From the NCBI RefSeq assembly GCF_036021035.1, contig NZ_CP107930.1, positions 620,001-684,000 on the forward strand: a DNA stretch of 64,000 nucleotides, in the 5' to 3' direction. Source of the stretch: Kineococcus sp. NBC_00420. Its GTDB lineage: Bacteria > Actinomycetota > Actinomycetes > Actinomycetales > Kineococcaceae. Positions 1-64,000 of this stretch are shown one piece after another (positions within the stretch are counted from its first letter, which is position 1; each line of letters opens with the position of its first letter). The position numbers and the translations under genes are program-made. The notes beneath the pieces are model-generated. The model ran no database searches. It had not been told where the DNA came from and saw nothing but the letters and a program-made list of their open reading frames with translations.

Positions 1-4
1 GCCA

Positions 5-589
5 GTGAGGCGCCACGGCCGCGGCGCGCTGCGCCCGCGGAACAAGGAGAACGCCGCCATCGGCCTCGCGGGCTGGGTGTTCGCCGACGCCCTCCTGGCC
101 CTCACGATCATCGGTCTCGCCGCCGGGGGTGCCGTGCACGCCGGGGTCGGGGAGGCCACGGCCGTCGCGGCCACGGTGGCGCCCACCGCCACCCCGACCG
201 CGGCGCCCACGCCGGTCCCCACGGTCACCGTGACCGCCGCGCCGCTCCCGGTAGACGTACCCACGATGCCGGCCGGTGTCGCCCAGGCTCCGGTCGTGCT
301 GGACGTCAACGTCGGCGGGGCCGACGACGAGGCGATCCGCGCCTCGGTGGCCGGGGCCGTCGGTGACCTCGCCGCCCAGGGACGCCGCGCCGCGTTCGTG
401 CTGACCTTCGGCACCGCCGGCACCCCCGGTGCGGGCACCGCGCTGGCCCGCCGGGTCAACGCCCAGCTCGACGTCGCCGCCCCGAACGTGTTCACCGGGT
501 CGGGCAAGCGCGACTTCTGGCGGGCCGTGAACGCCGACGCCCCCCAGGCCGGGGTCGTCCAGCTGGAGCTTTACCTCATCCAGCAGTGA
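5..589 (+). CDS. Hypothetical single-pass membrane protein
   Basis: Function not recognised. The GTG start lies at the very edge of the window, so the real start could be upstream. Residues about 20-45 form one hydrophobic segment (GWVFADALLALTIIGLA). It is followed by a Thr/Pro/Ala linker (about 50-85) and a roughly 100-residue C-terminal domain ending VVQLELYLIQQ. The architecture is a membrane anchor, an extracytoplasmic linker and a small soluble domain. It converges on the M56 peptidase gene, with a long palindrome between them. Confidence 0.55.
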   Translation: MRRHGRGALRPRNKENAAIGLAGWVFADALLALTIIGLAAGGAVHAGVGEATAVAATVAPTATPTAAPTPVPTVTVTAAPLPVDVPTMPAGVAQAPVVLDVNVGGADDEAIRASVAGAVGDLAAQGRRAAFVLTFGTAGTPGAGTALARRVNAQLDVAAPNVFTGSGKRDFWRAVNADAPQAGVVQLELYLIQQ

Positions 590-604
590 CCCGCTGAACC
601 GAGA

Positions 605-643
605 AGCCGTGATCATGCAGGGAATCCCTGCATGATCACGGCT
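605..643. terminator. Perfect 19-bp inverted repeat between convergent genes
   Basis: The arms 605-623 (AGCCGTGATCATGCAGGGA) and 625-643 are exact reverse complements around a single A. The position, between a plus-strand stop (589) and a minus-strand stop (663), suits a bidirectional terminator. There is no clear T-run, and the perfect long palindrome could equally be a dispersed intergenic repeat. Confidence 0.6.
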
Positions 644-662
644 CTTCGCGTCGATGGGTGGG

Positions 663-1592
663 TCAGTGGACGAAGGCGTGGTAGCTGGTCAGCAACCAGG
701 GCACGGCGACGGCCAGCGTGGGCCCGCCGAGCACGAGCGCCGCGGCCACGTAGGTCGCCAGCGAGAGTCCGCGGGTGGCGGGGCGGGCGGCGAGTCGCCG
801 CACCCGGGCGAGGGCGGCCGAGCCGAGCGGCATCTCCGACACCCCGTCCGGCTGGCCCGCGAGCGCGACCAGCGCGCGGGCCAGGGGCAGCGATCCGGTG
901 TGGCGGCGGGCGGAGTCGTCGGCGAGCATCTCCACGAGCAGTCGCACGGAGTCGAGCGCGGCCTGGCTGGAGACGAAGCGCGGGAACGCGGCGTGCAGGG
1001 CGGTGAAGCCCTCGAGGACGAGGTCGTGGCGGGCGCGCAGGTGGGCCCGTTCGTGGGCCAGGACCGCGCGCACCTCCTCGGGGGTCAGGCAGTTGAGCAT
1101 GGCGTCGGAGACGACGACGCGGGAGCGCACCCCGGGGACGCAGTAGGCGACGCGGCCGGGTCCGGTGAGCACCCGCACCCCGGCCTGGGAGAGCAGGGCG
1201 GCGTCGATCTCGCCGGTTGACTCCTTGCGGTGCAACAGGTCCACCATGTCGCGGTGGCGGTTGCGGCGTCGCCGGGTGCGGATGCCGACGAGGGTCGCGA
1301 CGACCCAGAACCGCACGGTGACGATGGCCACGAGCGTGGAGGTGAGCCCGATGAGGGTCGTCTGGACGGGGCCGTGGCGCTCGAGGAAGGGGAAGCCGGG
1401 CTCCTCGGTGAAGAGCAGCGAGAGCGAGGCGAGGCCGGCGCCGAGGGTGGCGAGGACGGCGCCGAGGGCGATCGCCTGCCACAGCACCAGGGCGGCTCGG
1501 GGCACCTGCCAGGTCCAGCGGGCACGGGCCAGCAGCGCCGGCGCCGGACCCGCCAGGAGCAGCGCCAGCGCTGCGAACCAGACGGCGGTCAC
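663..1592 (-). CDS. M56 family (BlaR1/MecR1-like) membrane zinc metallopeptidase
   Basis: Integral membrane peptidase of 309 residues. Hydrophobic segments occur at the N-terminus, around residues 35-60 and 85-105, and at the C-terminus. The zinc motif HExxH is seen as AHERAHLRARHD near residue 180, and a downstream acidic LADDSA segment could supply the third ligand. It lacks the penicillin-binding sensor domain of full-length BlaR1, as is usual for actinobacterial M56 proteins. It starts with GTG 21 bases after the BlaI-type repressor gene, so the two are co-transcribed. By family, the peptidase is expected to inactivate BlaI on a signal; that signal cannot be read here. Confidence 0.85.
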   Translation of the reverse strand: MTAVWFAALALLLAGPAPALLARARWTWQVPRAALVLWQAIALGAVLATLGAGLASLSLLFTEEPGFPFLERHGPVQTTLIGLTSTLVAIVTVRFWVVATLVGIRTRRRRNRHRDMVDLLHRKESTGEIDAALLSQAGVRVLTGPGRVAYCVPGVRSRVVVSDAMLNCLTPEEVRAVLAHERAHLRARHDLVLEGFTALHAAFPRFVSSQAALDSVRLLVEMLADDSARRHTGSLPLARALVALAGQPDGVSEMPLGSAALARVRRLAARPATRGLSLATYVAAALVLGGPTLAVAVPWLLTSYHAFVH

Positions 1593-1613
1593 GCCACGAA
1601 CCTACGGGGTCGC

Positions 1614-2009
1614 CTAGGCGGTGGTGGTCGCGTCCCCGGTCTGGTCGGTCCCCGCCATCGCGTCCAGGGCCTCGCGCAGCGCGGCAGCCTCGGCGGGCGA
1701 GACACCGCCGATGAAGTGGACGAGCGCGGCCTGGCGGTCGTCGACGGAGGGCACTCCCCCGAGGGCGTCGAGCATGAGGTCGGCGACCATCTGCTCGCGG
1801 GTGGCGGCGGGGGTGTAGCGGAAGGCGCGACCCTCGCGCTCCTGGCGCACGACGTGCTTCTTGGCGAGGCGGTCGAGCACGGTCATGACCGTCGTGTAGG
1901 CGATCTTGCGGTGCTCGGCGAGCTGCTCGTGGACCTCGCGGACCGTGAGGGGCGTACCGGCCGCCCACAGCCGGTCCATGACGTCGCGTTCGAGTTCTCC
2001 CAGGGCCAC
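1614..2009 (-). CDS. BlaI/MecI/CopY family transcriptional repressor
   Basis: Winged-helix repressor of 131 residues with the family N-terminus (LGELERDVMDRLWAAG), the recognition-helix region YTTVMTVLDRLAKKH, and a C-terminal dimerisation helix. The protein would bind dyad operators and be cleaved by its M56 partner, the next gene downstream. Upstream lies a TAC/GTA dyad (2053-2089) shared with the divergent cytochrome bd operon, so both self-regulation and control of cydAB are plausible. No beta-lactamase gene lies nearby. Confidence 0.88.
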   Translation of the reverse strand: MALGELERDVMDRLWAAGTPLTVREVHEQLAEHRKIAYTTVMTVLDRLAKKHVVRQEREGRAFRYTPAATREQMVADLMLDALGGVPSVDDRQAALVHFIGGVSPAEAAALREALDAMAGTDQTGDATTTA

Positions 2010-2052
2010 GGGGTGGATGTTACGTCAACCACACCGCCGAACGCGAGCCGTC

Positions 2053-2089
2053 GTACTACCGATTGAAGTACTACAGTTAGTCGTAGTAC
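2053..2089. promoter_or_regulatory. Candidate BlaI operator between blaI and cydA
   Basis: GTACTAC (2068-2074) and GTAGTAC (2083-2089) form a perfect dyad with an 8-base spacer. A further GTACTAC half site lies at 2053-2059. BlaI operators are TACA/TGTA-like dyads, and this one sits 44 bases from the blaI start and 34 from the cydA start. The link to BlaI is inferred from position and symmetry. Confidence 0.6.
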
Positions 2090-2122
2090 GACAGGACGTC
2101 GTAGGAAGGCCAGGAACCAGCC

Positions 2123-3565
2123 GTGAGCATCGAATCGCTGACCCGTCTGCAGTTCGCCGTGACGACGCTGTACCACTACCTCTTCGTGCCGCTCTCGATC
2201 AGCCTCGCGCTCTTCACCGCGATCCTGCAGACCGCGCACCTGCGCGTCGAGGCGAGGACCGGGAGCGACCGCTACGGCCGGCTCTCGTTGCTGACCGGCA
2301 AGCTCATGATGATCACCTTCGCCGTGGGCGTCGTGACCGGCCTGGTCCAGGAGTTCCAGTTCGGCCTCTCCTGGAGCGCGTTCGCCCGCTTCTACGGCGA
2401 CGTGTTCGGGCCCACCCTGGCCATCGAGGGGATGCTCGCCTTCTTCCTCGAGGCGACCTTCATCGGCCTGTGGTGGTTCGGCCGCGACCGGCTGCCGAAG
2501 TACGTGCACCTCGCGACGATCTGGATCGTCGCGATCGGCACCGCCATCTCCGCCTTCGTCATCCTCGCGGCCAACTCCTTCATGCAGAACCCCGTCGCCT
2601 ACAGCATCGACGCGGCCACCGGCCGCGCGCGGCTCGGCAGCTTCGAGGACCTGCTGACCAACGAGCTGAACCTCGCCGCCTTCCCCCACACCTACGCCGG
2701 TGCCGTCATGGCCGGCGGCGCCCTCGTCATGGCCGTCGGGGTCTGGCACCTGCTGCGCGGGGGCCACGACGTGACCTCCGAGGAGTTCGCCGCGTTCCGC
2801 ACGCTGTCCCGCTTCGGCGCCTGGTTCACCCTCGTCGCCGGCGCCGGGGTCGCCCTCAGCGGCGACGCCCTCGGCAAGGTCATCACCGCCGTCCAGCCGA
2901 TGAAGATGGCTGCGGCGGAAGGGCTCTACCGGACCACGACGGGCGCGCCGTTCTCGATCTTCTCCTACGCCCCGCTCGGCTCCGACCGCCCGACCTTCGC
3001 CCTCGAGGTCCCCGGCTTTCTCTCCTTCCTGGCCAAGGGGTCCTTCTCCTCCACGGTCCTCGGCCTCAAGGACCTGCAGGACTCCTACTCCGCGCAGTTC
3101 GGTGCGGGCGACTACATCCCCTGGGTGCCGGTCGCGTTCTGGAGCTTCCGCCTCATGATCGGCGTCGGGATGACCGCCGCGATGATCGCCCTGGTCCACC
3201 TCTGGGTCACCCGGAAGTCGGTCGTCCTGAACCCCGACCCGCGCCTGGCCCGCGGGATCCTCTGGACCCTGCCGGTCCTCCCGCTGATGCCGCTGTTCGC
3301 GAACTCCTTCGGCTGGATCTTCACCGAGACCGCCCGCCAGCCGTGGCTGGTGTTCGGGTTGTTCAAGACCGCCGACGGTGTCTCCCCCGGGCTGACCTGG
3401 GCCGAGGTCGCCACCAGCCTGATCGCCTTCACCCTCGTCTACGGCGCGCTGGCCTGGGCCTGGACGCTGCTGGTGACCCGCCTCGTGCGCAAGGGGCTCC
3501 CGTCGATGCCCGTGCCCCAGGCGGAAGACGAAGAAGCAGTCGAGCCCTACGCCGTGAGCTACTGA
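2123..3565 (+). CDS. cydA: Cytochrome bd ubiquinol oxidase subunit I
   Basis: Membrane quinol oxidase subunit (480 residues) that carries haems b558, b595 and d and reduces O2 to water with high affinity. The start TRLQFAVTTLYHYLFVPL contains the N-terminal haem histidine (H18). FPHTYAG near residue 190 and FWSFRLMIGVGM near residue 345 match the regions of the other haem ligands, and the ARQPW segment near 405 matches the C-terminal family motif. At 480 residues it fits the short Q-loop class. The GTG start has AGGAA 6 bases upstream. It is followed at 10 bases by cydB. Confidence 0.96.
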   Translation: MSIESLTRLQFAVTTLYHYLFVPLSISLALFTAILQTAHLRVEARTGSDRYGRLSLLTGKLMMITFAVGVVTGLVQEFQFGLSWSAFARFYGDVFGPTLAIEGMLAFFLEATFIGLWWFGRDRLPKYVHLATIWIVAIGTAISAFVILAANSFMQNPVAYSIDAATGRARLGSFEDLLTNELNLAAFPHTYAGAVMAGGALVMAVGVWHLLRGGHDVTSEEFAAFRTLSRFGAWFTLVAGAGVALSGDALGKVITAVQPMKMAAAEGLYRTTTGAPFSIFSYAPLGSDRPTFALEVPGFLSFLAKGSFSSTVLGLKDLQDSYSAQFGAGDYIPWVPVAFWSFRLMIGVGMTAAMIALVHLWVTRKSVVLNPDPRLARGILWTLPVLPLMPLFANSFGWIFTETARQPWLVFGLFKTADGVSPGLTWAEVATSLIAFTLVYGALAWAWTLLVTRLVRKGLPSMPVPQAEDEEAVEPYAVSY

Positions 3566-3575
3566 GGAGAGAGTG

Positions 3576-4601
3576 ATGGACCTCCCCGTCATCTGGTTCG
3601 CCATCGCCGTCCTGGCCTGGGTCCTCTTCTTCGTCCTGGAGGGGTTCGACTTCGGCGTCGGGTTCCTCGGGCCGCTGCTGGGCCGCACCGACGCCGAACG
3701 CGGCGCCGCGATCCGGACCGTCGGCCCCGTCTGGGACGGCAACGAGGTGTGGCTGGTCGCCGCGATCGGCGTCACCTTCGCCGCCTTCCCCGACTGGTAC
3801 GCCGCCCTCCTCTCCGGCCTCTACCTGCCGATGATCGCGATCCTGCTGCTGCTGGCCGTGCGTGGCGTCGCCATCGAGTTCCGCGGCAAGCACGACACCG
3901 CGAGCTGGCACCTGCGCTGCGACGTGTTCCTCGCCACCTCCTCGCTGCTGCTGGCCGCGACCTGGGGCGCGGTCCTCGGCGCGCTCGTCGTCGGCCTCGC
4001 CCTCGACCCCGGCGGGAACGTGCAGGGCGCCGGGCTGGGCCGCTCCCTGGCCCCCGTCCTCGGACCCTGGGCCGTGCTCGGCGGTTTCGCCGGCGTGCTG
4101 CTGACCACCGTGCACGGGGCGACGTTCCTGGCCCTGCGCACCACCGGCCCCGTGCGCGCCCGGGCCCGTCACCTCACCGTCGCCACCGCCCCCGCGCTGG
4201 CCGTCATCGCCCTGGCCCTGTTCATCGCCGCCGGGCACGCCGCCGTCGCCGGCGCGCTGGCCTTGCTGGCGGTCGCCGCGGTCGCCGCCTGGCGGCGCGC
4301 GGAGGTGCTGGCCTTCGCGGCGACGTCGCTCGCGGTCGCGGGTAGCGTCGTGGCGGTGTTCACCGCCCACCTCGGCTCCACCTGGGTGCTCCTGCCCAGC
4401 ACGCTGTCGAGCGCGAACGACGTGACCCTGCGGGGTGCGGCGGCCTCCGAGGGGGCACTGCACCTCATCACCGTCGCCGGGGTGATCGTCCTGCCCGCGG
4501 TCATCGCCTACCAGGTCTGGTCCTACGTCGTGTTCCGCAAGCGGGTCCACACCGGGTTCGCGACGACGTCCCGCCCACGTCGGGTGCCCGTGACCCGGTG
4601 A
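3576..4601 (+). CDS. cydB: Cytochrome bd ubiquinol oxidase subunit II
   Basis: Partner of CydA in the cytochrome bd oxidase, about 341 residues with eight or nine membrane segments. The N-terminus carries the family signature (FVLEGFDFGVGFLGPLLGR) followed by GPVWDGNEVWLV. The ATG at 3576 sits well behind GGAGAGAG; an in-frame GTG at 3573 would add one residue. The stop overlaps the start of cydDC by four bases (GTGA), showing translational coupling. Confidence 0.95.
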   Translation: MDLPVIWFAIAVLAWVLFFVLEGFDFGVGFLGPLLGRTDAERGAAIRTVGPVWDGNEVWLVAAIGVTFAAFPDWYAALLSGLYLPMIAILLLLAVRGVAIEFRGKHDTASWHLRCDVFLATSSLLLAATWGAVLGALVVGLALDPGGNVQGAGLGRSLAPVLGPWAVLGGFAGVLLTTVHGATFLALRTTGPVRARARHLTVATAPALAVIALALFIAAGHAAVAGALALLAVAAVAAWRRAEVLAFAATSLAVAGSVVAVFTAHLGSTWVLLPSTLSSANDVTLRGAAASEGALHLITVAGVIVLPAVIAYQVWSYVVFRKRVHTGFATTSRPRRVPVTR

Positions 4602-7600
4602 GCCCGCGATCCAGAGGACCCGTCGACCCCCGATTGCTCCGCCACGCCCGCCCGGCCCGGGCCGGGATCGCCGCGATCGGCGTCGTCGAGGCCGTCTCCG
4701 CGGGACTGCTCCTCGCCCAGGCCCTCGCCCTGACCGATCTCGTCGTGGCGCTGTGGCGGGGAGCCCCGGCCTCCGGCGCCCTCGGGGTGCTGGTCGCCGC
4801 GGTCGCCGGGCGGGTCGTGACCAGTTGGGCCGCAGCCCGTCTGGCCCAGCGGACGGCGAGCGCCGTCCGCAGCGACCTGCGCGAGCAGGTGCTGGCCCGC
4901 ACGCTGGCGCTGGGCCCCGCGTGGGTCGAGCGGTTCGGGCGGGCCCGGCTCTCCGCGGTGCTGACCCAGGGCCTGCCCGCCCTCGACGCCTGGTTCACCC
5001 GCTACCTCCCGGCGCTGGTGCCGGGGGTGCTGCTGCCGCCGCTGGTGCTGGTGGTCCTGGCGTTCACCGACCTGGAGTCGGCGATCACCGTCGCCGTGAC
5101 GCTGCCGCTGATCCCGGTCTTCGCGATCCTGCTGGGCCGCGCGGCCCAGTCCCGCGCGGACCGGCAGTGGTCGGCGCAGCGGACGCTGGCGGCGCACTTC
5201 CTCGACACCGTCCGCGGGCTGCCGACCCTGCGCGCGCACCGCCGCGCGCAGCGTCAGGTCGGCGCCGTCGCCGCCGTCACCGACGCCCACCGCCGGGCGA
5301 CGATGTCGGTGCTGCGCATCGCGTTCCTCTCCTCCACCGCCCTCGACCTCGTCGGGACGCTGTCGGTCGGCCTCGTCGCCGTGACCGCCGGGATGCGCCT
5401 GGCCGGCGGGACCCTCGACCTGCACACCGCCCTGCTGGTGATCCTGCTGGCGCCTGAGGCCTACCGGCCGCTGCGCGAGGTGGGTGCCCGCTTCCACGAC
5501 TCCGCCGACGCCGCCGCCGTCGTCGACGACGTCGACCAGGTGCTCACCGCGCCCTTGCCGGTTCTCGGGTCGGGCCCCGCCGCAGGCTCTGCCGAGGGGG
5601 TCCGGCTGCGCGGGATCACGGTGCGGCGCGCGGACTCCACCTCCGTCCTCGACGGGGTCGACCTCGACGCCGTCCCCGGCGAGCTGCACGCCCTCGCCGG
5701 CCCCTCGGGGGCGGGCAAGACGACCCTGGCCCGGGTCGCGGCCGGTGTCCTGGTCCCCGACGCGGGCTCCGTCGAGCACGGTCTGGACGGGGTCGCGCAC
5801 CTCCCCCAGCGCCCGGCCTTCCCCTACGCGAGCACGGTCGGGGACGCCGTCCGCGCCGGTCGTGGCACCCCCGACGTGTCCGACGACGACGTCCGCCACG
5901 CCCTCGACCTCGCCGCCGCGCCCGAGCTGAGCCTCGACACCCCGCTCGGGGAGAACGCCGCGGGGCTCTCCGCGGGCCAGCGCCAGCGGGTCGCCCTGGC
6001 CCGCACCTTCCTCGCGGTCCGCTGCGGTGCACGGGTCCTCGTCCTCGACGAGCCGACCGCCCACCTGGACCCGGTGAGCGAAGCCGTCGTCGTGGACTCC
6101 CTGCGCTCCCTCGCCCACGACGAGGGCTGCACCGTCCTCGTCGTCGCCCACCGCCCCGCTCTGCTGGCCGCCGCGGACCGCACGACCACCCTCACCCGTC
6201 CCGTCCCCGCCGTCCCCGCGGAAACAACACTTTCCGCCCCCCGCGCAGCCCCTTCGAGGGCGGAAAGTGTTGTTTCCGCCGGGGACCGGGGACCGCGTCG
6301 GGAGGCCGGGGCCCTGGCCGTGGTCGCGGGTGTGGCGGCCGTCCTGGCCGCGGCGACCCTGACCGCCGCCGCGACGTGGCTCATCGTCCGGGCCGCGGAC
6401 CGTCCGCCCGTGCTGACCCTGTCGGTGGCGGCCGTGGTCGTGCGCGCGAGCGCCACCGCGCGGCCCCTGCTGGTCTACGTCGAGCGACTGCTGAGCCACG
6501 ACGCCGCCTTCGCCCGCTTGGCGCGCTGGCGCTCCGGCGTGATCGCCGCCCTCATCCCGCGCCTGCCAGGCCCGTTGTCCCGCAAGCGGTCCGGACGGTC
6601 CGGGGAACTGCTCGTGCAGCTCGTCGAGGACGTCGACGCCCGGGTCGACGGGGTGCTGCGCTTCCGTCACCCGGTCACCGTGACGCTGGCCGCGCTCGTC
6701 CTCGCCCTGCTCGCCGCGACGCTGGTGGACCCCTGGTTCGCGCTCGCCGCGCTCCCGGGTCTGGCGGTCCTGGTGCTCGCCGCGCCCGCCGTGGCGGCCT
6801 TCGCCGAGCGCCGCGACCACGACCACCGCGCCGACGTCGGGGCCCTGGCGGCCGCGACGGTGGAGACGCTCGACGCGGTCGAGGACCTGCGCACCCTCGG
6901 TGCTGTCGACCCGCTGGACACGGTACGCCGCAGGCAGTCCGCACTGACCCGGGCCGAGACCCGGCAGTCCCGCGCTGCGGCCGCGACGGCCGCGCTGGCC
7001 GCGCTCGGGACCGGCGCCGGCATCGTCGCGCTCGCCGTCACGGCCTCGCTGCTGCCCCGCGACGGGAACCCCGCGTGGATCGCCGCGGTCGTCCTCGCCG
7101 GGGTGACCGTCGCCGACGCGGCCCGTGGCCTGCCCGACGCCGCCCGTGCCCGGGAAAGGGCCCGCGCGGCCCACCGCCGCAGCGAGGCCCTGCTGGCCAC
7201 ACCCCTCGCCGCGGTCGAACCCATTGCGCCGCAGCCGTTGGGTGCACCCCAGCGGGTGGTCGTGAGGCTGCGCGGGGTCGTCGCCGGCTGGGAGGAGGAC
7301 TGCCTGCGCGGCGTGGACCTCGACCTGGTCGCCGGTGAGGTCGTCGCCGTCCGCGGCGCGTCGGGGTCGGGCAAGTCCACCCTCGCCGCGGTGCTGCAAC
7401 GCTTCCTCGACCCCCACACCGGGAGCGCGACCCTGGACGGCGTCGAGCTGCGCACGCTGACCGGTGACGACGTCCGCACCGTCGTCGGCCGCGTCGGCGA
7501 CGACGAGCACGTCTTCGCGACGACGCTGCGCGAGAACCTGCTGCTCGCTGCCTCCGGGTCCGACGACGACGCGCTGCGCGCCGCCCTGCACCGCGTCCGC

Positions 7601-7927
7601 CTCGACGACTGGTTCACCGCCCTGCCCCGGGGACTGGACTCCCGCCTGGGCGACGGCGGGGAGCCGATGTCCGGTGGGGAACGGCGACGGCTCGCTATGG
7701 CCCGCGCCCTGCTCGGCGACGTCCGGGTCCTGGTCCTCGACGAACCCTCCGAGGGCCTCGACGAGGAGACCGGTGCGCGACTGCTCGCGGACCTCCTCGA
7801 CGCCCGGGGCGGGCAGGCCGTGCTGCTGCTGGCCCACCGCACCGAGGGCGTGGACCGGGCCGACCGGGTGCTCGACCTGGTCGACGGGAAGCTGGTCGAG
7901 GCCCCGGTCCTCACCCGATCGGTCTAG
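4598..7927 (+). CDS. cydDC: Fused heterodimeric ABC transporter CydDC (thiol exporter for cytochrome bd assembly)
   Basis: A 1109-residue protein joining the two half-transporters CydD and CydC, which elsewhere are separate genes. Each half has a membrane domain and a nucleotide-binding domain. In the first half, Walker A (GPSGAGKT) is near residue 367, the signature LSAGQRQR near 457 and Walker B (VLVLDEPTAHLD) near 485. In the second, Walker A (GASGSGKS) is near 920, the signature MSGGERRR near 1023 and Walker B (VLVLDEPSEGLD) near 1046. CydDC exports cysteine or glutathione to the outer face and is needed for cytochrome bd assembly. The inter-domain linker (about residues 540-562) is encoded by a long inverted repeat. 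Confidence 0.93.
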   Translation: MSPRSRGPVDPRLLRHARPARAGIAAIGVVEAVSAGLLLAQALALTDLVVALWRGAPASGALGVLVAAVAGRVVTSWAAARLAQRTASAVRSDLREQVLARTLALGPAWVERFGRARLSAVLTQGLPALDAWFTRYLPALVPGVLLPPLVLVVLAFTDLESAITVAVTLPLIPVFAILLGRAAQSRADRQWSAQRTLAAHFLDTVRGLPTLRAHRRAQRQVGAVAAVTDAHRRATMSVLRIAFLSSTALDLVGTLSVGLVAVTAGMRLAGGTLDLHTALLVILLAPEAYRPLREVGARFHDSADAAAVVDDVDQVLTAPLPVLGSGPAAGSAEGVRLRGITVRRADSTSVLDGVDLDAVPGELHALAGPSGAGKTTLARVAAGVLVPDAGSVEHGLDGVAHLPQRPAFPYASTVGDAVRAGRGTPDVSDDDVRHALDLAAAPELSLDTPLGENAAGLSAGQRQRVALARTFLAVRCGARVLVLDEPTAHLDPVSEAVVVDSLRSLAHDEGCTVLVVAHRPALLAAADRTTTLTRPVPAVPAETTLSAPRAAPSRAESVVSAGDRGPRREAGALAVVAGVAAVLAAATLTAAATWLIVRAADRPPVLTLSVAAVVVRASATARPLLVYVERLLSHDAAFARLARWRSGVIAALIPRLPGPLSRKRSGRSGELLVQLVEDVDARVDGVLRFRHPVTVTLAALVLALLAATLVDPWFALAALPGLAVLVLAAPAVAAFAERRDHDHRADVGALAAATVETLDAVEDLRTLGAVDPLDTVRRRQSALTRAETRQSRAAAATAALAALGTGAGIVALAVTASLLPRDGNPAWIAAVVLAGVTVADAARGLPDAARARERARAAHRRSEALLATPLAAVEPIAPQPLGAPQRVVVRLRGVVAGWEEDCLRGVDLDLVAGEVVAVRGASGSGKSTLAAVLQRFLDPHTGSATLDGVELRTLTGDDVRTVVGRVGDDEHVFATTLRENLLLAASGSDDDALRAALHRVRLDDWFTALPRGLDSRLGDGGEPMSGGERRRLAMARALLGDVRVLVLDEPSEGLDEETGARLLADLLDARGGQAVLLLAHRTEGVDRADRVLDLVDGKLVEAPVLTRSV
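6218..6279. repeat. 22-bp perfect inverted repeat inside cydDC
   Basis: The arm 6218-6239 begins GCGGAAACAACACTTTCCGC, and 6258-6279 is its exact reverse complement; the loop is 18 bases. It lies in the linker between the CydD and CydC halves and keeps the reading frame open. Confidence 0.8.
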
Positions 7928-8016
7928 TCACAACTGTCCACCGTTGGTTCATCCGTGGTTAACCTTGGCCCCCGCTCCGCACCGACTGGCGCAAGCCTGA
8001 CCGGAGGGTCAACCAC

Positions 8017-8736
8017 GTGCTCGAAGTCTCCGTACGCCCACGCCAGCTGCTGATCACCCTGCTCGTCGTCATCGCCCTGCTGAGCGCCGCGAGCTACGCG
8101 TTCCTCGTCGCCACCGTCGGGCTCGGCGTCGACGCCGGACCGGTCGTCTCGGCCCGCAAGTTCGTCGACGTCAACGCCGAGACGAACCTCCCGTCCTGGT
8201 TCTCCGCGGTGCTGCTCACCGTCGTCGGGTTGGTGACCTTCGAGTTCGGCCGGCAGAAGTTCGTGGCGGGGACGCGCTGGGCCTGGCACTGGGTGGTCCT
8301 CGGGGTCGGGTTCTGCTACCTCTCCCTCGACGAACTCGTCGCCCTGCACGAACGTCTCGTCGAGCCGATGACCGCGGTCGTCGGCGACAGCGGAGTCTTC
8401 ACGTACGCCTGGGTCGCGGCCGCGCTGCCCGTCGTCGTGGTCGTCGCGTTGTTCTACGTCCGGTTCCTGCTGGCCCTGCCGCGTCGCGCCGCGGCGTTCG
8501 CCCTCCTCGGCGGCGTGCTCTACGTCGGCGGGTCCGTGGGCCTGGAGATGGTCGCGAACCTGTTGAGCGACAGGGGCTTCGACGAGGCCGGCCTGTTCCT
8601 CGGCACGCTGCAGGCGATCGAGGAGGCCTGCGAGATGGTCGGCCCGGCGATCTTCCTCGCCGTCGTCGTCTCGCTGCAGCAGCGCGAACGCGCCGTCGCC
8701 GTGTCCGCACCGCGGGTCAGCGTCAGCAGCCGCTAA
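8017..8736 (+). CDS. Polytopic membrane protein of unknown function
   Basis: Not recognised as a characterised family. The 239-residue protein has about six hydrophobic segments (near 11-33, 65-82, 88-105, 127-150, 157-178 and 203-222). Two acidic, helix-like stretches border membrane segments: YLSLDELVALHERL and LQAIEEACEMVGPAIF. The GTG start has GGAGG 11 bases upstream. It stands alone on the plus strand between cydDC and the M15 lipoprotein. Confidence 0.7.
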   Translation: MLEVSVRPRQLLITLLVVIALLSAASYAFLVATVGLGVDAGPVVSARKFVDVNAETNLPSWFSAVLLTVVGLVTFEFGRQKFVAGTRWAWHWVVLGVGFCYLSLDELVALHERLVEPMTAVVGDSGVFTYAWVAAALPVVVVVALFYVRFLLALPRRAAAFALLGGVLYVGGSVGLEMVANLLSDRGFDEAGLFLGTLQAIEEACEMVGPAIFLAVVVSLQQRERAVAVSAPRVSVSSR

Positions 8737-8745
8737 CGTGTCGTG

Positions 8746-9441
8746 ATGGGTCGCTCACTGCTGTGCCTGCTCGTCGTGCCGCTGCTCGCCGGGTGCGCGG
8801 CGGTGACCCCGTCCGCGACCACCATCCCGTCAGCGTCGACCGCCCTCGTGACCCGGGGCACCCGGGCGACGAGCTCGCCGATGCTGCCGGCCTACACCTC
8901 CGTGGTCTCTCCCGTCGGTGACGTCTCCGCCTCGTGGCGGGCCGGGTGCCCGGTCGCCCCGGCGGACCTGCGCGTGGTGACGGTGACGGTGATCGGTTTC
9001 GACGGGAGACCCGGGACAGGACGCATCGTCGTGGCCGCCGACGTGGCCCAGGCGACCGCCGACGTCTTCGGCTCCCTCTACGCGATGCGTTACCCCGTCG
9101 CCCGGATGGAACCCGTCGAAGCGTTCGGCGGTTCCGACGACGCCTCGATGGCCGCCGACAACACCTCGGCCTTCAACTGCCGCGCCACGACCGGCGGGAC
9201 GGGGTTCTCCGAGCACTCCTACGGCACCGCGATCGACCTGAACCCGGTCGAGAACCCCTACGTGAAGGGTTCCACCGTCCTGCCCGAGGCGGGCCGGGCC
9301 TTCGTCGGGCGGAAGCCCGCGCCCGGCGTGGTCGTCGCGGGGGACGCCGTCGTGCGCGCCTTCGCGGACCGGGGGTTCTCCTGGGGCGGGGACTGGAACT
9401 CCCTGAAGGACTACCAGCACTTCTCGATCTCGGGCGACTGA
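8746..9441 (+). CDS. M15-family peptidase lipoprotein (D-Ala-D-Ala carboxypeptidase-like)
   Basis: Secreted, lipid-anchored peptidoglycan peptidase of 231 residues. The N-terminus is a lipoprotein signal with lipobox LLAGCAA. The C-terminal half holds the M15 zinc ligands: SEHSYGTAIDLN supplies His and Asp, and DYQHFSI supplies the last His; WGGDW precedes it as in M15_4 enzymes. Expected action is cleavage of D-Ala-D-Ala or L-Ala-D-Glu bonds in the wall. ATG 8746 is preferred; GTG 8743 in the same frame is possible. Confidence 0.85.
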   Translation: MGRSLLCLLVVPLLAGCAAVTPSATTIPSASTALVTRGTRATSSPMLPAYTSVVSPVGDVSASWRAGCPVAPADLRVVTVTVIGFDGRPGTGRIVVAADVAQATADVFGSLYAMRYPVARMEPVEAFGGSDDASMAADNTSAFNCRATTGGTGFSEHSYGTAIDLNPVENPYVKGSTVLPEAGRAFVGRKPAPGVVVAGDAVVRAFADRGFSWGGDWNSLKDYQHFSISGD

Positions 9442-9443
9442 GG

Positions 9444-9971
9444 TCAGCTCAGCAGCTCGGCGACGTCCAGCCGCATCGTCGCGATCCCGAGATCCAGCTC
9501 CGGCGTCTCGTCCCGGCCGTGGACCGCGGTCGGCGCGGACACCCCGTCGAGCGACGCGTACGTCGTCAGGGTCTCGACGAGAGGGTCGAGGATCCAGTAG
9601 CGCGGGAGTCCCGCCGTGGCGTACTTGTGCATCTTCTTCAGCAGGTCGTCACTGCGGTTGGAGGAGAGGATCTCGATGACGAGCGCGGGGATTCTCGTGA
9701 AGCGGGCATCGGAGCCGAGCTCCTTCGTCTCCCGGTCGAAGACGATCACGTCGGGGATGAACTCGTCAGCGGTCGGCTTCCACCCCCACGCGGCCTGGAG
9801 TCGGAAGGAGATCTTCTGGTGCTGACCGGTCGGGCTGGGACTCACGACGAGGTGGCCGTCGACGTACTCGGTACGCGGGTCCTCCGGGAGGGCTGCGTAC
9901 TCCTCCCAGGTGAGGACCTGCCCCACGCTGAACCGCAGCTCGGCCACCTGCTCGGCCACCTGCTCGGTCAT
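9444..9971 (-). CDS. Uma2-family (DUF820) PD-(D/E)XK nuclease-like protein
   Basis: A 175-residue protein of the Uma2 fold, common in actinobacteria and cyanobacteria in many copies. Visible motifs are EYVDGHLVVSPSP, PDVIVFDRE and ALVIEILSSNRSDDLLKKMHKY, containing the D and ExK-type residues of the restriction-endonuclease-like core, then GLPRYWILDP. The start at 9971 (MTEQVAEQ) is chosen because GGAGGAGG sits 9 bases upstream. Biological role unknown. A second Uma2 gene lies at 25826-26365. Confidence 0.85.
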   Translation of the reverse strand: MTEQVAEQVAELRFSVGQVLTWEEYAALPEDPRTEYVDGHLVVSPSPTGQHQKISFRLQAAWGWKPTADEFIPDVIVFDRETKELGSDARFTRIPALVIEILSSNRSDDLLKKMHKYATAGLPRYWILDPLVETLTTYASLDGVSAPTAVHGRDETPELDLGIATMRLDVAELLS

Positions 9972-10068
9972 GCGGAACACCTCCTCCGGGTCTCGGCTCA
10001 ACCTAGCCCCGGGGCGCGTCGGCGGGGCCGCGCACCACACCCGGCCCCGCCACGCACTCCCCCGAAGA

Positions 10069-10620
10069 TCAGACCCGGTCGAAGACCCCGCGCTGACGCG
10101 GCACGTTCGCCGTCGTCGCCACCGGCTGGGACACCGTCAGCAGCGAGCTCGGCACCTCGGCCAGCTCACCGCAGAACGAGGCGCCCGCCAGGGCCTTGTG
10201 CAGCAGCCGGGCCGAGCGGTGCGTCCCCCGCACGACGTCGTCGACGCGCACCGACATCGCGGGGACGTCGGTCGCCGCGTGCAGCAGGGCGCGCAACGCC
10301 TCGGGCGAGGACGTGACCCGCTCACCGGCGAGGACGCACAGCGCCCAGTCGGCGCCGACGTGCGCGAGCGCCGCCTGCTGGGCCTTCTCGCGGTCCTCGG
10401 CCCAGAATCCGGAGACGACCGTCACCGCGGGGTGCAGCGTCGCCTCGAAGGCCGCGCTCCCCGGGGCGATGTGGTCGGCGGTGTCGTAGACGACGACCTC
10501 GTCGGCGACGCTCACGAGACCCCGCAGGTCGTGCTCCAGCGCCGGCGCGAGGGTCGCCGTGTCGGTGGTGCCCTGCAGCACGAGGCACGCCGCGAGGGTG
10601 GTGCGAGAGGTGCTGGCCAT
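10069..10620 (-). CDS. Short glycosyltransferase family 2-like protein
   Basis: A 183-residue protein whose first 120 residues resemble the GT2 fold of the gene at 14606-15607. LAACLVLQGTTDT parallels SACLIVRDESDR, VADEVVVYDTAD parallels VDQVVVHDTGS, and VVSGFWAEDREKAQQAAL parallels VVEGSWSDSFAAARNASL. The expected DxD (SLDADE in the other gene) is replaced by CVLAGER, so catalysis is doubtful. It may be a degenerate relative or a non-catalytic domain. The start at 10620 has GGAGA upstream. Confidence 0.5.
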   Translation of the reverse strand: MASTSRTTLAACLVLQGTTDTATLAPALEHDLRGLVSVADEVVVYDTADHIAPGSAAFEATLHPAVTVVSGFWAEDREKAQQAALAHVGADWALCVLAGERVTSSPEALRALLHAATDVPAMSVRVDDVVRGTHRSARLLHKALAGASFCGELAEVPSSLLTVSQPVATTANVPRQRGVFDRV

Positions 10621-10774
10621 GATCGTCTCCGTCGGTCGTCTGCGTCGTCCTGCCCGGGCGCCTGTCCTCACCCTCCTAGGAGCATCGGCAGGAACACCCC
10701 AAACGTTTCGCACGTCACAACCTGTTTACACAGCGTTGACATTCGAACGTTCCACTCCGCGAGGTGACCACGGC

Positions 10775-10802
10775 TCAAGTCCGGGACCGGACCTGCCGAT
10801 CA
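10775..10802 (+). promoter_or_regulatory. Candidate FliA-type promoter, apparently leaderless transcript
   Basis: TCAA at 10775-10778, 16-base spacer, GCCGATCA at 10795-10802 (7 of 8 against GCCGATAA). The expected start of transcription, about 7 bases on, coincides with the GTG at 10810, so the mRNA would have no leader. No ribosome binding site is visible before the GTG, which agrees. Confidence 0.45.
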
Positions 10803-10809
10803 CCCCCGG

Positions 10810-12921
10810 GTGTCCGCCGTTCCCGCCGTCCCCGCCGTCGACTTCCTCGGCGTCGCGAACCGGACCCTCGCCGACCTCGCCCAGCGCGTCGGCCTCCCGA
10901 GCTGGTGGATCGGGCGCACCGAAGGCCCCGACCAGGTCATCCTCGCCGCGACCGACCCGCTCTTCGGCCTCACTCCCGGCGACGCCCTGTCCTGGGCCGA
11001 CACCCACTGCCGCCGGGTCGTCGAGGACGGCGTCGACCCCGTCCTCGCCGGGTTGAAGAGCGTGCCCGCCTCGCTGGCCCCCCGCGCCGTCGGCCAGGAC
11101 CTCGGCGCGGTCTCCCTCATCACCGTTCCGCTGACCGGGCCGGACGGCACGGTCCTCGCCACGCTCTGCGGGGTCGGTAGCGGCAACGGTGCCCACCTGC
11201 ACGACCTCGTCCCCAGCGTCCGGTTGCAGGGGGACCTCCTGGGCGCGCTGCTGGCGGCGGAACTGGAGCTCACGGAACGCTCCCGCGCGGCCGAACGCAG
11301 CGCGCAGTCCGAGCACGCCGACGAGGTCACCGGCGTCGCGCCGCCCGAGACGTGGCAGACCGCCCTGATCGCCGAGGAAGCCCGGGCCGCCCGGCACGCG
11401 GCGCCGGTGTCCCTCGTGCTCATCGACCTGCCCGACCTCGTCGACGTCAACCGTCGCCTCGGTTTCGCCGCCGGGGACGGGCTGCTGCACCGCACGGCGT
11501 CCACCGTCGGCGCCCGGTTGCGCAGCGGTGACCTGCTCGCCCGCATCGCCGGGGACCGGTTCGGGGTCCTGCTGCCCGGATCCGGACTGGAGGGGTCGCG
11601 CGCCTTCGTCGAGCGCATCCGCACGGCCCTCGCGGCCGACGGCGTCTCGGTGCGCATCGGTGCGGCGACGCGCGACCGCAGCCAGGGGCTGCTCACGACG
11701 TGGGCGCGGGCCGAGGACGCCATCGCCGCGGACACCGCCTCCCGCGTCACGTCCACGCCGCCCCCGCCCGCGCGGACGACGTCCGGCAGCGACAGCACCC
11801 TCGACGCCCTGCTCGACCTCGCCCGACGCCAGATCGGGGCCGAGTTCGCGTTCATCTCCACCCTGGAGGGGGACCGGCGCTACATCCGCAACGCGGTCTC
11901 CCCGTTCCCGACCTCGCTGACCCCGGGCACCGACGTCACGGAACGGCGATCGCTGTGCGACCAGGTCCTCTCCGACGACGCCGCGCTCGTGGCCACCGAC
12001 ACCTCCAAACCCGAGTTCGACGCCCACCGCGACCACCTGCTCCGCGAGGGTTCCTACGTCGGCATCCCGCTGCACCGCCGTGACGGCTCCCTCTACGGGA
12101 CGCTGTGCACCGTCTCCCGGGCCCCGGACCACAGCCTGCGGCCCCGTGACGCCGAGATCCTGCGGGCCGTCACCGGCGCGGTGATGGAACTCGTCGAGGA
12201 GGAGGACCGCTCCCGCCGGGCGCGACGCGGCAAGCTCGCCCGCCTCGACGACCTCGACGCCGCCGGCGGACCCGTCGTCGTCTACCAGCCCGTCGTCGAC
12301 CTCGCCACGGGCGAAGCCGTCGGCGTGGAGGCCCTCAGCCGCTTCCCCCACGGGACCCCGACCCCCGACCGCTGGTTCGCCGACGCGACCGAGGTCGGCT
12401 GCGGGGAGGAACTCGAACTCAGCGCCCTCGACAACGCCCTGCACGGGCTCCCGGTGCTGCCCGGGTTCCTGGCGCTGAACCTCTCCCCCGCGACCATCAC
12501 CACCCCCGGCCTGCTACGCCGCCTCGAGCGGCTGCCGCTGGACCGGATCGTCCTGGAGATCACCGAGCACTCCGCCGTCGCCGACTACGCGGCCCTGCTG
12601 TCGACCCTGGAACCGCTGCGCCGCCGAGGGTTGCGCGTCGCCGTCGACGACACCGGCGCCGGCTACGCCTCGCTCTCCCACGTCCTCGCGATCCTGCCGG
12701 ACTTCATCAAGCTCGACATCTCCCTCGTCCGCGACATCGACACCGACACCTCGCGTCGGGCGCTCGCCGCTGGGCTGGTGACGTTCGCGAGCGCGACGGA
12801 CGCGCTGATCATCGCCGAGGGGATCGAGACGGGCGAGGAGCTCGCGGTGCTGCGGGAACTCGGCGTGCAGTTGGGGCAGGGGTACCACCTGGCCCGGCCG
12901 GCACCGTTGGTCCTGGGCTGA
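10810..12921 (+). CDS. GAF-GGDEF-GAF-EAL cyclic-di-GMP signalling protein
   Basis: Soluble 703-residue protein without membrane segments. Order: GAF-like domain (about 10-155, with SLITVPLTGPDGTVLATLCG), GGDEF domain (about 190-310), second GAF (about 330-465, YVGIPLHRRDGSLYGTLC), and EAL domain (about 480-703). The GGDEF signature is degenerate (AGDRF near residue 247), so diguanylate cyclase activity is unlikely. The EAL motif is intact (VEALSR near 506), and the downstream ITEH and VDDTGAGYAS segments favour phosphodiesterase activity. The GGDEF may serve as a GTP-binding regulatory module. A fragment duplicating its 3' end lies at 14430-14590. Confidence 0.9.
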   Translation: MSAVPAVPAVDFLGVANRTLADLAQRVGLPSWWIGRTEGPDQVILAATDPLFGLTPGDALSWADTHCRRVVEDGVDPVLAGLKSVPASLAPRAVGQDLGAVSLITVPLTGPDGTVLATLCGVGSGNGAHLHDLVPSVRLQGDLLGALLAAELELTERSRAAERSAQSEHADEVTGVAPPETWQTALIAEEARAARHAAPVSLVLIDLPDLVDVNRRLGFAAGDGLLHRTASTVGARLRSGDLLARIAGDRFGVLLPGSGLEGSRAFVERIRTALAADGVSVRIGAATRDRSQGLLTTWARAEDAIAADTASRVTSTPPPPARTTSGSDSTLDALLDLARRQIGAEFAFISTLEGDRRYIRNAVSPFPTSLTPGTDVTERRSLCDQVLSDDAALVATDTSKPEFDAHRDHLLREGSYVGIPLHRRDGSLYGTLCTVSRAPDHSLRPRDAEILRAVTGAVMELVEEEDRSRRARRGKLARLDDLDAAGGPVVVYQPVVDLATGEAVGVEALSRFPHGTPTPDRWFADATEVGCGEELELSALDNALHGLPVLPGFLALNLSPATITTPGLLRRLERLPLDRIVLEITEHSAVADYAALLSTLEPLRRRGLRVAVDDTGAGYASLSHVLAILPDFIKLDISLVRDIDTDTSRRALAAGLVTFASATDALIIAEGIETGEELAVLRELGVQLGQGYHLARPAPLVLG

Positions 12922-12955
12922 CGCGCGGCGGGACCCGCAGCCACGAGACGATGGG

Positions 12956-14188
12956 GTGGTGTCCGACCTCGCCGACGCCGTCCTCCCCCTGCTCCGCACC
13001 CGGGCCGACCTGCACCGGTGGAGCAGCGCCAACGCCCACGGCCGGCAGATGCACGACGCCGTCGACCGGCTGGAAGCCGCCGTGCCGGACGCCGATCCCC
13101 ACGACGCGTGGACGGTGACGCACAAGGCCCTGGCCAGCGCCGTCACGATCATCGCCCGCGCCGACGACTCCAGCGGCATCATCGGCGACGCGTGCCGGCG
13201 ACTGCTGGACCTGCACCCGCGGGTCGCGCAGGCCGCGTCGGTGCCGGCGTCCACCCTCGTCCCGTGGTTGATCCGGTTCCAGTTCGAGGGCGAGGTCGAC
13301 TACTTCGAGCTCGATCCGGTCGCGTACGCGCCCGCCCTGGGCGAGCTGGGGACGGCGAGGTACCGCGCGGCGCTCGCGGAGATCCGCACGACGGCAGGCC
13401 CACCACCCGACGCGGCCTCCTGGCCCGACCCGCACCGGCGAATCCGATGGGTGCTGGAGTGGAACGACCGGCGCCTCGCCGTCCTCGACCGTGACGTCGA
13501 GGGGATCGTCCGCACCCACGCCCGCGACCGGCGGGTCGCAGCGTGGTTGCAGGACACCGCCGAGGCGATGGAGGAGATCGGCCGGACCGACCTCGCCCTG
13601 GACTGGGCCCGCCGCGCCGTCGACCACGATCATGGACACCAGTCGCTGACGGCGTCGCGCTACTGGCTCGGCCTGATCACCCGGCACCGGCCCGAGGAGA
13701 CCCTGGAGGCGGTCCGCTACGTGTTCCACCGCTGGCCCACGGCGAGCACCGCGGCCGCCCTGCGGGAGGCCGCCGGTGCGACCTGGTCCCGCTACGAGGC
13801 CGAGACGTTCGCCGCGCTGGCGACGAACGCCGCGGAGTCGGTGAGTTTCTGCCTGAACTCCTTGGCGGATCCGGTGCGGGCGTGGAAGCTGGCCGAAGAA
13901 CTCGGTCTGACCGACAGTTCCGGCTGGTCCGCTCTCGCCGCCGCCTACGAGACGGTGGATCCCCTCGCCGTCCTCCCCGTGCACCGTCGTCTCGTCACGG
14001 AGGCCCTGACGGAGGCCGACGCCCGGCAGTACCGCGAGGCCGCCCGCCGACTGGCCCGCATGCGCCGGCTCGCCGCCGGTACCGTCGAAGCCACCGCGGT
14101 GGAGGAGTTCGTCGCCGAACTCCGCGTCACCCACCGACGCCGGCCCCGGCTGCAGCAGGAGTTCGACCGCGTCGGGCTGCCGCGGTGA
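12956..14188 (+). CDS. DUF6880-like protein of unknown function
   Basis: A 410-residue, helix-rich protein with no signal peptide or membrane segment. The N-terminal 120 residues (ADDSSGIIGDACRRLLDLH, WLIRFQFEGEVDYFELDP, ALGELGTARYRAALAEI) look like the family often annotated DUF6880; this assignment is from memory of the pattern. The C-terminal half has helix-turn-helix repeats resembling TPR-like or ARM-like arrays. GTG start 34 bases after the c-di-GMP protein gene, so it may be co-transcribed. Function not known. Confidence 0.6.
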   Translation: MVSDLADAVLPLLRTRADLHRWSSANAHGRQMHDAVDRLEAAVPDADPHDAWTVTHKALASAVTIIARADDSSGIIGDACRRLLDLHPRVAQAASVPASTLVPWLIRFQFEGEVDYFELDPVAYAPALGELGTARYRAALAEIRTTAGPPPDAASWPDPHRRIRWVLEWNDRRLAVLDRDVEGIVRTHARDRRVAAWLQDTAEAMEEIGRTDLALDWARRAVDHDHGHQSLTASRYWLGLITRHRPEETLEAVRYVFHRWPTASTAAALREAAGATWSRYEAETFAALATNAAESVSFCLNSLADPVRAWKLAEELGLTDSSGWSALAAAYETVDPLAVLPVHRRLVTEALTEADARQYREAARRLARMRRLAAGTVEATAVEEFVAELRVTHRRRPRLQQEFDRVGLPR

Positions 14189-14429
14189 CATCGGACACGG
14201 GCCGGAACGGGTTCGGCAGCCCTGGACACCTGGATGTGTACACGGCGCCGTCAACGGCGCGAACGCATCCTCACCGATGCTGCCGCGCCTGATCAAGACG
14301 GCCATCACCGACAGGGCCAGGACGACGGAGGACTCGTGGCGGCTCTGGGTTGGGCTTGGGGATCGGGCACCTGGCACCGCATGTCCAGCTGTCCCGGGGC
14401 GGCCCTCATCATCTCATCACCAGCTGCGC

Positions 14430-14590
14430 GTCGCCGGGCTGGTGACGTTCGCGAGCGCGACGGACGCGTTGATCATCGCCGAGGGAATCGAGACGGCGAC
14501 GGAACTCGACGTGCTGCGGGAGTTGGGCGTTCAGTTGGTCAGGGATACCACCTGGCGCGGCCCGCCGCGTCGTAGACCACCCTGGGCTGA
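14430..14590 (+). pseudogene. Frameshifted fragment of an EAL domain (copy of the 3' end of 10810-12921)
   Basis: The DNA repeats the last 150 or so bases of the EAL gene. GLVTFASATDALIIAEGIET is encoded again at 14437-14496 with few changes. Around 14538 one base is missing relative to the intact gene, and the matching peptide (GQGYHLARP) continues in another frame. Identity persists to the shared CTGGGCTGA end. No intact EAL or GGDEF core precedes it. The 250 bases before it (14189-14429) hold no gene that I can support. Confidence 0.8.
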
Positions 14591-14605
14591 CGTCACGTCC
14601 TCGTA

Positions 14606-15607
14606 TCAGGTGGACGTGCCCAGGAGTTCCAGGCACAGGCCGCGCAACGTCTCCAGGGCCGCCGGGTCGTGTCTCCGGCCGGCCGTGTCCACGATCTGCG
14701 TCACCCCCTCGAGTTCGTGCAGGGCCGCTACCGCATCCCCGGACTGCGCCAGGCCCTGGGCCCGCAACCAGCTGCAGTAGCTCGGATCCACTCCCACGTC
14801 CTGGAGCTGTCCGGCGAGGACGATTCCGAATGCAGGTTCCCCCGCCCCGAGGAGAACCCGGGCGAGGTGGTCGGTCGCCTCGTTCCAGACATCGCCCCCA
14901 GTCACGGTTTCACGTACGGACTCGAACGCGTCGACGGCCTGCTGCGGATCGCCCGCGCCGATCGCGGAGCGACCGAGGTTCAAGGCCGCTAGCGCGATTG
15001 CCTCCGGCGACGGGGGCCGGTCGTCGAGCCGGTCCCTCAGCTCGAGTGCCGCCAGGCGCAGGTTTCGCTTACCCTTGCGCACCGCTGCCCCCTCGGCGGC
15101 GTACCCGCGGTGGTCGAGGGCCAAGAGTTCTGGCGGCACCAGCCGAAGCGGTTGCACCGGTACCCCGTCGTGCACCACACGTTCGTGGACCCGACCGACC
15201 CAGCGGGCACCCCATCGCCGGAAGAGCTTCACCGTCGTGTACTCGTAGCCATGGCCGCCGTCCACGACAGGGTTGCGGATCAGGACGAGGAGCGCACGGT
15301 CGTCGACACCGTCGAGCCACTGCCGCAGCCCGGCGACGTCGGCGTGCACGAGTTCGTCGGCGTCGAGGCTCAGGACCCACTCCCCCGTGGCCGCGTCGAG
15401 CGACGCGTTCCGGGCTGCGGCGAAACTGTCGCTCCACGATCCCTCGACGACCCGGGCCCCGCCGGCCCGGGCGAGGGCCACGGTGTCGTCGGTGGAACCG
15501 GTGTCGTGGACGACGACCTGGTCGACGAGTCCCTGCAACGAGGCGAGGCACCCGGCGATCCGGTCGGACTCGTCACGGACGATGAGGCAGGCGCTCACCC
15601 GGATCAC
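14606..15607 (-). CDS. Family 2 glycosyltransferase with TPR-like C-terminus
   Basis: A 333-residue cytoplasmic enzyme. The N-terminal GT-A fold has SACLIVRDESDR, VDQVVVHDTGSTDDT and the metal-binding LSLDADELVHAD (about residues 75-85). The C-terminal 150 residues are helical repeats (EAIALAALNLGRSAIGAGD, QQAVDAFESV) resembling TPRs. The family is typical of actinobacterial SunS-like or LPS-type transferases. Its place directly downstream of the secreted FN3 protein makes glycosylation of a surface or flagellar protein conceivable, but no acceptor can be deduced. Confidence 0.85.
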   Translation of the reverse strand: MIRVSACLIVRDESDRIAGCLASLQGLVDQVVVHDTGSTDDTVALARAGGARVVEGSWSDSFAAARNASLDAATGEWVLSLDADELVHADVAGLRQWLDGVDDRALLVLIRNPVVDGGHGYEYTTVKLFRRWGARWVGRVHERVVHDGVPVQPLRLVPPELLALDHRGYAAEGAAVRKGKRNLRLAALELRDRLDDRPPSPEAIALAALNLGRSAIGAGDPQQAVDAFESVRETVTGGDVWNEATDHLARVLLGAGEPAFGIVLAGQLQDVGVDPSYCSWLRAQGLAQSGDAVAALHELEGVTQIVDTAGRRHDPAALETLRGLCLELLGTST

Positions 15608-15621
15608 ACGAACACGCTACC

Positions 15622-15658
15622 CCGACGACCGCCCGCCGCGGTGGCGAACGGTCGTCGG
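15622..15658 (-). terminator. Hairpin after the FN3 protein gene
   Basis: The arms 15622-15631 (CCGACGACCG) and 15649-15658 are exact complements. They lie just past the FN3 gene stop and before the start of the glycosyltransferase on the same strand; this fits a transcription terminator or attenuator. Confidence 0.55.
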
Positions 15659-15664
15659 AACTCC

Positions 15665-18600
15665 TCAGGCGGCCGAACCCACCTCGCCGGTGCTGATCGT
15701 CTTGGCGTACAGGTCAGGCTTGCCGTTGGTGTCGGCCGCGATGAGGGCCTGGGTGGTCACGACGAGGACCGATTCGCCGGACAGGATGGTCAGGGACCCG
15801 AACTCCGCGGGCATGACGTCACCCATCATGCGCCGGGCCGCCGGAGCCCCGGTGGACTGCGCCGTCACCATGACCGCCGTGGTGTCGCTCGAGCCGAGGT
15901 CGCGGCGGTACCAGTCCGTGTGCTGGTCGGTGTCCGCCCCGTAGTTGGCCGTGGTCGAGAAGAAGGCGTAGCGACCGGTCGGGTCGAGCTGGACACCGTG
16001 CTCCCACGTCACCTTCTGGCCGACGAGACCGGCGCGCACGACCTGTCGGGTCGTCATGTCCTGCCGGTAGGCGAGGTACTCACCCGCGTTGGCCGTCAGG
16101 CTGCTGTCGTTGGAGCTGAACCCCACGAACCGCCCGTCCTCGCTGAGCGAGACGTCGTTCGAGCCCTGGTCGACCCGTGCGGTGTAGTTGATCGAGTTCC
16201 AGGTACCGGCCCCGGCGGCCACGGCGAGCGCTCCGGTCTGCAGGTCCTTGCGCCACAGGACGGGGGTGTTCTGCAGACTGGTCACGAACAGGGCGTACCG
16301 GCCGTCCGGGGTCACCTTCAAGGCGGCGCCGATGGTCCCGCCGGCGATCTGGTTGCCGTTCGGATCGACGTCGACCCGGGTGACCACTCCCGTGCTGAGG
16401 TCCTTGCGGAAGAGGTCCCGGGCCCCGTTGGTGTCCCCCGGGACGAGGTCGGCCCGCGAAGAGAAGAAGAAGACCTGGTTCCCGTCGGCCGTCACGGCCA
16501 GCGAGGGCGCCGTGGAGTAGACGCGGTTCCCCGTGACGACCTCGGTCCCGGCGGTCGTGGTCACCCCTCCCCCGGTGGGAACGCTGACGAGCTGCCACGA
16601 CCCGGTCTGCCGGTCGAGCCGGTAGACGTCGAGCATTCCGTTGGTGTCAGCGGGAACCTTGGAGACCGAGGTGGTCACGACGGCGTAGCGTCCGTCGTCG
16701 CTCATCACCACCTGACTGTTGTTCAGGTCCGTCCCGGCAGCAGCGGGGTCCAGACGCGTCACCGTGCCGGCGACGCTGTCCTTGACGTAGAGCTCGTAGC
16801 TGGTGTTGGTGTCGGTGGGTTCCAGTTGGGCCGACGATCCGAAGATCGTGTACCGCCCGTTCCGCGAGGAGGCCGTGCCCGACGCGGCACCGGCACCGGC
16901 GGTCGGTGTGGTCGTGCCGTTCGAGATCGGACCGGACGGGGCCGACGGGGCGGACGGCGTCAGCGCGATCGACGACGAGGCGGCCCCGGTGGTGCCCGAT
17001 GCCGCGACGGCCCGGACCGAGAAGGTGTACGCGGTGCCGTTGGTCAGGCCCGTGACCGTCGCCGTCGCTGTCGTGACCCGCTGCACCGGAGCGCCGTTCA
17101 CCAGGACGTCGTACCCGGCGACCCCGGCGACGGGGTTCCAGGCGAGCGTCACCGTGGTGTTGCCCGCCGACCCCGTGAGGTTCTGCGGGGTCGCCGGCAG
17201 GGCGACCTGCGGTGTCGCCGTCACCGTTCCGCTCGGAGCCGACGTCACGCCCGCACCGTCCACGCTGTAGACCACGTAGCTGTAGGCGGAACCGTTCGTC
17301 AGACCGGTGGCGGTCCAGCTGGTCGTGCCCGCGGGGACGGAGACGCAGGACCCTCCGGTCGAGCACACCGAGTAGTGGTCCAGGCGGGTGTCGACGACCG
17401 GGGTCCACGACACCGTCACCTGGGCGTCGCCGGCCGACGCCGAGACGGACCCAGGGGCGGCCAGCGGCGCCCGGGGGGTGGCTGCCGGTGCGGTGCTCGC
17501 GTTCGAGCGGTTGCCTGCGGCGTCGACGGCGACGACCGAGAAGGTGTAGGCCGTGCCGTTGGTGAGGCCGCTGACGGTCGCCGAGGAGCTCCCGGCCGGC
17601 GCCGTGGCGCGGGTGGTCCCCGACGGGTCGAGGACCTCGTAGTGGTCCACGTCCGGGTCGGTGGATCCGGTCCACGTCACGGTGACGGTGGAGTTCCCCG
17701 CGGTGCTGCCCGCCGCGGACGGCGCAGGCGGCGGGGTGGTGTCCTTCGGCGTCAGGGGCACGGTGGCGCTGGCGGGCGAGACGTTCCCGGCGCGGTCGAC
17801 CGCGACGACGGTGAAGACGTAGCTCGTGCCGTTCGTCAGCCCGGTGACGGTCGCCGTGGACCCGGTGGCGCCGACGGTGGCGACGGTCGCACCCGAGGAG
17901 TCGCGGACCAGGTAGCGGTCGACGTCCGTCTCCGGGCTGCGCGTCCAGGAGACGGTGGCGGTGCGGTCACCCGCGGTGCCCGTCGCGTTGGAAGGCGCCG
18001 AGGGTGCGGTGGTGTCCTTCGGGGTGACGCTGACCGGACCGGACTCGGTCGAGGTGTTGCCGGAGGTGTCCACGGCGACGACCGTGTAGGTGTAGGCCGT
18101 GTCGTTCGTCAGGCCGGTGATCGTCGTCGAGGTGGCGCCGCCCGTGACGGTGGCGACGGTGGTGCCGGCCGAGTTCTTGACGAGGTACCTGGCGACGTCC
18201 GCCTCGGGGCTCCGCGTCCAGGTCAACGTCGCGCGTCCGTCACCGGCGGTCGCCACGACGTTCGTCGGCGCCGACGGAGCGGTGGTGTCCTTGGGAGTCA
18301 GGGACACCGCGTTGCTGGAGGCCGAGACGTTCCCCACGGTGTCGACGGCGACGACGGTGAAGGAGGCCGCCGTGTCGTTGGCCAGGTTGCCGATCCGCAC
18401 GGTCTGGGTGCCCTTGGTGACCGTCGCGACGGTGGCTCCCGATCCGTTGCGGACCACGTAGTGGTCGAAGTCGCTCTCGCTGTTGGCGTTCCACGAGAGC
18501 GTCACGGAGGTGTCCTCGGCGGTGCCCGTCAGGTTTACCGGGGCAGCGGGCGGGGTCATGTCGCGCGGTGTGACCGTGGCGACGTTGCTCGCGGTGGACT

Positions 18601-20065
18601 CGTTGCCCGCGTTGTCGATGGCGACGACGACGAACGACCCGGGCGTCCCGTTCACGAGTCCGGTCACGGTCGCGGTGGTGACGTTCTTGCCGACGGCCGC
18701 GAGGGTCGTCGTCGATCCGCTGCGACGGACGACGTAGCGGTTGACGTCAGCCTCGGGACTGCCGTTCCAGGTGAACGTCGCCTGCCCGTCCCCGGCCGTG
18801 CCCACGAAACCCGTCGGGGCCGAGGGAGCCGTGAGGTCGACCGGCGTCCCGTACACGGAGGTGCTCTTCGGCGACTCGTTCGGAACGGCGTCGGCGGCCG
18901 TGACCTGGACCTGGTAGGCGATCCCGTTGGTCAGCCCCGTCAGGGCGGTGCTGGTGGTACCGGCGGGGACGGTCGTGCGCAGGGCCCCGTTGACGTAGAT
19001 GCGGTAGGTGCTGGTGTCGGTCGCCGCGGAGGCGTTCCAGGTGAGGTTCAGCGTCGAGTCCGATGCCTGGACCACGAGCCCTGTCGGGACGTCCGGTGCG
19101 ACGTTGTCGACGGGCTTGGCCGTGACCGACGTCGTTCCCGACTTGTTCCCGACCTTGTCCACGGCCGACAGGGTGAACGTGTAGTTCGTGCCGTTGGTGA
19201 GGCCGCTGACGGAGTAGGAGTTCCCGGTCACCGAGACGTCGCTCAGTGAGGCGCCGTTGAGCAGGTAGTGGTCGAAGTCGCTGTCACCGTTCGCCGTCCA
19301 CGACAGGTTGATCCGCTTGTCGGTGGGTGCCGCGGTCAGCCCCACGGGGACCACCGGGGGCGTGAGGTCGAACGGGGAACCCGTGGCGGACGCGGAGTAG
19401 TCCGAGCGGCTCAGCGGGTTCAGGGCCGTGTTGACCGCGACGACCTGGTAGCTGTACGTCCGCCCGTTGGTGACCGTGGTGTCGGTCCAGGCCTGTGTGC
19501 CTGCGTTCGCCATCGACGCGAGGAAGGCGCCGTTGCGGTAGACGTCGACGCGCTTGCGGTTGGGATCAGTCGGCAGGCTCCACGTGAGGGGTACCGCGGT
19601 GTCGGCGACGGTGGTAGCCAGGTTGGTCGGCTGCAGCGGAGCACCCGGGGCGTTGGGGGTAGCGCTGAGCTGCGTCGACGCGCTGGACTCCGACCCGTCG
19701 GAGTACACGGCGGTGACCTGCACGGAGTACGACGTCCCGTTGGTCAGACCGGTGAGCGTCGTCGACGTCGCCGGGGCCGGCACGGACACCGTCTTGGACC
19801 CGCCGAGCAGGACGCCGACGACACCCAGCCAGACGTAGGTGACCTTGTAGCCGACGACACCGGCGTCGGTGTTCGCCGTCCAGTACGGGAAGAGCCGGGT
19901 GTCGCCCACGTCGAGCTTCAGCCCGGTCGGTGCGACCGCCGGGGCGGCCTGGGCGCGGTTGCTGGAGGACAGGCCCAGTTCGTAACCGATCTGCGGCGAC
20001 CACACGCTGAGGATCGACGCGGCGGCGACGGCGGCCGCGGCGCGGGTGAGACGGCGGTTCAGCAT
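15665..20065 (-). CDS. Giant secreted protein with 11 fibronectin type III domains and a TolB-like C-terminus
   Basis: A 1466-residue exported protein. Residues 1-41 form a signal peptide (RRLTRAAAAVAAASIL core, cleavage near AQAA). Eleven FN3 repeats of about 90 residues follow (about 45-1055), each with the W core and an ending of the type GLTNGTxYTFTVVAVDxAGN. The C-terminal 400 residues hold PD40/TolB-like beta-propeller repeats: SDDGRYAVV, TADGNQVFF, TPDGRYALF, SEDGRFVGF, and several D-NG-DLY segments. No sortase motif or anchor is visible. It sits at the downstream end of the flagellar gene cluster with its own FliA-type promoter, so it could be a motility-linked surface filament, adhesin or sheath protein. 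Confidence 0.88.
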   Translation of the reverse strand: MLNRRLTRAAAAVAAASILSVWSPQIGYELGLSSSNRAQAAPAVAPTGLKLDVGDTRLFPYWTANTDAGVVGYKVTYVWLGVVGVLLGGSKTVSVPAPATSTTLTGLTNGTSYSVQVTAVYSDGSESSASTQLSATPNAPGAPLQPTNLATTVADTAVPLTWSLPTDPNRKRVDVYRNGAFLASMANAGTQAWTDTTVTNGRTYSYQVVAVNTALNPLSRSDYSASATGSPFDLTPPVVPVGLTAAPTDKRINLSWTANGDSDFDHYLLNGASLSDVSVTGNSYSVSGLTNGTNYTFTLSAVDKVGNKSGTTSVTAKPVDNVAPDVPTGLVVQASDSTLNLTWNASAATDTSTYRIYVNGALRTTVPAGTTSTALTGLTNGIAYQVQVTAADAVPNESPKSTSVYGTPVDLTAPSAPTGFVGTAGDGQATFTWNGSPEADVNRYVVRRSGSTTTLAAVGKNVTTATVTGLVNGTPGSFVVVAIDNAGNESTASNVATVTPRDMTPPAAPVNLTGTAEDTSVTLSWNANSESDFDHYVVRNGSGATVATVTKGTQTVRIGNLANDTAASFTVVAVDTVGNVSASSNAVSLTPKDTTAPSAPTNVVATAGDGRATLTWTRSPEADVARYLVKNSAGTTVATVTGGATSTTITGLTNDTAYTYTVVAVDTSGNTSTESGPVSVTPKDTTAPSAPSNATGTAGDRTATVSWTRSPETDVDRYLVRDSSGATVATVGATGSTATVTGLTNGTSYVFTVVAVDRAGNVSPASATVPLTPKDTTPPPAPSAAGSTAGNSTVTVTWTGSTDPDVDHYEVLDPSGTTRATAPAGSSSATVSGLTNGTAYTFSVVAVDAAGNRSNASTAPAATPRAPLAAPGSVSASAGDAQVTVSWTPVVDTRLDHYSVCSTGGSCVSVPAGTTSWTATGLTNGSAYSYVVYSVDGAGVTSAPSGTVTATPQVALPATPQNLTGSAGNTTVTLAWNPVAGVAGYDVLVNGAPVQRVTTATATVTGLTNGTAYTFSVRAVAASGTTGAASSSIALTPSAPSAPSGPISNGTTTPTAGAGAASGTASSRNGRYTIFGSSAQLEPTDTNTSYELYVKDSVAGTVTRLDPAAAGTDLNNSQVVMSDDGRYAVVTTSVSKVPADTNGMLDVYRLDRQTGSWQLVSVPTGGGVTTTAGTEVVTGNRVYSTAPSLAVTADGNQVFFFSSRADLVPGDTNGARDLFRKDLSTGVVTRVDVDPNGNQIAGGTIGAALKVTPDGRYALFVTSLQNTPVLWRKDLQTGALAVAAGAGTWNSINYTARVDQGSNDVSLSEDGRFVGFSSNDSSLTANAGEYLAYRQDMTTRQVVRAGLVGQKVTWEHGVQLDPTGRYAFFSTTANYGADTDQHTDWYRRDLGSSDTTAVMVTAQSTGAPAARRMMGDVMPAEFGSLTILSGESVLVVTTQALIAADTNGKPDLYAKTISTGEVGSAA

Positions 20066-20096
20066 GGGGTGGCCCTTCCAGCGTGGACCACGAAAG

Positions 20097-20140
20097 GCCC
20101 AGGTCGACGTCTAGAACTCCTTCTAGATGTCGGCCTGGGC
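20097..20140 (-). repeat. 20-bp imperfect hairpin in the FN3 gene leader
   Basis: The arms 20097-20116 and 20121-20140 pair over 20 bases with two mismatches. On the minus strand the loop reads GGAG within AAGGAGTT. The hairpin overlaps the -10 element of the candidate FliA promoter and lies between the end of the upstream gene (20222) and the FN3 start. It could be a terminator of the upstream operon, a leader structure, or a protein-binding dyad. Confidence 0.55.
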
Positions 20141-20153
20141 CCGGTGTTCTTGA
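20127..20153 (-). promoter_or_regulatory. Candidate FliA-type promoter for the FN3 giant protein
   Basis: Read on the minus strand: TCAA (20153-20150), 15-base spacer, GCCGACAT (20134-20127), compared with the sigma-28 consensus TAAA-N15-GCCGATAA. Transcription would start near 20120, about 55 bases before the ATG. Confidence 0.5.
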
Positions 20154-20221
20154 CTCGGATCACCCGATCGCGGCGACTCTCGCTCTGCGTAGTCCCGGCA
20201 CCCGAGCCGGGCAGGGGCGAC

Positions 20222-20593
20222 TCAGACCGCCTGGTCGATGAAGACCGGAGGCCGCTCGGCCGGATCGAACTTCCCCAGGGCTCGGCGCCGGGAACGGGCG
20301 TGGATCATGGCCTCGGCCAGACGTTCGCTGACGTCGAGCTGACGCTGCAGGAGGACACGTGCCCGCTCGGCGAACTCGTGGGGCACCTGTCCCAGGGCGG
20401 CAGGGGCCACCCAGTCGTGCGCGGGAAGCCCCTCCGAGGGCTCCTCCCCCGCGTGCATCGCGCGGATGAGGAGTTCTGCGCGATCCACGTCGAGCTCGAC
20501 CGAACGCAGGGCGTCGTCCCAGGCCGAGGACCAGTCGGGCAGCGTCGCGTCGTCGTCGGCCACGGTCGTCTCCACGACGTCCGGCGTCGTCAT
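20222..20593 (-). CDS. Small protein coupled to FliS, FliT-like candidate
   Basis: A 123-residue soluble acidic protein. No family is recognised with certainty. The C-terminal half is one long predicted helix pair (FAERARVLLQRQLDVSERLA, MIHARSRRRALGKF). Its ATG overlaps the fliS stop by four bases, so it is translationally coupled. In many flagellar operons the gene after fliS encodes the chaperone FliT, a small helical protein; position and size support that role here, but the sequence alone does not prove it. Confidence 0.6.
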   Translation of the reverse strand: MTTPDVVETTVADDDATLPDWSSAWDDALRSVELDVDRAELLIRAMHAGEEPSEGLPAHDWVAPAALGQVPHEFAERARVLLQRQLDVSERLAEAMIHARSRRRALGKFDPAERPPVFIDQAV

Positions 20594-21012
20594 GCGACCC
20601 CGTGGCCGGCGGCCGAACCACCGCTGAGGTGCTCGAGGGCCGCCTCACGCCACGCCTCCGCCAGGGGCTCCACGGTGACCGTCCGGCAGGCGGCGGTTCT
20701 CGTCGCGTCACCACTGAGGTTCGCGGCGATGAGCTCCTGGGACAGCCAGGTGTACAGCGCCATGAGGTTGGGCCCACCATCCCACGCCTCGACGTCGAGG
20801 CTGGTGCGGAGTTCGTCGACGATCTCCTGGGCGTGCATCAGGTTGGTGTGCGCCGTCTCGCGGTCACCCTCGAGTTGGGCGTTCTCCGCCCGTTGCAGGT
20901 CCAGGACGAGACGGTCGTACAACATGACGAGCAGAGCCGCCGGACTCGCGGTGGCGAGGCTGTCCCTGAGGTAGCGGTTGGCGCTGCGCGCGCCGAACGT
21001 CGTCTGAGTCAT
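20590..21012 (-). CDS. fliS: Flagellar export chaperone FliS
   Basis: Cytoplasmic chaperone for flagellin, 140 residues. The opening RSANRYLRDSLATASPAALL matches the FliS pattern in which a Y-x-N-like motif precedes helices, and the segment MLYDRLVLDLQRAE is the family hallmark. All-helical to the end. The start at 21012 is chosen because GGAGGATCC precedes it by 7-10 bases. It follows fliD on the same strand, separated by a hairpin, and may have its own FliA-type promoter at 21051-21077. Confidence 0.9.
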   Translation of the reverse strand: MTQTTFGARSANRYLRDSLATASPAALLVMLYDRLVLDLQRAENAQLEGDRETAHTNLMHAQEIVDELRTSLDVEAWDGGPNLMALYTWLSQELIAANLSGDATRTAACRTVTVEPLAEAWREAALEHLSGGSAAGHGVA

Positions 21013-21050
21013 GCGCTGGATCCTCCAGGAGGTTGCCGGTGTCGAGGACT

Positions 21051-21077
21051 CCATCGGCCCGGATCCGGCCGATTCCA
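21051..21077 (-). promoter_or_regulatory. Weak candidate FliA-type promoter for fliS
   Basis: Minus strand: TGGA (21077-21074), 15-base spacer, GCCGATGG (21058-21051). The -10 matches 6 of 8, but the -35 is poor. A start near 21044 would give a 32-base leader to fliS. Confidence 0.3.
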
Positions 21078-21112
21078 GTGGTGGAACGAAACTCGTGCTA
21101 CGGAACGCGAAG

Positions 21113-21143
21113 AGCCGGCCACCACGGGCAGTGGTGACCGGCT
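21113..21143 (-). terminator. Hairpin downstream of fliD
   Basis: The arms 21113-21125 (AGCCGGCCACCAC) and 21131-21143 pair over 13 bases with one mismatch and a 5-base loop, 13 bases after the fliD stop. Confidence 0.6.
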
Positions 21144-21155
21144 ACGACGGGCTGA

Positions 21156-22673
21156 TCAGCCGTTGCTCGAGTTCATGCTCGCCAACTGACCCGAGAGCCA
21201 ACTCCCCTGGCTCTGCGACTTCTGCAGAGCGATCTCGAGCTGGGAGTAGTACTTCTGGTAGTACGCCTTCTTGGCTTCGAGGCGGGAGTCCCAGTCCGAG
21301 ATCCGCTTCGTGAGGTCACCGATCGTCGACGTCTGCCCCTTGATGGCCGACGTCAGGGAACCGGTGTACTTGTCCGTCGCCGCCAGGGCGACGCTGGACA
21401 GCCGCTCCACCACACCCTGCGCAGAGCTCGTGCTGTCCACACTGGTGGGCGCGAGGGCCTGCTGCGTCGCCTGCGGGTTGGCCGCGTACGCCGTCGAGAA
21501 CACCGCACTGTCGAACTTGAGCTGACCGTCCGAGGTGGACTGCAGGCCGTACTGGGCCGCGGACGCCGAGCCACCGAGCGCGCCCGTCACCGCGCTGATG
21601 ATGCGCGACTTCATGGCACGGAGCGAGGAATCCCCGTTCAGGACCCCGGCTCCCGTCGACGTCCCGCTCGCGCCGACCACGCCGGCAGCGGACTGCTTGG
21701 CGATCTCCGCCAGGGCGGCGTTGGCCGCCGTGACGAGAGTATTCACGGACTTCACGACGGCGGAGGCGTCCGTTCCGACGCTGACCTTGGTCGGGGCGCC
21801 GTTCGCGGCCGTCACCTTGGCCACGGTGACCGCGACCCCCGGCATCAGGTCGGTGAAGGTGTTTGTCGCCGACGTCACGACGAAACCAGTCCCGTTGAGA
21901 GTCGAGATGGAGATCTCGGCGTCCTGGGGTTTGGTCAGGGGCTCGTAACCTGTGACGGAGGTCGTCCCTGCTGGCGGCGTGTACCCGTCAACCTTCTGAC
22001 CCACCGCCGGGTTCGGGGTGGTGGTGCCGTCGGGGTTGCGGACCGACAAGGTGCCGTCCGAGTTCTTCACCAGCGGGACGAGGTCGAAGTCACCCTTCGT
22101 CCGCCCCGTGCTGGTGCTGCTGATCTGCAGGCGGTAGTTGCCGTCGCTGACGCGAACGGCTACTGCGCTCAGACCGAGGCCGGCCACCTTGTTGATGGCG
22201 GACGTGACGTCACTGAGCGACCCGGACGTGGGGTTGACCGTTCCGAGGACGGTCCCGTCGGAGGCCACGACGTCGAGCGGGATGCTCAGGGCACCGCGAA
22301 TGTCCGCGCTGGCCGGGTCGAACGTCCCACTGAGGATGGACTTGCCCGAAGCGAGTCCGTTCACCGAGAAGGAAAGCGCACCCGGGAGGGCCGAGCTCGC
22401 TGCGGTGGCCGTGGCGTTGGTGTCCGACGTCGTGGCCGACGCAGCGGTCCACGTCGAGGCCTGGGTCAGTGCGGCGGCGGCAGTCTGGAGGGCCGCCATC
22501 CGGGCGTTGACGGACTGGTAGGCGTTGATCTTCGTCTGCGCCGTCGAGACGTTGTTCTTCAGCTGGGTCTGCGGGGCAGCATCCACACTGAGCAGTTTGG
22601 TGATGATGCTGCTGGTGTCGAGTCCGCTGATCAGCCCGTCGACGGCGGAGGAGGACGATGACACTGAGGTCAT
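21156..22673 (-). CDS. fliD: Flagellar filament cap protein FliD (HAP2)
   Basis: A 505-residue secreted cap protein at the filament tip that folds incoming flagellin. The N-terminus SAVDGLISGLDTSSIITKLL is the FliD signature, followed by a coiled-coil N-domain. The centre is beta-rich and variable. The C-terminal FliD_C region contains SALKGQTSTIG-like helices and ends with YYQKYYSQLEIALQKSQSQG plus a short flexible tail. Start ATG 22673 is preferred to an upstream in-frame codon because AGGAG lies 10 bases before it. Located directly downstream of flagellin behind a strong terminator. Confidence 0.94.
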   Translation of the reverse strand: MTSVSSSSSAVDGLISGLDTSSIITKLLSVDAAPQTQLKNNVSTAQTKINAYQSVNARMAALQTAAAALTQASTWTAASATTSDTNATATAASSALPGALSFSVNGLASGKSILSGTFDPASADIRGALSIPLDVVASDGTVLGTVNPTSGSLSDVTSAINKVAGLGLSAVAVRVSDGNYRLQISSTSTGRTKGDFDLVPLVKNSDGTLSVRNPDGTTTPNPAVGQKVDGYTPPAGTTSVTGYEPLTKPQDAEISISTLNGTGFVVTSATNTFTDLMPGVAVTVAKVTAANGAPTKVSVGTDASAVVKSVNTLVTAANAALAEIAKQSAAGVVGASGTSTGAGVLNGDSSLRAMKSRIISAVTGALGGSASAAQYGLQSTSDGQLKFDSAVFSTAYAANPQATQQALAPTSVDSTSSAQGVVERLSSVALAATDKYTGSLTSAIKGQTSTIGDLTKRISDWDSRLEAKKAYYQKYYSQLEIALQKSQSQGSWLSGQLASMNSSNG

Positions 22674-22718
22674 GACCTGGGGCTCCTGTCTGTTGTCGAT
22701 GGAGGTGACATGGAAGAA

Positions 22719-22751
22719 GGCGGGGGACACCGCCAAGCGGTGTCCCCCGCC
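22719..22751 (-). terminator. Strong hairpin after flagellin
   Basis: The arms 22719-22732 (GGCGGGGGACACCG) and 22738-22751 are perfect complements with a 5-base loop. It follows the flagellin stop on the minus strand and precedes fliD; no fliD promoter is evident between them. Confidence 0.75.
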
Positions 22752-22797
22752 TGTGAGGGAAGGGTCAGCCGGAGCGACCCGACCTCAGTTCTCGAAC

Positions 22798-24018
22798 TCA
22801 GCCACGCAGCAGCGTGAGGATGTTCTGGGTCGAGGAGTTGGCCTGCGCGAGCATGCTCGTACCGGCCTGAGAGAGGACCTGGTTCTTGGTGAACTTGGTC
22901 ATCTCGGCCGCCATGTCGGTGTCGCGGATGGCCGAGTTGGAGGCGGTGATGTTCTGGATCGCCGTGTTCAGGTTGTCGATCGTCTTCTCGAAGCGGTTCT
23001 GGACCGCACCGATCGACGCACGAGCACCCGACACGCCGGCCAGCGCGTTGGAGACCGCGTCGATGGCCTGCTGAGCGTCGGCCCCGCTGAGGAGGTCGAT
23101 ACCGGTCAGGCCGAGACCAGCGGAGTCGAAACCGCGGACACCCGTCCCAACAACACCCGTCACGGCAGTGGGAGCTGCGTATGCCGGGCTACCACCGGTG
23201 TAAGCTGCGGGCGCCGTACCCGTACCCGATCCCTTGGTGAGAGTGACCGACTGGCCGGTCTGACCCTTGAGTGCAGTGATCGTCAACTGCCCAGCAGTGT
23301 CCACCGAAGCCGAGTAGTTCGCAGCGAAGGTCGTGTTCGCGTTCATGTCAGCGGCCGTCGACGCGGCAGTGGTGCCGGTCGTGGTGACGTTGATGCTGGG
23401 AGCAGTTCCGGAGGCGGCGATGTTGAGAACGTCACCCGCGACTGCGCCGGAGATCGTGTACTTGTTCTCCGCCTTCACCGGAGCAACAGCGGTGGTCCCC
23501 CCGAACAGGGCAGAAGAAGACGACAGGTCGATGTTGATGCGGTCGTCGCCAGCAGCGCTGTTGTTCGCGCCGACCTGGAAGACACCGTTGTAGCTGCCGC
23601 TCAGGAGCTGCTGGCCGCCGAACGCCGTGGTCTTGGAGATGCGGTCGAGCTCGCTGGAGAGAGCGGAGAATTCCTTGTTGGCGGCCTTCTGCGCGGTCGA
23701 GTCCTGGGAACCGGAGTTGGCGGCCTGGACAGCCAGGTCACGCATGCGCTGCAGGATGTCGGTGCTGGTGCTGAGGGCACCGTCAGCGGTCTGGGCGACG
23801 TTGACGCCGTCCTGGGCGTTGCGGGCGGCGACGGTGAGGCCACCGATCTGCGACTTCAGGCCCTCGGAGACGACCAGGCCGGCCGCGTCGTCCGCAGCCT
23901 TGTTGATGCGGAAGCCCGAGGACAGCTTCTCCAGCGACGAGCTGACAGCCTTGTCCGTCTTGTTCAGGTTGTTGTAAGACGAGAGCGCCGCGATGTTGGA
24001 GTTGATGCGAAGACCCAT
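22798..24018 (-). CDS. fliC: Flagellin
   Basis: Major filament subunit, 406 residues. The N-terminal D0/D1 domain begins [18 protein letters not shown] with [17 protein letters not shown]. The C-terminal D1/D0 domain has [19 protein letters not shown] and ends [11 protein letters not shown]. The central 190 residues (about 140-300) are a Thr/Ala-rich variable, surface-exposed domain. ATG 24018 has GGAGGAA 9 bases upstream. FliS is its expected chaperone. A FliA-type promoter sits about 63 bases upstream of the ATG. Confidence 0.96.
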
Positions 24019-24087
24019 GGTGACGATTCCTCCGTGATGTGGGGTCTGACGTGGTTCGTGTCGGCCGTCCGTGGCCTGACACTTCAT

Positions 24088-24114
24088 TCATCGGCTGGCG
24101 GGCTTCCCACCTGA
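24088..24114 (-). promoter_or_regulatory. Candidate FliA-type promoter for flagellin
   Basis: Minus strand: TCAG (24114-24111), 15-base spacer, GCCGATGA (24095-24088), 7 of 8 at the -10. The predicted start near 24081 gives a leader of about 63 bases. The rest of the 331-base gap (24019-24349) holds a small dyad at 24170-24186 and the sigma-gene terminator. Confidence 0.55.
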
Positions 24115-24292
24115 GCGGTTGGTCCCGCGGCAAACGGGTGACACTCTGCGATCACCCGCACCACAGCCACCTGGAGTCCCTCCAGGCACACCCGCCGTGG
24201 TTCACCGGTCGACCTGGGCACAGCCCGAGTCGCCCTCACATCTAAACACGTACCGTCACGTCATGTCGCGGTTAGTGAGGTTCGGGAACGAC

Positions 24293-24330
24293 GAAGGCCC
24301 CGCCGTGACCAAGGTCGCGACGGGGCCTTC
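24293..24330 (-). terminator. Terminator of the FliA-type sigma factor gene
   Basis: The perfect arms GAAGGCCCCG (24293-24302) and CGGGGCCTTC (24321-24330) lie directly after the stop of the sigma gene on the minus strand; inner bases add further pairing. Confidence 0.65.
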
Positions 24331-24348
24331 GAGGAGGGGCGTGGTCGT

Positions 24349-25206
24349 TCAGGCCGTGCGCGCCACCGGCGCCGCGTAGGACCCGAAGCTGCTGAGCGCA
24401 AGCCGGCTCCGGAAGTCGCTCTGCGTCCCGACCGCGGCGTAGTAGGACTCCTTGCGCTTCACTGAAGCGCCGGACCCGCCGACCTTGGCCACCATCTCGG
24501 GCGAGAGGTGGGTGTTCATCCCGTCGCGCAACAGCACGAGCGCCTCGGCGCGCATCTGCGAGATGCGCGACTCCGAGACCTCCAGCTCCTCGGCCAGCTC
24601 GGCCATCGGCCGCTCCTGGATGAAGTAGCCCTCGATGACGTGCTTGAGGCGCTCGGGCAGGACGAGGATCGCCGAGCGCAGGTAGCCGAGGCGCTCGCGG
24701 TGCAGCAGCTCCTGCTCCGGGCCGGGCGTGTGGGTCGGGAGGTGGTCGTCGAGGGAGGCGCCGTCGGCGGTGAAGCCCTGCATCGACAGCACCATCGAGC
24801 GCTGCGCCTCGTCGCGGGTCTCCGCGAGCTCCTTCTCGGAGACCCCGAGAGAGGCAGCCAGCTCGGCGTTCTTCGGGGTGCGACCCAGCTCCGTCGTCAG
24901 CTTGTCCTCGGTCTGGCTCAGCTTGCGCTGCCGGCTGCGAACCCCGCGGGAGGCCCAGTCGGCCCCGCGGAGGTCGTCGAGGATGGCGCCGCGGATGCGG
25001 GTGTTGGCGTAACGGTTGAACGGGACCCCGGTGCTCGGGTCGTAGGCCTTCGACGCCTGGAACAGCGCCATGAGGCCGGCCGAGGTGAGGTCGTCCCGGC
25101 TCACGTGCGACGGCAGACGACCGATGAACTCAGAGGTGATGTAGCCGACGAGCGGCAGGTTCTTCTCCACGAGCGCGTGGCGCTCAGCGGCAGAAAGCTC
25201 GACCAT
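24349..25206 (-). CDS. fliA: FliA/WhiG-type sigma-70 family factor
   Basis: Alternative sigma factor of 285 residues. Region 2 contains LPLVGYITSEFIGRLPSHVS, DLTSAGLMALFQASKAYDPS and FNRYANTRIRGAILDDLRGADW, the last a FliA/WhiG hallmark. Region 3 has LGRTPKNAELAASLGVSEKE. Region 4 has LPERLKHVIEGYFIQE followed by MAELAEELEVSESRISQMRA, the -35-binding helix-turn-helix. A 40-residue C-terminal tail extends beyond region 4. The start at 25206 (MVELSAAERHA) is preferred to longer versions. It probably drives the late flagellar and chemotaxis promoters noted elsewhere. Confidence 0.92.
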   Translation of the reverse strand: MVELSAAERHALVEKNLPLVGYITSEFIGRLPSHVSRDDLTSAGLMALFQASKAYDPSTGVPFNRYANTRIRGAILDDLRGADWASRGVRSRQRKLSQTEDKLTTELGRTPKNAELAASLGVSEKELAETRDEAQRSMVLSMQGFTADGASLDDHLPTHTPGPEQELLHRERLGYLRSAILVLPERLKHVIEGYFIQERPMAELAEELEVSESRISQMRAEALVLLRDGMNTHLSPEMVAKVGGSGASVKRKESYYAAVGTQSDFRSRLALSSFGSYAAPVARTA

Positions 25207-25489
25207 GGGGAGCTCCCGGGTGGCGAAGGCGGTGTCTGCGGTCACACACCCCTTCTCGGCACACACCCCCCGGGGACTTGAGCGCCGACCGGGTGACGGC
25301 TCCCTCCCGCACGCTGCGCCGAACGGGTCGCCGACGTCACTGCCCGTCCACGCGGGGAGCACCGGGGTGACAACAGCCACGTTCGGCGCAACCCTGTTCA
25401 GCACCGGGGGGAGAACGACCGAAGGTTGGTCAGAGCGTTGCGCCGCACCACGTGTGGCGCGTGAGGTTCGTGGGGCTGGAGGGAACGTC

Positions 25490-25834
25490 GTGAAGCCGCT
25501 GTGGCAGGTCGTGCGGGATCTGGAGTTCGCGTACAAGAAGGGCCGCCTGACCCCGTCCTACCTCGACCACTACGCCGACGTGAACGGCGAGCGGGTTGCC
25601 GCGCTCTACGCCCTGTGCGCGAAGAACTACCTCGAGGTCGAGCACGAGATCGGCCGCAACGACCACCTCGCCGGAGAACGGGAGCACGGGATCGACCAGG
25701 CCGCGGTCAACCGCGCCATGGAGGAAGAAGCGCGCATCCTCAACCAGGAGATGCGGGCGGCCCGTGACGACGGAAGGCCCTACTACCTGCGGAAGCCGAC
25801 GAAGAACGCGCAGTTCATCCGCAAGTCAGGCTGA
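25490..25834 (+). CDS. Small conserved-looking protein of unknown function in the flagellar cluster
   Basis: A 114-residue, highly charged, helical protein; not recognised. It begins VKPLWQVVRDLEFAYKKGRL and ends RKPTKNAQFIRKSG, with EEARILNQEMRAARDDGR in between. The GTG at 25490 is supported by GGAGGG 6 bases upstream. It is divergent from the sigma gene and precedes flgN, so a role in flagellar regulation or assembly is possible but unproven. Confidence 0.65.
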   Translation: MKPLWQVVRDLEFAYKKGRLTPSYLDHYADVNGERVAALYALCAKNYLEVEHEIGRNDHLAGEREHGIDQAAVNRAMEEEARILNQEMRAARDDGRPYYLRKPTKNAQFIRKSG

Positions 25835-26365
25835 ACGGTCCGGCCAGACCGACGTCGTGTCGACGGAGGTCACCCACGAGTCCTCGGCCACGGCTTCGTC
25901 GTAGCGGCGTTCAGGGGTGAGGGCCAGCTTGGTGATCCGCCGCTCGTCGACGGCGACGAGCCAGTAGTGCGGGATGCGCCACTGCGCGTACAGCTCTCGC
26001 TTGAGCAGGCGGTCGGTGGACTTCGTGGAAGGGGCCTCCACCTCGACGACCAGCAGGACGTCGGACGGATCGATGTAGGGGCTGTTCTCAGTGAGCACGC
26101 TCGCCTCCACCACGAGGACGTCGGGGATGAGAAGCCGGTCCTGTGCACCACGGCGCGCGACGTTGGCGCCGGGAAGGACCACCCACCCCGCAGGAGCCGT
26201 GGCGCTGAGACAGGTCTGCAGTCTCCCGACCGTGTACTGGTGCCCCGGACCGGCCATCGGCGTCACGAGCAGTCCCCCGTCCACGAGCTCGATGCGGGGC
26301 CCACCGTCGCCCTGCGGCAGGTCCTCCAGGTGCAGCGGCAGTGACGTCCCGATCGACACGCTCAC
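25826..26365 (-). CDS. Uma2-family (DUF820) PD-(D/E)XK nuclease-like protein
   Basis: A 179-residue protein with the Uma2 core: PRIELVDGGLLVTPMAGPGH, LLIPDVLVVEAS, DVLLVVEVEAPSTKSTDRLLK and IPHYWLVAVDE. The VEVEAPSTKSTD segment supplies the E-x-E/K catalytic-type residues. It lies in the opposite orientation inside the flagellar cluster and overlaps the 3' end of the preceding small gene by nine bases. This looks like an insertion into the cluster. Function unknown. Confidence 0.85.
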   Translation of the reverse strand: MSVSIGTSLPLHLEDLPQGDGGPRIELVDGGLLVTPMAGPGHQYTVGRLQTCLSATAPAGWVVLPGANVARRGAQDRLLIPDVLVVEASVLTENSPYIDPSDVLLVVEVEAPSTKSTDRLLKRELYAQWRIPHYWLVAVDERRITKLALTPERRYDEAVAEDSWVTSVDTTSVWPDRSA

Positions 26366-26427
26366 GTGACCACCTCCTCACCACTGATCCTAGCGAGGCG
26401 ACTCCGCCGTTCCACCCGTCCCGCACC

Positions 26428-26454
26428 TCAGCTCGTGGTAGCAGCCGCCGATGG
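26428..26454 (+). promoter_or_regulatory. Candidate FliA-type promoter for flgN-flgK-flgL
   Basis: TCAG (26428-26431), 15-base spacer, GCCGATGG (26447-26454). The -35 and spacer are the same as upstream of flagellin. The predicted start near 26461 leaves a 38-base leader to flgN. Confidence 0.5.
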
Positions 26455-26498
26455 ACGGCTCGAGCACCACTTGACGACGGCATCGGGGAAGGACACGC

Positions 26499-26990
26499 AT
26501 GGGACTGGCAGAGGTCTCCGGCATCCTCTGGAAGGAGCGGGAGCTGCTGGAGCTGCTCCTGTTCAAGCTGGAGGAGGAGCAGCTCGTGCTGGCCAGCGGT
26601 CGGACGCGCTGGTTGGCGCACGCGACCCGTGAGGTCGAGTTCGTGATGGAGCAGATCCGTTCCACCGAGCTCCTGCGGGCCGTCGAGGTCGACGCCATCG
26701 CCGCCGAGCTGGGCCTCGAGCCCGGCCCGAGCCTCGGCACCATCGCCGACTCCGCACCCGACCCGTGGGGCGAGCTCTTCCGTGGTCACCGCGACGCGTT
26801 CCTGACGCTGACCGCGGAGATCCAGGATCTCGCCGACGCGAACCGGGACCTGCTGAACGCCGGCTCCCGCGCCCTGCGCGAGACCCTCCTCGGGCTGGAC
26901 CAGCCCCTCGACACCTACACCGCGCAGGGCAAGAACACGGTCGCGTCGACCGGTGGCTCCCGCGCCCACTTCGTCGACGAAGCACTCTGA
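26499..26990 (+). CDS. flgN: FlgN-like chaperone for hook-filament junction proteins
   Basis: A 163-residue helical protein. The N-terminal helix ILWKERELLELLLFKLEEEQ and the following LASGRTRWLAHATREVEFVM are typical of FlgN. The central and C-terminal regions are further amphipathic helices (LTAEIQDLADANRDLLNAGS). FlgN binds FlgK and FlgL before export; both are encoded immediately downstream, flgK beginning 13 bases later. Confidence 0.82.
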   Translation: MGLAEVSGILWKERELLELLLFKLEEEQLVLASGRTRWLAHATREVEFVMEQIRSTELLRAVEVDAIAAELGLEPGPSLGTIADSAPDPWGELFRGHRDAFLTLTAEIQDLADANRDLLNAGSRALRETLLGLDQPLDTYTAQGKNTVASTGGSRAHFVDEAL

Positions 26991-27003
26991 GAGGACCCTG
27001 ACG

Positions 27004-28371
27004 ATGAGCACCTTCTCCGGCATCAACATCGCCCGCCGCGGCCTGACCGCCGCCCAGCTCGGTATGGACGTCACCGGCCAGAACGTCGCGAACGCCAACA
27101 CCGACGGGTACTCCCGCCAGCGGGTCGAGCAGTCCGCGAGCGTCCTGAACCAGACGGGGCAGTTCGCCCAGAAGAACATCCCCGGCGACGGCGTCTCGGT
27201 CACCAGCATCGCCCGCGTCTCCGACGCCCTGGCCACGTCGACGGCACGCCAGGACTCCGCGGCCTCGAAGGAGCAGGCCGCTGCGAGCTCCGTCTGGCAG
27301 ACCATCGAGAACGCCATCGGCGACACCGGGGCCACGGGGCTGAGCCAGAGCCTGCAGGACCTGGGCTCGGCCTGGAACACCCTGGCCAACAACAACGGCG
27401 TCACCGGCCAAGCCGGTGACCGCCAGCTCGTCCTGACCCGGAGCGCCGCCGTCGTCTCGACCATCAGCAGCATGAGCAACCAGCTGCAGGCGCAGTACGG
27501 GTCTCTGAGCCTGCAGGCGAGCGCCCTCGCGACGCAGGCCAACACGGCTGCGTCGAACATCGCCAGCCTGAACACCTCGATCCGCGAGACCTTGTCCACC
27601 GGTGCCTCGGCCAACGAGCTGATGGACCAGCGCGACCAGTACCTGAACCAGCTCGCCGACCTCACCGGTTCGCGTGTCGTCAACCGCGACAACGGCACCG
27701 TCGACGTCTTCGTCGGCAACGCCACGATCGTCACGGGCGACTTCCACTACGACCTGAAGCTCAGCGTGCCGGACCCGGCGAACCCCGGTCAGACCATCGG
27801 CAACCCGCAGATCGGCGCGCAGATCGTCGCCACCATCGGCGGGATGGACGCGGCGCCCGTCACCGGGTCGCTCAAGGGCACCCTCGACGGGGCGAACAAG
27901 ACCCTGCCCGACCAGAAGGGCAAGCTGGACGCCTTCGCCGCCACGCTGACGACGACGGTGAACGCGGCGACGGGGGCCACGTTCTTCGCGGCCGCCGGTG
28001 GCGGGACCGTCACCTCGGCGAACATCGTCCTGGCCGCCACCTCGGTCCAGGAGAGCACGAGCGCGGCCGGTGACGGCTCGACCGACCGCAAGTTCGCCAA
28101 GCAGGTCGTCGCCGCCTTCGGCGACGTCAAGCAGAACTGGCGGACGAGCGTCACCAACCTCGCCAGCTCCACGCAGTCGGCCTCGAACCGCGCCGACCTC
28201 GCGTCCCAGGTGTCGCTGAAGTCCGCTTCCGTGGCCGACAGCGTCTCCGGGGTCAACCTCGACGAGGAGATGACGAACCTCGTCGCCTACCAGCACGCCT
28301 ACTCGGCCGCCGCCAAGGTCCTCACGACCATGGACGAAGCGCTCGACACGCTCCTGAACATGGTCCGCTGA
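27004..28371 (+). CDS. flgK: Flagellar hook-associated protein 1 (FlgK)
   Basis: First hook-filament junction protein, 455 residues. The rod-type N-terminus GINIARRGLTAAQLGMDVTG then QNVANANTDGYSRQRV is diagnostic, followed by MDQRDQYLNQLADL. The C-terminus carries GVNLDEEMTNLVAYQHAYSA and ends MDEALDTLLNMVR, as in FlgK and FlgE families. The ATG at 27004 has AGAGGA upstream. Upstream neighbour flgN, downstream neighbour flgL at 28 bases. Confidence 0.95.
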   Translation: MSTFSGINIARRGLTAAQLGMDVTGQNVANANTDGYSRQRVEQSASVLNQTGQFAQKNIPGDGVSVTSIARVSDALATSTARQDSAASKEQAAASSVWQTIENAIGDTGATGLSQSLQDLGSAWNTLANNNGVTGQAGDRQLVLTRSAAVVSTISSMSNQLQAQYGSLSLQASALATQANTAASNIASLNTSIRETLSTGASANELMDQRDQYLNQLADLTGSRVVNRDNGTVDVFVGNATIVTGDFHYDLKLSVPDPANPGQTIGNPQIGAQIVATIGGMDAAPVTGSLKGTLDGANKTLPDQKGKLDAFAATLTTTVNAATGATFFAAAGGGTVTSANIVLAATSVQESTSAAGDGSTDRKFAKQVVAAFGDVKQNWRTSVTNLASSTQSASNRADLASQVSLKSASVADSVSGVNLDEEMTNLVAYQHAYSAAAKVLTTMDEALDTLLNMVR

Positions 28372-28399
28372 CCCACTGACTCCCGAGGAGGGGACTGAC

Positions 28400-29305
28400 A
28401 TGCTCGGCCGCATCACCCAGCGCAGCATCGCGATGAACTCGCTCACGAACCTGCAGGCCAACCAGAACCGCACGGCGAAGCTGCAGGAGCAGATCACCAG
28501 CGGCAGCTCCCTGCAGAAGGGGTCGGACGATTCCGTCCGGGCCGCCGCCGCCCTGCGACTGAACGACCAGATCGCCCTCAACGCCGACTACGGCAGCAAC
28601 CTGGACGACGCCCGCAACGTCATGGACAGCCAGGAGCAGGCGCTGAACAGCACGGTGGACCGCCTGCAGCGAGTCCGTGACCTCGCCGTCGGCGCGGTCA
28701 ACGGCACCCTGGACGCCAACGCGCGGGGCGGCATCGCCGCCGAGATCCTCGCGATCAAGGACACCATCCTGGGCAACTCCAACACCAACTACGCCGGTCG
28801 CGCCGTCTTCGGCGGCACGACCGACAACCCCGTGGCCTACGCGTCCGCGACGGCCCCGGCCACCGGGTACGTCACCAACGACGACGGTGGCACCGTGACG
28901 CGGACCATCTCCGCGGGCGTCACCATGGCGGTGAACACCTCGGGCAAGACCGTGTACGGGGACGCCACGAGCAACGTCTTCGACGAGCTGGACAAGCTGG
29001 CCGCCGACATCAAGGCCGGCACGTACGGCGCCACGAGCACGGTCAACCTCACGACCATCGACAGCCGCATCAGCCTGGCGACCAACGCCATGGCCACCAT
29101 CGGCGCCAAGCAGAACCAGGTCGACCACGCCGAGGACGTCAACACCTCCCAGCTGCAGTACTTCACCGCGCAGCTCAACGACGTCCAGGGTGTCGACCCG
29201 GCGAAGGCGTACCTCGAGTTCACCCAGCAGAACGTCGCCTACCAGGCGGCGCTGCAGGTGACGGCCAAGACGGTCCAGACCAGTCTCATGGACTTCCTCC
29301 GCTGA
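28400..29305 (+). CDS. flgL: Flagellar hook-associated protein 3 (FlgL)
   Basis: Second hook-filament junction protein, 301 residues. The flagellin-like N-terminus MLGRITQRSIAMNSLTNLQA then QEQITSGSSLQKGSDD, and the C-terminus DVQGVDPAKAYLEFTQQNVA ending TSLMDFLR, identify FlgL. The central region is a short variable domain. GAGGAGG precedes the ATG. It is the last gene of the flgN-flgK-flgL run; no strong hairpin separates it from fliW. Confidence 0.94.
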   Translation: MLGRITQRSIAMNSLTNLQANQNRTAKLQEQITSGSSLQKGSDDSVRAAAALRLNDQIALNADYGSNLDDARNVMDSQEQALNSTVDRLQRVRDLAVGAVNGTLDANARGGIAAEILAIKDTILGNSNTNYAGRAVFGGTTDNPVAYASATAPATGYVTNDDGGTVTRTISAGVTMAVNTSGKTVYGDATSNVFDELDKLAADIKAGTYGATSTVNLTTIDSRISLATNAMATIGAKQNQVDHAEDVNTSQLQYFTAQLNDVQGVDPAKAYLEFTQQNVAYQAALQVTAKTVQTSLMDFLR

Positions 29306-29380
29306 CGCGGACCGCTCCGAACCGCAGTGCGAGAACGTTTCAACCGCCCCTCGTCCCCCGGAGTTCCTAGAGTGACCCTC

Positions 29381-29782
29381 ATGACCGACGCGCCCGTGCA
29401 CGCCCCCACGATCGAGTTCGTCTCGCCCATCATGGGTTTCGCCGACCACACGGCGTTCCACCTCGTCCCCTTGGACGAGGAGGGGACGTTGTACTCACTG
29501 CGCGCAGCTGACGGCACGGGCATCCGCCTCGTCGTCGTCGTCCCCGGGAGGTTCTTCCCGGGGTACGCGCCGGAGATCGACGACGAGACGGTCACCAAGC
29601 TCGATCTGCGGGACACCACGGAGGCTGCGGTCCTGAACGTCGTGACGATCGGCGACGACCCGGCCCACGCGACGGTCAACCTGCTCGCTCCCATCGTGAT
29701 CAACCACCGCACGATGCGGGCTGCTCAGGTGGTGCTCGTCGGGACGGACATGCCACTGCGAGCTCCACTCCTGGCGGTCTGA
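29381..29782 (+). CDS. fliW: Flagellar assembly factor FliW, copy 1
   Basis: A 133-residue protein with the FliW pattern: IEFVSPIMGFADHTAFHLVP, FFPGYAPEIDD and VTIGDDPAHATVNLLAPIVI followed by NHRTMRAAQVVL. In Bacillus, FliW binds flagellin and the translational repressor CsrA, matching flagellin synthesis to assembly. It follows flgL by 75 bases, and a perfect hairpin separates it from a second fliW. No csrA gene is seen in the window. Confidence 0.9.
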   Translation: MTDAPVHAPTIEFVSPIMGFADHTAFHLVPLDEEGTLYSLRAADGTGIRLVVVVPGRFFPGYAPEIDDETVTKLDLRDTTEAAVLNVVTIGDDPAHATVNLLAPIVINHRTMRAAQVVLVGTDMPLRAPLLAV

Positions 29783-29799
29783 CCAGCAGAAACTCCCCC

Positions 29800-29829
29800 A
29801 ACGCCCCGCCGGCTCGCCGGCGGGGCGTT
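29800..29829 (+). terminator. Perfect hairpin between the two fliW genes
   Basis: The arms 29800-29813 (AACGCCCCGCCGGC) and 29816-29829 are exact complements; GCTGCGTTTCG follows. It separates the flgN-flgK-flgL-fliW1 unit from fliW2. Confidence 0.75.
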
Positions 29830-29979
29830 GCTGCGTTTCGGGACGCCACGGATACCGAGACGGATTGCAACTTCTCCGCTACTGTCGGTAGTGGTCGAGA
29901 CGCCGCCAGGAGTACTCGCGGCGACCAGGCGACGCCCGGGATCCGAGCCCGGGGACCTGAACAGACGAAGGGATCCGTT

Positions 29980-30390
29980 GTGAGCATCGCTTCCGACACC
30001 AAGCCCAAGATCGAGTTCGTCGCACCCCTGATGGGGTTCGACGAGCACACGGCGTTCGAGCTCGAAGCCCTCGGCGACGACGGCATGTTCTACACCATGC
30101 AGTCGACGTCGGACCCCAGCCTCCGGCTGGTACTGGCCGACCCCACGCCGTTCTACCCCGGCTACGACGCGATCATCAACGATGAGACCGCCGCCGCCCT
30201 GGACCTCCAGGACGAGACCGACGGCGCCGTCCTCACCATCGTCAACATGGCGAGGGGCATGGAGAAGGCGACGATCAACCTGTTCGCCCCGATCGTCGTC
30301 AACCCCAAGTCCCACAAGGCGTTGCAGACCCTGCAGTACGGCACCGAGGACGCGGCCATGGACGCGCCCCTCACCCCGCCCTCGGCCTGA
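29980..30390 (+). CDS. fliW: Flagellar assembly factor FliW, copy 2
   Basis: A 136-residue paralogue of the preceding FliW: IEFVAPLMGFDEHTAFELEA, FYPGYDAIINDETAAAL, VNMARGMEKATINLFAPIVV, NPKSHKALQTLQYG. The two copies align throughout but differ enough to have been separate for long. GTG start with AAGGGA upstream. It has its own transcription unit, since a terminator lies before it and another after it. Confidence 0.88.
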   Translation: MSIASDTKPKIEFVAPLMGFDEHTAFELEALGDDGMFYTMQSTSDPSLRLVLADPTPFYPGYDAIINDETAAALDLQDETDGAVLTIVNMARGMEKATINLFAPIVVNPKSHKALQTLQYGTEDAAMDAPLTPPSA

Positions 30391-30414
30391 GCCTCAGCGC
30401 ACAACGGAGCGTCA

Positions 30415-30447
30415 GCTCCACGGTGTCGATCGAGGACACCGTGGAGC
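30415..30447 (+). terminator. Terminator after fliW2
   Basis: The perfect 13-bp arms 30415-30427 (GCTCCACGGTGTC) and 30435-30447 enclose a 7-base loop, 25 bases after the fliW2 stop. Confidence 0.7.
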
Positions 30448-30485
30448 CGACGCGCCGAAACCGGCCCGCCTCGTAGAGTCGTGCC

Positions 30486-31001
30486 ATGAACCTCGAACGA
30501 CCGATCGCCCCGGAGCCGTACTCCCTGCTCCCCTCCATCCCCAGCTTCGCCCTGCACTCCTCCGACGTCACGTCGGGCACGCAGCTGGACGAGCAGCACG
30601 CGAGCGGCAACGTCTCGCCGCAGCTGGACTGGGACGGTTTCCCGGACGGCACCAAGAGCTTCCTGGTCAACTGCTTCGACCCGGACGCTCCGACCCCGGC
30701 CGGCTTCTGGCACTGGACGATCGTCGACGTGCCACTCTCCGTGACGAGCCTGCCCACCGGCGCGGGCTCGCAACCCGCTCCGCAGGGGGCGACCGTGCTC
30801 AAGAACGACATGGGTACCGCCGATTTCACCGGCGCCGCTCCCCCGCCCGGTGACCACCCGCACCGCTACGTCTTCGCCGTGCACGCTCTCGACGTCGAGA
30901 GCCTCGGCCTCCCGGAGGGCGCGACGCCGACCGTCGCGGCCTTCATGTCCCTCGGTCACGTCCTGGCCCGCGCGACGCTCAGCCCGGTCTACTCCCGGTG
31001 A
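30486..31001 (+). CDS. YbhB/YbcL family (PEBP-like) protein
   Basis: A 171-residue phosphatidylethanolamine-binding-protein fold. Recognised from [40 protein letters not shown] (the DPDAP and WxHW ligand-site motifs), [20 protein letters not shown] and the C-terminal [15 protein letters not shown]. No signal peptide. The ligand in bacteria is unknown. Its stop overlaps the start of the next gene by four bases. Confidence 0.9.
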
Positions 31002-31546
31002 GCGTCCCGGCGGAGGCTCAGCGCGTCGCCGGGGACCTCGAGCTCGTGCCGGCCGGGGAGAACGCCGACCTCGTACCGGACGCCGTCCGGAAGGCCCTCC
31101 CCGAGGGTTCGTGGGCGCTCGGCATCGATCCGGACCTCGCCGACACCCAGGCCCTCGTCGACGCGGCGCACGTCCCCCTCGACGGGTCCGCGAACTGCGT
31201 CGTCGTCTCCGGCAAGCGCGACGGGGCGGAGCGGGTCGCGGCGTGCGTGGTTCTCGCGAACACTCGCGCCGACGTGAACGGCGCGGTCAAACGGCTCCTC
31301 GACGTCCGCAAGGCGTCATTCCTCCCGATGGACCGAGCCGTCGAGGAGTCGGGCATGGAGTACGGCGGCATCACGCCGCTCGGCCTACCCGGCGACTGGC
31401 GCGTCCTGGTCGATTCCGCCGTCGCGGCCAGCGACTGGGTCCTCATCGGCTCCGGGGTGCGGACGTCGAAGCTCGTCGTCCGCGGGTCCGACCTCGCCGC
31501 GCTGCCGAACGCCGAGGTCCTGGACATCGCGCTACCCGCCCGGTGA
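30998..31546 (+). CDS. YbaK/EbsC family aminoacyl-tRNA deacylase-like protein
   Basis: A 182-residue protein of the prolyl-tRNA editing (YbaK/ProX/INS) fold. It contains [32 protein letters not shown] and the signature GGITPLGLP, with SDWVLIGSG and [13 protein letters not shown] after it. Expected to hydrolyse mischarged tRNA. Start GTG 30998, overlapping the upstream stop; the following gene in turn overlaps its own stop. Confidence 0.9.
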
Positions 31547-31908
31547 TCGTGCGGGGGCCGAGGTCGGCCGCGGACGTCTGGGAGGACTACGCCCGGATCG
31601 AACACTGGCCGACCTGGTCCCCGCAGATCACCTCGGTGACCGCGTCGGCGGACCGCATCGCCACCGGGGTCACCGGCACCGTCCGCTCGGGTCCGCTGAA
31701 GATCCCCTTCACCGTCCTCGCCGTCGACGAGGACGCCCGCACGTGGACGTGGCGCGCTGCGGGCATGACCCTCGACCACGGGGTCCTCGACCTCCCGGGC
31801 GGGTGCGGCACGACACTGCGGGCTCCCGCCCCCTATCGGCCGGTCGCCTGGCCGGCGCTGTGGCGGCTAACTCACCGACAACAACCGGGACACCGTCTCC
31901 ACCGGTGA
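31543..31908 (+). CDS. SRPBCC-family (polyketide cyclase/START-like) protein
   Basis: A 121-residue protein with the helix-grip N-terminus ADVWEDYARIEHWPTWSPQI, then VTGTVRSGPLKIPFTVLAVD and TWTWRAAGMTLDHGV, as in ligand-binding SRPBCC proteins. GTG start in a GTGA overlap with the upstream gene. At 121 residues it is short for the family; the last 14 codons run antisense into the end of gpsA, so a displaced stop is possible. Confidence 0.75.
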   Translation: MIVRGPRSAADVWEDYARIEHWPTWSPQITSVTASADRIATGVTGTVRSGPLKIPFTVLAVDEDARTWTWRAAGMTLDHGVLDLPGGCGTTLRAPAPYRPVAWPALWRLTHRQQPGHRLHR

Positions 31909-32835
31909 CCGCCGACCCTCCAGCACCGCCACCACGTCCCGCACGAACGGCAGGTCCGGGTCGCGCCGCAGCAGCGCGGGCGCCGTGGCCACCCCCTCGG
32001 CGGTCCCGCCGGCCCGCCCCACTGCCTCCGCCAGCGGCAGACCCTGCCCCAACGCGACGCCCACCCGGTGGTTGCGGGACAACGTCGACGTGCTGGTCGC
32101 CACCAGGTCCCCGGCGCCGGCGAGTCCCAGGAACGTCTCCAACCGCCCGCCCAGGCGGCTCCCCAGCGACGCGGTCTCGGTCAACCCCAACGTCGTCACC
32201 GCGGCCCGGGCGTTCGCGCCCAGCCCGGCCCCCTCGACCATCCCGACGGCCAGCGCGACGACGTTCTTGAACGCGCCCGCCACGTCGACACCGATGACGT
32301 CGGTCAGCGGGTGGGCGTGGAAGGCGGGTGTGCTGCACCAGCCGGCCACCCGCGCGGCGACGGCCGGATCGGCGCAGGCCACGACCGTCGCGGCGGGTTG
32401 CCCGCGGGCGATCTCGAGGGCCAGGTTCGGACCGGACAACGCCAGGACGTGCACCGGGTCCAGGACGTCGGCGACGACCTCGGAACCGAACAACCCGGTC
32501 GCCGTCTCGACGCCCTTGGCGAGGTTCACGACGGGAACCCGGGGCAACTCCGGGAGCCACTCGAGGAGCCAGGACCGCAACTGCTGCAACGGAACCGCCA
32601 GCACCACCAACGACGCCCCGGCGACGACCTCGGCGACGGAGGAACTCGCCCGGATCCGGGGGGACAGCGCGATCCCCGGCAGGTACTCCTGGTTGGCCCC
32701 CGACCTGCGGATCCGCTCGGCGAGTTCCGGCCGCCGGCACCACAACCCCACGCTGGTGGCGTTGGTCGCGAGGATCCCGGCGACGGTCGTCCCCCACGCT
32801 CCGGACCCGAGGACGGCGACATGCATCCGCGTCAC
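31867..32835 (-). CDS. gpsA: NAD(P)H-dependent glycerol-3-phosphate dehydrogenase
   Basis: Cytoplasmic enzyme reducing dihydroxyacetone phosphate to sn-glycerol-3-phosphate for phospholipid synthesis, 322 residues. The Rossmann motif VLGSGAWGTTVAG is at the N-terminus. NLAKGVETATG, LSGPNLALEIARG, GAFKNVVALAVGMVEGAG (catalytic Lys) and GAGDLVATSTSTLSRN follow in the usual order. GTG 32835 is taken as start; ATG 32826 (MHVAVLG) is an alternative. Confidence 0.95.
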   Translation of the reverse strand: MTRMHVAVLGSGAWGTTVAGILATNATSVGLWCRRPELAERIRRSGANQEYLPGIALSPRIRASSSVAEVVAGASLVVLAVPLQQLRSWLLEWLPELPRVPVVNLAKGVETATGLFGSEVVADVLDPVHVLALSGPNLALEIARGQPAATVVACADPAVAARVAGWCSTPAFHAHPLTDVIGVDVAGAFKNVVALAVGMVEGAGLGANARAAVTTLGLTETASLGSRLGGRLETFLGLAGAGDLVATSTSTLSRNHRVGVALGQGLPLAEAVGRAGGTAEGVATAPALLRRDPDLPFVRDVVAVLEGRRSPVETVSRLLSVS

Positions 32836-32836
32836 G

Positions 32837-33655
32837 CTACGCCCGCCGCGTCTCCCACAACGCCACCGCGCTCGCGGCGGCCACGTTGAGGCTGTCCACC
32901 CGCGGATCCATCGGGATCTGGACCACCACGTCGGCCCCGGACACCGCCCGCCGGCTCAGCCCGTCGCCCTCCGTCCCCAGCAGCAACGCCAACCGGTCCG
33001 GCGCGGCGAAGGAACCGAGGTCGACGGAGTCGTCCGACAGCGCCAGCGCCGCGACGGTGAACCCCGCCTCGCGCAGCAGTGTGAGGTCCCCCGGCCAGGA
33101 GCCGGCCCGGGCCCAGGGCAGGTGCAGGACGGTACCCATCGACACCCGCACGCTGCGCCGGTACAGCGGGTCCGCGCAGCGCGGACTGACGACCACCCCG
33201 TCCACGCCGAACGCGGCCACGGACCGGAAGATCGCGCCGATGTTGGTGTGGTCGACGATGTCCTCGAGCACCACGAGCCGCGACGGGCCCGCAGGCAGCG
33301 AGGCCAGCAACGAGGCCACCGACCGGACCGGGGGCCGTTGCATGGACGCGATGGCCCCGCGGTGCAGGTCCACCCCGGTCAGCTCGGCGAACGCCTCCAC
33401 CGGGGCCACGAACACCGTCGCGTCCTCGGGCAGCACGTTCACGAGGTCGGAGTAGCGGGCCTCGGAGAGCAGGAACGAGCGCGGCACGTGTCCCGCGGCC
33501 AGCGCCCGGCGGATCACCTCGACGCCCTCGGCGAGGAACAACCCCTCCGCCGGTTCACGGCGTGCGCGCAGCTGCACGTCCTTGAGGTGGGTGTAGTCAC
33601 GCAGGAAACCCGCGTGCTGCGGATCGGTGAGGTCTTCCAACACGATCCGCGGCAC
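32837..33655 (-). CDS. TrmH/SpoU-family RNA 2'-O-methyltransferase
   Basis: A 272-residue SPOUT methyltransferase. The N-terminal substrate-binding domain (about 1-100) has EGLFLAEGVEVIRRALAAGH. The catalytic domain has VLEDIVDHTNIGAIFRSVAA (motif 1), LLLGTEGDGLSRRAV (motif 2) and VQIPMDPRVDSLNVAAASAV (motif 3), with the knotted SAM site. Target RNA (23S rRNA or tRNA) cannot be told. It is separated from gpsA by one base. Confidence 0.93.
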   Translation of the reverse strand: MPRIVLEDLTDPQHAGFLRDYTHLKDVQLRARREPAEGLFLAEGVEVIRRALAAGHVPRSFLLSEARYSDLVNVLPEDATVFVAPVEAFAELTGVDLHRGAIASMQRPPVRSVASLLASLPAGPSRLVVLEDIVDHTNIGAIFRSVAAFGVDGVVVSPRCADPLYRRSVRVSMGTVLHLPWARAGSWPGDLTLLREAGFTVAALALSDDSVDLGSFAAPDRLALLLGTEGDGLSRRAVSGADVVVQIPMDPRVDSLNVAAASAVALWETRRA

Positions 33656-33680
33656 GCGGGCAAACTACCGGACGCGGTGC

Positions 33681-35246
33681 TCAGAGGCGGAAACGACCCA
33701 CCAGCGCGCGCAGCTGCTCCGACACACCCGACACCTCATCCGCGGCGGTCCGGGTCGCCACGACCGAACGATCCGTGGCGTCCGTCGCCGCCGACACCCC
33801 GTCGATGCCGGAGGTGATGCGCTCCGCACCGTGGGCGGCGTCACCGATGGAACGCGACATCTCCGACGTCGTCGCGGTCTGCTCCTCCACCGCCGAGGCG
33901 ATGGTCGTCTGCAGGTCGTTGATCCGCGCGATGACCTCGCTGATCGAGGAGATCGCCGTCACCGCACCGGTCGTGTCGGACTGGATCGTCGCGACCCGCT
34001 TGGAGATGTCCTCCGTCGCCCGGGCCGTCTGCTGGGCGAGTTCCTTCACCTCACCGGCCACCACGGCGAACCCCTTGCCCATCTCACCCGCCCGCGCCGC
34101 CTCGATCGTCGCGTTCAGCGCCAGCAGGTTCGTCTGCTCCGCGATCGCGGTGATGACCTTCACGACGTTGCCGATCTCCGCGGAACTCTCCCCGAGGCGG
34201 GCGACGGTCGCGGTGGTGTCCTCCGCGACCTGAACCGCGTGCGCCGCAACCCCGGTGGCCTCCGCGGCGGAGGCGGAGATCTCACGGATCGCCGCACCCA
34301 TCTGCTCCGAACCCGCCGAGACGGCCTGCAGGTTCGTCGACACCGAGGAGATGTCACCCGAGACCGAGCGCACCTCCGACCCCGCCCGGTCGGAGGCCAC
34401 GGCGGACTCCGACGACGCCTGGGCCAGGGCCCGCGAGGAACGTCCCAGGCTCTCCGCGCCGGCGGCGACGGAGGAGAACTCCTGACGCAGCCGGGCGATG
34501 GCGTGGTCGAGAGCAGCGGCCATCCGGCCCAGCTCGTCGCCCCGCTGGATGCCGGAGGAGACGGTCAGGTCGCCCTGGTCCAGGGCCTCGGCGACCGCAG
34601 CGATCCGGTTGGCATCACCGCGCACCCGGCGCACGACGTGCGTCGTGACAGCGATGCAGACGGCGAACCCGCCCGCGAGCAGGAGCAGGGTGGTCAGCAA
34701 CGCGGTGCGGGCCCGGTGCTGACTCTCGGTCACGACCGCCTCGACGGAGGCGGAGGCGTGCTCGAGCAGCACCTTGGCGTCCTTGCGGAACGCCGTCTGC
34801 GCGGTGTTGTAGGCCGCCGCCGCCGCACGGCTCGCGTCGTCCTTCGCGGTGAGGAGCGCACCGCCCTGCGTCGTCATCGTCGACAGCTGGGTCGCGAGGT
34901 CGGCGGACAGTTCGGCGTCGGAGCCGCTGGTGAGTCCCTGGAGCTTCGTCACCGCGGCGGCGCGGTCGGTGGTGGCCGTCTGCAGGTCCGGGGCCAACGT
35001 CGAGGCGCCGGGCAGGAACTGGACGCTGAGGGCGAGCGTGCTGACCTGCTCGTTGAGCAGTTCCACCGAGTGGACGGTGTCCAGGCGGACGAGCGCGTCG
35101 TCACGCAACCGCTGGAACTGGTCGGCCTGCCCCTGCGCGGTCACCGCACCGGTCACCCCGAGGGCGAGGGCCACCACGCCCATGCACCCTGCCGCCCCGA
35201 CGATGCCAGAGGTCAGGGAACCACCCTTGCGCGGGGAACCCGCCAT
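33681..35246 (-). CDS. Methyl-accepting chemotaxis protein
   Basis: Chemoreceptor of 521 residues. TM1 lies near residues 15-38, a four-helix-bundle sensor domain (about 40-180) follows, TM2 is near 182-203, and a HAMP domain spans about 204-256. The signalling domain carries the hairpin tip [20 protein letters not shown], near residues 370-390. No C-terminal CheR pentapeptide. ATG 35246 or GTG 35249 are both possible. A FliA-type promoter lies about 50 bases upstream, linking it to motility. Confidence 0.93.
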
Positions 35247-35294
35247 CACAACCGCCCACCTTCACCTGGCGCCCACCTGACGCCTCCACCGGGT

Positions 35295-35321
35295 TCATCG
35301 GCGGTTCGGGCGTTCGGGTGA
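35295..35321 (-). promoter_or_regulatory. Candidate FliA-type promoter for the chemoreceptor
   Basis: Minus strand: TCAC (35321-35318), 15-base spacer, GCCGATGA (35302-35295). The -10 and spacer length are identical to those upstream of flagellin. The predicted start is near 35288, a leader of about 40 bases. Confidence 0.5.
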
Positions 35322-35332
35322 AGCGTTTCGGC

Positions 35333-36946
35333 TCAGCCCGCGACGGGCGTCGGGACGACGCCGTTGGCGCTGGCGTCCAGCTCGCGCCGCGGTGACGGCG
35401 GCAGATCGATGACCTCCCGCACCTCCGGGTTCGGGCGACCCAGCAGGAAGCCCTGCGCGGCATCGCACCCGAGACGGCGCAGCGCTTCCAGCTGTTCGTG
35501 CGATTCCACACCCTCGGCGACGACACCGACGCCCATGTTCTTGGCCATGCCGATGATGCCGGCGACGACGGCCTCGTCCTGACGGTGCCGGCCGAGGCCG
35601 GCGATGAAGTGCCGGTCGACCTTCACGTGGTCGATGGGCATCGACTGCAGGTGCTTCAGCGAGGACACCCCGGCGCCGAAGTCGTCGACGGCGATGCGGA
35701 CCCCCATCATCCGCAGCGCGTGCAGGGTCGAGAAACCCGCGTTCGCGTCGGCGACGAGGAGGTCCTCGCTCACCTCGACGAGGAGCGCGTTGCCCGCCGG
35801 ACCGGTCGGTTGGTTGGCAGCCACGGCGTCGAGGAGTTCCGCGTTCGCCAGCTGCCGACGGGACACGTTCACCGCGATCGTCAGCTGGCAGTCCTCGATC
35901 GTGGAGTACCACTCCTCGAGGGTCCGCCACGCCTCGGCGATGACCCACTTCCCGATCTCGATGATCAGCCCGCTGCGTTCCGCCACGGGAACGAAGTCGA
36001 TGGGCTGCAACAGACCTCGTCGCGGGTGCTGCCAGCGCAGCAACGCCTCGACCCCCTGCACGTGACCGTCGCGCAGGTCGATGATCGGCTGGTAGTGCAG
36101 CCGCAGCTGTCCCTGTTCGACGGCGAGAGCGAGGTCGTCCTCGGTCTGCATGGCGTCGACGGCCTGGGCCTGCATGCGTTCGTCGAAGAGTTCCGACCGC
36201 GCCTTGCCGCCCTCCTTCGCCCGGTACAGCGCGGCGTCGGCGCGGCGCAGCAGCTTCGACGCGTCGGCCTCGTCGCGGGCCAGGGCGATCCCGACGCTGG
36301 GCGTGATATTGAGCTTGTGGCCCTCGCCGAAGTCGATCGGGCGGTCGGAGATGGAACTCACGACGCGGTCGGCGATGCGGCTCGCGTTGAGCTCGTCGGT
36401 CAGGTCCTCGCAGAGGACGGCGAACTCGTCCCCCCCGAACCGGGCGACGGTGTCCTCGGGACGGACGGCGGTCCGCAACCGCTGCGACACCTCGACGAGG
36501 ACGATGTCCCCGACGGCGTGGCCGTGGGTGTCGTTGACCGTCTTGAACCCGTCGAGGTCGAGGTAGAGGACGGCGCAGGTCTTGGAACCACGACGGGCCA
36601 GCGCGTGCTGCAGCCGGTCGGTGAACAACTGCCGGTTGCCGAGGTCGGTCAGCGGGTCGTGCAGGGCCTGGCGCATGGCGGCGTCGAGCTCCACCTGCCG
36701 GCTGCGTCCCTCGGTGTCGAGGCGGTTCGCGGTCTGCAGGGAGAGCACGAGCAGCAGGGCTGCGGCCACGATCCCGCCGGCGAGCGCCGTGAGGAGTCCG
36801 GAGAGGGTGGGTAGTCCGTCGACGGCGACCTGCACGAGGGCGACGACGCCGACGACGACGAGGGGGGAGACGACGGCCCACGGGACGACGCGGGTGCGTA
36901 CGTCGTCTCCGGCCAGGTGCCGGGCCGACCAGGGCCAACGGCTCAT
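35333..36946 (-). CDS. Membrane GGDEF-EAL cyclic-di-GMP protein
   Basis: A 537-residue protein with two hydrophobic segments near residues 20-65, a GGDEF domain (about 85-250) and an EAL domain (about 270-520). The GGDEF signature is intact (RFGGDEFAVL near 167), and the EAL motif is intact (VEALLRWQHP near 299) with VDDFGAGVSSLKHL downstream. Both synthesis and breakdown of c-di-GMP are possible. The short N-terminus has no obvious sensor domain. ATG 36946 with GGGGAGGAA upstream. It is adjacent to the chemoreceptor gene on the same strand. Confidence 0.92.
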   Translation of the reverse strand: MSRWPWSARHLAGDDVRTRVVPWAVVSPLVVVGVVALVQVAVDGLPTLSGLLTALAGGIVAAALLLVLSLQTANRLDTEGRSRQVELDAAMRQALHDPLTDLGNRQLFTDRLQHALARRGSKTCAVLYLDLDGFKTVNDTHGHAVGDIVLVEVSQRLRTAVRPEDTVARFGGDEFAVLCEDLTDELNASRIADRVVSSISDRPIDFGEGHKLNITPSVGIALARDEADASKLLRRADAALYRAKEGGKARSELFDERMQAQAVDAMQTEDDLALAVEQGQLRLHYQPIIDLRDGHVQGVEALLRWQHPRRGLLQPIDFVPVAERSGLIIEIGKWVIAEAWRTLEEWYSTIEDCQLTIAVNVSRRQLANAELLDAVAANQPTGPAGNALLVEVSEDLLVADANAGFSTLHALRMMGVRIAVDDFGAGVSSLKHLQSMPIDHVKVDRHFIAGLGRHRQDEAVVAGIIGMAKNMGVGVVAEGVESHEQLEALRRLGCDAAQGFLLGRPNPEVREVIDLPPSPRRELDASANGVVPTPVAG

Positions 36947-37063
36947 CCTGCGTTCCTCCCCTTGTCCGGGCTTGAGGCACTTAACTGCACATCGTCACGG
37001 GTCGAACACGTTCTGTCTACTTCACCCGGTTGGCCGCGTCCTGTCGAGCCAGCCCGATCGGCC

Positions 37064-37087
37064 CTGCAGTCACCCGTACGGGTGCAG
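37064..37087 (-). terminator. Hairpin after the response regulator gene
   Basis: The palindrome CACCCGTACGGGTG (37071-37084), flanked by CTG and CAG, lies just after the response regulator stop. The 140-base gap to the GGDEF-EAL gene holds nothing else that I can support. Confidence 0.45.
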
Positions 37088-37088
37088 T

Positions 37089-37784
37089 TCAGGAGGGCAG
37101 GGGGGCGTAGCGCTGCTCGGGTCGGCCCGTCGCTCCGTAGCGCAGCCGCAGCGCGAGTCGGCCCTCGCCGTCGAGGGCGGCGAGGTGGCGCTGGGCGGTG
37201 GCGCGAGAGATGCCGGTGGCGGCGGCGACCTCGGCGGCCGAGAGGGGTTCAGCGGCCTCGGCCAGGGCCCGCAGCACGAGGTCGCGGGTCGCGCCCGCGG
37301 CGACGCTGGCGTTCTTGGCCGCGCCGGCCTCGGCGTGCAGGGCGCGCAGGGCGGCGTCGGCGAGGTCCTGGTCCAGCGGTTGGGCGTGCTCGACGGCCGT
37401 GGCGAGCACCCGCCGGTAGCGGGCGTAGGAGCGCAGCCGGCCGTGCAGCAGCGCCTCGCCGAAGGGCTTCACCAGGTAGCCGAGCGCCCCGGAGCGCAGG
37501 GCCCGGCGGAACGTCTCGGCCTCCCCCGCGGCGGTGAGGACGAAGGCGTCGCAGTCGGGGGCGAGGTCGGGCAGCAGGTCGAGGCCGGATCCGTCGGGGA
37601 GGTAGACGTCGACGAGGGCGAGGTCGACGGGGGTCCCGGCAGCGCGGTGGTGCTCCAGCAGGACACGGGCCTGGGCCAGCGAGCCCGCGGTCCCGGCGAC
37701 GTGGAACCCGGCGACGGCCTCGACGTAGCCGGCGTGCAGGGAGGCGACGCGGAAGTCGTCGTCGACGACGAGGACGCCGGGCAT
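37089..37784 (-). CDS. CitB/DcuR-type response regulator
   Basis: A 231-residue two-component regulator. The receiver domain (1-120) has VLVVDDDFRVASLHAGYVEA, the phospho-acceptor Asp in LALVDVYLPDGSG, and the switch Lys in YLVKPFGEAL. The C-terminal winged-helix domain has LSAAEVAAATGISRATAQRH. Its ATG overlaps the histidine kinase stop (TGATG). It probably regulates the divergent citrate transporter through the repeat array at 39453-39508. Confidence 0.92.
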   Translation of the reverse strand: MPGVLVVDDDFRVASLHAGYVEAVAGFHVAGTAGSLAQARVLLEHHRAAGTPVDLALVDVYLPDGSGLDLLPDLAPDCDAFVLTAAGEAETFRRALRSGALGYLVKPFGEALLHGRLRSYARYRRVLATAVEHAQPLDQDLADAALRALHAEAGAAKNASVAAGATRDLVLRALAEAAEPLSAAEVAAATGISRATAQRHLAALDGEGRLALRLRYGATGRPEQRYAPLPS

Positions 37785-39424
37785 CAGCGGACCTCCTCGC
37801 TCGTCCGGGTGCGCGGGGCGAGGGTCAGGGCCCCGGGGAGGCGGACGACGAACACCGCTCCCCCCCTCGCCGGGGCCGGGTCGGCCGGGACGAGCCAGGC
37901 GTCCCCACCGCGGGTCCGGGCGACCTGGCGGACCAGGCCCAGCCCGATCCCCTGCCCCCCGTCCCCGGTCGTCACGCCGGTCTCGAACACGCTGTCCCGC
38001 AGCGCGTCCGGCACTCCCGGGCCGGAGTCCGAGACGGCGAGCACGAGGTCGGTCCCGTCCTGGACGAGGTCGACCTCCACCCGGGCCTGCGGGCTGCCGG
38101 CGGCGGCGCGGACGGCGTTGTCGACGAGGTTGCCGAGCACGGTCGTGACGTCGACGGGGTCGGCGACCCGGCCGGCGACCGCGACGTCGCCGAGGGCGAG
38201 CACGACCTGCCGTTCGCGGGCGTGCGCGGCCTTCGCCGCGAGGAACGCCTGCAGGTAGGGGTCGACGACGGTGTCGAGACCTTCGACCCGTGAGCCGAGG
38301 GGCCCGGTCGCGAGCAGCGTCCGGACGTAGCCCGCGGCCTCCTCGGTGCGGCCGGTCTCGAGGAGGCCGGAGACCAGGTGCAGCCGGTTGGCGAACTCGT
38401 GGCGCTGGGCGCGCAGGACCTCCCCGACGGCGCGCACGGCGTCGAGCTGACGGGTGAGCAGTTCGACGTCGGTGCGGTCGGCGACGGTGACGACGTGGCC
38501 GAGGAACCGGCCTTCCCGTTCGACGCGGCGGGCCGAGAGCAGCAGGGCCCGCTCGCCCACGACGGCGAGGCGCGGCAGCTGGGCGGGTGCGTCGAGGGTG
38601 GCGCGGACGGGCGCGGGGAGTTCGGCGACGTCGCGGCCGGCGGGCAGCCCGCACCCCAGCAGGCGGGCGGCCTCGTCGTTGGCGAGGACGACGCGACCGG
38701 CGGGGTCGACGGAGACGACCCCTTCCGCGATGCCGTGCAGGACGGCGTCGTGGCCCTGGAGCAGCCCGCCGATCTCCTCCGGTTGCAGACCGAGGGTCAG
38801 CCGGCGCAGCCGCCGGGCGAGGAACCCGGCGCCGAGCAGGCCGACGACGAGCGCGCCCGCGGCGACGGCGAGGGCGGGCAGGACCGCGTCGCGGGCCCGG
38901 TCGGCGACGGCCGCGGCCCCCACGCCCACGCTCACTTCCCCGACGACGCGGTCGGAGTCGAGGGCGTAGACGGGCACCTTGGCCCGGGCGGAGGACCCGA
39001 GGGTTCCGACCTCGTCGGTGACGACCTCGTTCCCCGCCAGCGCCTGGGTGGGGTCGGTGCTGACCCGCGCCCCGAGGAGGGCGGGGTCGGGATGGGCCAG
39101 GCGCAGCCCACGGTCGTCGGTGACGACGACGAACAACGCCCCGGTGCGCCGCCGCACGTCCTCGGCCTCGCGCTGCACGGTGCCCGCGGCGAGGTCGGCG
39201 GCGGTGGCCGGCGGGGCGTCGCTGGCGGCGGTCACGGCGGCGCGGACGGCGTCGTCCTCGGCCAGCGTGCGGGCGACGTCGAGGCTGCGGGAGCGGGACT
39301 CCTCCACCGCCTGCTGGCGCAGCAGGAGGAGGGACCCGCCGCAGCCGATGGCGAGGACGACCGCGACGAGGAGGAGCAGGACGGCCAGGACCTGGCGGCT
39401 GAACGGCCATCGTCGGGGGTCCAC
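37784..39424 (-). CDS. CitA/DcuS-type sensor histidine kinase
   Basis: A 546-residue membrane kinase. TM1 is near residues 10-32, a PDC/sCache-type extracellular sensor (about 33-165, with VVVTDDRGLRLAHPDPALLG) follows, then TM2 near 175-197 and a PAS domain (about 215-320). The phospho-acceptor region AQRHEFANRLHLVSGLLE near 340 is the CitA/DcuS hallmark. The ATPase domain has LGNLVDNAVRAA and GQGIGLGLV. Such kinases sense di- or tricarboxylates such as citrate. GTG 39424 is the first plausible start after the repeat array. Confidence 0.9.
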   Translation of the reverse strand: MDPRRWPFSRQVLAVLLLLVAVVLAIGCGGSLLLLRQQAVEESRSRSLDVARTLAEDDAVRAAVTAASDAPPATAADLAAGTVQREAEDVRRRTGALFVVVTDDRGLRLAHPDPALLGARVSTDPTQALAGNEVVTDEVGTLGSSARAKVPVYALDSDRVVGEVSVGVGAAAVADRARDAVLPALAVAAGALVVGLLGAGFLARRLRRLTLGLQPEEIGGLLQGHDAVLHGIAEGVVSVDPAGRVVLANDEAARLLGCGLPAGRDVAELPAPVRATLDAPAQLPRLAVVGERALLLSARRVEREGRFLGHVVTVADRTDVELLTRQLDAVRAVGEVLRAQRHEFANRLHLVSGLLETGRTEEAAGYVRTLLATGPLGSRVEGLDTVVDPYLQAFLAAKAAHARERQVVLALGDVAVAGRVADPVDVTTVLGNLVDNAVRAAAGSPQARVEVDLVQDGTDLVLAVSDSGPGVPDALRDSVFETGVTTGDGGQGIGLGLVRQVARTRGGDAWLVPADPAPARGGAVFVVRLPGALTLAPRTRTSEEVR

Positions 39425-39452
39425 ACCGCAGACCGTATCCCCGGCCCGGGTC

Positions 39453-39508
39453 GAGCACAACGAGCACAACACGCGCAAGACGCACCCCGTGAGCGCAAGG
39501 CGCGCAAC
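39453..39508. repeat. Array of 9-bp direct repeats between kinase and citrate transporter
   Basis: In consecutive 9-base steps: GAGCACAAC (39453-39461), GAGCACAAC (39462-39470), ACGCGCAAG (39471-39479), then GAGCGCAAG (39491-39499) and GCGCGCAAC (39500-39508). The consensus is roughly GMGCRCAAS. A phased array between a CitA/CitB-type pair and its transporter is a natural candidate response-regulator binding site. Confidence 0.6.
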
Positions 39509-39575
39509 CCGCCCCGCGCGGTGGGCTCCCCCTAGCGTGGCCCGGGTCACACCAACCCCTGAAGACGGAGCAACG

Positions 39576-40976
39576 ATGCTTGTCGCCCTCGGTTTCGGCA
39601 TGGTCGCCGTGTTCATGGCGCTCATCCTCACCAAACGACTGACCCCGGTCGTCGCCCTGATCCTCGTCCCGCTGTTCTTCGCGGTCCTCGCGGGCAGCGG
39701 GGTCGGCGTCGGTGACGCGGTGATGGACCAGCTCAAGGAGTTCGCGCCCACGGCGGCCCTGCTGTTCTTCGCGATCGTCTACTTCGGCCTGATGATCGAC
39801 GTCGGGTTGTTCGACCCGCTGATCCGGCTGATCCTGCGGATCTGCGGGAACTCTCCGGTGCGCGTCGTCATCGGTTCCGCCGTCCTCGCGGCGCTCGTGT
39901 CCCTCGACGGCGACGGGTCGACGACGTTCATCATCACCGTCTCGGCGATGCTGCCCCTCTACCTGCGCCTGAAGCTCTCCCCCGTCGTCCTGACCGTCGT
40001 GGCGAACCTGTCGGCCGGCGTCATGAACATCGTCCCCTGGGGCGGACCGACCGTCCGCGCCGCGACGGCGCTGGGGGTCTCGCCCTCGGAACTGTTCAAC
40101 CCGATGGTCCCCAGCATGCTCGCGGGGATGGTCGCGGTGATCCTCATGGCCTGGGCCCTGGGCGTCGGCGAGAAGCGCCGCCTGGCCAAGGCCGGCCTCG
40201 AGCTGACCCTGGAGGAGACCGAGACGGTGGAGTCCCGGGAACTGGCGATGGCCGGCGGTGACGGCCGTCCCCGCACGGGTGGTGGCGGTTCGGCCGGGGG
40301 CTCCGCGGACGACGACGGGATGACCAGCGGGGCGCTGGACCCGAACCGCCCCACCCTGCGTCCCAAGCTCATCTGGTTCAACGCCGTCCTCACCGTCGCG
40401 CTGCTGGTCCTGCTGGGCATGGACGTCCTGCCGTTGCCGTTCCTGTTCATGGTGGCGGCCGCGCTGGCCCTGCTGGTGAACTTCCCCAACCCCGCCCAGC
40501 AGGTCGAGCGCGTCAAGGAACACTCCTCGAGCATCGTCTCGGTGGTCTCGATGGTCTTCGCCGCGGCGGTCCTGACGGCGGTGCTGTCGGAGTCGAAGAT
40601 GGACACCGCGATGGCCACCTGGCTCGTCGACGTGGTGCCCGACGCGTGGGGTTCGCACCTGGCGGCGATCACCGCGGTGCTGAGCATGCCGCTGACGTTC
40701 TTCCTGTCCAACGACGGGTTCTACTTCGGGGTGCTGCCGATCCTCTCCCAGGCCGCGGCCGAGTTCGGCATCAGCCCCGTGGAGATGGCCCGGGCCTCCA
40801 TCGTCGGCCAGCCCGTGCACTTCACCTCCCCGCTCGTCCCGGCGATGCTGCTGCTGATCTCCCTCGCCAAGGTCGACCTCGCCGACCACCACAAGAAGGT
40901 GATCTGGCGGGCCGTCGTCCTGTCCCTCGTCATGCTCGCCACGGCCGTCGCCTTCGGCGTCGTCCCGCTCGGCTGA
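39576..40976 (+). CDS. CitMHS-family citrate/metal transporter
   Basis: Polytopic carrier of 466 residues with about 12 hydrophobic segments, CitMHS family (citrate-Mg or Ca complex:H+ symport). Recognised from LVALGFGMVAVFMALILTKR, LVSLDGDGSTTFIITVSAML, VPWGGPTVRAATALGVSPSE and the late segment FFLSNDGFYFGVLPILSQAA. A hydrophilic Gly-rich loop lies near residues 215-260. ATG 39576 with GGAG upstream. It is divergent from the CitA/CitB-type pair and followed at 15 bases by a universal stress protein. Confidence 0.92.
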   Translation: MLVALGFGMVAVFMALILTKRLTPVVALILVPLFFAVLAGSGVGVGDAVMDQLKEFAPTAALLFFAIVYFGLMIDVGLFDPLIRLILRICGNSPVRVVIGSAVLAALVSLDGDGSTTFIITVSAMLPLYLRLKLSPVVLTVVANLSAGVMNIVPWGGPTVRAATALGVSPSELFNPMVPSMLAGMVAVILMAWALGVGEKRRLAKAGLELTLEETETVESRELAMAGGDGRPRTGGGGSAGGSADDDGMTSGALDPNRPTLRPKLIWFNAVLTVALLVLLGMDVLPLPFLFMVAAALALLVNFPNPAQQVERVKEHSSSIVSVVSMVFAAAVLTAVLSESKMDTAMATWLVDVVPDAWGSHLAAITAVLSMPLTFFLSNDGFYFGVLPILSQAAAEFGISPVEMARASIVGQPVHFTSPLVPAMLLLISLAKVDLADHHKKVIWRAVVLSLVMLATAVAFGVVPLG

Positions 40977-40991
40977 AACCAGGAGAAACCC

Positions 40992-41396
40992 GTGGACCCC
41001 GTGGAGAACGAGATCGTGAAGAACGTCGTCGTCGCCGTCACCGACCGCCCGGAAGGGGCCGCGGCCCTGGCCTGGGCCCTGGAACGCGCCCGGGCCCTCG
41101 GCCTGGAACTGGAGGCGGTGCCGATCACCTCCGACGCGCCCTCCACTCCCGTGCACGCCTCGCAGGCGTTGCGCCGCAGCGTCGAGGTCGACGCGGCCGC
41201 GGCCGGGGTGTCCGCGCGCCTGCACGACCCGGACCCCGACGTCGCCGACCAGCTGATCGCCCTCAGCGCCGCCGGCGCCGACGTCGTCGTGCTCCCGGTG
41301 CGCCGCCGTTCGGCCACCATGAAGTTCCTGCTCGGCAGCATCGCACAGCGGGTCATCGGCGAGGCGTCCTGCCCGGTGGTGACGATCAAGTCCTGA
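40992..41396 (+). CDS. Universal stress protein (UspA) family protein
   Basis: A 134-residue single-domain USP. The N-terminus [20 protein letters not shown] and the C-terminal nucleotide-loop segment [20 protein letters not shown] fit the family. The usual G-x2-G-x9-GS motif is only partly kept, so ATP binding is uncertain. Located 15 bases after the citrate transporter and likely in the same transcript. GTG start. It ends in an 11-base convergent overlap with anmK. Confidence 0.85.
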
Positions 41397-42516
41397 GGTC
41401 GAGCCGGGTGGGCCAGGTGGGTCGTGCGGTCAGCACCGGCCAGCCCGCCCGGCCCGGCGTCACCTGCCCCAGGACCCGGGGGCCGCTCGCGCCGGTGCAG
41501 GTGGGGACGTTCCCCGGCAGGCCGTGCAGGGTGGCCCAGCCGAGCAGGGCGAAGGCCACGGCCTCCTTGTCGTCGGGCGGGCAGCCCAGCGCGTCGGAGG
41601 TCACGAGTTCCACATCGCCGAGTTCGACGGCGAGCCGGCGCATCAGCTCGGGGTTGCGCACGCCGCCACCACTGGCGACGACGACGTCCACCCCGCGGAG
41701 GGCGTCCGCCACGGTCCGGGCCGTCAACGTGGTGAGCGTCGCGACGAGGTCCGCGGTGTCGAGCGGCCCCCGGCGGAACCCCTCGACGTAGCCCGGGTGG
41801 AACAGTTCCTTGCCCGTCGTCTTGGGCGGTTCCCGGCGGTAGTAGGGCTCGGCGAGGAGTTCCGCGAGCAGGTCCGGGTCGACGGTGCCCCCCGCGGCCA
41901 GCGCCCCGTCGCGGTCCATCCCGCCCGCCGCGGCGTCGACGAGGGCGTTGGCCGGACCGGTGTCCCACGCCCGGGTCGGCTCCCCCGGGGCGCAGACGGT
42001 GACGTTCGCGATGCCACCGAGGTTCAGCGCCGCCGCCGTCCGTCCCTGCTCGACGAACGGTGCCAGCAGCAACTCGTCCAGCAGCGGCACCAGCGGCGCC
42101 CCCTGCCCACCCGCCGCGACGTCGGCGGTCCGCAGGTCGGAGACCACCGGAACCCCGGTCGCCTCGGCGATCCACGACGGTTGCCCGAGCTGCAGCGTCC
42201 CCAGCACCGAACCGTCCTGCACCCAGTGGAACACCGTCTGCCCGTGGCTGCAGACGACGTCGAACTCCTCCACGACCCCGGCCGCGGCGGCGGCGAACTC
42301 CTGACCGATCCGCACGTCGAGGGCACAGACCTCCGCCATCCCGATCCGTCCCGGCGGCAGCGCGGCCACGAGGTCGGCGCGCAGCGCGTCGGAGTACGGC
42401 ACGCTGCGCGACTCCCCCACCCGGGCGTGCAGCACGTCCCCGGTGAGCGTGAACTCCACGACGGCGAGGTCGATCCCGTCGTGGGAGGTCCCGGACATCA
42501 TCCCCAGGACACGCAC
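41386..42516 (-). CDS. anmK: Anhydro-N-acetylmuramic acid kinase
   Basis: Peptidoglycan-recycling enzyme of 376 residues that opens and phosphorylates 1,6-anhydroMurNAc to MurNAc-6-phosphate. Motifs: [17 protein letters not shown] at the start, [35 protein letters not shown], and [18 protein letters not shown]. Its GTG start overlaps the selB stop by one base, so it is the last gene of the selA-selB-anmK unit, although it has no known role in selenium metabolism. Confidence 0.95.
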
Positions 42517-44303
42517 TACGGCTTCCCCTCCAGCCGCCGCCGGTCGTCCGCGCCCCGGACAGTCCGCCCTGCCGCGTCGAGGGACTCGAGCACCGGCACC
42601 GCCACCCGACGCGAGGTGCCCAGCGCCCGCCGGGCGTCGCTCATCGAGAACGGTTGCGGCAACGCCCGCAGCGCCCCGACGGCCCGGTCCCGGAACCCCG
42701 GGGCCAGCACGATCCCCTCGGCGACCCGTTCCAGGCGACCCGCCCGGACGGCCGCGGCGAGTTCCGAGCGGCCCAACCGGAGTTCCCGCAGCCGCTCGAC
42801 GTCGGGGGCCGCGAAGGGTTCCCGCGCCAGGTCGGCGAGGACGAGCTGGACCGAGCGCTCGACCGCGGGGGGCAGGTCCGAGGTCCGCTCCACCACGCGC
42901 CCGTCGTGGACCCGCAACGGCGTCGACACGAGCGCCTCGACGAGTTCCAGGGCCGGGAGCCCCAGCAGCCGCCGGGCCTGCTCCAGCGTCGGGCCGGGCT
43001 GCAGGGGGTTCGCGGCGGCGACCTCGGTCACGACGGTGCGCAACCGGCGCCCGAGGTCCGCCCAGTACCCCGCGTCGACGTACCAGTCCCCGGTCACCGG
43101 CGCACCGGTCGGCGCGACCCCCATGGAGCGCAGGTGCTCACCCCGCACCACCCGCCGCCGGCGCAGTTCCCCGGCCGCGTCCGGTCCCCGGACCCCGGTG
43201 AGGTCGGCGGCGCGCGCGGCGGCCGCCCCCCGACGGTTCAGCGGGGGCGGGTCGACGTCCAGCACCGTCCCCGCCCCGAGGACGGTGTGGCGGGCCGGGT
43301 CACGCAGCAGCAACCGGTCGCCGACCCGCAGCGGCAACGCCGTCCGCAGTTGCAACCGCACCAGCACGTCCTCGCCGTCCCCGCTGCCGTCGACGCCCAG
43401 CGGCCGGGTCCGCACCGGGACGGCCGCGGACCCCACGTGCGCGACCACCTGCGCGGGCAGGTCGGTGGGCGGCTCGGTGCCCGGCAGCCGGACGTCGACG
43501 ACGTCGGTGAGCCGGTGCGTCCCCGGGGTCAGCAGGGCGTCCCCGCGACCCACGTCGTGGCGGTCCACCCCCCGCAGGTTCAGCGCTACCCGCGCGAGCG
43601 CGTCGACCCGATCGACGTCGTGGTCCATGGACTGCACCCCGCGGACGTGCACGCGGCGCTCGCCCAGCTGGAGCTCGTCGCCCACGGCGATCCGACCGGC
43701 CGACAACGTCCCGGTCACGACCGTCCCCGCCCCGGTGATGGAGAAGCTGCGGTCCACCCAGAACCGCACGGGCGCCGCGAGGTCTGGCGCCGGCACCCGC
43801 GACAGCACGTCGGCGAGGACCCGGCGCACGTCGTCCAACCCGGCCCCCGTCACCACGTTGCACGCGACGGAGGGGACCTCCCCCAGGCTGGAGGCGCGCA
43901 GTTCGGCCAGGGCCCGGGCCCGCGCGGGTTCCGGGTCGGCGAGGTCGGCGCGGGTGACGACGAGCATCCCGTGCCGGACGCCCAGGGCGTCGAGCGCCGC
44001 GAGGTGCTCGGCCGACTGCGGCATCCACCCGCCGTCGGCGGCGACGACGAACACGACGACCGGGACGGGACCGACCCCGGCGAGCATGGTGGGGACGAAC
44101 TTCTCGTGTCCGGGGACGTCGACGAACGCCACGGCCCCCGCCCCGGGCAGGTCGCTCCAGGCGAAACCCAGGTCGATGGTCAGGCCGCGGCGCTTCTCCT
44201 CCGCGTAGCGGTCCGGGTCCCGTCCGGTCAGCGCCCGGACGAGGCTGGACTTCCCGTGGTCGACGTGCCCCGCGGTCGCGACGACGTGCATCGCTTGAGA
44301 CAT
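42516..44303 (-). CDS. selB: Selenocysteine-specific translation elongation factor SelB
   Basis: Delivers Sec-tRNA(Sec) to UGA codons next to a SECIS hairpin; 595 residues. The N-terminal GTPase has GHVDHGKSS (residues 12-20), DLGFAW, the G3 motif [14 protein letters not shown], and the TRAD motif equivalent to NKxD. EF-Tu-like domains 2 and 3 follow. The C-terminal 200 residues are winged-helix domains that bind the SECIS RNA. The start MSQAM at 44303 overlaps the selA stop (TGATG); ATG 44291 is an alternative. The neighbours selA, tRNA-Sec and selD confirm the role. Confidence 0.95.
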
Positions 44304-45595
44304 CACGTCAGCGCCAGGACGGCGGCCACCACCGCGTCGTCGGACTCCGGCGGTACGCACCGCAGGTCCAGCAACGTCCGCCCACCCTCGACGCGACCGA
44401 CGACCGCGGGTTCCCCGAGCCGCAGGGGTTCCACGAGCTGCGGGGGCAGCGACACCACCCACGACGGGAGTTCCACCCCCGGGGCGCCACCACCGCCGAC
44501 GACGGCGACCGAGGGTTCGGGACGGGCGTCGATCCCCTTGCCGGACAGCGTGTCCGCGACGGCGGTGCAGCGTCGTCGCAGGTCGTCGACGTCGGCGTGC
44601 ACGGCCCCCACGGTCGGGTTCCCGACCGAGCGCAGCGTCGCCTCGAGGGCCGCGAGGGTGAGTTTGTCGACCCGCAGCGCGCGGGCCAGCGGGTGTCGTC
44701 GCAATCGCTCCACGAGCTCGGCGTCGCCCAGCAGCAGACCCGCCTGCGGTCCCCCGAGGAGCTTGTCCCCGGACGCCGTGACCAGGTCGGCACCGGCGGT
44801 GAGGACGGACTGCGCGTCCGGTTCGCGGGGCAGCAGCGGGTCCGGGGTGAGCAACCCCGACCCGATGTCCACGACCACGGGAACTCCCAGTTCGGCGAGC
44901 TCGGCCGCCTCGACACCCGCGGTGAACCCGGTGACGACGAAGTTCGACGGGTGGACCTTGAGGACGAACCCCGTGCGTTCCCCGATCACGGCCCGGTAGT
45001 CGGCGAGCGAGGTGCGGTTCGTCGTCCCGACCTCCCGCAACCGGGCGCCGGTGGACTCCAGCAGGTCCGGCAACCGGAAACCGTCCCCGATCTCGACGAG
45101 TTCGCCCCGGCTGACGACGATCTCCTTGCCCGCGGCCAGGGCCGTCGCGACCAGCGCGAGCGCCGCCGCACCGTTGTTCACGACGTGCACGTCACCGGCG
45201 GCGGGGACCGCGGCCCGCAGCGCCGCCATCGTGCCCCGGCCCCGCCGGGCCCGGCGGCCGGTCGCGAGGTCCATCTCGACGTCGGTGGCCCCGGCCGCGG
45301 CGACGACGGCCTCCACGGCGGCGTCGGAGAGCTGCGCGCGGCCCAGGTTGGTGTGCAGGACCGCGCCGGTCGCGTTGAGGACGCGGCGCAGGGTCGTCCC
45401 CGCCGCGGGCAACCCCGCCAGCACGAGCCCGACGACGTCCTCGGCCGGCGCTTCCCCGGTGCGGACCCGCTGCTGCACCTCCCGCACGACGTCCTTGACG
45501 ACGTCGCGCCCCAGGGTGCGCACGGCCGCGTCGACCCGCGGATCGGCGAGGACGGCGTCGGTGCGGGGGACGGTCCGGCGGTGATCGGGCAGCAC
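44303..45595 (-). CDS. selA: L-seryl-tRNA(Sec) selenium transferase SelA
   Basis: PLP enzyme of 430 residues that converts Ser-tRNA(Sec) to Sec-tRNA(Sec) with selenophosphate. Recognised from RRVLNATGAVLHTNLGRAQL, EIVVSRGELVEIGDGFRLPD, and VVDIGSGLL, with the PLP-binding Lys in ASGDKLLGGPQAG (about K278). Followed with overlap by selB and preceded by tRNA-Sec on the same strand, 26 bases upstream. GTG start. Confidence 0.96.
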   Translation of the reverse strand: MLPDHRRTVPRTDAVLADPRVDAAVRTLGRDVVKDVVREVQQRVRTGEAPAEDVVGLVLAGLPAAGTTLRRVLNATGAVLHTNLGRAQLSDAAVEAVVAAAGATDVEMDLATGRRARRGRGTMAALRAAVPAAGDVHVVNNGAAALALVATALAAGKEIVVSRGELVEIGDGFRLPDLLESTGARLREVGTTNRTSLADYRAVIGERTGFVLKVHPSNFVVTGFTAGVEAAELAELGVPVVVDIGSGLLTPDPLLPREPDAQSVLTAGADLVTASGDKLLGGPQAGLLLGDAELVERLRRHPLARALRVDKLTLAALEATLRSVGNPTVGAVHADVDDLRRRCTAVADTLSGKGIDARPEPSVAVVGGGGAPGVELPSWVVSLPPQLVEPLRLGEPAVVGRVEGGRTLLDLRCVPPESDDAVVAAVLALT

Positions 45596-45621
45596 GAGGC
45601 AGAACCTACCCCGGGGCTGCG

Positions 45622-45717
45622 TGGCGGAGGCGGATGGGAATCGAACCCACCTGACCGAGGTGCTCGGTCACGTCGGTGTTGAAGACCGCGGGGGCCACCA
45701 GGCACCCGTACGCCTCC
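45622..45717 (-). tRNA. selC: tRNA-Sec (anticodon UCA)
   Basis: A 96-base tRNA including CCA. The acceptor stem GGAGGCG (45717-45711) pairs with the CGCCTCC before GCCA. The anticodon loop CTTCAAC carries TCA, reading UGA. The long variable arm (about GACCGAGCACCTCGGTC) and the T arm GGTTCGATTCC are present, with the 8-bp acceptor typical of selenocysteine tRNA. It lies between selD (divergent) and selA. Confidence 0.93.
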
Positions 45718-45748
45718 CCGGCAGCACGCGAGCACACCCTGTCATACC

Positions 45749-46750
45749 GTGGGCCGCGTGACGACGACGGACGCGGCGGTTCGGCTCACCCAGTACGCCC
45801 ACGGCGGGGGGTGCGCGTGCAAGATCCCGCCCGGCGAGCTGGAACGGATGGTCGAGGGCCTCACCGGGCCCGCGACCGGTGACCTCCTCGTGGGGGTCGG
45901 CGACGACGCGGCCGTCGTGCGCATCGCGGGTGGGCAGGCGGTCATCGCGACCGCCGACTTCTTCACCCCCGTCGTCGACGACGCCTACACCTTCGGCCGG
46001 ATCGCGGCGACGAACGCGTTGTCCGACGTCTACGCGATGGGCGGGACACCGCTGGTCGGGGTGAACCTGCTCGGCTGGCCCCGCGACGTCCTGCCGCCCG
46101 AACTGGCCCGGGAGGTCCTGCGCGGTGGGGCCGACGTGGCCGCGGCCGCCGGCTGCCACCTCGGCGGCGGCCACAGCATCGACAACCCCGAGCCCCTCTA
46201 CGGGATGAGCGTCACCGGCCTCGGCGACCCCGAGCGGCTCCTCCGGGGCGACGCGGCCGTGGCCGGTCTCCCCCTCACCCTGACGAAACCCCTCGGCCTC
46301 GGGGTGCTGAACAACCGCCACAAGGCGACCGGCGAGGTCTTCGAGGAGGCGGTCGCGGTGATGACGACGCTGAACGCGGACGCGTCCCGGGCGGCGCTCG
46401 CCACCGGCGCCCGCTGCGCGACCGACATCACCGGTTTCGGCCTGCTGGGCCACCTGCACGAGGTCGCGCGCGCCAGCGGGGTCACCGCCGTCGTCGACGC
46501 CGCCGCCGTGCCCTACGTCGACGGGGCCCGCCGGTCGTTGACCGACGGCTTCGTGCCCGGCGGCAGCCGCCGCAACCTCGACTGGGTCCGCCCGTTCCTC
46601 TCGGCCGAGGGTTTCGACGAGGAGGAGCTCATCCTGCTCGCCGACGCCCAGACCTCCGGAGGTCTGCTCGTCGCCGGTGAGGTGCCCGGCTACCCGGTGG
46701 TCGGTGAACTGGTCCCCGCCCGGGCGGGGACCACGCTCGTGGTCCGCTGA
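45749..46750 (+). CDS. selD: Selenide, water dikinase (selenophosphate synthetase)
   Basis: Makes selenophosphate from selenide and ATP; 333 residues. The mobile N-terminal loop GGGCACK places Cys22, Cys24 and Lys25 where E. coli SelD has C17, C19 and K20; the catalytic residue is Cys, not Sec. Also GVGDDAAVVRIAGG, GGTPLVGVNLLGWP, GGGHSIDNPEPLYG, LTKPLGLGVL and ATDITGFGLLGHL. GTG 45749 or 45758 could be the start. It is divergent from tRNA-Sec and abuts the stop of the formate channel gene. Confidence 0.95.
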   Translation: MGRVTTTDAAVRLTQYAHGGGCACKIPPGELERMVEGLTGPATGDLLVGVGDDAAVVRIAGGQAVIATADFFTPVVDDAYTFGRIAATNALSDVYAMGGTPLVGVNLLGWPRDVLPPELAREVLRGGADVAAAAGCHLGGGHSIDNPEPLYGMSVTGLGDPERLLRGDAAVAGLPLTLTKPLGLGVLNNRHKATGEVFEEAVAVMTTLNADASRAALATGARCATDITGFGLLGHLHEVARASGVTAVVDAAAVPYVDGARRSLTDGFVPGGSRRNLDWVRPFLSAEGFDEEELILLADAQTSGGLLVAGEVPGYPVVGELVPARAGTTLVVR

Positions 46751-47566
46751 TCAGCGCGGTGCGCTCGTGGAAACGTCGTCCTTGCCCTTGAGGTAGAGGA
46801 ACCAGTAGGCGGCGCCGACGAACACACCTCCGCCGATGGCGTTCCCCAGTCCCGCGAAGATCCAGTTCCGGACGATGCTGCCCCACCCGATGCCGGGCAC
46901 CCCGGCCCAGTGGGCCGCGGGGAGGAAGAACATGTTCGCGACGACGTGGTCGAAGCCGAGCGCCACGAACGCGGTGATGGGGAAGAAGATGGCCAGGACC
47001 TTGCCGGCGACGTCCTCGGCGGCCATGGCCATCCACACCCCGAGGCAGACCAGCCAGTTGCAGCCGATGGCCCGCAGGAAGATCGTGAGGTCGTCCTCGG
47101 TGACGGCCTTGCCGGTCGCGATGGCGGCGAGCCGGGTGAAGGACGCCGTCCCCTCGGCGCCGATGACCCCCGTCTGCACGGCCAGCACGTAGGCCACGAA
47201 GAGGGACCCGAGGAGGTTGGCGAAGAGCACGACGCCCCAGTTCAACCCGAGCCGCCCGAGGCTGACGCGGCGGCTGAGCAGGGCGATCGGGACCAGGGCC
47301 ATGTTGCCGGTGAGCAGTTCGGAACCGGCGACGACCACGAGGATGAGCCCGAGGCTGAACACCGCACCCGTGAGCAGGGTCGTCACCCCGCCCCAGATCT
47401 TCGGGTCGAGGCCGGCGGTCACGTCCACGGCCAGCAACCCCGCGAAGGCGATGTAGGCCCCCGCGAGGAAACCGCCCACGAGCATCTTCGAGACGGGGAG
47501 GTGAGCCTTCTTCTCGCCGCTGGCGACCGCCGCGACGGCGATCTGATCGGGTGTCTTGAACGCCAT
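46751..47566 (-). CDS. focA: Formate/nitrite transporter (FNT) family channel
   Basis: Pentameric six-helix anion channel subunit, 271 residues. The FNT signatures LVGGFLAGAYIAFAGLL, GSELLTGNMALVPIALLSRR and IGCNWLVCLGVWMAMAAEDV are clear, the last containing the central conserved AxxxxN/CNW region. Beside a formate dehydrogenase it most likely moves formate rather than nitrite; this is context-based. It lies 18 bases downstream of the dehydrogenase membrane subunit and is the last gene of that operon. Confidence 0.93.
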   Translation of the reverse strand: MAFKTPDQIAVAAVASGEKKAHLPVSKMLVGGFLAGAYIAFAGLLAVDVTAGLDPKIWGGVTTLLTGAVFSLGLILVVVAGSELLTGNMALVPIALLSRRVSLGRLGLNWGVVLFANLLGSLFVAYVLAVQTGVIGAEGTASFTRLAAIATGKAVTEDDLTIFLRAIGCNWLVCLGVWMAMAAEDVAGKVLAIFFPITAFVALGFDHVVANMFFLPAAHWAGVPGIGWGSIVRNWIFAGLGNAIGGGVFVGAAYWFLYLKGKDDVSTSAPR

Positions 47567-47584
47567 GCGAAGCTCCTCGAGGTT

Positions 47585-48685
47585 TCAGGAGGCGCGCTGA
47601 CGTGCCTCCAGGCGTTCCCGCTGGGGAACGACGACGTACTTGGGGTCCTTGGTCGAGGCGACGCCCGCCTCGAACACGGCCATGCGGGTCAGGAACGAAC
47701 CGGCGAGCAGGCTCGCGCCCGCGGCGGCGGACACGATCCGGGACCGGCGACCGAGCACCGCGCCGACTGCTCCAGCGGCGGTCAGGATGCGGGCGGCCCG
47801 GAGGAACTTCCCGGGCCGGCCTAGGTGGAACGGTTCGCTGACGAGCCCGTGAGCGGTCTCCATCCGGTGCGCGGCAGCGAGTTCCACGGTGGCACCGATC
47901 ACCGCGACGCGCGCGGCGGGACCGGACTGGCTCAGCGGGGCGAGCAGCAGCCCGGCCCCGGCTCCCGCGCCGAGGGCGCTGCCACCGAAGACGAAGGGGA
48001 GTTCGCGGAACGGTTCGTGCCAGCTCGGCACGGCGGTGTCGGCGAAGAGCACCGCCGTGTAGGTGGCCAGCAACGGGGCGGTGAGGGCCGCCCCGACCCC
48101 GAGGACGTGACCTGCGGGCGGGGCGAGCCTGCGCGCGAGCCCGAGAACGCCGCGTGGGGGCAGGAGCGGGGCCGCCTCGAAGACGGCGGCGGCTCCGGCC
48201 AGCGGGCCGTAGGCGGTGAGGATCCACGTCCCCACCGACATCGGCGACGTCGGCTTGGCGACCCGCAGCATGTTGTAGAAGCGCTCGGGACGACCGAGGT
48301 CGGAGATGAGGAAGTAGGCACTGGCCCCGACGGCGCCGAGGGCGGTGAACCGGTAGGCGCGCCGGGCCGCGAGGTCGCCCCGCGCGGTGGCCACCGCACC
48401 CAGCATCGAACTGCTCGCCGCGAGACCCCCCGCGAACAGGTAGTAGGCGATCTCGTGGGTCCACACCGGGGGTTTGAGCACCGCGCGGCCGTAGTAGGAG
48501 CGGAACTCCGCGTCGGGGACGACGGCGTTGACGTCACCGCGCCGACCCTTGCGCTTCTCCCGCTTTCCCATCTCGGCCCCGAACATGCGCGCCGCCTGGC
48601 CGCCGATGGGGTCGGTACCGGGCACGTGCTCGAACCCCGGCTGACCCGGTTGGTGCGGCGTCTCCTGCGACGGTTTCGGGTTCAC
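47585..48685 (-). CDS. NrfD-type membrane subunit of formate dehydrogenase
   Basis: A 366-residue polytopic quinone-reducing subunit (NrfD/polysulfide reductase family) with about eight or nine membrane segments starting after a 70-residue cytoplasmic N-terminus. Motifs include VWTHEIAYYLFAGGLAASSS, ISDLGRPERFYNMLRV, SPMSVGTWILTAYGPLAG and TYTAVLFADTAVPSWHE. NrfD proteins carry no haem, unlike the cytochrome b556 subunit of E. coli FdnI. It overlaps the beta subunit gene by four bases and would anchor the dehydrogenase. Confidence 0.92.
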   Translation of the reverse strand: MNPKPSQETPHQPGQPGFEHVPGTDPIGGQAARMFGAEMGKREKRKGRRGDVNAVVPDAEFRSYYGRAVLKPPVWTHEIAYYLFAGGLAASSSMLGAVATARGDLAARRAYRFTALGAVGASAYFLISDLGRPERFYNMLRVAKPTSPMSVGTWILTAYGPLAGAAAVFEAAPLLPPRGVLGLARRLAPPAGHVLGVGAALTAPLLATYTAVLFADTAVPSWHEPFRELPFVFGGSALGAGAGAGLLLAPLSQSGPAARVAVIGATVELAAAHRMETAHGLVSEPFHLGRPGKFLRAARILTAAGAVGAVLGRRSRIVSAAAGASLLAGSFLTRMAVFEAGVASTKDPKYVVVPQRERLEARQRAS

Positions 48686-49806
48686 CCGCGCCGCCCCACC
48701 GAGGCGGCGAGGACACCGAGCACCATGAACCCCGCGGCCGCGGCCATGTGCTTGTACATGGAGGGCAGGTCGCGGGTGGTGACGACCGGGTCCGGCGGCA
48801 GGCCGTAGACCTCGGGTTCGTCGAGGAGGAGGAAGAACGCGCCGTCCCCGCCCACCCCGTCCTCGGCGTTCTCGCCGTACAACCGGGCCTCGGTGACCCC
48901 GACGTCGTGGAGCTGCTGACGACGACGCTCGGCGCGTTCCCGGAGTTCGTCGAGGTCACCGAACTGGATCGACTCGGTGGGGCAGGCCTGTGCGCAGGCG
49001 GGAGTCTGGTCCTCACCGAGGCGGTCGTAGCACAGCGTGCACTTCCAGGCCCGGCCGTCGCTCTCCCGCTTGTCGATGACGCCGTAGGGGCAGGCCGAGA
49101 CGCAGTAGCCGCACCCGTTGCAGACGTCCTCCTGGACGACGACGGTCCCGAACTCCGTGCGGAACAAGGCACCCGTGGGGCAGACGTCCAGGCACGCGGC
49201 GTGCGTGCAGTGCTTGCAGACGTTGGACATCATCAGCCACCGGACGTCCTGGCGGCCGTCCCGGTCCGGCAGCGGCGCGGGCGCCAGCATCCCCGGCATC
49301 CCCAGGAACTGACCCGTGCTCTTGTCGGCCGGAGCCGCGGGCTTCGTCGGCGCCGCGGCGGAGGACCCGCAGGAACCGCCGCAGCCGCCGCCACCACCGC
49401 CTCCGCCGTGGGAGGAGTTCTGGTAGGCCCGGTCCGCGAGCGGCTGCCCCCCGGGCACCCCGGTCCCCAGCCGCGCCGCCTCCTCGAAGGCGTCGAACCC
49501 GGCGGACACCGTCTCCTGCTGCAGCGCGTCGACGACCGGCCGGGACTGCTCGATGAACGCCACCGCCCGCCAGGAGTCCGCGCCGAGCCCACCGGTGTTG
49601 TCGTAGGACATGCCGAGGAGGTCGATGCCGTCCTCGGGGACGGCGTTCCACTCCTTGCACGCCACTTCGCACGCCTTGCAGCCGATGCAGACCGAGGTGT
49701 CGGTGAAGAACCCCTTCCGCGGCGGCGGCGCCTCGTGGCCGGCGTCGCGCGCCGGGTCGTCCAGGCGGCCGTACAGGCTGCCGGCGAGGTCGTCCAGGGC
49801 GGTCAT
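48682..49806 (-). CDS. Formate dehydrogenase beta (iron-sulfur) subunit
   Basis: A 374-residue electron-transfer subunit with four [4Fe-4S] motifs: CIGCKACEVACKEWN (C40-C50), CKHCTHAACLDVCPTG, CNGCGYCVSACPYG and CTLCYDRLGEDQTPACAQAC. A C-terminal membrane helix (AAAAGFMVLGVLAASVG) anchors it. Between the first and second motifs there is an unusual insert with an eight-glycine run followed by CGGSC (Cys142 and Cys146), then a Pro/Ala linker. It overlaps the alpha gene (ATGA) and the gamma gene. Confidence 0.93.
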   Translation of the reverse strand: MTALDDLAGSLYGRLDDPARDAGHEAPPPRKGFFTDTSVCIGCKACEVACKEWNAVPEDGIDLLGMSYDNTGGLGADSWRAVAFIEQSRPVVDALQQETVSAGFDAFEEAARLGTGVPGGQPLADRAYQNSSHGGGGGGGGCGGSCGSSAAAPTKPAAPADKSTGQFLGMPGMLAPAPLPDRDGRQDVRWLMMSNVCKHCTHAACLDVCPTGALFRTEFGTVVVQEDVCNGCGYCVSACPYGVIDKRESDGRAWKCTLCYDRLGEDQTPACAQACPTESIQFGDLDELRERAERRRQQLHDVGVTEARLYGENAEDGVGGDGAFFLLLDEPEVYGLPPDPVVTTRDLPSMYKHMAAAAGFMVLGVLAASVGRRG

Positions 49807-52800
49807 CGGTCCTCGTTCCCGGGGTCGAGCCCCTCGGCGGGGTCTGGATCGAGCACCCTCGGCTCGCTGCCGTCGTGGCGCACGCTCAACACCCGTTCCA
49901 CTTCCCGGTCGTCGTGCCCGACGCCGACGTTGTCAGCACCCGTCTGGGCCAGGTCGGCGACACCCCGTCCGCCGCGGGCGATGAGGTCGGAGGTCCGCGC
50001 CACCGAACCCGACGCCATCGTCACCCCGCCCCGGACGCGGTAGGTGTCGATGAGGTCGAGCACCGCCGGACCCCGCGGACGGCGGCCCGGGACGACGTCG
50101 CAGGTGCCGGCCTTGAACTCCTGGATGTGCACGTTCGGGTCCAGGGTGAGGTGCATCAGGTCGTTCACGACGTCTCCCGTCGTCAGGCCACCCTGGCCCC
50201 AGTGGTAGGGCAACCAGATCTGGTGCACGAGCTGGTTCTGCACCTTCAACGGGGTCAGCCGGTCGGTCACCAGGACGCGGGCCTCGACGACCGCGCGGGC
50301 GGTGACGACGTGCGCCCAGCCGAGGTGCTCCAACCCGCGCAGGTGGGCCAGTTCCGGGGAGACCTCCATGAACAGCGCCGGCTGCAGCTCCGCGAGGTAG
50401 GGGAGGTAGCGGCTCATGCCGCCGGCGGTGTGGTGCTCGGTGAGGCGGGAGGTGATCCACACGAACGGGAACACCTGACTGCCCAGTTCCGGCGGCGAGG
50501 GGTGCACCTCGTTGAGGTGGTTGGTGTAGATCTCCCGCGCGGGGTTCGCCTGCTGGGTGTAGACGGCGTTGCGGAAGGGCGACTCGGCCGGTTCGTAGTG
50601 CGCCGGCAACGGGCCGTCGACGACGCCCTTGGGCGCGTAGAGCCAGGCCTTGCCGTCGCTCTGCATGATGAACGGGTCGTCACCGGCGATGGCCTCCACC
50701 CCGGTCGCCCCCTGGGGGGGACGGTAGGACGGCGGTTTCGTCGCCTCGAAGTCGGGGACGTCGTCCCCGACCCAGCGCCCGGCGTCCGCGTCCCACCACA
50801 CCAGGGCCTTGCGCTCGCTCCACGGCTTCCCGTCCGGGTCGGCGGAGGCGCGGTTGTAGAGGACGCGACGGTTCATCGGCCAGGCCCAGCCCCACTCGGG
50901 GGCGTGCAGCGACTGCTCGCGTCCGGGCTTGCGGCGGGCGGCCTGGTTGACGTCGTCGGCGTAGACCCCGGAGTAGATCCAGCACCCGCTGGACGTCGAC
51001 CCGTCCGCCTTCAGCGCCGTGTAGCCGGGGAGCAGGCCGTCCGGCCCGTACCCGTTGATCTCCTTCAGCACGTCCGCGGAACTGGGTTCCTGTTCCTCCC
51101 CGTGGGTGGGGTAGTCCCACGCGACGTTCAGGAGCAGCTGGTCGCGGGGGTCGGTGGAGTTCGCGAGCTTCTCCCGCATCCGGCGGCCCAGGTGGTAGAA
51201 GAACCAGAGTTCGCTCGTCGCGTCGCCCGGTGGGTTGACCGCCTTCTCCCGCCACTGCAGCAGCCGCTGCGTCTGGGTGAAGGTGCCCTCCTTCTCCACG
51301 TGCGAGGCCGCGGGGAGGAAGAACACCTCGGTGCGGCACTGCTCGGTGACGATCTCCCCGGTCTCGACCTCGGGCGCGTCCTTCCAGAACGTCGCGCTCT
51401 CGATCATGACCAGGTCGCGCACGACCATCCAGTCGAGGTTCGCCATCCCCAGGCGCTGGGCCCGACCGTTGGCGGAGCCGACGGCGGGGTTCTGCCCGAG
51501 CAGGAAGTACCCGAAGATCTTCCCGCCCTCGATCATGTCCATGACCTGGCTGTAGGTGCCGTGGTCGCCGGAGATGCGGGGCAGCTCGTCGAAGAGGTAG
51601 TCGTTCTCGGCCGTCGCCGCGTCACCGAAGTACGCCTTCAGCAGGCTGACGGTGTAGGCGTCGGCGTTGGCCCAGAAACCCTTCTGGTTGTCGCCCTTGA
51701 TGGCGTCGACGTACTCCGCCAGGCTCGGGTGCCGCTCGGCGTGCGGCATCTGCAGGTAGCCGGGCAGCAGGTTGTAGAGCGTGGGGATGTCCGTGGACCC
51801 CTGGATCGACGCGTGGCCCCGCAGCGCCATGACGCCACCGCCGGGGCGGCCCATGTTCCCCAGCAGCAGCTGCAGGATCGCGCCGGCCCGGATGTACTGC
51901 ACGCCCGTCCCGCGCTGGGTCCAGCCGACGCTGTAGACCAGCACGCCCGTCCTCTCCCGGCCCGAGTTCGAGATCCACGCCTCGGCGAGCTCCTCGAAGA
52001 GGTCGGTGGGGATGCCGCAGACGTCGGCCACCATCTCCGGGGTGTAGCGCGCGAAGTGCCGCTTCATGACCTGCCACACGCAACGCGGGTCCTGCAACGT
52101 CGGGTCGCGCTGGATGCTCTCGTGGTCCACGGCCGCGCCGCCGGCGCCCAGGGAGTGCCCCGACTCGCTGTCCTGCGACTCGGCCGTCTCCTCCTGCTCG
52201 TCCCCGTGCCCCTCCGCTCCCGCGTACTGCCAGGACTTGGTGTCGTAGGAGCGGGTCTCGGGGTCGAAGCCGGAGAACAGCCCGTCGAGCTCCTCGGTGT
52301 CCTGGAAGTCCTCGCTGACCAGGTGCGAGGCGTTGGTGTAGGCCAGGACGTACTCGCGGAAGTCGCGCTCCTGCACCAGGACGCGGTTGATGATCGCCCC
52401 GAGCAGGACGATGTCCGTGCCCGAGCGGATGGGCAGGTAGGTGTCCGCGAGCGCGCTCGTGCGCGTGAAGCGGGGGTCGATGTGGAACACCTTGGCCCCG
52501 CGCGCCTTGGCCTCCATCACCCACTGGAACCCGACCGGGTGGCACTCGGCCATGTTCGAGCCCTGGATGACGATGACGTCGGCGTTGCTCAGGTCCTGCA
52601 GGTCACCGGTGGCTCCACCGCGACCGAACGAGGCACCCAGACCGGGCACCGTGGCGGAGTGTCAAATGCGAGCCTGGTTCTCGACCTGGATCGCACCCAT
52701 GGCCGTGAACAACTTCTTGATGAGGTAGTTCTCCTCGTTGTCCAGCGTGGCCCCACCGAGGCTGGCGATCCCCATCGTCCGGTTCAGCCGGCGGCCCTGC

Positions 52801-53231
52801 TCGTCACGGTCCTGCCAGCCGCGGCGACGGGCGTCGATCACCCGGTCGGTGATCATGTCCATGGCGGTGTCGAGGTCGAGGTCGGACCACTCGCTCGCGT
52901 AGGGCGCGCGGTAGCGGATCCTCGTCTGGCGGGAGTCGCCGTTCACGAGCTGCTCACTGGCCGAGCCCTTGGGGCAGAGGCGACCGCGCGAGTGGGGGCT
53001 GTCGGGGTCGCCCTCGATCTGGACGACCTTCTCGTCCTTCACGTAGACGCGCTGACCGCAGCCGACGGCGCAGTAGGGGCAGACGGACTTGGCGACCCGG
53101 TCGGCCGTGACCGTCCGGGGGGTCAGTGACTTCGAGCGGTTCGACTGCGACGCCGCACCGCGCCCCAACGGGTCGTCACCGGTCAGCTGGCGGTAGACCG
53201 GCCAGCCCTCGAGGAACGTCTTGATGCCCAC
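49803..53231 (-). CDS. Formate dehydrogenase alpha subunit, selenoprotein
   Basis: Molybdopterin formate dehydrogenase of 1142 residues, oxidising formate to CO2. The in-frame UGA at 52664-52662 is residue 190, within NQARI-Sec-HSATVPG, the family active site where Sec binds Mo. An N-terminal [4Fe-4S] site is CPYCAVGC with C86 (C51, C54, C58, C86). Domains II to IV follow (VIQGSNMAECHPVGFQW; LTEHHTAGGMSRYLPYL; IWLPYHWGQGG). No twin-arginine signal is visible at the N-terminus, which suggests a cytoplasmic-facing catalytic site. Annotation software would split it in two at the UGA. It leads the operon alpha, beta, gamma, focA. Confidence 0.96.
52632..52664 (-). promoter_or_regulatory. Sec UGA codon with SECIS-like hairpin
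   Basis: After UGA (52664-52662) come 11 bases, then GGTGCCC (52650-52644), loop GGTCT (52643-52639) and GGGTGCC (52638-52632), forming a 7-bp stem with two G-U pairs. The loop starts with GGU 18 bases after the UGA, the same spacing and loop type as E. coli fdhF. This is the expected SelB-binding signal. Confidence 0.8.
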
Positions 53232-53296
53232 GAACGGGAGGTTACGCCCGCGATCTCGAGATGCGCACCCCGACGCGTCGTACCAGCGTGTCCGCC

Positions 53297-54139
53297 ATGT
53301 CCGTACCCACCATCATGCTCAACGACGGCCGCGAGATCCCCCAGCTCGGGTTCGGCGTCTTCCAGATCGACCCGACCGAGACCGCGCAGGCCGTCAAGAC
53401 CGCGCTCGACCTCGGCTACCGCCACCTCGACACCGCGCAGATGTACGGCAACGAGGCCGAGACCCTCCAGGGCGTGCTCGACTCCGGCGTGCCCCGCGGC
53501 GAGGTGTGGATCACCAGCAAGCTGAACAACGGCTTCCACGAACCCGACGAGGCGCGCCAGGCCATCGACGACTCCGTCGCCAAGCTCGGCGGACCGATCG
53601 ACCTCTACCTCATCCACTGGCCGCTGCCCACGCTCTACGGCGGCGACTTCGTCTCCACGTGGAAGGTGCTCGAGGAGGCCCGGGCCGACGGCCGGCTGAA
53701 GTCGATCGGCGTCTCGAACTTCCAGGTCAACCACCTGCAGCGCCTCGCCCAGGAGACCACCGTCGTCCCGGCGGTGAACCAGATCGAGGTGCACCCCTAC
53801 TTCGGCAACGAGGCGGTGCGCCGCTACTGCGGTGAGCACCAGATCGGGGTCGAGGCGTGGTCGCCCATCGCCCAGGGCAAGGTCCTGGACGACCCGACCA
53901 TCACCGACGTCGCCCGGCGCCTGGGGAAGTCCCCGGCCCAGGTCGTGCTGCGCTGGCACATCGAGCGCGGCGACATCGTCTTCCCCAAGTCGGTGACGCC
54001 GTCGCGGATGGAGGAGAACTTCTCGCTGTTCGACTTCGAGCTGGCCGAGGAGGACCTCGCCCTGATCTCCGCCCTGGACCAGGGCGACGCCGGCCGCACC
54101 GGTGGCCACCCCGACACCATGGACTACGTCCCCAGCTGA
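53297..54139 (+). CDS. Aldo/keto reductase
   Basis: A 280-residue NADPH-dependent carbonyl reductase of the AKR5-like class. Visible: IPQLGFGVFQID, GYRHLDTAQMYGNEAE (Asp and catalytic Tyr), ITSKLNNGFHEPDEA (Lys), YLIHWPLPTLYGGDFV (His), IGVSNFQVNHLQRL and IVFPKSVTPSRMEENFSLFD. The start MSVPTIMLNDG at 53297 is preferred; in-frame upstream codons lack a binding site. Substrate unknown. Possibly co-transcribed with the permease 17 bases downstream. Confidence 0.93.
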   Translation: MSVPTIMLNDGREIPQLGFGVFQIDPTETAQAVKTALDLGYRHLDTAQMYGNEAETLQGVLDSGVPRGEVWITSKLNNGFHEPDEARQAIDDSVAKLGGPIDLYLIHWPLPTLYGGDFVSTWKVLEEARADGRLKSIGVSNFQVNHLQRLAQETTVVPAVNQIEVHPYFGNEAVRRYCGEHQIGVEAWSPIAQGKVLDDPTITDVARRLGKSPAQVVLRWHIERGDIVFPKSVTPSRMEENFSLFDFELAEEDLALISALDQGDAGRTGGHPDTMDYVPS

Positions 54140-54156
54140 CCCCTGGAGGGATCCCG

Positions 54157-55212
54157 ATGACCGTCCGGTCGTCCCCGCCGGTGCTCCGGCGCGTGGCCCT
54201 GCCGGGGTTCCTGGCGTTCCTCGGGCTGACGGCCGTCCTGCTCCTCTGGGCGAAGTGGTCCCCGTACACGGCGAGGACGGAGGAACTGCTCGGTACCCGT
54301 GACTGGAGCGGTTCCTCCGTCCTGGCCGGGGCCGGCATCGAACCCGGCACCGGCCCGAGCCTCCGCGCGGGCTGGGAGTTCACCGAGGTCTACGCCCTCG
54401 CCGTGTGGAAGGCCGTCGTGGCCGGGCTTGTCGTCGCGGCGGGGGTGCAGACGCTCGTGCCCCGGCGGTGGCTGCTCTCGCTGCTGCAGCGCCGGCGGGA
54501 CACCTCCAGCGCCGTCGTCGGCGGGTTGCTGGCGACCCCGTCGATGATGTGCTCCTGCTGCACCGCCCCGGTGGCGAACTCCCTGCGGCGCAGCGGGGTA
54601 CCGACCGCAGGCGTGGTGGCGCACTGGCTGGGCAACCCGCTGCTGAACCCGGCGGTCCTGGTGTTCCTCGCTCTGGTCGCGCCCTGGCAGTGGGTGGTGA
54701 CCCGGCTGGTCGTCGGCCTGCTGGTCGTGACCGGGGGCTCCGTCCTGGTGGCCCGCCTCGCCGGGGAACGCGTCGCGGCGCAGGCCGGCGACGCCGTCAC
54801 CGAGCACGACGGTGGGCCCCGGCGCTTCCTGCCCGTCCTGGCGCGGATGGCTCTCGTCCTCGTCCCGGAGTACCTCCTCGTCGTCTTCGCCGTCGGCACC
54901 TTCGCCGGCTGGCTCTTCCCGCTCGGGGAGTCCGCCCGTTCGTGGGGGGTGTTGACCGTCCTGCTCGCCATCGTGCTCGGCACCCTGCTCGTCATCCCCA
55001 CCGCGGGCGAGGTGCCCATCACCCAGGGCCTGGCCGCGGCGGGTCTCGAACCCGCGGTCGTGGGCGTGCTGCTGATCACCCTCCCCGCGATCAGCCTCCC
55101 CTCGGCCGTCATGGTGTTGGGGGTGCTGCGTCGCCGCGTCGTCCTCTGGACCGCGGCGACGGTCGCTGCCGGCGGGCTCCTGGGGGCCGGGCTCCTCTCC
55201 CTCACCACCTGA
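54157..55212 (+). CDS. ArsP/DUF318-like permease
   Basis: A 351-residue polytopic membrane protein with eight or so segments. The Cys-rich motif PSMMCSCCTAPVANSLRRSG and its repeat-like counterpart IPTAGEVPITQGLAAAGLEP mark it as a permease of the ArsP_1/DUF318 group; a relative exports organoarsenicals. The substrate is not evident here, and no ars genes are nearby. ATG 54157 with GGAGG 8 bases upstream. Confidence 0.8.
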   Translation: MTVRSSPPVLRRVALPGFLAFLGLTAVLLLWAKWSPYTARTEELLGTRDWSGSSVLAGAGIEPGTGPSLRAGWEFTEVYALAVWKAVVAGLVVAAGVQTLVPRRWLLSLLQRRRDTSSAVVGGLLATPSMMCSCCTAPVANSLRRSGVPTAGVVAHWLGNPLLNPAVLVFLALVAPWQWVVTRLVVGLLVVTGGSVLVARLAGERVAAQAGDAVTEHDGGPRRFLPVLARMALVLVPEYLLVVFAVGTFAGWLFPLGESARSWGVLTVLLAIVLGTLLVIPTAGEVPITQGLAAAGLEPAVVGVLLITLPAISLPSAVMVLGVLRRRVVLWTAATVAAGGLLGAGLLSLTT

Positions 55213-55248
55213 GCGCTCGACGGCGGGCGCATCGGGCAGGATCGAGCC

Positions 55249-56493
55249 GTGCCGACCGACGACGACCGTCCCCTGCCGCTCTCGGGCCTGCGGGTCCTGG
55301 AGCTCGGCAACTACATCGCCGCCCCCACGGCGGGGAGGTTGCTGGCCGACTTCGGGGCCGAGGTCGTCAAGGTCGAGCGCCCCCGCACCGGTGACGAACT
55401 GCGGAACTGGCGCCTCTACGCCGGGGACACGTCGATGCTCTACCGGACGGTGAACCGCGGGAAGAAGTCGATCGTCGTCGACCTGCGGACCCCCGAGGGC
55501 CGCGACGTCGTCCGTGAACTGGTCCGCGCCTCCGACGCGCTGATCGAGAACTTCCGGCCGGGGACCCTGGACCGGTGGGGGCTCTCGGCGGCGGATCTGC
55601 ACGCGGAGAACCCCGACCTCGTCGTGGCCAGGATCTCCGCCTTCGGGCAGACCGGTCCGATGGCGGCCCGCCCGGGATTCGCGGCCGTCGCCGAGGCGTT
55701 CGGCGGACTCCGCGCGCTGGTCGGCGAGGCCGACCGCCCGCCGTCGCGCACCGGGGTCTCCATCGGGGACTCCATCGCCGGTCTCTACGCCGCCTTCGGG
55801 GTCGTCATGTCGCTGCTGCAACGGGACCGGCGCTCCGCCGCGGGCGCACCACCGCTCGGTCCGGTGGACCAGCACGTCGACGTCGCCCTCAACGAGGCCG
55901 TCCTGTCGATGATGGAGTCCCTCGTGCCCGACCACTCCGCCTACGGGGTGACGCGGCAGCGGGTCGGCGGGCGCATGGAGGGGATCGCGCCGACGAACGC
56001 CTACGAGTGCCTCGACGGCAGCGTCGTGATCGCCGGGAACGGCGACTCGATCTTCGCCCGGTTCATGACCGCCATCGCCCGTCCCGACCTCGCCGACGAC
56101 GCGGACCTGGGGAGCAACGCGGCCCGGTGGCAGCGTCGGGACGAGCTCGACGAGGCCATCACGGCGTGGACCTCGACCCGCACCCGGGCGGTGGTCCTCG
56201 ACGTCCTCGACGTCGCCGGCGTCCCGGCCGGCCCCATCTACGAGGCCGCCGACATCCGCGCCGATCCGCAGTACCGCGTCCGGGGCATGGTGCAGGAGCT
56301 CCGCGTGGACGCCGGACGGGGTCCGCAGCCGGTGGACTTCCCGGGGATCGTGCCGCTGCTCGGGGCCACGTCCTTGCCGGTGCGCAGCGTCGGCCCCGAC
56401 CTCGGCGAACACACCGTCGAGGTCCTGACGGGCGTCCTGGGGTGGTCCGCGGAGCGTGCACAGCAGTTCGCGGCGACGGGGGAACTCTCGTGA
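55249..56493 (+). CDS. CaiB/BaiF-family CoA-transferase
   Basis: A 414-residue class III CoA-transferase. The N-terminus LSGLRVLELGNYIAAPTAGR then FGAEVVKVERP and NRGKKSIVVDLRTPEGR is typical. The catalytic Asp is in SIGDSIAGLYAAFG (about D174). It moves CoA between a donor acyl-CoA and a carboxylic acid. Its stop overlaps the start of an HMG-CoA-lyase-like gene, a pairing seen in pathways that activate and cleave branched or hydroxy acids. The actual substrate is unknown. Confidence 0.92.
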   Translation: MPTDDDRPLPLSGLRVLELGNYIAAPTAGRLLADFGAEVVKVERPRTGDELRNWRLYAGDTSMLYRTVNRGKKSIVVDLRTPEGRDVVRELVRASDALIENFRPGTLDRWGLSAADLHAENPDLVVARISAFGQTGPMAARPGFAAVAEAFGGLRALVGEADRPPSRTGVSIGDSIAGLYAAFGVVMSLLQRDRRSAAGAPPLGPVDQHVDVALNEAVLSMMESLVPDHSAYGVTRQRVGGRMEGIAPTNAYECLDGSVVIAGNGDSIFARFMTAIARPDLADDADLGSNAARWQRRDELDEAITAWTSTRTRAVVLDVLDVAGVPAGPIYEAADIRADPQYRVRGMVQELRVDAGRGPQPVDFPGIVPLLGATSLPVRSVGPDLGEHTVEVLTGVLGWSAERAQQFAATGELS

Positions 56494-57407
56494 GCACGGT
56501 GGAACTGCGTGACGTGACGTTGCGGGACGGCCTGCAACTGGTCGGCCGTGCACCGAGCACCGCGCGCAAGGTGGAGATCGTCCGGGCCCTGCTCGCCCTG
56601 GGGGTCCCGAGCCTGGAGATCGGCTCGATGGCGCGCGGCGACCTCGTCCCCACACTGGCCGACACCCTCGAGGTCGTCGACGCCCTGACCCCGGAGGAGT
56701 TGCGGCGGTGCTGGGTGTGGGTCGCCACCCCGGGTCACGTGCGCCGCGCGGCCGAACGCGGGGTCGTGAACTTCCAGTACTGCCTCTCGGTGTCGGACGC
56801 CCACAACCGCGCGAACCTCGGACGCAGCACCGAGCAGAGCCTGGACACCGTGCCGGACGGGATCGCAGCCGCCGAGAGCGGGCGGATCCAGTTGTGCCTG
56901 GCCACGAGCTTCACCTGCCCGTTCGACGGTCCCGTCGACCCCGACGAGGTCATCCGCATCGCCAACGACCCGCGGACCGCCGGCACCCAGGACATCGTCG
57001 TCTGCGACACCCTGGGTCAGGCGACCCCGGCGGAGGTCGGCTCGCTGATCTCCCGGGTGCGGACCGAGACCCCGGAGCGGCGGATCGGTTTCCACGGCCA
57101 CGACACCTGGGGCCAGGGGGTCGCGAACGCACACGCGGCCGTCGCAGCCGGTGCCGGTTTCGTCGACGCCACCCTGGGGGGCCTGGGCGGCTGCCCGTTC
57201 GCGCCCGGGGCGAGCGGCAACACGGCCACCGAGGACCTCGTGTTCGGTCTGCGGCCGGACTGGCTCACCCCGCAGACGTTCGCGGAACTCGTGCAGTTGT
57301 CCGAGTCGGTCCTGGCCGAGCTCGGCGAACCCGGCGCCTCGAAGGCGGCGCAGGGTGCGCGCTCGACCGCCGGAGCCTTCCCGTGGACGCTCAGCCCCAG
57401 GCCGTAG
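56490..57407 (+). CDS. HMG-CoA-lyase-like enzyme (DRE-TIM family)
   Basis: A 305-residue TIM-barrel lyase. Motifs: ELRDVTLRDGLQLVGR (with the RDG metal and base residues), IGFHGHDTWGQGVANAHAAV (His metal ligands) and GGLGGCPFAPGASGNTATED (the flexible catalytic-Cys loop of HMG-CoA lyase). It cleaves a 3-hydroxyacyl-CoA such as HMG-CoA or a relative into acetyl-CoA plus a ketone or ketoacid. GTG start overlapping the CoA-transferase stop; the two probably act in sequence. Confidence 0.92.
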   Translation: MSTVELRDVTLRDGLQLVGRAPSTARKVEIVRALLALGVPSLEIGSMARGDLVPTLADTLEVVDALTPEELRRCWVWVATPGHVRRAAERGVVNFQYCLSVSDAHNRANLGRSTEQSLDTVPDGIAAAESGRIQLCLATSFTCPFDGPVDPDEVIRIANDPRTAGTQDIVVCDTLGQATPAEVGSLISRVRTETPERRIGFHGHDTWGQGVANAHAAVAAGAGFVDATLGGLGGCPFAPGASGNTATEDLVFGLRPDWLTPQTFAELVQLSESVLAELGEPGASKAAQGARSTAGAFPWTLSPRP

Positions 57408-57792
57408 CGGGCACGAAGGGCGTCCGGTGCCAGCGGACCTCCTCGACGGTGGCACCCCGGCGCGGCCCGCCGTGGGCGACGACCCGGGCGTCCACGAGGC
57501 TCCGGTCGGAACCCAGCAGGACGACGGCCAACGCGGCCGCCTGGCCCGGGCAGGCGAAACTCCCCCACCGCGAGGCGACCTGACCGGACTCGTCGACGAG
57601 TTCGACGTCGCACGCCTCCCCCGCCCCCGGGCTGTCCAGGTGCGCCCGCACGTCCCGCACGGAGTCGACGTGCACCGGCAGGACCATCACCAGTCCACTG
57701 CCGTCCCGCACGTACAGGCGGGGGTGCGAGGTGGTCGTGTCCTCGAGAACCACGTCGAGGGGCCCGCGTCCGATGCGCTGCTTCGCCATCAT
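57391..57792 (-). CDS. Hypothetical protein
   Basis: A 133-residue soluble protein, not recognised. It begins MMAKQRIGRGPLDVVLEDTT and continues with beta-strand-like segments (LVMVLPVHVDSVRDVRAHL, CDVELVDESGQVASRWG). Start ATG 57792 or 57789 with AGGAGG just upstream. Its 3' end overlaps the convergent HMG-CoA-lyase-like gene by 17 bases. Confidence 0.65.
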   Translation of the reverse strand: MMAKQRIGRGPLDVVLEDTTTSHPRLYVRDGSGLVMVLPVHVDSVRDVRAHLDSPGAGEACDVELVDESGQVASRWGSFACPGQAAALAVVLLGSDRSLVDARVVAHGGPRRGATVEEVRWHRTPFVPATAWG

Positions 57793-58028
57793 CGTCCTCC
57801 TGGAAGCTGGTGCGCCCGCGACGTCGCAGGCGCAGTCACGACGATGGCACCGGGGGCCGGGGACTCCCCGTGCAGAGCCTGACAAGTCCCTGATCGTCCT
57901 GGCTCGGCAGGAGGGGTTCCTGACGGTTCACCGAACCCGTACCGACACACCCTTCAGTGCACCCACATCCACTGCACTGCAGGCAATACGAACTTGTTCG
58001 AACCGCTCGAACACGGTAGACTCAGGAC

Positions 58029-59462
58029 ATGACAGCGGCACTCGCGGAGCGAACGGAAGAGACCCCCACCGGGGTCGCCTTCGGCCTCCCCGGCAAGTAC
58101 CGCCGCTTCGCCGACGCCGCCCACGCCCTGTTCTACCTCGGCGTCGCCGACGCCGTCACCATGGTCCACGACTCCCCCCACCCCGACCTCGACCAACTCC
58201 AAGACCGCGGGGTCACCATCACCGGAACCGGGTTCGACCGCTGGGAGGCCGCCGTCGACCTCGTCGCCGAGGAGTACTCCCGCGACGAAGGCATGGACTT
58301 CGACCGAGCCCGCGCCACCATCCACAACGCCTGGCGCAAGGGCCACGACCACCGCACCCTCTGGCAAGCCGTCGCCGACGGCAGTGTCACCCGCTACCAG
58401 GCCCGCACCATCGAAGACCACGCCGAACGCCTCAGCGCCCGCACCGCCACCCTCACCGACCACCTCGACCCCGATGGCAACGTCACCTCCCAAGAGGTGA
58501 CCGAAGAAGAGAAACTCCTCCAAGGAGACGCCTACACCGCGGCTCTGCAGGACTACTTCACCGACGCCGTCCACCACGCGCAAACCGGCCTGACCGGACG
58601 GAAGCTCAGCATCAAGTGCTCCCGGAAAGTCCGGGAACTGACCCCCGGCTACGAATCCGTCACCCTCGCCAAGAACGACGACCGCCACGGACTTGGACAC
58701 ACCCCCTGCGAAGACGGCCTCCACAGCCACCTCGGGTTCATCGCCCCCACCGCCTTCGCCCTCCGCTTGGTGGCGCACACCAATGCTGCCGCCGACCACG
58801 CCGCGGACGCTGCGAAGAGGGCCGGCCTCGTCGACACCCGGTCCCACGGGCAGCGAGTTCGCGACGTCATCGTCGACATGCTCACCGACGCCATGAACCG
58901 CGCCGTCCCCGCCCTCTCGGATCCCACCACACCTGCCACCGCTGATTCACCCGCAGTGATCGGGCGCACCCACCGCCCCGCGACGTCCGTCCAGGTCTAC
59001 GTCCGCATCGACGCCACCACCCTCCTCGGCCTCGACGACGAAGAAGCCACCGTCGACGGCGTCGGACCCGTCCCCGCCCACGTCACCCGCGAACTCGCCA
59101 CCAGCGTCGGCGCGATGTGGCGCAAGGTCATCGAATCCCCCGGCACCCGAGACGTCATCGACATCGGCGCCAAGGCCTACGCCATCACCGACACCATGCG
59201 CCGCTTCATCACCACCCGTGATGAGTACTGCCAAGCTCCCGGCTGCCACGTTCCCGCCGTCAACTGCGACCTCGACCACGCCATCCCCAGGCCCGAAGGT
59301 CAGACCACCGCGAACAACCTCCGCGCCTACTGTCGAGGCCATCACCGCTTCAAGACCCAGTACGTCTTCGAAGCCACGAAGGCCCACCACGCCAGGATCA
59401 ACGCAAGGCTCGGGAAGCCGGGAGAACTCTGGCCCGGGCTTCCAGACGAACCACCGTTCTGA
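58029..59462 (+). CDS. DUF222/HNH endonuclease (13E12 repeat family)
   Basis: A 477-residue protein of a family found in many near-identical copies in actinobacteria. The DUF222 region (about 60-300) is helical. The C-terminal HNH domain is CQAPGCHVPAVNCDLDHAIP then TTANNLRAYCRGHHRFKT, with the zinc Cys pairs and the D-H...N...H catalytic set intact. Function is unproven; mobile or DNA-damage-related roles have been proposed for the family. The upstream 230 bases hold no gene; TCGAAC half-sites occur at about 57990-58012. Confidence 0.92.
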   Translation: MTAALAERTEETPTGVAFGLPGKYRRFADAAHALFYLGVADAVTMVHDSPHPDLDQLQDRGVTITGTGFDRWEAAVDLVAEEYSRDEGMDFDRARATIHNAWRKGHDHRTLWQAVADGSVTRYQARTIEDHAERLSARTATLTDHLDPDGNVTSQEVTEEEKLLQGDAYTAALQDYFTDAVHHAQTGLTGRKLSIKCSRKVRELTPGYESVTLAKNDDRHGLGHTPCEDGLHSHLGFIAPTAFALRLVAHTNAAADHAADAAKRAGLVDTRSHGQRVRDVIVDMLTDAMNRAVPALSDPTTPATADSPAVIGRTHRPATSVQVYVRIDATTLLGLDDEEATVDGVGPVPAHVTRELATSVGAMWRKVIESPGTRDVIDIGAKAYAITDTMRRFITTRDEYCQAPGCHVPAVNCDLDHAIPRPEGQTTANNLRAYCRGHHRFKTQYVFEATKAHHARINARLGKPGELWPGLPDEPPF

Positions 59463-59479
59463 CCCCCACCACGAGTCAC

Positions 59480-59505
59480 CCCCGCAACCGGCAGGCTGCG
59501 GGGGC
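59480..59505. terminator. Hairpin between convergent HNH and methyltransferase genes
   Basis: CCCCCGCA (59480-59487) and TGCGGGGG (59498-59505) are exact complements with a 10-base loop, between two convergent stops (59462 and 59537). Confidence 0.6.
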
Positions 59506-59536
59506 GCAGAGTTGCGTGCCCTGGCTGCGACGTCCC

Positions 59537-60280
59537 TCAGGGCAGGACGAGGAGATCCTCGTGCGGCACCACGGCGGAGGTCACGGCCGGCGCCTCGATC
59601 CCGGCGGCACCGAACCACCCCCGCGCCCACTCCTGCAGCAGGGGCGAGTCCGCCAGCCGCCAGGGGGTCGGTTCCCGCTCGACGGTCCACCCCCGGGCGG
59701 CGAAACCTGCCACGCAGAACTCGACCGCGTCGGGGCCGAGACCGTGCGAGCGCTGGTCTGCGTCGAAACCGGCGGCAGCCTCGGGGGCGGGGGGTTCGGT
59801 GGTGGCCCCGCCGGTGACGGTCAGCACGAACAGGACCGCGGGGCGGGGTGCGAGGGCGGACAACCCGTCGAGGAGGGTGTCGGCCACCGCCGCGGACAGC
59901 ACGTCCAGCAGGGCGGAACCCACGACCAGGTCGGCACCGGTGAGCACCGACCGCAGCGCGTCCGGGTCGCCGAGGTCCGCCCGCGCCGTCCGCACGGACG
60001 TCGCGGCGGGGGCGGGGGTCGCGAGCGCCCGCTGCAGGAGTTCCTCGTCGTGGTCGACGAGGAGCCAGTGCTGTTCGGCGTCCACCCCGAGTTCCGCCAG
60101 CCGCGGGGCGAGGTGGCGCAGGGTGGAGCCCGAACCCGCACCGAGGTCGACGATGCGCAGGGCCGGGCGGTCGGCGAGCGCCGGGACGAGCAGTTCCTCC
60201 AGGCGGGCGGACCGGGTCGCGTGGTCGAGAGGTTCCCGCAGGGCCAGCCAGTCCGGATCGAAGTTCTCCAGGTCGTTCAC
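59537..60280 (-). CDS. SAM-dependent methyltransferase of the pterin-like cluster
   Basis: A 247-residue class I methyltransferase. Motif I is IVDLGAGSGSTLRHLAPRL near residues 43-61; the acidic motif II region is LLVDHDEELLQRAL. LGDPDALRSVLTGADLVVGS follows as motif III. The start GTG 60280 overlaps the stop of the glycosyltransferase gene. Substrate unknown; the operon suggests a small glycosylated molecule. Confidence 0.85.
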   Translation of the reverse strand: MNDLENFDPDWLALREPLDHATRSARLEELLVPALADRPALRIVDLGAGSGSTLRHLAPRLAELGVDAEQHWLLVDHDEELLQRALATPAPAATSVRTARADLGDPDALRSVLTGADLVVGSALLDVLSAAVADTLLDGLSALAPRPAVLFVLTVTGGATTEPPAPEAAAGFDADQRSHGLGPDAVEFCVAGFAARGWTVEREPTPWRLADSPLLQEWARGWFGAAGIEAPAVTSAVVPHEDLLVLP

Positions 60281-61167
60281 AGGACACCTTCCACGATCCG
60301 TGCGGTCTCGTCCCAGGTCGGGAGCGAGCGGGTTCGTGCCGCAGAACGCAGCCGGTACCGCAGCGACGCGTCGGAAGCCCACTGCTGCAGGGTCTCCGCG
60401 ACGTCCGCGGGCCGTCGGGGCACGACGATCCCGGCGTCTCCCACGAGTTCGGGGAGTTCCCCGGCGTCCGCGACCAGCGACGGCACCCCGCGTCGCAGAC
60501 CTTCGGCGACGGCCATCCCGTAGGGTTCCGCGCTCGAGAGCAGGACGTGCAGGTCGGCCCGGTCCCACTCCGCCTGGAGGGCGTCGCCGTGCAGGGGGCC
60601 GAGCAGGGTCGTCCCGGGGAGGGACAAACCCTCGGCCACGGTTCCGGCGCAGTGCAACGACCAGGGTGGGCCGAGGGCCGCGACGGCCTCCGCGACCACC
60701 CGCTGCCCCTTGCGCTCACCCACGGTCCCGACGCAGAGGAGCCGGTGCGCGCCGAGGGCCGCAGACGTCGGTGCGGGCGAGGTTCCCGGTTCGGCGACGA
60801 CCGCGCCCACTCCGGCGACCTCCAGGACCCGGACGCGGGAACTGCGGCTGGTCACCACGACGGCGTCGACCAGTCGCAGGGCGCGGACCTCCTCGGCCAG
60901 GAGGGAGCCCGCGGGCTGATCGTCGGCACGCAACAGGTGGACGAGCAGGACCAGCCGCAGCCGCCCCGCGTGCGCGGCGAGGACGTCGGGCTGCTCCGTG
61001 GCGACCAGCCCGTCCAGTAACGCCGTGGACCCGTCGGCGAGACCGGCCAGGGAGGTCTGCAGGTCCCCGACGACCACGTGGGACAGGGGGGCACGGTCGA
61101 GGAGTTCCCGGTCGTAGCGGTTCCCGCCGGTCGGCGCCGAGAGGTCGGGCGCGAGCAAGAACCTCAC
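60277..61167 (-). CDS. GT-B (family 4-like) glycosyltransferase of the pterin-like cluster
   Basis: A 296-residue glycosyltransferase. It begins MRFLLAPDLSAPTGGNRYDR, where TGGNRYDR is the N-terminal sugar or acceptor loop, and has LLCVGTVGERKGQRVVAEAV and the GPGTP_R/E-x7-E motif region AEPYGMAVAEGLRRGVPSLV. At about 300 residues it is shorter than typical GT4 enzymes. Seven bases separate it from the upstream pterin-synthase-like gene, and its stop overlaps the methyltransferase start. Confidence 0.87.
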   Translation of the reverse strand: MRFLLAPDLSAPTGGNRYDRELLDRAPLSHVVVGDLQTSLAGLADGSTALLDGLVATEQPDVLAAHAGRLRLVLLVHLLRADDQPAGSLLAEEVRALRLVDAVVVTSRSSRVRVLEVAGVGAVVAEPGTSPAPTSAALGAHRLLCVGTVGERKGQRVVAEAVAALGPPWSLHCAGTVAEGLSLPGTTLLGPLHGDALQAEWDRADLHVLLSSAEPYGMAVAEGLRRGVPSLVADAGELPELVGDAGIVVPRRPADVAETLQQWASDASLRYRLRSAARTRSLPTWDETARIVEGVL

Positions 61168-61174
61168 GACGACA

Positions 61175-61549
61175 TCAGAGGGTTCGCTCGTAGGAACCCC
61201 ACGCGACGTCGGACTCGCGCAGCAGCACCTCGATGCTGTCCAGACCCGTCCCGAGCCGGTCCGCGAGCCGGTCGGCGACCCAGGCGCAGAGGAACTCCGT
61301 CGTCGTGTTCTTCCCCGCGAACTCCTCGACGTCGTCGAGGTTGCGGTACTCCACCGACGCGAGGACCGATCGCAGGGCCCCCGCGGCGATCCCGATGTCC
61401 ACCACGAGGCCGTCGGCGTCGAGGACGGCCCGTCGGAACGTCGCCTCCACGACGAACGTCGCCCCGTGCAACCGCTGGGCCGGGCCGAACACCGCCCCGG
61501 TGAAGCTGTGGGCGATCATCATCCGGTCGCGGACGGTCAACGAGTACAC
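61175..61549 (-). CDS. Divergent 6-pyruvoyl-tetrahydropterin synthase/QueD family protein
   Basis: A 124-residue T-fold protein. It keeps AHSF (His14), LHG (His28), [10 protein letters not shown] (catalytic Glu region) and a C-terminal IEVLLRES (Glu). Ala30 replaces the second His of the usual HGH zinc motif, and the catalytic Cys normally four residues before HGH is absent (GPAQRLHGA). Standard 6-carboxy- or 6-pyruvoyl-tetrahydropterin synthase chemistry is therefore doubtful. GTG start. It sits between a dehydrogenase (13 bases) and a glycosyltransferase (7 bases). Confidence 0.85.
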
Positions 61550-61562
61550 GGTCAGGGGCTCC

Positions 61563-62540
61563 TCAGTAGCGGAAACGGTGGCAGAGGGCGTCGCCGCCGG
61601 GGGCGGCGAGGGCGGGCAGCACGGTGGCGGCCTCGTCGAACGGGGTCTCGCCGTCCAGCAGCACGTCGAACCGGTCGTCCGTCAGCAGGTCGAGGGCCAG
61701 CGCGAGCCGGCGACGCGTCGTCCAGCGCGGCGCGCGGGCGGGGGGTACCCGACCGACCTGGCTGGCCCGGATCGTCAGTCGCCGGGAGTGGAAACCCTCC
61801 CCCAGCCCGACCTCGACGGAGCGGTCTCCGTACCAGCTGAGTTCGGCCAGCAGCCCCTCCGAGCCGAGCAGGCCGAGACCGGTGGTCAGGCCCGCCCCGG
61901 TCCCGCTGGTGTGCAGGACGACGTCGCGTTCCCGGCGGGCGTCGTCGGGGGCGACGAGGCGGAACCCCAGGTCGTCGGCGGTGCGTGAGCGGTCGGTGCG
62001 GACGTCGACGGCTTCGACGTCGGTGCCCGGAACCCGGGCCGCGAGCGCCGCGACGAGCAGGCCGAGGACGCCCGCACCGACGACGCTGACCCGGTCACCG
62101 ATGCCGACGCCGGCGTCCCACACGCCGTTCACGGCGGTCTCCAGCATCCCCGCGAGGACGGCCCGGCCGGTGGGGACGCCCGCGGGGACGGGCAGGACGG
62201 CCGAGGCCGGGACGACGTAGCGGTCCTGGTGGGGGTGCAGGCAGAAGACGGCGCGTCCCACCAGGTCCTGCGCGCGGGCCCCGGCGTGCACGACGGTCCC
62301 GACCGAGAGGTAGCCGTACTTCACGGGGTAGGGGAACTCCCCGGCCTGGAACGGCGCGCGCATGACGTCGTGCTGGCTCTCGGGGACCCCGCCCGCGAGC
62401 ACGAGGGCCTCGGTCCCGCGGCTGACGGCCGAGAACTCGGCGCGGACCTCGACGTCGGCGACACCGAGGACGGGCAGGAGCTCGTCGCGCAGTTCCGCCC
62501 GGCCCGGACCGGTGACCCACAACGCGCGGGCGACGCTCAC
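61563..62540 (-). CDS. BchC-like medium-chain dehydrogenase
   Basis: A 325-residue MDR-superfamily oxidoreductase. The segment [18 protein letters not shown] then [20 protein letters not shown] resembles the bacteriochlorophyllide dehydrogenase BchC subgroup rather than classical zinc alcohol dehydrogenases; the usual catalytic and structural Cys ligands are not visible. The cofactor motif is [21 protein letters not shown] 62540 has GGAGG 4 bases upstream and overlaps the hydrolase stop. Substrate unknown, presumably an intermediate of this operon. Confidence 0.85.
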
Positions 62541-63700
62541 GGGACCTCCTCCAGCTTCGCGGTGACGAAGTCCCGCACGGCGCTCTCCCAGCGCGGGGGG
62601 TCGACGTTCCACTCCTTGGTGTGGCGGGCGGTGGAACTCGCGACGTAGGTGATGAGGTCGGGCCGCGCCGCCGCCAGGCGTTCCGAGGGGCCGTGGGGCA
62701 CGTAGTCGTCGGCGTCGGAGTGCAGCAGCAGCACGGGCAGCACGAGTTCCTCGGCGCGACGCACCCAGTCCATGGCGCGGAGGTCGACCGGTCCCCGGAC
62801 CCCCACGAGCCGCCGACCGACGGGATGCGCGAGCAGGCGCAACCCGTAGCGCCCCAACCGGATCGGGATCCCCCGTTGCCGCGCCTGGTTGTCCAGCACG
62901 TCGTACCAGTCGACCACCGGCCCGTCGAGGACGAGCGCGCAGACCTTCTCGGCCAACGGCGAGCGGGCGACGAACTGCAGCAGGATCGCCCCGCCCATCG
63001 ACCAGCCCACGACGAGCAGACGCCGGGCGCCGGAGTCGATCGCGTGCTGTGCCACCGCCTCCACGTCGTTCCACTCGGTGTCGCCGAGGCCGTAGAGGCC
63101 CGGTTTCGCGGCCGGGGCGTCGGCGTCGTTGCGGTAGCTGGGGACCAGGCACGGGATGCCCAGTTCGTGCAGGACGGGGAGGGCCCGCAACGCCTCTTCG
63201 CGGGTGGCGCCGCGGCCGTGGACGAGGACCGCCCAGACGTCGCTCTCGCCCCGCGAGGCGGTGGGGACGAACCAGCAGGGCAGGTCCCCGACCTCGCCGG
63301 GGACGACGAGGTCCTCGTGGGCGAGACCGAGGGCCGTGCTCGGGTCGCCCGAGTAGTAGTACTGGTTCCAGCGCGCCGACCCGGGCCGTGGGACCCCCCG
63401 GTCCACGCCGAGCAGTTCCCGCGTCACCCGGCCGTCGGTCACGTCGAGGACGTCCCCCACGCGGAAGTGCCCCCGGCCGCCGTCGGTCCAGACGCCGTAG
63501 CGGCCCGGGACGACGGTGTCGACGGTCTGCTCGAGGACGACCCGGTGGGGTCCGACCTGCAGGACCTCGACGTCGTCGGGTTTGTGCGGGCGCGGGGTGA
63601 CCACGGCGCGGGCGAAGGACACCGCGACGCCCGTCAGCCCGGCACCGACCGCGGTGACGGTGAGCGCCGCCGCGAGCGGGACGAGGCGGGAGGCCTTCAC
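62537..63700 (-). CDS. Alpha/beta hydrolase with N-terminal membrane segment
   Basis: A 387-residue protein. An N-terminal hydrophobic segment (LVPLAAALTVTAVGAGLTG) could be a signal or anchor. The hydrolase core has VLVHGRGATREEALRALPVL (oxyanion), the nucleophile elbow GWSMGGAILL, LLLHSDADDYVPHG (Asp) and a late His in ARHTKEWNVD. Its stop overlaps the dehydrogenase start by four bases and its start overlaps the DoxX gene stop, so it is in the operon, though it may serve a general function. Confidence 0.88.
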   Translation of the reverse strand: MKASRLVPLAAALTVTAVGAGLTGVAVSFARAVVTPRPHKPDDVEVLQVGPHRVVLEQTVDTVVPGRYGVWTDGGRGHFRVGDVLDVTDGRVTRELLGVDRGVPRPGSARWNQYYYSGDPSTALGLAHEDLVVPGEVGDLPCWFVPTASRGESDVWAVLVHGRGATREEALRALPVLHELGIPCLVPSYRNDADAPAAKPGLYGLGDTEWNDVEAVAQHAIDSGARRLLVVGWSMGGAILLQFVARSPLAEKVCALVLDGPVVDWYDVLDNQARQRGIPIRLGRYGLRLLAHPVGRRLVGVRGPVDLRAMDWVRRAEELVLPVLLLHSDADDYVPHGPSERLAAARPDLITYVASSTARHTKEWNVDPPRWESAVRDFVTAKLEEVP

Positions 63701-64000
63701 CGTCCCGCCCGCCAGGCGGCACGGATCAGCGGGACCTGCAGGGGCAACCGGGCGATCGTGATCGCGCGGGCGCGGGGGGACCTCGCGTCGAGGGCCATCG
63801 TGACGTTGGCGGGCCAGACCGCGACCAGGAAGGCCGCAGCGACCGTGCCGCTCGCGCGGCGGGTCCGCGGGAGCGCCAACCCGGCCGCCAGTCCGAGCTC
63901 GACGACGCCGGAGGCGAGGGTCCAGGTGCGGGCGCTGCCCGGCAGCGCGCGCGGGACGATCTCGTCGAAGTGCGCCGCACGGACGAAGTGGGCGAGGCCC
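63697..64000 (-). CDS. DoxX-family membrane protein (partial, runs off the window)
   Basis: The visible C-terminal 100 residues read GLAHFVRAAHFDEIVPRALP then ARTWTLASGVVELGLAAGL, PRTRRASGTV and VWPANVTMALDAR. This matches small four-helix DoxX/DoxD-type membrane proteins. The N-terminus lies beyond base 64000. The stop overlaps the next gene start by four bases. Confidence 0.8.
   Translation of the reverse strand, partial: GLAHFVRAAHFDEIVPRALPGSARTWTLASGVVELGLAAGLALPRTRRASGTVAAAFLVAVWPANVTMALDARSPRARAITIARLPLQVPLIRAAWRAGR

Follow-up and report, generated by a model that had tools for sequence, protein, structure and literature searches.

A PTPS-IV locus widespread in actinobacteria is present in reduced form as a four-gene operon of Kineococcus

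What might be made by an operon that joins a dehydrogenase, a T-fold protein of the 6-pyruvoyltetrahydropterin synthase (PTPS) family, a glycosyltransferase, and a methyltransferase? This combination lies in a 64,000-nucleotide stretch of the genome of Kineococcus sp. NBC_00420 (the window; NZ_CP107930.1, positions 620,001 to 684,000). The four genes form an intact and tightly packed unit on the minus strand (Table 1). A preliminary description of this DNA had claimed gaps of 13 and 7 bases and one overlap, and the coordinates bear this out: the dehydrogenase and T-fold genes are 13 bases apart, the T-fold and glycosyltransferase genes are 7 bases apart, and the glycosyltransferase and methyltransferase genes overlap by 4 bases. 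The same description placed a hydrolase and a DoxX gene ahead of the four with overlaps, and we found overlaps of 4 bases at both junctions (DoxX/hydrolase and hydrolase/dehydrogenase). The name DoxX is that description's own, because the part of the gene inside the window has no Pfam match. Upstream, beyond the DoxX gene, a divergent gene starts; downstream of the operon is a plus-strand gene with its end at 59462. A scan for promoters and terminators found none.

Table 1. Genes of the Kineococcus operon (positions in the window)
Feature	Coordinates	Strand	Evidence
Class I SAM methyltransferase, 247 aa	59537..60280	-	PF08242/PF13649 below cut-off, DLGxGxGS, model
GT4 glycosyltransferase (GT-B, retaining type), 296 aa, short N-terminal domain	60277..61167	-	PF13692, PF00534, EX7E, model
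T-fold protein, COG0720 subfamily PTPS-IV signature, 124 aa	61175..61549	-	PF01242, 3d7j, motif
Zinc-free, NAD-type medium-chain dehydrogenase (BchC-like), 325 aa	61563..62540	-	TIGR01202 below cut-off, locus alignment
Alpha/beta hydrolase, lineage-specific first part of operon	62537..63700	-	PF12146 over cut-off
DoxX-like membrane protein	63697..64000, on to 64059 beyond the window (L002:8698-9060)	-	open frame

We found the four genes to be a genuine unit, conserved together in many soil actinobacteria. Using the T-fold protein as the query, we drew 566 loci and named the genes around the best 80, which therefore are not a random sample and contain the T-fold gene by construction; 27 of the 80 are shorter than full length. 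Among these 80, all four genes are present in 72 loci and are adjacent on one strand in 64, while four control proteins were found in 1, 0, 0, and 0 of them. The gene order recurs across the phylum more than chance would allow. Among 24 short loci from the phylum search (L008-L031), the dehydrogenase lies beside the T-fold match in 15; of the other 9, 8 are more distant matches of the PTPS family and one (L009) is at a contig end. In more distant loci that we chose, the series RibD_C reductase, dehydrogenase, T-fold protein, glycosyltransferase is present in 6 of 6 loci of one family (L156-L161), and GTP cyclohydrolase II (GCH2), RibD_C, the dehydrogenase, and the glycosyltransferase are present in 2 of 2 of another. 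(The T-fold gene of L163 had no tblastn match and was recognised by eye, and some of the open frames were called by a GC-position heuristic.) The preliminary description would have given up its proposal if the four genes were not found together elsewhere; they are. It also suggested that the set could be the undescribed system of this window. That the system is peculiar to the window is not supported by our data: this is a widespread actinobacterial locus with a named T-fold subfamily (PTPS-IV) and a solved relative, and the Kineococcus copy is a reduced form of it. Its statement that no characterised pathway has this set agrees with our literature search, in which no paper covered the complete set and PMC5445326 covered part of it, as far as the available portion of that paper goes.

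Within its own family, the operon was found in 5 of 12 genomes. Gene order (DoxX, hydrolase, dehydrogenase, T-fold protein, glycosyltransferase, methyltransferase) is fixed across the same-genus loci, and the hydrolase and DoxX genes are at the same place in 4 of 4 of these and in none of the 80 other loci (best 80 of 566). Among 24 gene comparisons with the four same-genus loci, pN/pS was 0.21-0.58 in 23; the 24th, with the methyltransferase of L153, has no match because that contig ends.

The T-fold protein is the only PF01242 match in its genome (82.4 bits; cut-off 22.4) and is similar over its full length to SCO6650 of Streptomyces coelicolor (3d7j; E = 6e-42, 145.6 bits). Both proteins have HGA instead of HGH, along with the FGPAQ signature (F21 G22 P23 A24 Q25 in Kineococcus). 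SCO6650 is said to have neither metal nor activity. In Kineococcus, A24 stands where the CxxxHGH motif has its cysteine, so that the catalytic cysteine and one zinc histidine of PTPS and QueD are absent. FGPAQ is given as the signature of PTPS-IV in the available part of PMC5445326, and the motifs of the other subfamilies, as listed in the part of PMC5041015 that was available, do not fit: PTPS-I/QueD has CxxxHGH (here A24QRLHGA; the QueD model reaches 39.7 bits of a required 89.25), PTPS-II, the true PTPS, has CxxxxxHGH (here HGA and no cysteine in place), and PTPS-III, which replaces DHNA, has ExxHGH (here Q25RLHGA). With the catalytic cysteine and a zinc histidine missing, "pterin synthase" is therefore the wrong label, and the activity it implies is not supported. 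Searching the literature by name found no paper for SCO6650 and one for SCO6655 (PMC2853524), and no product was found for SCO6650 or PTPS-IV.

The dehydrogenase is 51-60% identical to the neighbouring dehydrogenase in all of the best 80 of 566 loci. Its best model is BchC (TIGR01202), but at 60.1 bits it is far below the curated cut-off of 291.25, so we do not consider it a true BchC. In an alignment of 15 rows the usual zinc ligands are missing and D179 is invariant, which by the rules for zinc ligands and NAD preference gives a zinc-free, NAD-type enzyme. The glycosyltransferase is over cut-off for PF13692 and PF00534, and E214 and E222 (EX7E) and K153 are invariant across 22 rows; with its GT-B fold this places it in GT4. 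Its model (pLDDT 91.3) matches MshA, BshA, SenB, and, at rank 49, the tetrahydrobiopterin glucosyltransferase PsBGluT (9v0l). It shares fold and EX7E motif with the mycothiol and bacillithiol enzymes MshA and BshA but, at 296 amino acids, has a shortened N-terminal domain. The methyltransferase scores below cut-off with both PF08242 and PF13649, keeps the DLGxGxGS motif, and is modelled at pLDDT 89.5; a fold search returned assorted class I methyltransferases and no hint as to substrate.

The neighbours of the four genes in relatives suggest a precursor. Among the best 80 of 566 loci, with partner clusters named from one representative each, we found a flippase-like protein in 74, a CDP-alcohol phosphotransferase in 71, GCH2 in 64, RibD_C in 45, a creatininase-family protein in 35, and a sulfatase-like protein in 27. 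GCH2 is missing within 10 kb in 8 of 53 full-length loci. GTP cyclohydrolase I (FolE) was found in 0 of 102 locus sequences, with a self-match of the query as control. Because GCH2 and RibD_C are among the partners and GTP cyclohydrolase I is in none, the precursor is probably a diaminopyrimidine of the riboflavin branch and not a product of the dihydroneopterin route. For a PTPS-IV cluster comprising 561 sequences, PMC5445326 had already described a neighbourhood with PF00925 and PF01872 (the part available names PF00925 FolE2; the Pfam name is GTP cyclohydrolase II). The dehydrogenase, glycosyltransferase, methyltransferase, CDP-alcohol phosphotransferase, flippase-like, and creatininase partners are not among the neighbours reported in that part of the paper.

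In contrast to those PTPS-IV loci, the Kineococcus operon has no adjoining GCH2 or RibD_C, nor any other of the partner genes added in relatives; the pair is elsewhere in the genome. There are two GCH2 genes outside the operon, both with the switch tyrosine, and one adjoins a RibD_C gene at C1:5.016 Mb. We count in favour of the pathway proposed below that the RibD_C-adjoining type occurs in all 5 genomes that have the operon, next to 5 of the 7 that lack it; the other type (L148) occurs in 4 of 5 and at least 4 of 7. Co-occurrence with the operon is therefore not clear for a dedicated GCH2 within the genus, which counts against that pathway. The genome's two PF03706 proteins have no recognisable kinship to the flippase of the loci, and beside their genes we found no partner gene, apart from a weak glycosyltransferase match at L151. 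Given this and the missing partners, Kineococcus may make a shorter or otherwise altered product.

The loci also differ in the switch residue of GCH2. In SCO6655, Met120 reportedly gives a formyl product and tyrosine a deformylated one. Among the best 80 of 566 loci, a creatininase-family gene accompanies GCH2 only where the tyrosine is replaced: 33 of 34 loci (Met 15/15, His 16/16, Leu 2/3) versus 0 of 30 with tyrosine. Four further tyrosine loci (leaving out L142, where the pattern matched another stretch) had no creatininase match at E up to 1, and the Kineococcus genome has none. However, in a tree with several weakly supported forks, the GCH2 proteins of the loci come from two separate clades, and those with Met, His, or Leu form a single group; the correlation may therefore reflect a single evolutionary event. 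The archaeal-type entry into riboflavin synthesis uses GTP cyclohydrolase III, the ArfB deformylase, and the ArfC reductase. The Met/His/Leu loci appear to follow a similar logic (formyl-pyrimidine, creatininase-family deformylase, RibD_C reductase), but they use a GCH2 homologue, and the creatininase representative is far below the ArfB cut-off (37.6 bits versus 180) and matches MftE best (133 bits; cut-off 172), not the archaeal deformylase. One RibD_C representative has the archaeal reductase TIGR01508 as its best model (134.7 bits, below the cut-off of 186.45).

The putative product is most naturally read as a small molecule that has a pterin-like ring and is both glycosylated and methylated. 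More specifically, we consider it reasonably probable that the operon is a genus-specific form of the locus and that the locus glycosylates and methylates the 2-amino-4-oxo-pyrimidine that GCH2 releases from GTP, a riboflavin-branch intermediate that might be ring-closed to a pterin. GCH2, encoded elsewhere in the genome, would make the diaminopyrimidine ribosyl phosphate and, with the switch tyrosine present in each copy, should do so without a deformylase. The RibD_C reductase beside one copy may reduce the ribosyl to a ribityl group. The invariant glutamate of the T-fold protein would then bind the 2-amino-4-oxo ring, with the zinc and cysteine chemistry of PTPS and QueD lost along with its sites. 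The dehydrogenase would oxidise or reduce a hydroxyl or carbonyl of the side chain, the retaining-type GT4 enzyme would add a sugar, and the SAM methyltransferase would cap the product. In most relatives examined, the CDP-alcohol phosphotransferase and flippase-like protein suggest a membrane-linked or exported product; in this genus the hydrolase and DoxX genes take their place.

A known system for comparison is the cyanobacterial synthesis of BH4-glucoside or cyanopterin (PTPS-II, sepiapterin reductase, BGluT/PgtA; PMC3546692, available part, which also reports that bacteria make pteridine glycosides). A pathway of this kind, from GTP cyclohydrolase I through PTPS and a reductase to a GT4 glucosyltransferase, with our dehydrogenase replacing sepiapterin reductase, would use the same kinds of genes in series, and both the structural match to PsBGluT and a FolE gene in the genome (C1:3521556) speak for it. 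But the operon has no PTPS-II motif, a different dehydrogenase family, and an extra methyltransferase; the loci of relatives have GCH2, commonly with RibD_C, in place of FolE; and MshA, BshA, and SenB outrank PsBGluT. We therefore regard this pathway as unlikely. That the operon is a decaying remnant that no longer makes anything could account for its missing partners and its patchy presence in the family, but seems quite improbable given its intact frames, kept motifs, pN/pS values, and fixed gene order.

Two other pathways were also considered. PTPS-IV has been linked to archaeal cofactor F420, as unpublished work (PMC5041015, available part), and the FGPAQ signature agrees with this. However, only 1 of 12 family genomes has an FO synthase (TIGR03551) over cut-off and that genome lacks the operon; the best match in the Kineococcus genome is 222.9 bits, below the cut-off of 374.1, which rejects such a role here; and no F420 gene is among the ten named neighbour clusters. 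The chance of a role in F420 synthesis is very slight. PF01242 membership would fit a QueD of the queuosine-type 7-deazaguanine pathway, but in view of the absent CxxxHGH motif, the low QueD score, and the lack of QueC or QueE among the ten clusters, we give this scarcely any credence.

Returning to the GCH2-derived pyrimidine, the anatomy of the locus and the match between switch residue and deformylase-like gene suggest a specific candidate precursor and a candidate sequence of steps, in lineages that range from streptomycetes to distant actinobacteria. A more speculative extension, which we think rather doubtful, is that the product of the full locus is a glycoside of a ribityl-pyrimidine or ribityl-pterin, either anchored in the membrane or exported. 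The ribityl ring would come from GCH2 and RibD_C; the four core enzymes would carry out its oxidation, glycosylation, and methylation; the CDP-alcohol phosphotransferase would attach a phospholipid through a ribityl hydroxyl; and the flippase-like protein would turn the product outward. Kineococcus would make a soluble, lipid-free version. If so, membrane headgroups that are redox- or light-active would gain a new class. According to the available part of a 2026 review, a pterin efflux system has yet to be identified (PMC13259868); the flippase-like protein that accompanies the four genes in most of the relatives we looked at would be a candidate part of one. The Kineococcus operon is the smallest version that we saw with all four genes, which makes it convenient for deletion or expression.

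The operon of Kineococcus sp. NBC_00420 is a reduced form of an already known actinobacterial locus. In the literature that we searched, we found no solution to the function of this locus. We infer each chemical step and the product of the operon. The six genes form a single tight series from window position 59537 to 64059 of a host genome that is a single contig of 5.43 Mb; re-reading the window bore out the coordinates and gene kinds of the preliminary description. The DoxX and hydrolase genes overlap by 4 bases (from their coordinates), and the junctions from the hydrolase to the methyltransferase are -4, +13, +7, and -4 bases.

Genes of the operon, in order of the series (window positions)
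Gene	Position	Strand	Place in series
DoxX	63697-64059 (beyond window end)	-	first
alpha/beta hydrolase	63700-62537	-	second
dehydrogenase	62540-61563	-	third
T-fold protein	61549-61175	-	fourth
glycosyltransferase	61167-60277	-	fifth
methyltransferase	60280-59537	-	last

The last four genes had been proposed as a unit, and this unit is widespread. We scanned an alignment of the T-fold protein against 84,980 species genomes, confirmed at least 566 relatives, and retained the best 80. In these best 80 of 566 loci, the window's dehydrogenase was matched 80 times, its glycosyltransferase 77 times, and its methyltransferase 73 times; among control proteins, the window's aldo-keto reductase was matched once and its CoA-transferase and the operon's own hydrolase and DoxX not at all. 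All four genes are present in 72 of the 80 loci, which confirms the proposal, and they are adjacent on the same strand in 64; dehydrogenase, T-fold, and glycosyltransferase genes are adjacent in 74. Copies in L089 and L102 (two of the 80 loci) lie on contigs labelled as Gemmatimonadetes and Thioalkalivibrio MAGs, which may reflect misbinning or transfer. A close T-fold relative is found in 43 of 296 sampled genomes of the class, and the operon in 5 of 12 family genomes, every one in the same genus. The order of all six genes is kept in the four other same-genus loci, one of which reaches a contig end before the methyltransferase, and pN/pS is 0.21-0.58 across 23 gene comparisons.

The T-fold protein requires a correction to the label "pterin" in the preliminary description. 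Compared with QueD structures, the second histidine of HGH is replaced by Ala30 and the cysteine of CxxxHGH by Ala24, while the Asp-His pair, which we take to be catalytic in QueD-type enzymes, is Glu67-Tyr68. Glu112, presumably the anchor of the 2-amino-4-oxo ring, is invariant across 12 aligned rows. The protein carries FGPAQ, described in PMC5445326 as the signature of PTPS-IV, and its closest solved structure is SCO6650 (3d7j). PMC5041015 ascribes PTPS-IV to archaeal F420, as unpublished work. An F420 role in this strain is very unlikely, because FO synthase passed the cut-off in just 1 of 12 family genomes, which lacks the operon, and none passed in the strain's own genome.

More distant loci give a hint of when the metal site may have been lost. 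Of the 24 short loci that the phylum search yielded, 15 have the dehydrogenase next to the T-fold match; the remaining 9 comprise 1 locus at a contig end and 8 matches to more distant PTPS-family proteins. In one distant family, all six fetched loci (L156-L161) have the order RibD_C (reductase family PF01872), dehydrogenase, T-fold, glycosyltransferase, and the family's T-fold protein retains HGH in 5 of 5 aligned rows (L010, L011, L013, L014, and L021). Judging from these sequences, the metal site may have been lost after the locus was assembled. In another family (L162 and L163), GTP cyclohydrolase II (GCH2) and RibD_C adjoin the dehydrogenase.

By the rules used for zinc ligands and the NAD-suited acid, the dehydrogenase lacks the usual ligands and keeps the acid. 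It is indeed a dehydrogenase, but bears only a loose likeness to the suggested BchC (60 bits against a cut-off of 291). The glycosyltransferase keeps the EX7E motif; in a structure search with its model (pLDDT 91.3), MshA and BshA were closest by E-value, and a tetrahydrobiopterin glucosyltransferase (9v0l) ranked 49. The methyltransferase model (pLDDT 89.5) has a class I fold, and its structure search gave no telling neighbour.

Neighbour clustering followed by a more sensitive search identified added partners in the best 80 of 566 loci, each family being named from one representative: flippase-like PF03706 (74/80), CDP-alcohol phosphotransferase PF01066 (71/80), GCH2 PF00925 (64/80), RibD_C (45/80), creatininase PF02633 (35/80), and a sulfatase-like gene (27/80; PF00884 score under cut-off). 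None is within the Kineococcus window operon. Twenty-seven loci are below full length, and among the 53 full-length loci, 45 have GCH2 and 8 do not. GTP cyclohydrolase I was absent from the 102 other sequences searched (the query's self-hit was the positive control). In the tree, GCH2 of the 80 loci form two well separated clades.

Reportedly, in the SCO6655 study, GCH2 with Met replacing Tyr halts at the formylated pyrimidine. We read this switch position in the 64 GCH2-bearing loci among the best 80 of 566. Creatininase is present in 0 of 30 loci with Tyr and in 33 of 34 without it (Met 15, His 16, Leu 3); the sole exception, L066, is on a contig that stops right after the methyltransferase. 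Further Tyr loci (L143, L144, L162, and L163) had no creatininase match at E up to 1. This association is consistent with a pathway that would require a deformylated diaminopyrimidine and in which creatininase would act like the archaeal deformylase; the one creatininase representative scores closer to MftE than ArfB. In the GCH2 tree, the 34 non-Tyr sequences, and no others, form one group with moderate support (84/82), so the association may reflect a single evolutionary event and the Fisher value of 2e-17 is too strong. Other sequences in that half of the tree, outside the group, have Tyr; a second, large clade far off has Tyr in every sequence read (L142 of that clade left out).

It is plausible that the strain's own two GCH2 genes, both Tyr, supply the operon's precursor; creatininase had no match in this genome. 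The first, at 5.016 Mb, adjoins a RibD_C gene, and its type is found in all 5 family genomes that carry the operon and in 5 of the 7 that lack it. The second, at 2.958 Mb, is nearer in the tree to the Tyr clade of the larger locus, and its type is found in 4 of the 5 carriers and in at least 4 of the 7 others.

Elsewhere in the window, the genes for a family III CoA-transferase and an HMGL-like lyase (55249-57407, plus strand) overlap by four bases and are perhaps an acyl-CoA degradation pair. A 477-amino-acid protein (58029-59462, plus strand) is HNH-like by eye in its C-terminal part, with no Pfam match at 0.001. A selenocysteine tRNA gene lies at 45626-45715 on the minus strand, so selenoproteins with in-frame TGA may occur in this genome.
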